DNA of 28,813 nucleotides. Origin: a virus. This document shows positions 1 through 28,813 of the stretch, piece after piece. The notes below the pieces were generated by a model that was not told where the DNA came from, made no database searches, and saw only the letters and a list, made by a program, of their open reading frames with translations. A program made the position numbers and the translations under genes. The first letter of the stretch is position 1. Each line of letters begins with the position of its first letter. The DNA is taken from IMG/VR virus record IMGVR_UViG_3300028666_000092, positions 1 to 28,813 of that record, one strand, 5' to 3'.

Positions 1-1
1 A

Positions 2-3000
2 GCACAAGTAGCAACGTTTGTAAATGCCAATCTGGCTTCTTACGTCTCTGCTACGCTGGTAAATGACGGTGGTACGAGTGGCGCAGGTGTTATTGTATTT
101 AGTACTTATGAAGATAGTGCATTTACCTTTAGCAATGTTCAATTGTTAGACGGGGTCAATTGGATTTTGTCTAGCAATGTGAGCGGATCTCCACAATTCG
201 TTTTTAAATTACCTCTAAGTTTGCCAACCGATGTTGGGTACGCCTTTAATAATGGCGAGACATTACGACTAGTTCCTACCACAATGGAACAAGTTTTTCG
301 TTTTATATCCGTACTGGCGGTTACAGGACTTAGCACCGTTGGAACTATAGAGTTGGTAGACAGGGGAACTAGGCTTGAGCTGGCCACACAAACATTGGGA
401 AGTGCAGGCTCTATACAGATTATTGGCGGTTCTGCTAATAGTATTAGTCTTCCAGTATTGAATTCTGCTGAAATTATCAATAATGATCTAATAGAAATTT
501 CAGTGGATAGCGTAGCTTCTCATTTTGTAACAAGCGATCAATGGTTTAGATTGCAGGCTGCCAACACACAGAAAAAAGTAACCGGTTTTGACTTTAATAC
601 CGATGTATCTGTTATTGCAAGCGATCCTACTACTGGTGAAGCTACTATCGTAATAAGCAATAGTACGTTGACTCAAAGAAATTTTGGTAGACCAAGAAAT
701 ATACAAGTGCAAGGCGATACCTTTAGGGTAGAAAAGCAAGGCAGCTTAGTATGTATCAGTTGGACCGGTATTGGCCCCAATCCAATGTTTGAATCTGCTC
801 TTAACTTTAACGATTCTAGCGGTGGAACTTTTAATGCCTCACTTATTGCTGGCACCAGCGATGTGCAATTTATTGTTGAAAGTGGCAATGTAAACTTTAC
901 CGAACTTTCTATCGGTGATTTTATTACAATTGCCAATCAGTATATATTTACGGTTACCGCTGCAAATGCAACAGCTGGTGCTATATACTCGAATAACGGT
1001 CAACTTTTTACGGTTAGTAATACGATTGTTGGTGGCACCACCTTGACAACGACTAGTACCGGAATCCCCGCGACTTCAGGTACTTTAACTAAAGTAAGTG
1101 GTACTGGGGATGCAACGATTACTTTTTCTTCTTTCGTTGCTGGCACCAATATATCTGCTAACAATGTAGGCACATTTGCAGTTACTGGAATTTCTGCTAA
1201 TGGAAAAACCATACAAGTAACCAACCCTGATGCTAAAAATCAATTTTCTTCAGGCGGTTTCACATTTACAGGGAATGCTAACTCTGGAGATCAATTTGTC
1301 GTTGGGGCTACCACATTAATAGCCGGAACAAATTTTGTAATAGGAGCAACGTCCGCCGCTACGGCTGTTAATTTAGCCGCCGCTATCGGTTTATTGCCTA
1401 ATTTAACAGCTTCTGCAATTGGGTCAACCGTCACTACCACCGCAACAATACCATCTTATAGTACTTCTTTATCGTATATTCCATTTAGTACTACTCAAGT
1501 AACAGTGGGAGCATTTAACGCATTGGCCTTCTTTTCTGGTAATTTCTCGGCAACTAGCGGAGTATCGGAAGGGGACACCGTTATTTTGGGACCTCCGTTT
1601 TCTCCATTGAACCAGGGACAATACAGGGTCATACGCGAATACAACAACAGTATTTGGATTCAAAATCCAGACTTTGTGGAAGAAGAAGTTAATCTTTCAT
1701 ACAATCCAGTAAGTCTTGGATTCAACACTACTACTGGTTTTAATGTCACCGTAGTCAATGGTTTAATGCACATAGAATGGAATGGCACCGGAACTGCCCC
1801 AACTTTAGGAAATGTTATTGCTGGCGATTTCACTACACTGGGCACTAATTTTGTATCTGCTAACCAAGGAAGTTTCATGGTGGTAGATTCTAGCGTAGCA
1901 TTGCCACAAATCACAGAGTTATTCTTACCTAGTGGTGCTGTATTCGCATTGAGCGGTGCTGGAACCTATTTTACTATATACAGTGCTGGCAACGCACAAA
2001 AGTATTACGTTTGGTTCAACGTTAATAGTACTAACACTGATCCGGCACCGGGCGGATATACCTCAGGCATACAGGTAGCTATTTTGAGCGGAGATACTTC
2101 CACTAACGTAGCAAGCAAAACAGCTCTGGCATTGACTATTTCGGCATTTTCCGTTGTTTCATTGAATAATACGGTAACCATAACGACTGTCAGTGATATA
2201 GAAACCAATCCCACAGTTAATGTTAACGTACCGCCTCCATTTGAAGCTCTCACATTACAGTCCGGAACTAGGACTTTTATAGAAGTTATTAATCCGGGAG
2301 CCGTTGTGGACTCATCTGTAAGTGTAATTCCAGCTACTTTTACATTTACTGGAAATGCCAATACAGGTGATCAATTTGTTATAGGCGCAAACACGTTAGT
2401 TGCTGGAACAGATTTTGTAATCGGTGGGACTTCTACGACCACCGCTGTTAATTTAGCTGGAGCTATTAATGCTCTCCCAAATTTATTGGCCACTGCTAAT
2501 GGAACAACGGTAACAGTAATATCAACAGTATTGACATATACTCCGGCATTGTCCTATGTTCCATCAAGTACCACCGAGGTAACCGTAGGAGCTGGCTCTA
2601 CTTCCGGGATTTTCTTGGGTCATAGACCACAAATGCAATTTTTCCCATACGACGCTTCTGTTCCTGGAGATTTATTCGTTGTTGCTGGTAATGTTCTTAC
2701 TCTTGTTAATGCCGGGTCATATCCAATTGTTCAGGTCCTTAATGCAAATACCGCTATAGTGAAGGGAAATATGGCAAGTATTTCAAACGTAAATTTAGAA
2801 AATAATGTCAATTCCGTATATGTGGAAGAGGGTGTAGCATATTCTGGATATAAACACGTCTATATGGTTAGTGCTGAACCCGGAACTACCACGCAAAGCT
2901 TGATTGTATTTGATACTATCGCACAATATGATAAGATAAATCCTTCTGCGGGTGTAGAATTGACATCTTTAGCCAAATTGAATTTTAATACTACCTTAAA

Positions 3001-3436
3001 AAACGGATTAGATGCGTACAGGTACAATACGGGATTGATAGCAGAGGCTAACAGAATCGTATACGGCGATCCTAGAGATCCCATCACTTATCCTGGTGTA
3101 GGCGCTGCAGGAGCAGACATTTTTATAAAGGCTCCTTTAACGCTCCGAGTCACCATAGCTGTGGATATTAGATTGTTGACCGGTGCCCCGTTTCCTAGCA
3201 TTGTACAGCAAGTACAGTCTAATGTTACTGCGCTAATCAATTCTAATCCAGTTGGAAAATCTATAGATATCTCTTCTATAGTAAGCGTTATACGCGCCAT
3301 ACCAGGAATTATTTCTGTGGCCATATCTAGCCCGCTCTATAGTCCCACAGATGATTTAATCCAGGTAGCCCCCAGTGAAAAAGCATTAGTACTTGATCCA
3401 GCTACCGATATTAGCGTATTTCAAATCGGAACTTAA
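2..3436 (+). CDS. Baseplate wedge protein, J/gp6-like, partial at 5' end
   Basis: The reading frame is open from the window edge to TAA at 3434-3436, so the N-terminus is missing; the internal TTG at 143 is not a convincing start. The last ~110 residues look like a baseplate_J/T4 gp6-type C-terminus: a segment rich in I/V with 'VDIRLLTG', then 'IDISSIVSVIRAIPGI' and a final 'APSEKALVLDP' motif. The middle is a string of beta-rich Thr/Ser/Gly/Asn modules. A module beginning 'FTFTGNAN.GDQFV' occurs twice (from about 1259 and 2339), and W.G.G..P/GD modules recur near 750 and 1765. The gene lies 2 nt before the next structural gene. Role inferred: wedge of the contractile tail baseplate, with surface-exposed insertions. 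The J-like assignment rests on the C-terminus only. Confidence 0.72.
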   Translation, partial: AQVATFVNANLASYVSATLVNDGGTSGAGVIVFSTYEDSAFTFSNVQLLDGVNWILSSNVSGSPQFVFKLPLSLPTDVGYAFNNGETLRLVPTTMEQVFRFISVLAVTGLSTVGTIELVDRGTRLELATQTLGSAGSIQIIGGSANSISLPVLNSAEIINNDLIEISVDSVASHFVTSDQWFRLQAANTQKKVTGFDFNTDVSVIASDPTTGEATIVISNSTLTQRNFGRPRNIQVQGDTFRVEKQGSLVCISWTGIGPNPMFESALNFNDSSGGTFNASLIAGTSDVQFIVESGNVNFTELSIGDFITIANQYIFTVTAANATAGAIYSNNGQLFTVSNTIVGGTTLTTTSTGIPATSGTLTKVSGTGDATITFSSFVAGTNISANNVGTFAVTGISANGKTIQVTNPDAKNQFSSGGFTFTGNANSGDQFVVGATTLIAGTNFVIGATSAATAVNLAAAIGLLPNLTASAIGSTVTTTATIPSYSTSLSYIPFSTTQVTVGAFNALAFFSGNFSATSGVSEGDTVILGPPFSPLNQGQYRVIREYNNSIWIQNPDFVEEEVNLSYNPVSLGFNTTTGFNVTVVNGLMHIEWNGTGTAPTLGNVIAGDFTTLGTNFVSANQGSFMVVDSSVALPQITELFLPSGAVFALSGAGTYFTIYSAGNAQKYYVWFNVNSTNTDPAPGGYTSGIQVAILSGDTSTNVASKTALALTISAFSVVSLNNTVTITTVSDIETNPTVNVNVPPPFEALTLQSGTRTFIEVINPGAVVDSSVSVIPATFTFTGNANTGDQFVIGANTLVAGTDFVIGGTSTTTAVNLAGAINALPNLLATANGTTVTVISTVLTYTPALSYVPSSTTEVTVGAGSTSGIFLGHRPQMQFFPYDASVPGDLFVVAGNVLTLVNAGSYPIVQVLNANTAIVKGNMASISNVNLENNVNSVYVEEGVAYSGYKHVYMVSAEPGTTTQSLIVFDTIAQYDKINPSAGVELTSLAKLNFNTTLKNGLDAYRYNTGLIAEANRIVYGDPRDPITYPGVGAAGADIFIKAPLTLRVTIAVDIRLLTGAPFPSIVQQVQSNVTALINSNPVGKSIDISSIVSVIRAIPGIISVAISSPLYSPTDDLIQVAPSEKALVLDPATDISVFQIGT

Positions 3437-3438
3437 TC

Positions 3439-5358
3439 ATGGCAGTAACTACTCCAGCACAAGAATACATAAGACTTAGGTCTTATCTAAATCCGTATAT
3501 TCAAGGGCCCAATACGACTGCGGTACTAAAAGCCTTGGCCGCTGGTATGGCTGCACCATTAATTAACAATGCGGCAGCGGTAAACGATCAATTGTACATA
3601 GTCAGTGCCTCTGGTTCCTATTTAGATCAACGTTTAGCTGATTATGGAATTACACGCCCATCTAATGTGGGATTAACTGATTCCATTTTTAGAGAAATTG
3701 GCATACAGGTAAAAAATAGAAAACAAGTTAGGGATCTGATAAACCATGTTTTAGACTCTATATTTGGCGATGAATACACTCGTGCTACCAGTAAATCTAG
3801 CACAGTAGAACCGTATGCATTGAGCGATGGAGACACCCTAATAGTTAATTTTGATGATAATCATACGGCTACCATTACGTTTCATTCCAGTCAATTTACT
3901 AATATTAATGCGGCACTCGCAGAAGAAGTGGCCAACGCTATTACTATTACGCTAAGAAATTTTGGTTATTCGGGAACTGCCATATCGCAGAATGATGGAA
4001 ATGGTAATTATGTATCGCTTATAAGCGACACTATTGGACCGGCTTCTTCGGTAACGGTAATGGGTGGAAGTGCTCAAAATCAGCTACTGTTTCCTTCGAT
4101 ATTAGTTGCTGGCGGCAATATGTCTACTCAATGGACAATATCGTTACAGTCCGGCGCCCCTGGCGGCATTTTACGATTCACCTGGACTGGTGGCTCTAAT
4201 CCTAATCTAGGTAAAGTACAAGCCGGAGACTATGTTAATATTTTTGGCGGAGGATTCGCATCATCTCCCAATGAGGGTAGTTATGCCATATTAACATCTG
4301 TTGGTGGCGCAATAGACGATTCTTATTTTGAGATTCAAAATCCTTTCGGGACTTCTGGAATTATTATTCAAGGCACTGATGACGCAGTGTTATTTTTTAA
4401 TCCGGTAATGCAACAGTTGAATAGTTTGCAATCTTATGCGGCAGTATACCAAACTCAATCTAGGATTCTTCAAATTTTTCTACCCGCCACCACCCAGGTG
4501 ATAGGCAGAACCAACATTGGCGCTTCATTTCTGCCGTATATACCTCAGACAGTGTACACGTTTAATGCCAACCCCAATTTTGGGGATACGTTTCAGATTA
4601 CAAGCACCAATACATTTACTGCTGGCTCAAGTTTTACGATCGGAGCAACAATTGAAGAGACTTTAATAAATTTTGCAGCTGCTATCAATGCTATTCCAAA
4701 TTTAGATGCCGTTATAGGAGCTGTTCCAGGAACTGAACCCGGAGTCCCTACGCTTACTATTTTTCTAAGTTCAGATGCCTTAACGATAGTTGGAACCTAT
4801 ACTGGCTCTGCTTCAATTACATCAAGCGGTGCTTTGGGAGATCCAGTTTCTTTGGAACCTAATCAAAAAGGGCCAAATATATTCGATCTATCACAGGGAT
4901 TTACGGTAACCCATGTTAATACTACTTTAACACAGGAATTGAATGCTGATAGTCCGTATGTTTTTACGGTTGCAAATGCAGAAGCGTTTCCAAATGAGGA
5001 AGGCTTTTTAGTTTTTGGTTACGGAACTCAAGAGCAGGAAGGTCCGGTACCATATATTGCGCGTCCTTCAGACAATACCTTATTGCTCAGTCCAATTTAT
5101 TCGATAAAAACGCCTCACGCACCAGGCACTTCGGTATTTTTAGCTAAAAATTCAGCAGTAGTTTTGCCACCAGACGGAAGTGATTACGAATTATGGCTTA
5201 CCGATGTGGTAGCCGGACGTATCTATGCGCAAGATTTAATTCAAAGTATAGCGGCAACAGGAATTAGCATAGTATTCACTATTTTATATCCAGACGATAT
5301 AGGGCTTGGAAAATGGGGCACCATATATTCAGAAATTTCTGAAATATACGGACCATAA
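3439..5358 (+). CDS. Second baseplate/tail structural protein with shared beta modules
   Basis: 639 aa, ATG 2 nt after the previous stop. The N-terminal ~110 residues are helical and polar (starting MAVTTPAQEYIRLRSYLNPY, with 'SGSYLDQRLADYGITRP'), which resembles the N-terminal part of gp6/J-like wedge proteins; the rest is beta-rich. Residues ~235-300 repeat the W.G..NP.LG...GDY..I....F...NEGSY module of the upstream gene, and about 370-425 hold a diverged copy of its 'GD.F.I......AG..F.IGA' module. This suggests the two adjacent proteins share ancestry or have exchanged domains. Expected role is a virion baseplate component made late in infection. The exact subunit identity is not recognisable. 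Confidence 0.6.
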   Translation: MAVTTPAQEYIRLRSYLNPYIQGPNTTAVLKALAAGMAAPLINNAAAVNDQLYIVSASGSYLDQRLADYGITRPSNVGLTDSIFREIGIQVKNRKQVRDLINHVLDSIFGDEYTRATSKSSTVEPYALSDGDTLIVNFDDNHTATITFHSSQFTNINAALAEEVANAITITLRNFGYSGTAISQNDGNGNYVSLISDTIGPASSVTVMGGSAQNQLLFPSILVAGGNMSTQWTISLQSGAPGGILRFTWTGGSNPNLGKVQAGDYVNIFGGGFASSPNEGSYAILTSVGGAIDDSYFEIQNPFGTSGIIIQGTDDAVLFFNPVMQQLNSLQSYAAVYQTQSRILQIFLPATTQVIGRTNIGASFLPYIPQTVYTFNANPNFGDTFQITSTNTFTAGSSFTIGATIEETLINFAAAINAIPNLDAVIGAVPGTEPGVPTLTIFLSSDALTIVGTYTGSASITSSGALGDPVSLEPNQKGPNIFDLSQGFTVTHVNTTLTQELNADSPYVFTVANAEAFPNEEGFLVFGYGTQEQEGPVPYIARPSDNTLLLSPIYSIKTPHAPGTSVFLAKNSAVVLPPDGSDYELWLTDVVAGRIYAQDLIQSIAATGISIVFTILYPDDIGLGKWGTIYSEISEIYGP

Positions 5359-5366
5359 GGATTTGT

Positions 5367-5795
5367 ATGGGACAACCATTAACATTAACCGGATCGCAGA
5401 TTATACTTTATATTAATAACACTTCGTATAAAGTTGTGCAATCAATAACATTAGACTTTGACTATACCGAAGATAGTATTTATGGAATCGACACTCCTTG
5501 GGCACAAGAAATTGCTGGCGGAAGAGCAATGGTTCGTGGAAAGGTCACTGGATTACGCACTAAATTAAGTGGAGGCTTACAAGGTTCTAATTTGCGTCCA
5601 CTTTTTACCGATTTAGCGGCATCACCTTATGTTTCTATCAGAATAGAAGACCGTTCTACTGGGGAAAGTATTGTATTGATTCAAAATGCCAAAGTAACCA
5701 ATGAATCACACACCATCGCGACCGGCGGAACTTACAAATTGAATTTTGATTTCGTTGGTCAGATTCCGTTGTTTGCTTTAGATAGAGCAGATTAG
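5367..5795 (+). CDS. Small tail-tube-like / baseplate structural protein
   Basis: 142 aa, starting 8 nt after the preceding stop, with TAAGGA as a good ribosome binding site. The protein is soluble and beta-rich with no membrane segment. The pattern 'YKVVQSITLDFDYTEDSIYGID' followed by 'GGRAMVRGKVTGLRTK' and a closing beta stretch ending in FVGQIPL resembles the one-domain tail-tube fold found in tail tubes and tube-initiator or baseplate-hub proteins. Its place directly after two baseplate genes fits. Its TAG stop (5793-5795) overlaps the TAA stop of the convergent HNH gene. The fold assignment is by pattern only; it could be another small virion protein. Confidence 0.5.
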   Translation: MGQPLTLTGSQIILYINNTSYKVVQSITLDFDYTEDSIYGIDTPWAQEIAGGRAMVRGKVTGLRTKLSGGLQGSNLRPLFTDLAASPYVSIRIEDRSTGESIVLIQNAKVTNESHTIATGGTYKLNFDFVGQIPLFALDRAD

Positions 5796-6448
5796 TCTAT
5801 TGTTTTATTCCCCTTTCTAATATTGTCATCATACCACAAGGGCTGTAAATTTGTGTAATGACACGCCTCTTTAAATTGTTTTAGATCGGAAAGTTGAAAT
5901 TTAGACAGCGGCTTTATATGGTCTATATGCCACCCCATTCTTCCATGATTTTCCCACGTCATACCGTCCTGAAATAAAGATTCCAAATGTTTTTTTAATT
6001 CGAATAGAGTACATCCGAGATGCCTAATCGAAGAACCTGGTTTTTTGTTTCTTATTAGCACATTACTTAACCTGGTTCTAATAGTTGCGGCTAATTTAAA
6101 TTCTATACTTGTTAATCTTTTCCTTTTTGTATATTCCGAAGTAGCCTTTCTACCCTTTGCCGTTTTCTTTTGTTTAAGTCTACGATTATTATCGCAAAAT
6201 TTACATATTGTGGTGCGCCCATTTACACACGCAACGTTTGCATAAAATTCATTGATATTTTTTCTTTTATTACATGTCCTACAAATTCTATATAGTTTAT
6301 CTTTTTGCGACGCATTTCGTCTCCTGATGCCAAGACGAATCAGTTTGTGTCCAATAGCATATGCGCTTCTATAATCCAATAGCTTCTTTAGATTTGGATC
6401 GTGAGCATGCGCTATCACCATTTTTATCTCTTCATCAGACCATTTCAT
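5792..6448 (-). CDS. HNH endonuclease with zinc-finger N-terminal region
   Basis: 218 aa. A CxxC...CxxC zinc site (C56, C59, C82, C85) precedes a basic linker (residues 90-115) and a C-terminal HNH core: 'WHIDHIKPLS' (H174, D176, H177), 'NLQPLW' (N200) and 'DDNIRKGNK'. This is the usual layout of free-standing phage homing-type HNH nucleases, which nick or cut DNA and spread into related genomes. It overlaps the upstream metallophosphoesterase by 14 nt and ends stop-on-stop with the plus-strand tail gene, so it is tightly fitted rather than sitting in a loose intergenic gap. No split gene or intron is visible around it. Function by motif is solid; the mobility is inferred. Confidence 0.88.
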   Translation of the reverse strand: MKWSDEEIKMVIAHAHDPNLKKLLDYRSAYAIGHKLIRLGIRRRNASQKDKLYRICRTCNKRKNINEFYANVACVNGRTTICKFCDNNRRLKQKKTAKGRKATSEYTKRKRLTSIEFKLAATIRTRLSNVLIRNKKPGSSIRHLGCTLFELKKHLESLFQDGMTWENHGRMGWHIDHIKPLSKFQLSDLKQFKEACHYTNLQPLWYDDNIRKGNKTID

Positions 6449-7034
6449 TTTTTTGAATTTCGTTTATTATATTAATTATTTGATCAATAGATACTGGTTT
6501 AAAATTCCACACATCTACTCCAACATTAATCATTCTCTTTCTTATTCTCCATTTTTCATGGACATGGCCGTTCAATAAAAATCGTCCGTCATCTTTTGGT
6601 CTAAACTTACCATGTCTAATATCTTGACTAGAACCACTCTCTAGATAGGGAAGATGATTGATATTCACCCTCGCAACGCCTGGAATATCTAGTTCTCCAG
6701 AGATATGAACTTCAGAAAAACCATTGTCGATATATTTTTGAATCCATTTCTTTTGATTCTCTTCATTACGACTCTTTTTGTGAGCTGGATGGCAGTAATC
6801 ATGATTTCCCGCGTATAAAATTTTCACGCCATTTAGTCGTTTTGTATAAAGTTCTACCGATCGAAATGCCATGCTAAAATCGCCCAAATAGTACACGGTA
6901 TCGTTGGGCATTACCGTTTCATTCCATTTTAAAATCATATCCTCATTCATGCGCTCCACGGTATCATAAGGACGCGCACAGTATTTTATCACGTTCTGAT
7001 GGTAGAAATGGTGATCTGATGTGAAATAGATCAT
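6435..7034 (-). CDS. Calcineurin-like metallophosphoesterase
   Basis: 199 aa from the ATG at 7034. This start gives an ATGA overlap with the upstream exonuclease stop and has GGGGG 6 nt upstream; a longer start at 7070 would run into the exonuclease and lacks support. The metallophosphoesterase motifs are in order: SDHHF (D7, H9), LGDF (50-53), GNHD (76-79), a conserved His in 'INHLPY' and 'NGHVHEKW' near the C-terminus. These ligate two metal ions in phosphodiesterases and phosphatases. Small phage members of this family are common, and their substrate (nucleotide, RNA or DNA end) is usually unknown. It sits directly behind a 3'-5' exonuclease, suggesting a nucleic-acid role. Confidence 0.88.
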   Translation of the reverse strand: MIYFTSDHHFYHQNVIKYCARPYDTVERMNEDMILKWNETVMPNDTVYYLGDFSMAFRSVELYTKRLNGVKILYAGNHDYCHPAHKKSRNEENQKKWIQKYIDNGFSEVHISGELDIPGVARVNINHLPYLESGSSQDIRHGKFRPKDDGRFLLNGHVHEKWRIRKRMINVGVDVWNFKPVSIDQIINIINEIQKNEMV

Positions 7035-7588
7035 TTTAATCCCCCGAATTTTTTGACTAGATGAAACCAAAGCCTAAAAGTATTTTTCGCATCTGCTAAA
7101 GCGGTGTGTTGTTTTCCTTCAAAACTGATACCCAGTGATTCACAAGTATCTTTTAGTCCACCGCCCACCTTTTTATTATTGTAAAGTTGTATACTTTGAA
7201 AAATACTTTTAACGTCAATTACCCTATGACCCATAAAATTTTCACGCCCCGCCTTTAATATGTCTGTGGGATAGGCTTCATTATAAATATGGTAGCTATC
7301 ATTGGACGCACCAACCCCATATACTAATGGATTTTTAAAGCATTTATATTTTTTATGAAATGAATATAAGTCTTCATACGCCTCTCTAATGGATGGGGCA
7401 TTCGAAACATCTGCCGTTTTAATGCCGGTTACCCCTGTGATATATTCCGAAATTAATTCTTGTGGATCTACATATGTTTCGAAAGTGTCCAAAAGCTCTC
7501 CGGTAGGCAAGTGGTACGCGGCGGCGCCAATTTGTATTGTGTGCCCAGAGGGCTGCATATATTCGCAATCCAATGACATGATTCTCAT
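7031..7588 (-). CDS. DEDDh-family 3'-5' exonuclease
   Basis: 185 aa, RNase T/DnaQ-like. Exo I motif 'SLDCEY' supplies D7 and E9, a central 'ASNDSYH' supplies D97 as a likely Exo II acid, and Exo III 'HTALADAKN' supplies H161 and D166 with the spacing of the DEDDh class. No polymerase or other domain is fused, so it is a stand-alone nuclease for DNA or RNA 3' ends. ATG at 7588 overlaps the upstream stop by 4 nt and the downstream phosphoesterase by 4 nt, indicating translational coupling. It could serve proofreading, host DNA degradation or RNA trimming; the sequence does not say which. Confidence 0.85.
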   Translation of the reverse strand: MRIMSLDCEYMQPSGHTIQIGAAAYHLPTGELLDTFETYVDPQELISEYITGVTGIKTADVSNAPSIREAYEDLYSFHKKYKCFKNPLVYGVGASNDSYHIYNEAYPTDILKAGRENFMGHRVIDVKSIFQSIQLYNNKKVGGGLKDTCESLGISFEGKQHTALADAKNTFRLWFHLVKKFGGLK

Positions 7589-7833
7589 AGGTAAACTACT
7601 TTCGTAAATTTAATTTCTGTTCTATCTCTTAGATGGGTAAGTGCCATTCCATTTTTATCTAGCAACCAATATTCTGGCTTACCGCCCCCACCGCATGCGC
7701 ATGCGCCTTCTTTCCCAGACACCGTCAATACATATTGAACCCTTTTATCTGAGTCGTATGTACATTCGTACAGTCCGTAATAACCCATCTTTACTAAGTA
7801 TTGGGCGTCTGCCGGTAAATGCGGTAAGTTCAT
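7585..7833 (-). CDS. Hypothetical 82-aa protein
   Basis: Unrecognised. A small soluble protein of mixed beta character, with a Cys/Gly cluster 'GACACGGGGKPEYW' in the middle that could be a flexible loop or a weak metal site (only two cysteines there, plus C24). It overlaps both neighbours by ATGA (7830-7833 and 7585-7588), so it is almost certainly a real, translationally coupled gene. No function can be given. Confidence 0.7.
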   Translation of the reverse strand: MNLPHLPADAQYLVKMGYYGLYECTYDSDKRVQYVLTVSGKEGACACGGGGKPEYWLLDKNGMALTHLRDRTEIKFTKVVYL

Positions 7834-8048
7834 TTATAAAACTCTTCTTTCCCACAATTTTCGCATTTGTGCCAGCTAGCAACTATTATCATTCCACTTT
7901 TGAATTCTTTGAATGATCGTTCTTCTCCCCAAACATGATGCTCACGCTTACAACCAAGATATGCGATGACCGCGACTGAGGCAAATATAAAAGATACAAC
8001 AGCAAGTGCTACTAAGATGCCAAAAATTATTGCTTCTAAGAGATTCAT
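7830..8048 (-). CDS. Small membrane protein with C-terminal Cys/His zinc-like tail
   Basis: 72 aa. Residues ~5-32 form one strong hydrophobic segment, followed by a basic patch with C33 and 'REHHVW' and a C-terminal 'WHKCENCGKEEF', a CxxC pair that could bind zinc with the upstream Cys/His. The ATG overlaps the transglycosylase stop by 1 nt (TAATG), so the two are coupled. A membrane protein directly downstream of a cell-wall lytic enzyme invites the idea of a holin or lysis accessory, but the metal-like tail is not typical of known holins, so this remains a guess. Confidence 0.65.
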   Translation of the reverse strand: MNLLEAIIFGILVALAVVSFIFASVAVIAYLGCKREHHVWGEERSFKEFKSGMIIVASWHKCENCGKEEFYK

Positions 8049-8491
8049 TACTCAATCTTTCTTGGGCCACAAGTTAAATAATCCTTGTGTTCTGCATCCA
8101 GTAACAATGTCACACCTTTGACGTATTTAAGGTTTCTGGGTTCCCCCGGAACCACTTGGCTTGGATTATACGTACCCGAATTATAAGCGCTGACTGCTTT
8201 ACACCAATCCCCTTCATATCTGTCCAATTGATACTTTAGATAGATGGCAGCCAATTCAGCATTGACTTCAGGATTCATTAGACCGTCGGCACCGTCTTTA
8301 TAGCCCATAGCTTTAGCTGTACCCAATTTCAATTGGCATAAGCCGTAGCTAGGGCTTCCGTGGTCTTGTGGGGCGATTACGTTTTGTAGGTTGGACTCGT
8401 GGGTACAAATAGCCAATAGGAGGGCGCCAGGGACGCCTACAGCCTTTGCAGCAGCCAAAATAACGCTTGTGAGATAGGGAATGGTATACAT
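8048..8491 (-). CDS. Lytic transglycosylase (SLT/goose-lysozyme-like)
   Basis: 147 aa. I chose ATG 8491 because GGAGG lies 5 nt upstream; an in-frame GTG at 8503 would be four codons longer but has no such site. SLT hallmarks are present: 'ICTHESNLQN' with the catalytic Glu (E32), 'SYGLCQL' (GLMQL-type, ~50-54) and 'AYNSG' (~102-106). The hydrophobic N-terminus (residues 4-28) may be the usual SLT helix or an uncleaved signal anchor. Such enzymes cleave the MurNAc-GlcNAc bond. Here it could be the endolysin or a virion-associated lysin; the adjacent small membrane protein slightly favours lysis. Confidence 0.85.
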   Translation of the reverse strand: MYTIPYLTSVILAAAKAVGVPGALLLAICTHESNLQNVIAPQDHGSPSYGLCQLKLGTAKAMGYKDGADGLMNPEVNAELAAIYLKYQLDRYEGDWCKAVSAYNSGTYNPSQVVPGEPRNLKYVKGVTLLLDAEHKDYLTCGPRKIE

Positions 8492-8537
8492 CAGTGCCTC
8501 CACCCCATATAGTACCGGAAATGTGAGATTTGTCCAG

Positions 8538-8948
8538 TTAAGAGGTCTCTTCGCTACCTTTTCTAATGATTCCTTTAACTTGTAGAGTATAAAGTTTTGG
8601 CTTAGTCCGGTTTAGACAATTTGGAGCATTACTACAGATCCTATAATACCAAGTTTCTCCGCCGCGATTATATACGAAAATTTCGAGATAACCGGTTTCA
8701 CATTCCCTACAAGTCCATGATTTCTTTAAGTTTTCTAAGATTTCTTTGCCCTGTTCGGCTCTATCTTCTTTATAATGTTCATTAATAAGGTCTTTAATTG
8801 TATCGTACCGATCGAGATCTAGCCTCGCAATTTGTTTTCGAAGAGAGCTAATTTGGCGTTTTAATTTGTCATTTTCATTCTTTAGACGCTGTTCTTTAGT
8901 GTTACCGTACCTATCTGTTCTATTTTTGCTCATATTATTAAGATTCAT
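8538..8948 (-). CDS. Coiled-coil protein with C-terminal zinc ribbon
   Basis: 136 aa. Residues ~15-85 are highly charged and helical, with heptad-like spacing ('ENDKLKRQISSLRKQIARLD'), and form a likely coiled coil. The C-terminal part has 'WTCRECETGYLEI' then 'ICSNAPNCLN', a CxxC...CxxxxxC arrangement typical of a zinc ribbon. ATG 8948 has a weak GAG/GTGG site upstream; a second ATG at 8933 is possible. It is the first gene of the minus-strand island and starts in the divergent gap facing the fibre gene. Function unknown; a nucleic-acid or transcription-related role would suit the architecture. Confidence 0.72.
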   Translation of the reverse strand: MNLNNMSKNRTDRYGNTKEQRLKNENDKLKRQISSLRKQIARLDLDRYDTIKDLINEHYKEDRAEQGKEILENLKKSWTCRECETGYLEIFVYNRGGETWYYRICSNAPNCLNRTKPKLYTLQVKGIIRKGSEETS

Positions 8949-9056
8949 CCACTATCTCTTAAATCTATATGATAAATAAAGGATAGTAAACGATTTTATT
9001 GACAACCCATAACCACAATCTTAATGAGAGACCTATCTAAGTAATCAAGGGTAATT
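8949..9056. promoter_or_regulatory. Divergent intergenic region between the minus-strand island and the fibre genes
   Basis: A 108-nt AT-rich gap and the only non-coding space between the two divergent operons, so promoters for both directions are expected here. On the plus strand GATAAATA at 8971-8978 is one base off the T4-type late promoter box TATAAATA and lies 79 nt before the fibre start. A TTGACA sits at 8999-9004 but has no good -10 box 17 nt later. The fibre start has AAGGG 6 nt upstream of its ATG. Promoter identity is tentative. Confidence 0.35.
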
Positions 9057-12000
9057 ATGGCAGTACAACGAAGAGTAAATTGGATTTCCGAACAGATGGT
9101 GCAGTTGCCGGATATGCGCATGATCGAGTCGGCTGCGTCCAATGACTGGGACCAAGGTATTCAGGCAATAATTACTGGAACTACGCAAGGTTATATAATC
9201 CGTGGTTTCAACATCTTGATGGCTAATGCCATCGGAAATGCTGCCTCTAATCTGCAGCTTCAGGTCGATCCAGGTGCCCTTCTTCACATTTTAGCAAGTC
9301 AATCTGGCACAATATACATGGTACCTCCTGGTACTCCAGCGCAACAGCTTAATTCGGTTACCAATTCTAATATCACTGGTTCTTTTTCTCCCAATTCTAT
9401 TAACTATGTAAGTGTTGATTATATTCGTTTTTTAGATGATAGTACCGATGCCCAAGTTTATATTTGGGACCCCACTTCAGATACAACCACCACCACTAAC
9501 GCACCGCGCGCTAATATTTTAACTTACGTAATCAATATTTCTACGGTTGCTCCAAGCGGTAATTTACTACCAATTGCAGCAGTCTTAACCGATGCCGGCA
9601 ATAACGTTTTAAGTATTTCCGATGAACGATGGCTCCTGTATAGGCTCGGTACTGGCGGAACCAATCCAAATCCGCAATTTGTGTATCCCTGGCCAGAAGG
9701 TAGAGCTGAAAATCCATTTACCTCTACCTCTGATAGCGTCGACCCCTTCAGTGGCGGTGATAAGGCGATAAGCGATCTAAAAGATTGGATGAATGCGGTA
9801 ATGACTTCTTTCGAGGAAATCAAGGGAAGTACATATTGGTATTCAGCAACTAATTCTGATTCATTAGTTTATCTGCGCGAAGACTTAGGTAATACCGTTA
9901 TCACTGGTGCCGGAGAGATTTCTCACGGTATCTTGCCAAACTCTATACCTGTTTTAATGACCACCGGCAATACTTCCATAGGTGGTGGCCTCCTAGGGTC
10001 TGCAGGAAGCTATGCCATTTTAGCGGCTACTGCGGTAACCAATACTGGATTCAGCATTCTGACCGGCGATTTAGGCATTAGCCCTGGAACATCCATCGTC
10101 GGATTTCCTCCCGGAACTTATTCTGGAACAGAAGACATTGCTAATCTGGCCTCCGGGGCCGGCCAATCCGCAGCGCTATCCGCTTTTACTTCTGGAAACG
10201 CATTAACAGCTACTGCAATACCTGCTATCTTAGACGGACAGACTTTAACTCCAGGAGTTTATAAAGAAGCTTCCGGAACTTTTAATTTGGCCGCATCTGG
10301 CCCTGGTACTTTGACCCTGAACGGTGCCGGCGTCTATATATTTCAATGCTCTAGCACCCTTACTACTGGTGCCGGTGGAACTCCCACAATCACTCTTACT
10401 GGCGGAGCGACCGCAGATAACGTATACTGGTTGGTAGGTTCTTCTGCCACAATTAATTCTGGAACAGCGGGCACTTTTCAAGGTAGTATTGTTGCTCAGA
10501 CTAGTATCACCGATACCATTGGCGGAACTGTCAATGGTAGTTTGATTGCTTTAACTGGTGCTGTAACACTAAGTGCAGCTTCTATCATTAATGCAGTTGG
10601 AACTGGTGGCGCCAACCTGTTAACCAATTTGGGTTCTGTAGTTGGACTGTTACCTGGTCAATTTATTTTTGCTCCAGGAGTTCCTACTGGCACTACAATA
10701 GTTAGTATTTTGGGTAGTACGGTCACTATGTCTAGAAACGCTACTTCCAATGGAGTTGGAATTGGAGTTTCATTCTTTGATCCGTCCGTTATTACGGTAC
10801 CCGGACAAATTAATTGGGACTTGCCTATTTTTATTGATGTAATAGGTTCTTCCCTTAGTTATGAGTTAGCGGCTAATCCAAGTTCAACAGATATCACTTT
10901 AGCTAACGATCAAGTAGCCTATATAACCTTAGTACGTGGCCAATCAATTACTCCTAACTTGATTTTTACTAATGGAAGTGCTTCGGTAACATCAGTAGGA
11001 TTGATCCCCTGGACTAATTTGTTATTGCCAGGAGATTTTGTTAAACTTGGTACAGACACCGATTCTGGTTACTACGAAATTCTTACTGTTAATTCTCTAA
11101 CCCAGGTAACCCTTACTATTCCGTTTGCAGCAGCAAGTACCGGGGCCGCTGGAGCCCAAGCCCAATATGCGTTTGGATCTTATTCCGCTTCTGCTACGCC
11201 AAGTACCACTAGAGATATTTTTATAGCAGATCGTCCTGCAGTACCTATCACCGCCAATACTTTTTGGCTCTTCGTGCGAGAAGACAACGGCGGTTCTCCC
11301 AAAGTATATGTAAGATTTTTAGGTGCAGAATTAGACAATGGAACTAACGTAGAAGTAGGTGGAACCACACCAGAACAATTATTGCAATATATCGGTTCTC
11401 CTAATTTTGCTGCAACTAAACCGCAATACGTTCTAGCGCTTGATCCTGGATCGGTAGCTCAGATAACCAGCATCACCACCGGCAATGCGGCCTCGATGGC
11501 TTCTGATCAATATTTTTACATTTATTCTTCTGCTAATGCTAGGACTTACGCTGTTTGGGTTAATAAGGATGGTACTGGAATACAGCCAAATGTTCCGTTC
11601 GCCACAAATTATGTCGAATGGAACATTACTACTGGGCAAACAGCCACTCAAACAGCAACCTCTTTAGCTGCCGCATTAAACGCCACCATTAATAGCGATT
11701 TTAACGCATCTTCTATTGGCCCTATAGTTACTGTAATCAATACTTCTGCTGGTACTTCTACTACTGCTCTAAACGTTTCCGTTGGCAGTGGTGGTGGCGT
11801 ACTTGGATCGGCCGGTAGCTATGCCATCCTAGCGGCCTCCGCAGTAACCAACACCGGTTCTAGCGTACTAACCGGTAATTTGGGCATCAGTCCTGGCACG
11901 TCGATATCTGGATTCCCACCCGGAACTTATTCCGGAACAGAAAATATAGCTAATACGGCATCGGCAACGGCTCAATCAGATGCCCTTTCCGCCTATACTA

Positions 12001-13214
12001 CTTTAGCTGGAATGACCGCAACCCCTATTTCTGCAAATCTGGATGGAGTTACGCTGACTCCTGGGGTGTACACGGAATCTACCGGAACTTTTCATTTGGC
12101 ATCCTCTGGGCCCGCAACACTCACTTTTAATGGCGCTGGAACATACGTAATTCACGCAGCATCAACGCTCACCACAGGCGCTGGTGGTATTCCGACTATG
12201 AATTTGACTGGTGGCGCAACTGCTGCCAACATTTATTGGGTGGTTGGAAGTTCTGCTACAATTAACTCCGGATCCGCTGGTACCTTCCAAGGTAGCATCC
12301 TTGCTCAAGCAAGTATCACTGATACTTTAGGCGGGACAGTTAACGGGAGCTTAATAGCTTTGACTGGTGCTGTAACCTTAAGTGCTGCCGCAAATGTCAC
12401 AGCTGCTGGTGGTGCCCCCTCATTAGTTATTTCATTAACCCAATCCGGTACCGGACTGGGGAATTTCATCGTCCACGATGGCGATAATTTAACATTAGCT
12501 GTTAAAGAATTGGATGCTGAAATCGGCACAATTCTAAACGATATCAATGCACCAACATACGATGAAACCGTATCCGTCGTTGCTTCTGGGGCAACTCCTC
12601 CAACATCTATTAATGGACCACTTCCAAGCACTACAATTGTTATTTTGCCCAATAATACTAGGGCTGGCAATGCAGAGCAATTTTATTTGGTAAATTCTGG
12701 AAAGCTCATAGTATTTTTAAATGGACAAGAATTAACGGTACATGACGATTATTCTGAGGTCGGAGCTGTCGGCGCATTAAGTAATCAAATTGAAATTTTA
12801 AGAGCATTAGATGTTGGAGATTTATTAGAATTTAGACTTATTGCCGGTGGCGGTGGTGGATTAGCCGGCCCGGTAGGCCCATTAGGTCCAGCAGGCCCGA
12901 CGGGCCCGGCAGGACACGATGCCGCTGGTGGTCCAGTTGCCATTTCTACTAAAACTAGTAACTATACAGTTCTTACATCAGACAATGTTCTTTTGGCTAA
13001 CTGTACTTCAGGCGCAGTAACATTCTCGTTGCCTCCCGTCGCAACCGCCACTGGACATGTTTTCTATTTTAAAAAGATAGATTCAACCCTGAATGCGATG
13101 ATAATCGCGGCCAATGGCTCAGATCTGATCGATGGCTTTAGTACCCTCACTACGACAGTACAATATGAAGCTTTTACCTTGATGAACGATGGCACGTCAT
13201 GGTGGATATTCTAA
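9057..13214 (+). CDS. Giant tail fibre with two DUF3494 ice-binding-like domains and a collagen-like segment
   Basis: 1385 aa. Residues ~1-300 form a proximal fibre domain ('AVQRRVNWISEQM' start) expected to attach to the tail. Residues ~312-508 and ~915-1111 are two DUF3494 (PF11999) domains, each with the family signatures 'LGSAGSYAILA.', 'GISPGTS..GFPPGTYSG', 'LTPGVY', 'STLTTGAGG' and 'GSLIALTGAVTL'. The copies are 197 aa each, align without gaps and share 152 identical positions by my count (77%). Between them lie other beta modules, including one shared with the baseplate gene (~818-905). A G-P-X collagen-like stretch is at ~1268-1285, then a C-terminal domain ending 'LMNDGTSWWIF'. DUF3494 forms a beta-solenoid that binds ice or serves as an adhesin in bacteria; here a receptor-binding or stiff-shaft role is inferred. 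Confidence 0.85.
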   Translation: MAVQRRVNWISEQMVQLPDMRMIESAASNDWDQGIQAIITGTTQGYIIRGFNILMANAIGNAASNLQLQVDPGALLHILASQSGTIYMVPPGTPAQQLNSVTNSNITGSFSPNSINYVSVDYIRFLDDSTDAQVYIWDPTSDTTTTTNAPRANILTYVINISTVAPSGNLLPIAAVLTDAGNNVLSISDERWLLYRLGTGGTNPNPQFVYPWPEGRAENPFTSTSDSVDPFSGGDKAISDLKDWMNAVMTSFEEIKGSTYWYSATNSDSLVYLREDLGNTVITGAGEISHGILPNSIPVLMTTGNTSIGGGLLGSAGSYAILAATAVTNTGFSILTGDLGISPGTSIVGFPPGTYSGTEDIANLASGAGQSAALSAFTSGNALTATAIPAILDGQTLTPGVYKEASGTFNLAASGPGTLTLNGAGVYIFQCSSTLTTGAGGTPTITLTGGATADNVYWLVGSSATINSGTAGTFQGSIVAQTSITDTIGGTVNGSLIALTGAVTLSAASIINAVGTGGANLLTNLGSVVGLLPGQFIFAPGVPTGTTIVSILGSTVTMSRNATSNGVGIGVSFFDPSVITVPGQINWDLPIFIDVIGSSLSYELAANPSSTDITLANDQVAYITLVRGQSITPNLIFTNGSASVTSVGLIPWTNLLLPGDFVKLGTDTDSGYYEILTVNSLTQVTLTIPFAAASTGAAGAQAQYAFGSYSASATPSTTRDIFIADRPAVPITANTFWLFVREDNGGSPKVYVRFLGAELDNGTNVEVGGTTPEQLLQYIGSPNFAATKPQYVLALDPGSVAQITSITTGNAASMASDQYFYIYSSANARTYAVWVNKDGTGIQPNVPFATNYVEWNITTGQTATQTATSLAAALNATINSDFNASSIGPIVTVINTSAGTSTTALNVSVGSGGGVLGSAGSYAILAASAVTNTGSSVLTGNLGISPGTSISGFPPGTYSGTENIANTASATAQSDALSAYTTLAGMTATPISANLDGVTLTPGVYTESTGTFHLASSGPATLTFNGAGTYVIHAASTLTTGAGGIPTMNLTGGATAANIYWVVGSSATINSGSAGTFQGSILAQASITDTLGGTVNGSLIALTGAVTLSAAANVTAAGGAPSLVISLTQSGTGLGNFIVHDGDNLTLAVKELDAEIGTILNDINAPTYDETVSVVASGATPPTSINGPLPSTTIVILPNNTRAGNAEQFYLVNSGKLIVFLNGQELTVHDDYSEVGAVGALSNQIEILRALDVGDLLEFRLIAGGGGGLAGPVGPLGPAGPTGPAGHDAAGGPVAISTKTSNYTVLTSDNVLLANCTSGAVTFSLPPVATATGHVFYFKKIDSTLNAMIIAANGSDLIDGFSTLTTTVQYEAFTLMNDGTSWWIF
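9990..10581 (+). other. DUF3494 domain copy 1 within the fibre gene
   Basis: It encodes residues ~312-508 of the fibre. It begins 'LLGSAGSYAILA' and ends 'GAVTLSAA', the full expected length of the ice-binding-like fold (about 200 aa). The domain boundaries coincide with Gly-rich linkers, suggesting a cassette. Compared with copy 2, amino acids are far better conserved than codons. Confidence 0.85.
11799..12389 (+). other. DUF3494 domain copy 2 within the fibre gene
   Basis: It encodes residues ~915-1111, begins 'VLGSAGSYAILA' after a GSGGG linker and ends 'GAVTLSAA'. Length is identical to copy 1, with no indels. Differences cluster in the middle (the helical insertion region of DUF3494) and the flanks are almost invariant, as expected for a duplicated, functionally constrained fold. 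Confidence 0.85.
12861..12921 (+). repeat. Collagen-like Gly-X-Y repeat in the fibre
   Basis: A GC-rich run encoding about five or six G-P-x / G-x-x triplets (G-P-V-G-P-L-G-P-A and so on). Short collagen-like triplets are frequent in phage fibres, where they act as trimerisation or flexible shaft segments. Its GC content is clearly above the surrounding gene. Confidence 0.75.
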
Positions 13215-13231
13215 TGGGATGGAAATTTTAA

Positions 13232-14695
13232 ATGGCTTACGATCCAAATTTTGTAGGTGCTACGGCACGCGTTACTTCTCTCGATCTACTGGGCAGTACG
13301 TCTGGCGTTGTAAATATTCTAGCATACGCTACGAGTGCTAATTATTCTCTAATATTGCCACAAACGCAAGGCGTAGGCGCCCTCACTAACGATGGTTCTG
13401 GAAATTTAAGTTGGTCTCCCAGCTCATTATCTGTTGGCGCATTTGATGGAGAAATAACGCCATCTGACAATGGACTAACATTCACTAGTGGAATACTGTA
13501 CGCGCAAAGTGCTTCTGCAACAGAACCCGGAATGGTTAATACCACCGCCCAAACTTTTGTTGGCGATAAAACTTTTAGCAATCCTTCTACCACTATTCCG
13601 GCACAGGTTATCGTTCAAAGCGACGTTCATGGGTTATATTTAAGAAATACTCCTACGGGATATGTTATTCCAGATACAGGAGAATCCCCAGACCAAGGCC
13701 AAGTATACAGCACTGGTACTGGTGGTCTTATCCTTGGAGCTGCCATTGGAACTGGAAGCTCTGCCACGGCAGGTATCGACCTTTTTATTGGATCTTTTGA
13801 TACCAACACCGCTAACAGCCCCCCAACCTGGGTTGCTTCCTTTAACACACAAGCTCACTTTCTATCTGGAACTTCGGCCAATCCAGGAATAACTTTCCTA
13901 GAAGACGGCGGTAGCGGTTTTCAATATGATCCTGGCACTCACACTGTTTCTATTAGTGTGCAAGGGAATACCGTAGCTAACTTTCGAGCCTCTGCTATGG
14001 GCGGCGCCGCCCTAGGAAACCGGTTGACGTTGGGAGACACTACTATAGAACCATTTGGGGCTTCTGTGGGTCTTACCTTTTTTAATGGCGTTGCTCTCTC
14101 AGCAGGAGCCGATCAATCAGCAGGATTCTATTATACTGCCATAGGTCCGGGAGCAAATGATACTTTCTATGGGCTAGACATTTTGATTAACACTGCGCAT
14201 ATGACCACTAACATTGGTAACAATGCAGCATCGATCGTTATCGAACCTGTAGGAGTAACCGGCTTTACTTGCAACCTTTATAATCAAATCTATCTAATAC
14301 GCGATACAGTATTTGGAACCAATCATGCTGCGATTGCTGATAATACTTCTTACACTGGAACGTATGGCCTTAACTTCGCTACCACCAATCCTAGCTTCTT
14401 TGCTGGCAGTCTTCTAACCGGCTCCAATCTAGTATTTCAAGCGGTATCGGGCGGTCTACAATTTCAAAGTGGGTCTGATGCTCGAGTGGGGCAGGCAACT
14501 TTGGTTGCAGGAACGGTAACGATATCCAATGCATCTGTTACTGCCAACACTAGAGTGTTAACCTCTGTATCGACACCAGGAGGTGTCCAGGGTTCTTTAA
14601 GTTATACCACAGTCGCTGCGACCTCTTTAACTATCAATTCTTCTAATGTTGCAGATACCTCTACTGTAGATTACGTGCTTTATGAGGTTAACTAA
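13232..14695 (+). CDS. Tail fibre protein
   Basis: 487 aa, ATG 17 nt after the giant fibre stop. It is almost entirely beta-rich, low in Cys and charge, with Gly/Thr/Ser/Asn-rich repeats typical of trimeric fibres. The first ~130 residues contain the shaft-like phrases 'GNLSWSPSSL', 'GILYAQSASATEPGMVN' and 'TFVGDKTF', common in tail fibre proteins. The C-terminal ~65 residues ('GQATLVAGTVTISNASVTAN...DTSTVDYVLYEV') match a capping module seen at the end of many phage fibres and head fibrils. It probably forms the middle or distal part of the adhesion device with its two neighbours. Its receptor is unknown. Confidence 0.78.
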   Translation: MAYDPNFVGATARVTSLDLLGSTSGVVNILAYATSANYSLILPQTQGVGALTNDGSGNLSWSPSSLSVGAFDGEITPSDNGLTFTSGILYAQSASATEPGMVNTTAQTFVGDKTFSNPSTTIPAQVIVQSDVHGLYLRNTPTGYVIPDTGESPDQGQVYSTGTGGLILGAAIGTGSSATAGIDLFIGSFDTNTANSPPTWVASFNTQAHFLSGTSANPGITFLEDGGSGFQYDPGTHTVSISVQGNTVANFRASAMGGAALGNRLTLGDTTIEPFGASVGLTFFNGVALSAGADQSAGFYYTAIGPGANDTFYGLDILINTAHMTTNIGNNAASIVIEPVGVTGFTCNLYNQIYLIRDTVFGTNHAAIADNTSYTGTYGLNFATTNPSFFAGSLLTGSNLVFQAVSGGLQFQSGSDARVGQATLVAGTVTISNASVTANTRVLTSVSTPGGVQGSLSYTTVAATSLTINSSNVADTSTVDYVLYEVN

Positions 14696-14709
14696 AATAT
14701 TAATATTTT
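14694..14709. repeat. Perfect 16-bp palindrome after the fibre stop codon
   Basis: AAAATATT is followed directly by its reverse complement AATATTTT, beginning within the TAA stop of the upstream fibre. It sits just before the extended -10 box at 14712. It could be an operator, or part of a weak terminator, although there is no GC stem. Confidence 0.4.
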
Positions 14710-14711
14710 CA

Positions 14712-14720
14712 TGATATAAT
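14712..14720 (+). promoter_or_regulatory. Extended -10 promoter candidate upstream of the third fibre
   Basis: TGATATAAT fits the TGnTATAAT extended -10 consensus exactly, which can work without a -35 box; no good -35 is seen 17 nt upstream. It lies 17 nt before the ATG, so the transcript would start close to the AGAGAG ribosome binding site. It occupies the only gap (42 nt) among the fibre genes. Confidence 0.4.
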
Positions 14721-14737
14721 ATTAAAAGAGAGTAAAT

Positions 14738-16663
14738 ATGGCTGAAACATTTTTAGACATTAGACAGAGTCAAACTAGGGTTTTGCAAGATCAGTTAAAC
14801 GCTGCATCATTCATTCCCATGGATTCTACGTTAGCCTCTATAAATAGTGAACTAACTACCCCAGGAAGATTGATCGCTCAGTTCATCCCCTCGCTAACAG
14901 TAATAGTGGGCGCTGGTACTGTAGTAAATCCAAATACATCAAAAAACAGAGTATTGCCATTTATAGACAATATACCCACCCATTTTACTGGCGGGACTAT
15001 TACTTTCCCATCAACTACTGGTAATATAACCGTAAGTGCTGGCCCCAGCGTGCCCATCACTATAGGGGCTAACCAATTTGTAGCCGTATTGGTTCAATTA
15101 GATTCTTCTGAAAATATTCAATTAGTAGTTGGAGCACCAGCGTCAAGCCTAGGCACCGTAGTAATTCCAACTGGTTCATCCGCCTTTTTAGCTATAGGGT
15201 ATATTATAGTTCAGTCTAATGGCTCCAGCGTTATACAGAATATTACCAATGCAATGCTATATCAATTTTCTAGCGTTGCTTCTTTAAATTTAACAGGAGT
15301 TTTGCCATTCAATCAAGGTGGTACGGGCCAAAGCTCTCCGTGGAATGCCGATGGTGTAATTTATGCCGCTAGCACCACCGCTCTCGCTAGCACTTTAGTT
15401 GGCTCGGCTGGTCAAGTACTGTTTAGCAATGGACCAGGCCTCGCGCCATCATTTCAAACGTTATCAATGAATTCCATAACAAATGCTCTAATAAATGGAG
15501 CTTTTGATTTTGCGCAACGTGGTACGACGAGCACGACCAACGGCAGCAGCACTTCTGGAACCACAGGAACATGGATTAGCGGGGCAAATACTGTAAGTGT
15601 TAACACTACAACCGGTATTAATGTGGGAAGTATAATTGCGTCGGGAACTGCCACTCCATTTGGAAATACCGTTGTTAATATTTCCGGTTCAACGGTGACC
15701 ATGTTAAATAAATTTACATCTTCTGGTACCGCTCAGCCTATAACTTTTTCAGATATATCAGATTATGTACTAGATCGTTGGTACACAACCGTACATATGG
15801 GTACCAATTCTAGTGGGGGTGTGGTAACCACTTCACAAATTCCTGGCACATTATCTGGTTCCAAATATGCGGCTCAAATTCAAATAACCACATCTTTCAA
15901 TCAAATTGCCAGTGTGTATCTTTCGCAGGCACTGGAAAATTTTAATTCATTACCTTTTTACGGTCAGAATGGTTCATTTTCAGTTAATTTAAAGGCTCTT
16001 GGTAATGTTAATTCCATTGCAATCCAATTTTTTTCTAATACTGCTGAAAATAAACTAATCGATCCAATCGGTTCTCCCGTATTGGTAGCGGTCAATTCCT
16101 CATCCTTTACTTTGGGTACAATTGCCAATCAAGCAATGGGTACGGCATGGACCACCTCGGGGGTAGTTGGAATCAGAATTAGTATAGCCGGCGTATCTTC
16201 TGGCCAAATTTTTAATTTAAATAATGGATTTATAGTAGAACAGGCCATGATGAATGTTGGATCACCGGCTACCTTCAGTCGATGCGGAGCTTCTATACAA
16301 GAAGAACTTGCATTATGCCAACGATATTATGAAAAAACTTACAATCAATCTGATGCGCCAGGAACAGTTAATGGTGTAGGTAACAGTGTAACCGCTACTT
16401 TTGGAGACGGCGTAGGTAATCATATATTCGGCGCTAGATTTGCTGTCAGTAAACGTGTTGCACCGAGTTCATATAACGTTAATACATACAATCAGGGTGG
16501 TACAATTAATGTGATAGATTATTTTGACTCAGCAGCCTCTGGAGCTGCTACTGTAGGCACAATGCTTCCCGGAGAAACTGCGTTTCAAGCAACGGCAGGC
16601 CTCTACGCTGCCCTATCGCCGGCTAGAGCCATATTTCATTGGACTGCCGACGCTGAGATTTAA
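14738..16663 (+). CDS. Tail fibre protein with carbohydrate-binding-like C-terminal half
   Basis: 641 aa, start preceded by AGAGAG. Residues 1-190 contain an N-terminal attachment/beta domain. 'GVLPFNQGGTGQSS' (~190-203) is a phrase found at shaft junctions of many phage fibres. After 'ITNALINGAFDFAQRG' (~250) comes a jelly-roll-like domain with 'YVLDRWY', 'QALENFNSLPFYGQNGSFSV' and 'ELALCQRYYEKTY'. That succession is typical of phage receptor/polysaccharide-binding domains. A module inserted around 275-325 ('ISGSTVTM') also occurs in the giant fibre near residues 545-560, another sign of module exchange. It is the last large fibre and a good candidate for the distal host-range determinant. 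Confidence 0.8.
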   Translation: MAETFLDIRQSQTRVLQDQLNAASFIPMDSTLASINSELTTPGRLIAQFIPSLTVIVGAGTVVNPNTSKNRVLPFIDNIPTHFTGGTITFPSTTGNITVSAGPSVPITIGANQFVAVLVQLDSSENIQLVVGAPASSLGTVVIPTGSSAFLAIGYIIVQSNGSSVIQNITNAMLYQFSSVASLNLTGVLPFNQGGTGQSSPWNADGVIYAASTTALASTLVGSAGQVLFSNGPGLAPSFQTLSMNSITNALINGAFDFAQRGTTSTTNGSSTSGTTGTWISGANTVSVNTTTGINVGSIIASGTATPFGNTVVNISGSTVTMLNKFTSSGTAQPITFSDISDYVLDRWYTTVHMGTNSSGGVVTTSQIPGTLSGSKYAAQIQITTSFNQIASVYLSQALENFNSLPFYGQNGSFSVNLKALGNVNSIAIQFFSNTAENKLIDPIGSPVLVAVNSSSFTLGTIANQAMGTAWTTSGVVGIRISIAGVSSGQIFNLNNGFIVEQAMMNVGSPATFSRCGASIQEELALCQRYYEKTYNQSDAPGTVNGVGNSVTATFGDGVGNHIFGARFAVSKRVAPSSYNVNTYNQGGTINVIDYFDSAASGAATVGTMLPGETAFQATAGLYAALSPARAIFHWTADAEI

Positions 16664-16665
16664 AT

Positions 16666-16785
16666 ATGCGTAATGAATTAAGGGCTGTAGCTATTGCAGC
16701 ATTGCTTATCATGTTTATGTATTGGATAGGTTCTAGTATCAATCAAGTAATATTAGATTACGCACATCTTTTGGGACTTCACTAG
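16666..16785 (+). CDS. 39-aa single-span membrane peptide
   Basis: ATG 2 nt after the fibre stop, TAG at 16783-16785. The sequence begins MRNELRAVAIAALLIMFMYW: a short charged head, a hydrophobic helix (~7-30) and an amphipathic tail. There is no strong ribosome binding site, so translation would depend on coupling to the fibre gene. The stop lies in a CTAG palindrome shared with the stop of the convergent minus-strand gene. Small single-span peptides after fibre genes in phages are often holins or lysis regulators, but nothing here proves that. Confidence 0.55.
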   Translation: MRNELRAVAIAALLIMFMYWIGSSINQVILDYAHLLGLH

Positions 16786-17093
16786 CGTTTTGTTTTCTTC
16801 ATAGCGGAAATCAAGTTTCTGGGCATGTTTTCATTGTTACGAATCAAATCGTACAATTTATCCTTGACATCTTTATCTTTCAGACTGTCTGCAAAATCGT
16901 AAAACGATTTGAGCACATGAACATATGTATTGCACAGCGCTTCTCCTGCTGGTGTCAGAGATGCAGAGCCATCTATTCTAGCTAAATTTTTAACTCTAGC
17001 CGCTATCTTATAAATATCATTACTGTTATTTTGTGCCAGTTCCCATTCTTCCATTTCATTCGGGGATAGTCCATCAGGCGGATATTTATTCAT
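16782..17093 (-). CDS. Hypothetical helical protein, last gene of the replication operon
   Basis: 103 aa from ATG 17093, which overlaps the AAA ATPase stop by 8 nt (ATGAATAA). The upstream alternative at 17114 would extend further into the ATPase gene. Charged and helical throughout, with a basic C-terminus ending MKKTKR. No motif or membrane segment is recognised. Coupling to the ATPase suggests a partner or adaptor, without direct evidence. Confidence 0.65.
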   Translation of the reverse strand: MNKYPPDGLSPNEMEEWELAQNNSNDIYKIAARVKNLARIDGSASLTPAGEALCNTYVHVLKSFYDFADSLKDKDVKDKLYDLIRNNENMPRNLISAMKKTKR

Positions 17094-18093
17094 TACTTTC
17101 CCACTCGGTTGCAATTCCCAGTTTAGTCTGGTTACCAGTCTTGGGCACTTTAAATAGTGTTCGTAATCGTTTTATTTCAACGACCAATTCTTTCTTTTCA
17201 CGATATGTCGCGTTAACGAGGGCCGTAAGATGGTCAATGGTGAATTGTTCGGTATGTTCTACTATATACGGAACATCACGATGATTTTTTAGGATTGCCT
17301 TAAGGTATGCCTCGCGCGCCTTCTCGGTAGGCATCCCGATCTTAATTACATGACTGAAACGTCCAGGTCTATTGTAGATACGCGGATCTAGTAGTTCTGG
17401 ATAATTTGTTGTAGCAATAAACATCACATTATTAATAGTTTTTGCACTATCCAGCATCTCTAAATATACGGATTCTCCATAATTCTGGATTAGGGAATCA
17501 ATATCTTCTAATATAACAATGCATTTTCTATTTTTTTCTACTCTAGAAAAATCAGTTAAAAATGCCATCATGCTCGATGGATGATTGGAGCCAAAAAACA
17601 CGGTACCGCCACGCTCTATAAGTTTATTACTCACGATTTGAATTGTGCATGATTTACCGGAGCCGGGAGGTCCATAAATAAGGATGCCTGTAGAAAAACG
17701 AGCGCCTCCAACAACGAATTCATTACCTTCCTTATAGTCTTTTTCACTATCCCAAAAATTTTCCACTATACGAATTACATCGTCTGAACGCATTTCGGGT
17801 AATTCTAAAAGCAATCCAGATGGCGGCAAAGATGGAACCGCAAATACGCCATGATTGTCAACGCAAATATCGTAAGCACCAGGAGGTAAAGTTGGAACCG
17901 TAGGTGTGGTGGCCATATAGCCTTGGCCATACAAAGCATATTGAGATACTTGTCCTGGATTCAAAGGCCCTTCCGATTCAACCGCCTTTTGGGGCGTCGC
18001 ACCACGTAAATTGCGTTCTTTTCGTGCCTGCTGTCCTCTAACGGAACTAGTTGTATTTGCGAAATCTTCTGCATCTTTCAATTCATCAGACAT
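17086..18093 (-). CDS. AAA-family ATPase
   Basis: 335 aa, start with GGAG 6-7 nt upstream. The N-terminal ~90 residues are polar and Pro/Gly/Gln-rich, probably disordered or a substrate-recognition arm. The AAA module follows: Walker A 'GPPGSGKS' (141-148), Walker B 'CIVILEDIDS' (191-200), sensor-1 'ATTNYPE' (227-233) and the arginine-finger region 'RIYNRPGRF' (238-246). These features place it in the classical AAA group (FtsH/p97/BCS1 type) rather than in clamp-loader or MoxR types. It would remodel or unfold a protein substrate. It lies one gene away from a ClpP-like protease, so a two-part protease is conceivable, but I see no clear IGF-type ClpP docking loop. Confidence 0.88.
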   Translation of the reverse strand: MSDELKDAEDFANTTSSVRGQQARKERNLRGATPQKAVESEGPLNPGQVSQYALYGQGYMATTPTVPTLPPGAYDICVDNHGVFAVPSLPPSGLLLELPEMRSDDVIRIVENFWDSEKDYKEGNEFVVGGARFSTGILIYGPPGSGKSCTIQIVSNKLIERGGTVFFGSNHPSSMMAFLTDFSRVEKNRKCIVILEDIDSLIQNYGESVYLEMLDSAKTINNVMFIATTNYPELLDPRIYNRPGRFSHVIKIGMPTEKAREAYLKAILKNHRDVPYIVEHTEQFTIDHLTALVNATYREKKELVVEIKRLRTLFKVPKTGNQTKLGIATEWESNE

Positions 18094-18115
18094 AATAATC
18101 TCCTAATTGAATATT

Positions 18116-18769
18116 CTACTTGCTTCGTTTATACATTTGAAAAAGAGATTTTTTCAATCTTTTTTGAGCATTCACCCCTACCGGCTCTAGAACCTTCTCG
18201 TATTTTACTATAACGGCCCAAGCCTGCTCTTCTGTCATAGAAGCTATGGTATCTTCGTCCACTTCAATTTCTACAAAATGATCAGGATTCTTTGGTTTAC
18301 CATCAGTGGTATCGTAAACAGTATAAAATACTAAGGTAGCATCAGACAATTTATATATATGGCAATTTTTTATGATTGAAGAATTAAGTTCCAAACAATG
18401 ATGATGCATTTGTTCAAATATTACTGCGTCTTCAGTTTTTTGAGCAATATCGGTATTTAATTCTTTTCGTTGAATATTATTTTTAGAATCTTTTGGCTTA
18501 TATTTAAATGTAACCTGACGCCTGCCATTATCAAGACCAAAAGAGGGCTTTCTGTAACGTCCAAAAGTGCCCTCGGAATCCCACTGTGGATTGTGCTCAA
18601 ACCACCATTTTGGATAAGTAAAATAATAATCAGGCCCCTCAACGTATATGAAACTTTTATTGTCTGGAAGCTCTCCCACTATTTGTTTGAACATCGGAAG
18701 ATTTCTGTCTTCCACGCGATATTTTGTTTCAAATTCAACGTGTTCTAGACTTTTTATTTCATCGGCCAT
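18116..18769 (-). CDS. CYTH-domain (triphosphate tunnel metalloenzyme) protein
   Basis: 217 aa. The N-terminal strand 'HVEFETKYRVE' contains the ExExK signature of the CYTH superfamily (E12, E14, K16). Further tunnel-type residues follow: 'RRQVTFKYKPK' (basic), 'CHIYKLSDATLVFYTVYD' and 'HFVEIEVDED' with paired acids. CYTH enzymes (class IV adenylate cyclase, thiamine triphosphatase, inorganic triphosphatase) act on triphosphates inside a beta tunnel with Mg/Mn. Length is usual for a single-domain member. Its start overlaps the ClpP-like gene by 11 nt. The substrate is unknown: a nucleotide, RNA 5'-triphosphate or host signal molecule would all fit. Confidence 0.72.
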   Translation of the reverse strand: MADEIKSLEHVEFETKYRVEDRNLPMFKQIVGELPDNKSFIYVEGPDYYFTYPKWWFEHNPQWDSEGTFGRYRKPSFGLDNGRRQVTFKYKPKDSKNNIQRKELNTDIAQKTEDAVIFEQMHHHCLELNSSIIKNCHIYKLSDATLVFYTVYDTTDGKPKNPDHFVEIEVDEDTIASMTEEQAWAVIVKYEKVLEPVGVNAQKRLKKSLFQMYKRSK

Positions 18770-19403
18770 TCTTAGCCCCCACCTTACTTTGTTTATTTTT
18801 AGAAATTGGTTCTGGCAGCACGGCGTCCGCTAATCCAATGGCGATAGATTCTTTGGCAGTTAGAAATGTATCATGATCCAAAATTACTTTTAATTGTTCA
18901 AGTGTATAGGCTGGATGTTTCTCTTGAATTCTTTCAAGATATACCCTCTCCATCCATTGGTCAAGTTTTCCATATTCTTTAGATACTCTCTGAACGGTCT
19001 TGGCGTGCCCAGAAATTTCCATTGTGCCATAATGTATCATTTGCCTAGAATTAGGTGACATCAATCGAGTATGAGCGGCTTGTAAGATAACTGAGCCCAT
19101 GCTCATGGCATGTCCAAATACTTTTATAGTAACTTCGGAAGCGCAATGACGAATGGCATCATAAATAGCCATTCCGTGATATTCATCGCCGCCGACGTTG
19201 TTCATGATAACAGTAATTGGATCGTTAGAAGTGTTATCTAGAATAATAAGATTTTTTATGAAACGCTCTGCCATTAAGGCGTCGGTGCCACTTTCATTGT
19301 TATCGTCTGCAGTCTCAGAACCCATGTAAATAGTGCGCGTGGGAACGTAGAGTTTAAAATCATGAAATTTATCAATATCGTCGCGATTTAAACGCTTAGA
19401 CAT
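18759..19403 (-). CDS. ClpP-like (S14) serine protease
   Basis: 214 aa from ATG 19403, which overlaps the upstream stop by 8 nt (ATGTCTAA); the earlier in-frame start at 19427 lies inside that gene. The ClpP triad is complete: S101 in 'GHAMSMGS', H124 in 'QMIHYG' and D178 in 'LDHDTFLTAKE', aligned with S97, H122 and D171 of E. coli ClpP. 'NNVGGDEYHGMAIYDAI' forms the oxyanion/strand region. In many phages such proteases mature the prohead, but this one sits in the replication operon next to the CYTH and AAA genes and away from capsid genes. Alternative roles are host-protein turnover or regulated proteolysis with an ATPase partner. Confidence 0.85.
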   Translation of the reverse strand: MSKRLNRDDIDKFHDFKLYVPTRTIYMGSETADDNNESGTDALMAERFIKNLIILDNTSNDPITVIMNNVGGDEYHGMAIYDAIRHCASEVTIKVFGHAMSMGSVILQAAHTRLMSPNSRQMIHYGTMEISGHAKTVQRVSKEYGKLDQWMERVYLERIQEKHPAYTLEQLKVILDHDTFLTAKESIAIGLADAVLPEPISKNKQSKVGAKNGR

Positions 19404-19665
19404 TATCGTTTCCAATCGTAAAAACATTATCGATAGCTTGAGAAGAGTATGCCACTATCAACGTTTCGTCAGCAAAAAGGGTTAGGGCGATTAGAGCTTC
19501 ATCTAAAGTAGGATAGCGAGCTATTGTTTTATTGCCTACCTCTTTAAGGCTACAATCTGAAGAACTTCCGGATATAAGCGCAGCATGCTCCACAATATGG
19601 AATGGGTCATCCGAATAATGAACCACCTCTAGAGTATATTTTGGATGAGAAAAATTCTTTTCCAT
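19396..19665 (-). CDS. Hypothetical 89-aa protein
   Basis: ATG 19665 shares one base with the primase stop (TAATG), giving 89 aa. Starts upstream (19689) lie within the primase. Mixed alpha/beta, no motif, two cysteines (one in 'SSSDCSLKEVG'). 'YPTLDEALIALTLFADETLIVAY' suggests a small domain with an alpha helix packed on a strand. Its overlaps with the primase and protease genes support expression. Function not recognised. Confidence 0.68.
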   Translation of the reverse strand: MEKNFSHPKYTLEVVHYSDDPFHIVEHAALISGSSSDCSLKEVGNKTIARYPTLDEALIALTLFADETLIVAYSSQAIDNVFTIGNDNV

Positions 19666-20558
19666 TACTTTTTCCTTTCGCGCGCCCACTTATAGGCACT
19701 ATGAATGGTAGTCTCCCATTCCTTTTCCTTAAAGTCTCTGTCGGGTTGAAAAAACCCTCTCAGCCCTTCAATGGTATCATCTTCACTCACTCCTGCCAAG
19801 GCAAATTCCACCCCCACCATGAACCATTGTTTGTTTCTGTTCGGTGGATGAATGCCTCGATTTACCAATAAATCGCTGATCTTAGGCCTTACACGCTCTA
19901 AAATGGTTTTATCTACAATTCCAACTTGTTGTTTTTCTTTAGGTTTTGCATTTGGATGTTGCCTAAGCCAATCGCCTAACTCGGCCATCGTTACAACCCC
20001 ACGATATTCCAACAATTTTTGCTGCTTTTCTGGTTCTCTGAAAGCTCCAGGAATTCGGATGCTTCTGGATGGATTTTTGGTATTTTGGTCTGCCAAGGTT
20101 GCTATATTCAAAATCCATTCCGAGAATGTCCTATAAACGCTTTCGGAGGGAAGATCCATGTCAAGGCTTATGAGAAAGTGAATGCTCTTGTTACCACTGA
20201 ATATAGCCGCAGAATAGGGCATTTTAAGCTGCTTTACGTACGCCAATTGATCATTTATGGCTCCGTAGTCCATTTCTACTAAAAAATTGCGGTAAGCCGT
20301 ACAATTTAGGTCATTTCGGTATCCCTTAATTGGATTCAAGGCACATAGAATGGGAACATCGCTATCCACTGTTTCAATAGCATCTTCAAAGTTCATATTA
20401 CGCTTAGCAACACTATCTTCGGTGGGAACCAGGACGACTGGTCCGTTGAGGGCGTTATCTAGTGGAATAGAATGATATCCGAACTGATTGGGGCTAACAC
20501 AGATTGCCTCCCCAGGACGGAACATCAAGGTAAGTACTTGTTTTCCTGTTTCATGCAC
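19665..20558 (-). CDS. AEP-type DNA primase
   Basis: 297 aa, GTG start 2 nt after the stop of the 59-aa gene, with GGCGG upstream. The pattern matches small archaeo-eukaryotic-type primases: motif I-like 'FLVEMDYG' (E95, D97), motif II 'SGNKSIHF' (S121-H127), a following 'LISLDMD' acid pair (D133, D135) and 'RSIRIPGAFRE' (165-174). The C-terminal ~80 residues ('KQWFMVGVEFALAGVSEDDT' then 'AYKWARE') look like a PriCT-type helical domain. It would make primers for replication with the DnaB-like helicase encoded upstream. No Toprim/DnaG signature is present. A primase-polymerase or another AEP role cannot be excluded. Confidence 0.75.
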   Translation of the reverse strand: MHETGKQVLTLMFRPGEAICVSPNQFGYHSIPLDNALNGPVVLVPTEDSVAKRNMNFEDAIETVDSDVPILCALNPIKGYRNDLNCTAYRNFLVEMDYGAINDQLAYVKQLKMPYSAAIFSGNKSIHFLISLDMDLPSESVYRTFSEWILNIATLADQNTKNPSRSIRIPGAFREPEKQQKLLEYRGVVTMAELGDWLRQHPNAKPKEKQQVGIVDKTILERVRPKISDLLVNRGIHPPNRNKQWFMVGVEFALAGVSEDDTIEGLRGFFQPDRDFKEKEWETTIHSAYKWARERKK

Positions 20559-20560
20559 CG

Positions 20561-20740
20561 TTAACCGCCAGGGTGTTCGCGTTTATATCGATAGGCTTCT
20601 TTTTGAAAGAAATTTTGATACAATCTGACCGATAAAATCAACGGACTCAGGACTAAAAACAGGGCACAAAGGGATAAACCACGGATCGTGCTGCCTACAA
20701 ATCTCAGCGAAGAATATGTGTTGTACTTAATGTCACGCAT
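20561..20740 (-). CDS. 59-aa small membrane protein
   Basis: ATG 20740 overlaps the stop of the previous gene by 8 nt (ATGCGTGA) and has AGGAG at proper spacing. The 59-aa product starts MRDIKYNTYSSLRF, has a hydrophobic segment (~20-38) and a basic tail ('YRYKREHPGG'). It fills the gap between the 86-aa gene and the primase. Inner-membrane protein of unknown role; the strong ribosome binding site argues that it is real. Confidence 0.68.
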   Translation of the reverse strand: MRDIKYNTYSSLRFVGSTIRGLSLCALFLVLSPLILSVRLYQNFFQKEAYRYKREHPGG

Positions 20741-20993
20741 CTAATATCTCCTGATAGTCCTTAGTACCGGAAACCAGAGCGATAATTTCATTTTTCCAGT
20801 CTGTATCTGGTTCACCGAATGTGCTGTTGAGCGTCTTTGAAAACTGAAACCACCAAGCATTGTGCATTTCCGGGGCTGCAAACAAATAGCTTTCCTTGAT
20901 AGATTCCAATGTTACAGTTAGTTCATCTTTTTTTGAAAAATCATTTGGAACCAATTTTAAAGTGGCATCAATTACTTTATCTAGCGGTCTCAT
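20733..20993 (-). CDS. Hypothetical 86-aa protein
   Basis: Overlaps the upstream gene by 4 nt (ATGA) and the downstream gene by 8 nt. A helical, soluble, acidic protein with an aromatic patch 'NAWWFQFSKTL'. No domain recognised. The arrangement in the operon supports a replication-period protein. Confidence 0.7.
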   Translation of the reverse strand: MRPLDKVIDATLKLVPNDFSKKDELTVTLESIKESYLFAAPEMHNAWWFQFSKTLNSTFGEPDTDWKNEIIALVSGTKDYQEILDA

Positions 20994-21406
20994 GCGGTCG
21001 TACTTCCTGCTGCGCTATCCTGTACCTGCTTTGCAGCATTATCCGCATCTTCTTTGGCCTTCTTAGCTGCCTGCTCTTCCGCAAGCTTTGCGAAAAACTC
21101 TTCTCGCTTCTTTGTAATTTCAGCGCGTAACGTATCCAATTTCTTCTTTTCTTCGACCATGTATTCTAGGACAGATTCAACGGTGTGATGTTTAGGCACA
21201 TATTGAAGAGCACCGTTTTTAAGAACGGGCTTCTTAACTTTTTGAGTGGTAGGGACATCTCCCTCTTTCTCTGCGGGGACTGTCTCCTCCACTTCCTCGG
21301 TTACCAATTCGGAGTAACCTTTATTAATAAGTTTTTGCCAACGACTACTAGAGCCAAATACAGCTTTAGAGAGACTGTCGATTTCTTTTCGTTCAACTTT
21401 TTGCAT
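20990..21406 (-). CDS. Hypothetical protein with Ala/Lys/Glu-rich coiled-coil tail
   Basis: 138 aa from ATG 21406, which has GAGGAG 7 nt upstream; the ATG at 21412 is too close to that site. The N-terminal half has 'SSRWQKLINKGYSELV', possibly a small DNA- or protein-contact helix. Residues ~80-138 form a long, highly charged helix ('EEKKKLDTLRAEITKKREEF' and an A/K/E-rich run). Its start lies inside the end of the frameshifted small ORF. Possibly a scaffold or DNA-binding accessory; unknown. Confidence 0.68.
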   Translation of the reverse strand: MQKVERKEIDSLSKAVFGSSSRWQKLINKGYSELVTEEVEETVPAEKEGDVPTTQKVKKPVLKNGALQYVPKHHTVESVLEYMVEEKKKLDTLRAEITKKREEFFAKLAEEQAAKKAKEDADNAAKQVQDSAAGSTTA

Positions 21407-21627
21407 TCTCATTCTCCTCAATTTTGTTCACAGAAAATCCTTCAACTTGCCTGGTTAAAAGAAAAATTTTTTCATTCAAACATGCGTTCCTATCGAAATC
21501 CAATTCAAGAATGTCGTATGTTTTTAACAAATCAAACGCTTTCAGAGCCGCTCCAGCTTCACTTTCAGCAAATACCTCTCTGTATCCACCACTATTGCCA
21601 ATAAAAATGGATCGAATATCTATTCAT
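21393..21627 (-). pseudogene. Small gene interrupted by a one-base frameshift
   Basis: An ATG at 21627, with GAGGG 8 nt upstream and an 8-nt overlap with the previous stop (ATGAATAG, as at other junctions here), opens a frame that ends after 11 codons. One extra T in a run of five (21603-21607) explains this: with one base fewer, the frame runs to TGA at 21393 and gives a 77-aa protein starting MNRYSIHFIGNSGGYREVF. The downstream part is otherwise open and has normal protein character. The base could be a sequencing or assembly indel, or a real disruption. Without it the 200-bp gap would be the only empty stretch in this part of the operon. Confidence 0.55.
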
Positions 21628-22084
21628 TTTTCTTTCCCTCTGCGGCCTCTTTCTTACCGCAATTACAATCATTACAATACCCTAAATTTACCGGTGGTTC
21701 AACCTTTATTTCTGGCTGACTCACCGTGGCAAACTTGATATCTCCATCGATTTCTACGCTAAAGATGAACACCTTATTGTTCGGAAATACCTTGTGAAAC
21801 TGTTCGGCCATCTTTTGAATATGTACATTTTCAATGTAACTATTTTTGACAGTAACCATTAAGGTGTCGCCCTTTTGAAGATTGATTTTCTGTGCCTCTA
21901 TCTCTATGAAAGAATAGTTATTTTTGATTTGTTCGGATTCCTCTTCCTGTTTGGACTCAACCAATGTGGCTTTGCGCATAGCTTCGGTATCGCTGTAGGC
22001 TTGTCTACATAGTTCATTACAAAATACTACATTAAAATCTGTTGCTTTAGAGCACCATCCACATTTATTTGGGGTCATTGTCAT
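21620..22084 (-). CDS. Zinc-finger protein of unknown function
   Basis: 154 aa, ATG 22084 with GAGGAG 7 nt upstream, overlapping the helicase gene by 20 nt. N-terminal CxxC...CxxxC ('CGWCSKATDF', 'FCNELC') is a treble-clef-like zinc site. The middle is charged and helical, then a beta domain (~75-125). The C-terminus holds another Cys cluster ('CNDCNCG') before an acidic/basic tail. Two metal sites in one small protein next to the helicase suggest a helicase or replication accessory protein, but no family is recognised. Confidence 0.7.
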   Translation of the reverse strand: MTMTPNKCGWCSKATDFNVVFCNELCRQAYSDTEAMRKATLVESKQEEESEQIKNNYSFIEIEAQKINLQKGDTLMVTVKNSYIENVHIQKMAEQFHKVFPNNKVFIFSVEIDGDIKFATVSQPEIKVEPPVNLGYCNDCNCGKKEAAEGKKNE

Positions 22085-23219
22085 CTTTTTTCTCCTCTTT
22101 ATTTTCAGTAACTACTGGCATTTTAATAGATCTATCAGCTCTATCTTTTTCTTCTTTAGCATTCATTCTAGCAATATTATCCCTAAATTCTTCCGTATAC
22201 ATGACATGTTGACCTTTTTCGAACCCCGTTTCTAATTCTTGTCCTACCGCCTCATTGAAACGGCTCTTGTGAATGACCCAAGCAGTTTTTCTAAGAGGTT
22301 TATTGGGCACCAATTCAACAGAGCAAGTACATACGTTACTAATTACTTTACTGCCTTCTACTCGTATTTTAAACGGCGTATTAGCATCATCCCTCGGTCT
22401 TACTTGCGCCAAGACCACAATGGGTGCCGGATAAATATTTTTATATTGATCGAGTCTTTTAGCTAGAGCGGCTTGTACCTGATACTCAGTAAGCCTAGGA
22501 TCGTTAGTAGAAAATTGAACATTCTGGTAATAGTCTAAAATTACAGCGTCATAATATTCGCCTTTACTTAATAGATTATCGAAAACTCTACAAATTCCTT
22601 CCAAAGTGGTTGTTACTCCGAAGCCACCCTCATAAGTATTATCAACTACAGTAACCACTTTACTCATCCCGGCATAGGCAGAATTGAAGAAATTCACTTG
22701 TTCGTCATTAAATCTATCATGATTTACGTAAGCCCAACCCTTGGTCAAGCATAATACTCTATTGTAAACGTCTTCAGTCTTTTCTTCATTGGTTAAAACT
22801 AAAACACGCCTGGGTCTATCGTTTAATGGTTGCCTTATAATTCCTAAAATAATATTGGCTGCTGTAGTACTTTTTCCATCTCCAGTACTACCCCCAACTA
22901 GAATCAAATTCTTTCTATAAAAAGGAATAGCGTCATCAAAAGTTTTATTTATAAATCCCATTTTCTTTTTAGCTGCCGACATATAGTCGGTATTTTCTTT
23001 CTTAAGTTTTTCTATAGCCTCCCTAGAAAGTGCGCCGTAATCAGCATTTTTAGCTAATTCTTTTTCCTTTTCCGCATCCGTTAATCTCTGCAATTCATTA
23101 TTTAATCGATTTTCTTTAACTACCAACTCTTTATCGAGGATTTCTTTCCTCTTTTTTTCGCGCGCAGCATCCCTCTCGATATATTCTAATTGCTCTTTTA
23201 TTTTTTCGTCATCACTCAC
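22065..23219 (-). CDS. DnaB-like replicative helicase (RecA-fold core)
   Basis: 384 aa, GTG start overlapping the previous stop by 4 nt (GTGA). Residues 1-85 form a charged coiled coil that replaces the usual DnaB N-terminal domain. The RecA core has Walker A 'GGSTGDGKST' (109-118), the 'TNEE' catalytic glutamate region (143-146), Walker B 'YYDAVILDYYQN' (222-233), the motif 'VVLAQVRPRDD' with a sensor Gln (Q272), and 'VIHKSRFNEAVG' near the end. This is the typical core of phage DnaB/gp41-like helicases that unwind the fork ahead of the polymerase and work with primase. The coiled-coil N-terminus in place of the primase-binding domain is noteworthy. A KaiC/RadA-like function is less likely. 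Confidence 0.8.
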   Translation of the reverse strand: MSDDEKIKEQLEYIERDAAREKKRKEILDKELVVKENRLNNELQRLTDAEKEKELAKNADYGALSREAIEKLKKENTDYMSAAKKKMGFINKTFDDAIPFYRKNLILVGGSTGDGKSTTAANIILGIIRQPLNDRPRRVLVLTNEEKTEDVYNRVLCLTKGWAYVNHDRFNDEQVNFFNSAYAGMSKVVTVVDNTYEGGFGVTTTLEGICRVFDNLLSKGEYYDAVILDYYQNVQFSTNDPRLTEYQVQAALAKRLDQYKNIYPAPIVVLAQVRPRDDANTPFKIRVEGSKVISNVCTCSVELVPNKPLRKTAWVIHKSRFNEAVGQELETGFEKGQHVMYTEEFRDNIARMNAKEEKDRADRSIKMPVVTENKEEKKDDNDPK

Positions 23220-23830
23220 AGTTTAATTCCTAGTGAGGCAAAAACATCAGCATCTACTTGATATGTAGATTCTTCTTCTATCAATTGTCCAGAGGCGATT
23301 AGCTCTTTTTTTACATCTTCCCATTTCTTGGGTGGAACCGGAGGCTCTACCTTTACATCTAAGGTTGGGTTTGCGGCTCTATCCTTGATAGCCATCTCGT
23401 AATTCTTCATCTCGGAGGCATACCACGTTTCGTACTTAAGCTCGGCTTCCGATTTGGATACTTCGCACGATACCCTGGTAACCCCATGTTTTTTGGAATA
23501 TTCAGACTCGGAACCATAGACATCCAAAACTACTCGTTCTAATTCTTTTTCTACACAAATAAAGGCCATGTTGTATTTTGCATTAGTAGCGTAAGTATGT
23601 TTAGGGCGCAGACAAAATTCTACTATCGTATTCTTGGTGGGACCACCCTTAAAGGCTCCCTTTTCGGCACCCAACTCTTTTAAATGATTAACTAAAATGG
23701 CGAGACATCTCTCTCTTTCTCGGGACTTAAAATCAAACCCATAATAAAGTGCACCAGATTTCGCCGTCATCTCCTTTCCGTGGTTTTTGGCCCATAACAT
23801 TAGTTCTTCTTTCAAAATATACGTAGCCAT
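23216..23830 (-). CDS. Hypothetical 204-aa protein
   Basis: ATG 23830, just after the previous stop; it ends overlapping the helicase start. A mixed alpha/beta N-terminal half, a charged helical middle ('KSEAELKYETWYASEMKNYE') and a C-terminal 'PPVPPKKWEDVKKELIASG' segment. No motif, no membrane segment, four cysteines without zinc-like spacing. Position between the sigma-like gene and the helicase suggests a replication or transcription accessory. Function not recognised. Confidence 0.68.
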   Translation of the reverse strand: MATYILKEELMLWAKNHGKEMTAKSGALYYGFDFKSRERERCLAILVNHLKELGAEKGAFKGGPTKNTIVEFCLRPKHTYATNAKYNMAFICVEKELERVVLDVYGSESEYSKKHGVTRVSCEVSKSEAELKYETWYASEMKNYEMAIKDRAANPTLDVKVEPPVPPKKWEDVKKELIASGQLIEEESTYQVDADVFASLGIKL

Positions 23831-23831
23831 A

Positions 23832-24743
23832 TTATTCTAATTCCTTTAGAATCTTTCTAGCTATTTGAATTTCTTCTCTTAATATGCTTTTACTTTTATT
23901 ATTATCGATAAATCTTTTAATCATTTTGGCTTTATCGATATTTGATTTTTCATTAAATTCTTCTTGTCTTTTGGCCCAAATATCTTGGTCTTCAAGTGTA
24001 AACAATAATTCTTCCGGATTCATATTATGAATGGTATCACGCGGACTCATATTGGCGCCATCCAAATCTACTATGCTAAGAGTTTTATTGGGCAGCGGTA
24101 CGGCTATATAGTAATTATTTCCAAAAACGAAGGAAGAGTTGTCGAAAACTCCGGCCCTTTTCTTAATAGATTTATATATAGATGCATCAAGCTTCTTAAA
24201 ACCTAACCGTTCGTAATTTTTTATCAAATCTTCCAAACGTTTGGGCGGGAAATTTGGTCCATAACAATAAAAGAATCCTTCTACTGAAAATCCTTTTATA
24301 TTTTTAGCTTTTTGACGACAAATACGAATGAGGTCTTCCATTCGTTGTTTTAAAAATAATGTGAAATTGGCTTTATTTTTATCCAACAAATCATTCTTTT
24401 TGGGCATTTGAAATTGATGTTTAGTAAAAGTCTTAACAAACTCTTCATATTTCTTAGGCATTTTTTCCAATGAAAAAAGCCCTAAGAAATTCACCAAATG
24501 TACATTGGCAATATTAATTAAATCTTCTTTCTCTAATCCTATCAGAATTAGAAGTGGCCTATATGTAAAGAAAGATTTGCTGGCTAGATTTATGGCAATA
24601 CGTTGATATGGTTCCATATCTCTAACTGTCGGATTGAAATTAACTTTGCGAAAATATTGATGTCTTATATAGCATAGTTCAAATTCGTCTTTGCAACTAA
24701 TTTTCTTTTCACTTGCTTTTGGTCTATATATGCGCTTTCTCAT
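23832..24743 (-). CDS. Hypothetical protein with possible sigma-70 region 2-like segment
   Basis: 303 aa, start with AAGGA 4-5 nt upstream. Residues ~48-95 ('RIAINLASKSFF' and 'EKEDLINIANVHLVNFLGLF') resemble sigma region 2, where a helix is followed by [E/D]DL[I/V]..[A/G]N..L....F. The rest is basic and helical (K/R/N-rich), with 'KRLEDLIKNYERLGF' and a C-terminal charged helix. Phage sigma-like proteins diverge heavily, so this is a hypothesis. Other readings are a DNA-binding protein of unknown class. It is preceded by the long structured non-coding region, so its expression may be controlled by it. Confidence 0.5.
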   Translation of the reverse strand: MRKRIYRPKASEKKISCKDEFELCYIRHQYFRKVNFNPTVRDMEPYQRIAINLASKSFFTYRPLLILIGLEKEDLINIANVHLVNFLGLFSLEKMPKKYEEFVKTFTKHQFQMPKKNDLLDKNKANFTLFLKQRMEDLIRICRQKAKNIKGFSVEGFFYCYGPNFPPKRLEDLIKNYERLGFKKLDASIYKSIKKRAGVFDNSSFVFGNNYYIAVPLPNKTLSIVDLDGANMSPRDTIHNMNPEELLFTLEDQDIWAKRQEEFNEKSNIDKAKMIKRFIDNNKSKSILREEIQIARKILKELE

Positions 24744-24760
24744 GTAGTCCTTAAATTGAA

Positions 24761-25100
24761 TTTGGCGGGTCGGGCTTGCGGCCCAACTCTAGCTGGCAAT
24801 CGATCAGCCCCATACCCGAAATTTCTGTCGGCTCCTATGCATCGAAGCTCGGGTTGTTTAGTCTCTTTTTGCTAGTATCCCAACGGTTAGCGTGCAACCA
24901 CGCCGCCGCCAAAAATGAATTAATGGGCCGGGCTTGATACCGGCTGGGCTACGATAAGATTCATTAAGTGCCACTTCGCGTACAGATCGCTACTGAGCAC
25001 GCCCCGAAAATATACATCGTCCGTAACTCATGTTATTTTCTGCGTGTCCTTACGCCAGCCCTTCCTAGAATAGATATCTAGGCGCTAGCTCCACGCTGCC
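24761..25100 (-). ncRNA. Candidate structured non-coding RNA (about 340 nt)
   Basis: The only long gap (24744-25108) in the minus operon; it is GC-richer than its surroundings and has no good ORF. Paired segments (plus coordinates): 24761-24768/24906-24913 (8 bp, closing a branched domain); inside it 24769-24775/24781-24787, 24814-24819/24849-24854 with inner 24831-24835/24844-24848, and hairpin 24890-24894/24899-24903. Next to it are 24914-24920/24959-24965 with inner 24927-24931/24940-24944, then 24968-24971/24997-25000, 25022-25026/25050-25054, 25064-25069/25077-25082 and outer 25054-25059/25084-25089. Three stems have pairs that are G-U only on the minus strand and C-A mismatches on the plus, so the RNA should be read from the minus strand. 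No tRNA, tmRNA or RNase P consensus matches. Confidence 0.65.
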
Positions 25101-25108
25101 GTTAAATT

Positions 25109-26146
25109 TTAAAATAATTTCTTATACCAGGGCTTCTTGGCAGCTTCTTTCTCGGCTGCTTGCCTGGTATATTCTAATAATTCCTGTTTAGCTTCTTCTC
25201 GCCATTTCTCTCTAGCAGTAGCAGCTTCAGTACGAAGACGCTTAATTTCCGCCTGATCTTCCTGAGCCATCTTCTCTCGGAAATTGGACATATTCACATT
25301 ATGCAAGCGATCTTCACGTTCTTTAATTTCAGCCTTAATGCGTTCCAAGTACTCTGGAGTTAAATCTTCAACAGAAGAAGTCTCATAGGTCTCGTCTTTC
25401 TGTTTCAATTCATCAACAAACTTACTTAAGGTGAGATCGCAATATTCATCAACCCAATCGGCGATGAAATATAAGCGTTGGTCATCATAATTGAACTTAC
25501 CAAAAAGAATGGGGTCCTTTTCTCGAATCTTTTCCTTAGTGCTCTTTACCTTCTCATTGCTATAATCTAAAGAGAGGACGTAAAGTTCATCAAACAACCC
25601 TTTCGTTTGAACTTCCTTAACCTTCTTTTGAATCTTTGCTGGCAAGGCGCGTGGGAATTCTGCTAACTTATCGAATCGCACTGGATTATTATAACTTTTT
25701 TCATTCTCTGTAACCTGGTACCGAAACTTATCCACGTCCGCCTGATTCACATAAACATCGTAACCGCAAGCTGCTGCTTCAGATTCGCGAACCGCAACTA
25801 CAAGAAGTTTAGAAAAAGTTTCATAGGCCGCATTCTGTCCCACTTCTTTGGTACTATTCACCAACGCTTGCAGCTTTTGTAAGCGCACCTTAAGTTTCTT
25901 AACCTGAGTCTTCGTTAGCTTTGACTTAACATAGCTAAAGTAAAGCTTAGGCCCAATGCGCTTTCTTTTACTGGTTCCTTGCGTTTCACCCTGCAAAGCA
26001 AAGCTGTGTGGATTGGAATATTGATATACTAGACCAGTTCCATCCGTGATGATAGCCTGTTGGGATATTGCGGTACTACCACTGTGGAATCCACCAATTA
26101 CAAGATGGTCAGAATTGGCAGAAAGCGTTACATTGTTATAGCTCAT
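25109..26146 (-). CDS. Hypothetical 345-aa protein
   Basis: ATG 26146 with AAGGAG 6 nt upstream. The N-terminal ~60 residues are beta-like ('NVTLSANSDHLVIGG'), then a basic region 'SKRKRIGPK' and helices; the C-terminal ~90 residues are a long charged coiled coil ('REKMAQEDQAEIKRL' and onward) ending KKPWYKKLF. No catalytic motif recognised. It follows the recombinase by 2 nt and precedes the structured RNA. It could be a structural or DNA-associated protein made with the replication proteins. Unknown. Confidence 0.68.
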   Translation of the reverse strand: MSYNNVTLSANSDHLVIGGFHSGSTAISQQAIITDGTGLVYQYSNPHSFALQGETQGTSKRKRIGPKLYFSYVKSKLTKTQVKKLKVRLQKLQALVNSTKEVGQNAAYETFSKLLVVAVRESEAAACGYDVYVNQADVDKFRYQVTENEKSYNNPVRFDKLAEFPRALPAKIQKKVKEVQTKGLFDELYVLSLDYSNEKVKSTKEKIREKDPILFGKFNYDDQRLYFIADWVDEYCDLTLSKFVDELKQKDETYETSSVEDLTPEYLERIKAEIKEREDRLHNVNMSNFREKMAQEDQAEIKRLRTEAATAREKWREEAKQELLEYTRQAAEKEAAKKPWYKKLF

Positions 26147-26148
26147 AA

Positions 26149-27219
26149 TTACTCCTTGGCGTCCAATTTCTTAACATCTTCCAGGATTTGCGCGGCGAGC
26201 TTTGGGTTATCCCTAATAGCTAGAGCGCATTCCTTCTTCCCGACCCATTTCTGATCGCCATAAGTGTAGGTGCGTCCTTCAAGTTTGATAACCCCAACGC
26301 CCTTGCCTAGGAAGAAAATCTCTTCGTGTTGGTTGATAATACCCTTAGCATAATCCAAAGTAAAGACCCCGGCACGCCCTTGCGGCCCTATGGAGTTGGC
26401 TTCACATTTAACATATACCTTATGGCCGGTCAGTAGGCTATTGTCACGAGCATCCTTGGCACCTTCGTCTTCAAAGGTCTTTCCCTCGATATCAATCTTA
26501 TCTTCAGCAGAACCGGCCCTCTTAAGGGATATGAAATACTCGAAGGTATGCTTTACAAGCCAACTTTCAGCCATTTGTGTATCGGGACCACCTGGAGTAG
26601 CCTTTTGATTAGCACGAATCTGGCTGGTACCAATCAACAGAATCTTGTTTCGTTTACAAAAAGGAACCAACTTGTCCAGTCCAGTCTGAATTGTCAGCGC
26701 ATGATCGCCACGCAGATGGTCTTCTACAGAATCGGCATCGCGACGTTTGATGCCTTGAATATTAGTCAAAGAATCAATGATAATCATACGTAACGGCATC
26801 CCATCTTGAACCATTGGCTCAATATCCTTACGAATTCTATCAAAAATCTCTACTGGATCTTTGGTATCGTAGATGACCATGCGATCCTTATCAATACCCG
26901 GAAAGACGCCGTGCTGGAGTGCTCCGCGAAGCTCAGTGTTAAAATAGATAGCAATGCCATTGGGGTCATTTTTCTGCATCTCAAGAATCATAGCGTAGCA
27001 ACTGAGAGACTTACCAGCTTTCTGTTCCGAAAGAAGTAGAATGGAGGAATTCTTTGGAGCACCATTGCTCTTATTGGCAAATACCCAATTAAAATATGGA
27101 CTTGGAGTGTATAGACAATTTTCCTTAGCGAAGGAATCATATTCATAATCCACCGCATCATCATACGCCTTAAGTTGCTTTAACCACGGATTACCTTTTG
27201 ACTTCTTTTCTTCAGACAT
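26149..27219 (-). CDS. RecA/UvsX-like recombinase
   Basis: 356 aa; ATG shares one base with the upstream stop (TAATG). RecA-type motifs: Walker A 'SEQKAGKS' (64-71), 'YFNTE' with the catalytic Glu (E96), Walker B 'MIIIDSLTN' (145-153) and 'LLIGTSQIRAN' (194-204, Q200) equivalent to the L2-adjacent sensor. Length and order resemble phage UvsX-like proteins rather than bacterial RecA (no RecA C-terminal domain visible). It would form filaments on ssDNA for strand exchange and replication restart, with the upstream SSB. The C-terminus has an acidic/basic tail. Confidence 0.85.
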   Translation of the reverse strand: MSEEKKSKGNPWLKQLKAYDDAVDYEYDSFAKENCLYTPSPYFNWVFANKSNGAPKNSSILLLSEQKAGKSLSCYAMILEMQKNDPNGIAIYFNTELRGALQHGVFPGIDKDRMVIYDTKDPVEIFDRIRKDIEPMVQDGMPLRMIIIDSLTNIQGIKRRDADSVEDHLRGDHALTIQTGLDKLVPFCKRNKILLIGTSQIRANQKATPGGPDTQMAESWLVKHTFEYFISLKRAGSAEDKIDIEGKTFEDEGAKDARDNSLLTGHKVYVKCEANSIGPQGRAGVFTLDYAKGIINQHEEIFFLGKGVGVIKLEGRTYTYGDQKWVGKKECALAIRDNPKLAAQILEDVKKLDAKE

Positions 27220-27758
27220 TACTTTTCTCCGATAGTGGGGCGAATATTTTGATATGGAACGCCGCTTTTAGAAATGAGATACATCTTTTGTCTCATATAT
27301 TTGCACACGTTCTCTACCACTTTAATCTTGCCTTCAAAATTGCTACTCAGTGCCTTAAGCTGTCCCACTCTATCCAAAGCGGCTAAATAATCCGCATCTT
27401 TAATTAGAAAGGCATCTCTAAGGTCCGCATTATCTTGGTACTTGGGCTTACCCTGCATGTGCTCAGCGTAAGTGCCAAGAATAACGTTAGCCTTGGCTTC
27501 TCGTAAGGCCTTCTCTGCCAGAGTCAGTTGATAACCGATTGTAGATAGGTGATTTTTAAGAACACGATATGATTCGTTAAAGGCATGCTCAAGATCTGCA
27601 TAACTAGCCGGACTTACAGTCTTAGCTTCGATATATCGATTCTCGGCCTCCCTAACCTTGCCCATTTGCAAAGAAAACGCTGGAGATTTACCAAAAGCAG
27701 GGATCTCCAGCGCATGATTATCGGGAAGGGATGTCAAATTAATCGTCTCGTCACCCAT
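27219..27758 (-). CDS. Hypothetical helical protein between SSB and recombinase
   Basis: 179 aa, about 8 nt after the SSB stop. Helical throughout with heptad-like charge ('ALREAKANVILGTYAEHMQ', 'ADYLAALDRVGQLKALSSNF'). No catalytic motif. In T4, a mediator (UvsY) loads UvsX onto gp32-coated DNA. The position between the two, plus the size and helical nature, make a UvsY analogue a reasonable idea, but I see no clear sequence signature. Otherwise unknown. Confidence 0.65.
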   Translation of the reverse strand: MGDETINLTSLPDNHALEIPAFGKSPAFSLQMGKVREAENRYIEAKTVSPASYADLEHAFNESYRVLKNHLSTIGYQLTLAEKALREAKANVILGTYAEHMQGKPKYQDNADLRDAFLIKDADYLAALDRVGQLKALSSNFEGKIKVVENVCKYMRQKMYLISKSGVPYQNIRPTIGEK

Positions 27759-27766
27759 GAGCCACT

Positions 27767-28813
27767 TTACAGCTTAAGCAAAGCTAGAAATTCTGCATCG
27801 CTCATTTCTGATGCTCGCTGAGCGGTGGTTAGAGGCACTCCGGCCCCAGCATTGCTTCCATGCTGAACCGGCGGTTGAGTCAAAGTAGAAATTGGCGCGC
27901 TGAACTGTACAGACTGGTTAGCCATGGCAGGAGCGGGCGCTTGCACTGTAGTCACCACGGGAGCTGATGTCTGTGTCACCGATGCCACCGGTACTGGGGT
28001 TTGAAGAACCACCGCAGATGGGGTGGGAGTGGCCACCAAAGTAGGCTGAGACGCCGTCACAACCTCATCTTCCTCAACTCCACTCTCATCAGTCTCGGTA
28101 TCCTGATTAGACTTAGAGTCGAGAATTTCATCTACTGCTTTCTCACCTTCCTGTACAATTCGAGCCACTTCTTCGGAGGTGGGCTTGGCAAATAGATTGG
28201 CTAGATTTGCTGCCTCCCTGTACTCATATACGGGGTTGCCATTCGCATCCGTTCCCTTAAGAACACAACAGCGACGCGCAATATCGTCAGTAATAGGATG
28301 AACTACATCTCGCTCTACATCACCGACACCCGTTACGTGTAGCTTCTCCTTATATACAGAAGCTGAATAAACTGTATCCATAGCAGTTCCAGAACGATGG
28401 AAAACAAAGAAACGACCGGTCATCGGATCAAGAGGATCTACACCGCTATCGCGCAATTTCTTGATTTCAGCATCAAGAGCCAGCTTACAACGATGTCGAA
28501 TCTTAAGAATTCCAATGTTGCCTTGAAGATCGATGACATTAAGATAATGATTCTTATCTAAATTATATCGAGACTTCTTACCGCCAACCAGTTCTTGCAG
28601 CTTAGCAACCATTTCTTGGTTTTTAGCTGCCTTAGCTTCACCCAATCGTGCAGTTACTTTCTCAATAAATTCAAGAGCGGCATCAGGAGATTCAACCATC
28701 TTGGTCTTATTATTCTTGATAAGAGGACTTTGGAACGTGCGCATCTTTCCTGCAGAATTCTTATAGCCGTAATGAATTTGATAATAAGCGCTCCAACGCC
28801 CATCTTCGCTCAA
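27767..28813 (-). CDS. gp32-like single-stranded DNA-binding protein, 5' partial
   Basis: 348 codons within the window; the frame is open to the edge, so the true start lies outside. Residues ~83-170 ('HYLNVIDLQGNIGILKIRHR' and 'MTGRFFVFHRSG') resemble the gp32-type OB-fold core with Tyr/Phe/Arg-rich DNA-contact strands. An acidic stretch follows (~232-248), then a long low-complexity Pro/Thr/Val/Gln linker (~250-320) and a short terminal helix 'MSDAEFLALLKL'. The tail would be the protein-docking segment that in other SSBs recruits helicase, recombinase or polymerase. It is the first operon gene visible here. The assignment is by pattern and position next to the recombinase. Confidence 0.72.
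   Translation of the reverse strand: MSEDGRWSAYYQIHYGYKNSAGKMRTFQSPLIKNNKTKMVESPDAALEFIEKVTARLGEAKAAKNQEMVAKLQELVGGKKSRYNLDKNHYLNVIDLQGNIGILKIRHRCKLALDAEIKKLRDSGVDPLDPMTGRFFVFHRSGTAMDTVYSASVYKEKLHVTGVGDVERDVVHPITDDIARRCCVLKGTDANGNPVYEYREAANLANLFAKPTSEEVARIVQEGEKAVDEILDSKSNQDTETDESGVEEDEVVTASQPTLVATPTPSAVVLQTPVPVASVTQTSAPVVTTVQAPAPAMANQSVQFSAPISTLTQPPVQHGSNAGAGVPLTTAQRASEMSDAEFLALLKL

Follow-up and report, generated by a model that had tools for sequence, protein, structure and literature searches.

Two tandem, divergent copies of a predicted structured RNA in a phage replication operon belong to an undescribed family of phage RNAs

Background

The packaging RNA (pRNA) of phage phi29 is a small phage RNA in which the fold is conserved and the sequence is free. 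Unlike the pRNA, the family that we report here is multicopy and lies across replication, recombination and structural gene neighbourhoods. Members of the phage RNA class GOLLD are often longer than 800 nt and tRNAs are sometimes found inside GOLLD linkers (PMC12286853). The present family resembles GOLLD and ROOL in that it is a phage-encoded, structured RNA whose variable region may hold a tRNA and which is sometimes near tRNA genes, but its members are only 136-243 nt long, its core is a different one, and a genome may carry several dissimilar copies. The arrangement of the closing stem and of the hairpin that stacks directly on its 3' strand is reminiscent of the acceptor and T-arm of tRNA (RF00005), although the family core is not a tRNA and a tRNA-like insert is present in a few copies only. 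Apart from tRNA, RAGATH-18, the reRNA of IS607 TnpB, was the sole Rfam family that touched any member, and at 13.9 bits (E 8.1, with a cut-off of 44.9) we regard this as chance. The family core, unlike RAGATH-18, is closed by a stem, P1, and has no guide end, and no nuclease of the TnpB, IscB or IsrB type was found among 30 neighbours scanned or, by Pfam domain, among the neighbours in the window.

Results and discussion

The non-coding gap and its neighbours

The window, which is the whole stretch of 28,813 nucleotides that was analysed, is a 28.8 kb fragment from IMG/VR. Inside a phage replication operon it has a gap at 24744-25108 between the minus-strand genes of the P2 protein and the P1 protein (the latter not to be confused with stem P1; Table 1). 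An earlier note on this DNA had described here a long non-coding stretch with a candidate for a large, highly structured minus-strand RNA of no recognised family, possibly a new class or a leader controlling the gene that follows. The gap is without a long ORF, as the note had said, and its GC content is about 51% against 30-45% in the surroundings. An Infernal search against Rfam returned nothing for the region even at E ≤ 10, which agrees with the absence of a recognised family. The fold drawn in the note, one closed domain followed by four further stem-loops, has to be replaced: the gap holds two tandem closed domains of 191 and 156 nt, copies A and B, rather than one large RNA. The 8-bp closing stem of the note is exact and is P1 of copy B (Table 1).

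Table 1. Positions in the window of the two RNA copies, their stems and the flanking genes
Feature	Positions	Strand	Remarks
Upstream gene, P1 protein (not stem P1)	25109..26146	-	345 aa, PHROG 10081
Copy A (5' copy)	24917..25107	-	191 nt; R2 match
Copy A stem P1, 5' strand UUAACGG	25099..25105	-	CM alignment; one C-A mismatch
Copy A P2a, 5' strand GCGUG	25092..25096	-	family-conserved
Copy A P2a, 3' strand CACGC (after AAGGA)	25042..25046	-	family-conserved
Copy A P3 hairpin GCCGG-UAUCAAGC-CCGGC	24927..24944	-	stacked on P1
Copy A stem P1, 3' strand CCAUUAA	24920..24926	-	CM alignment
Copy B (3' copy)	24759..24914	-	156 nt; R2 match
Copy B stem P1, 5' strand UUUGGCGG	24906..24913	-	inverted repeat I3; CM alignment
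Copy B P2a hairpin GCGUG-GUUG-CACGC	24890..24903	-	first arm reduced to tetraloop
Copy B P3 hairpin GUUGGGC-CGCAA-GCCCGAC	24769..24787	-	stacked on P1
Copy B stem P1, 3' strand CCGCCAAA	24761..24768	-	inverted repeat I3; CM alignment
Downstream gene, P2 protein	23832..24743	-	303 aa; 17-member family aligned

The note had proposed comparing the fold energy with shuffled controls. For the entire region this gave z -0.97 on the minus strand and -0.39 on the plus strand; taken by copy, the values were z -2.56 for copy B alone (24761-24917) and z -0.90 for copy A. Since the whole-region value is not significant against shuffles we did not count it as evidence, and fold energy by itself would have missed the RNA (z -1.0).

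The P2 protein starts 15 nt past copy B, and its gene is kept between those of UvsX and a DnaB-like helicase in the phage group to which the window belongs. It had been suspected, by eye, of being a sigma factor, and this was dropped: neither Pfam nor PDB sequence searches placed P2 in a recognisable family or fold and Foldseek gave no significant support. The PHROG label of the P1 protein is transposase, which looks unreliable because Pfam and NCBIfam find nothing in its favour; its AlphaFold model has a pLDDT of 70. The P1 protein and short ORFs located before the RNA in two other loci (L034:2435-2677 and L137:7047-7334) have similar C-terminal tails, PWYKKLF, PWYKDFFKLLRFW and PWYTKLLNFFKKL, respectively, and the remainder of these proteins is dissimilar. 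A Clp-protease-like gene is present at 18759-19427 within the replication gene cluster of the window, and Myxococcus phage Mx1, the sole cultured relative found, has one in the same place.

Identification of the family

A single-sequence search with P2 gave two relatives in IMG/VR, and one of them, L034, has two tandem domains at the same place as those of the window. By blastn and nhmmer, the first copy of L034/L130 is 76% identical over 160 nt to window 24759-24914. An alignment of UvsX from the window, L034 and L035 led to 25 loci, 20 of which are close relatives with the gene order UvsX-P2-helicase, and in many of these P2 is preceded by a GC-rich stretch full of stop codons. By eye, the stretches share a common core, GCGUGG...CUGGRGACACGC, and a hairpin that abuts the closing stem. 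When the pattern CGTGGAN{42,72}CACTGGRGACACG was run over IMG/VR it returned 36 contig stretches, of which about 30 are clear members whose contexts are unrelated. A further 23 contig stretches (L268-L290), missed by the first pattern, came from a second one, GCTGTGG...CCACTGGAGACACG, which did not require P1 or P3. Other routes gave little: the homologues of the upstream P1 protein and the pattern TTGGGATACT...CTAAACAA led to no RNA apart from that of L034, which was also the only real match of the pattern TTTGGYRGCG...GACCYRCCAAA.

Two alignments were made, A4 with 25 canonical members and A6 with 49 copies, and the sequence of the window was left out of both. The covariance models R1 and R2 were built from A4 and A6, respectively, so that neither was trained on the window; R2 was built with one P3 pair absent from its structure. 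Among the 23 stretches found with the second pattern, 21 (all but L271 and L279) scored 55-100 bits with R2, with P1 and P3 in place. On 594 kb of other phage loci the best R2 score was 9.4 bits (E 2.5).

Fold and covariation of the family

Three elements make up the core of the family: the closing stem P1, which has 7 bp and covaries, an arm base that is nearly invariant, and a hairpin (P3, loop GUMGCG) that is stacked on P1. The arm base reads GCGUGG-AAAGC-UGUGG / CCAC-UGGAGA-CACGC and is formed by P2a and P2b with a purine-rich internal loop between them; besides this constant core, each member has two hypervariable arms. Unguided RNAalifold on A4 returned P1 (7 bp), P2a (5 bp), P2b (4 bp plus one) and P3. 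In this alignment the P1 pairs have up to five pair types, with compensatory changes in up to 13 of the 25 members; no shuffled control attains these values, and when the partner is shifted by 1-3 columns the share of paired cells falls from 94% to 28-46%. With the larger alignment A6, compensatory changes are found in 21 of 22 pairs, including four of the five P2a pairs. Here 95.0% of the cells are paired against 75.9% after shuffling (0/500 shuffles) and 29-48% in the slid controls, and the covariation score is 0.558 against 0.185 (0/500).

P1 and P3 were outside the search pattern, so that the way in which members were found does not bear on their covariation, with the exception that the 25 seed members, unlike those found later, were chosen partly for a recognisable P3 and P1. 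The invariance of P2a, on the other hand, is partly due to ascertainment because its sequence was in the search pattern; the divergent members that were found later covary at P2a as well.

On these sequence comparisons, covariation among the homologues, which the earlier note had named as a check, establishes a structured RNA class and its strand. The rival reading that the gap is a GC-rich spacer which folds like any sequence of its composition could draw on the whole-region z of only -0.97, but it is refuted by the covariation, and also by the hits of models from which the window was held out and by the tandem homologues; we consider its likelihood negligible.

The two copies in the window

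With R2 at E ≤ 10, copies A and B were the sole matches in the window and both were on the minus strand, the strand that the note had favoured. Copy B scored 32.3 bits (E 1.9e-8 in the window and 2e-7 in 310 kb) and copy A 19.9 bits (E 9.1e-5 and 9.8e-4, respectively); the R1 scores were 25.8 bits for copy B and 15.1 bits for copy A. Each copy has its own closing stem, and in the R2 alignment P1 with P3 stacked on its 3' strand is present in both. The P2a base GCGUGG...CACGC is present as well, as GCGUGGA...GGACACGC in copy A and as GCGUGGUUGCACGC in copy B, where the arm is reduced. The canonical internal loop GAAAGCU/UGGAGA is absent in copy B, and in copy A its 3' side reads AAGGA. Neither copy has the canonical P3 loop GUMGCG, its place being taken by UAUCAAGC in A and CGCAA in B. 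The loop of copy A recurs in L253; this copy belongs to phage G014, which has P1 and P2 genes closely related to those of the window. The second copy of L034 has a similar loop. Since the canonical internal loop and the GUMGCG loop are missing, the copies are divergent and not canonical members. Thus, the minus strand of window 24759-25107 encodes, as predicted from the models, two divergent representatives, in tandem, of a hitherto undescribed family of phage RNAs.

The family has no match among the 4227 families of Rfam 15, and its core motif was found in no paper of the open literature that we searched; an earlier description outside that scope is possible. Judged against these two sources the class is new, in keeping with what the note had held possible. 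ARAGORN and RF00005 matched neither window copy as tRNA or tmRNA; nor did ARAGORN call a tRNA elsewhere in the window or in the few copies that have a tRNA-like insert. A Twister-like hairpin in copy A, GCCGGUAUCAAGCCCGG, was considered and has no Rfam support.

Variation of the arms

In pairwise comparisons the core is on average 79% identical, P1 42% and the arms 30%, and the arms of copies within one phage are no more alike (27%) than those of different phages (30%). The arms are slightly more stable than shuffled sequence (mean z about -0.8). Four members from different phages and contexts (L220:1501-1725, L136:7060-7242, L252:2398-2640 and L267:2126-2322) have a near-invariant second arm, CAGAGAGAAGACAAUACUCGG...GAGGGUAAUCG...UUGAACCUCAGUA. 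Among them is a tandem pair that is orthologous between two phages, and from these two observations we conclude that paralogous subfamilies exist. The near-invariant arm could be an aptamer or an effector site.

By a strict definition, 4 of 55 copies contain a T-arm-like insert, where 0.11 would be expected. The second copy of L034 (L130) has a nested tRNA-like element at 2883-2949 which at 42.6 bits is above the Rfam cut-off; its anticodon arm is irregular and ARAGORN makes no call. In three phages, predicted tRNA genes were also seen within about 50-340 nt of copies (L252:1981-2059, L256:1975-2044 and L253:1863-1935), tRNA-Met twice and tRNA-Ile once. In L253 (reverse strand of 1840-2420) a second long GC-rich stretch lies 3' of the copy and before the tRNA gene, and it may hold more structured RNA.

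The tRNA-like inserts bear on whether these RNAs could be small relatives, in kind, of GOLLD and ROOL, that is, self-assembling structural RNAs that sometimes carry tRNAs in a variable linker. Phage origin, a variable region able to hold a tRNA-like element and the vicinity of some copies to tRNA genes would fit, but the family is far smaller, most copies have neither a tRNA nor a tRNA neighbour, and no Rfam match to GOLLD or ROOL was obtained in 22 relative loci. We therefore think such a kinship improbable.

Distribution, gene context and promoters

Altogether 69 distinct copies were collected from about 50 IMG/VR phage records. Over 49 whole records, R1 found copies in 35, at most three in each and often in tandem about 10-20 nt apart. 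A query with the core against cultured phages and plasmids (50,697 phage and 72,556 plasmid records) gave nothing real by blastn, which has limited sensitivity for such short matches, and neither R1 nor R2 found a copy in phage Mx1. The neighbouring genes have many functions and include those for helicase, UvsX, Cas4-like exonuclease, GroEL, ParB, integrase, terminase and portal proteins. By mechanical ORF calls the upstream gene is on the strand of the RNA in 51 of 61 copies, and 16 of 63 copies have their downstream gene on the other strand. Operonic copies often begin 2-15 nt past a stop codon and finish 11-20 nt before the next start. The family is independent of context, and its copies are often arranged in tandem.

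Of 54 copies, 14 have a sigma-70-like promoter (at least 9 of 12 matches) whose end lies 2-12 nt before P1. Among random positions taken from the same loci the rate is 3.8%, an imperfect control as these are partly coding. L222 has a perfect TTGACA-15-TATAAT. The window copies score 6 and 8 of 12, and most operonic copies likewise lack an evident dedicated promoter. In many copies, P1 is followed by a U-run or a Shine-Dalgarno sequence.

These data speak against the suggestion that the RNA is a leader of the following gene, if it is meant for the family as a whole. A cis-acting leader in the 5' UTR of P2 would act on the transcription or the translation of that gene, either as a riboswitch or through autoregulation. 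In the window and in about ten relatives the RNA does immediately precede P2, and the distance from the end of the copy to the start codon is mostly 6-16 nt. Elsewhere, however, unrelated genes adjoin the copies, and several P2 relatives (G009/G010, G015, G022 and G029) have no copy before P2 but have copies elsewhere in the genome. Instead of the one consistent, co-oriented downstream gene family by which a leader or riboswitch would be recognised, diverse neighbours were found, and in a quarter of the copies the downstream gene is on the opposite strand. Because of the varied neighbours, the opposite-strand genes, some strong promoters and the copies at other loci, a leader is unlikely as the general role. 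The reading fits the P2 locus, where the RNA is kept in many relatives, and not the family; the downstream gene is co-directional in about three quarters of the copies and therefore a regulatory role is possible at some loci, including that of P2.

The compact conserved core, the tandem copies and their position directly after stop codons in tight operons would also suit a putative self-cleaving ribozyme or an element for RNA processing by which operon transcripts would be separated. Against this, no Rfam ribozyme family was matched and there are stand-alone copies with promoters of their own, and we rate it a poor candidate, below the leader.

Proposed role

The reading that we favour, and hold to be moderately probable, is that of a free-standing, trans-acting phage non-coding RNA with a constant core and arms that give specificity. 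Its putative transcript would come from its own sigma-70 promoter or be cut out of an operon transcript, and P1 would join its 5' end to its 3' end. Together, the P3 loop and the invariant internal loop may build one tertiary fold, a putative site for a common partner, for which a host or phage protein or the ribosome are candidates. The arms, unrelated even among copies of the same phage, would direct each copy to a target of its own, or they would escape from something by which they are targeted. We offer this last step, in which the arms stand for specificity or escape, tentatively, as it is the least secure one.

Escape is also at the centre of another reading, in which the RNA is a structured decoy or counter-defence RNA and its arms diversify to escape or mislead an RNA-targeting defence of the host. 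The random-like divergence of the arms beside a constant core and the tRNA-like arms of a few copies would be compatible with it; it would be a special case of the trans-acting RNA, and in this specific form it seems improbable.

Conclusions

If the favoured reading of a trans-acting RNA holds, a constant core with unrelated arms in one genome predicts one shared partner and different targets. These phages may then carry multicopy RNAs with a receptor-like core and exchangeable arms, several per phage and of different specificity, whose targets in trans would be components of the host or of defence. For this possibility we claim no great confidence. To our knowledge such a modular RNA toolkit is known from no phage. 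A covariance model rebuilt from the members reported here would allow anyone to find and test these RNAs, and a covariation-supported class that occurs in about 50 uncultured phage records and is absent from Rfam 15 would represent an unstudied phage function.
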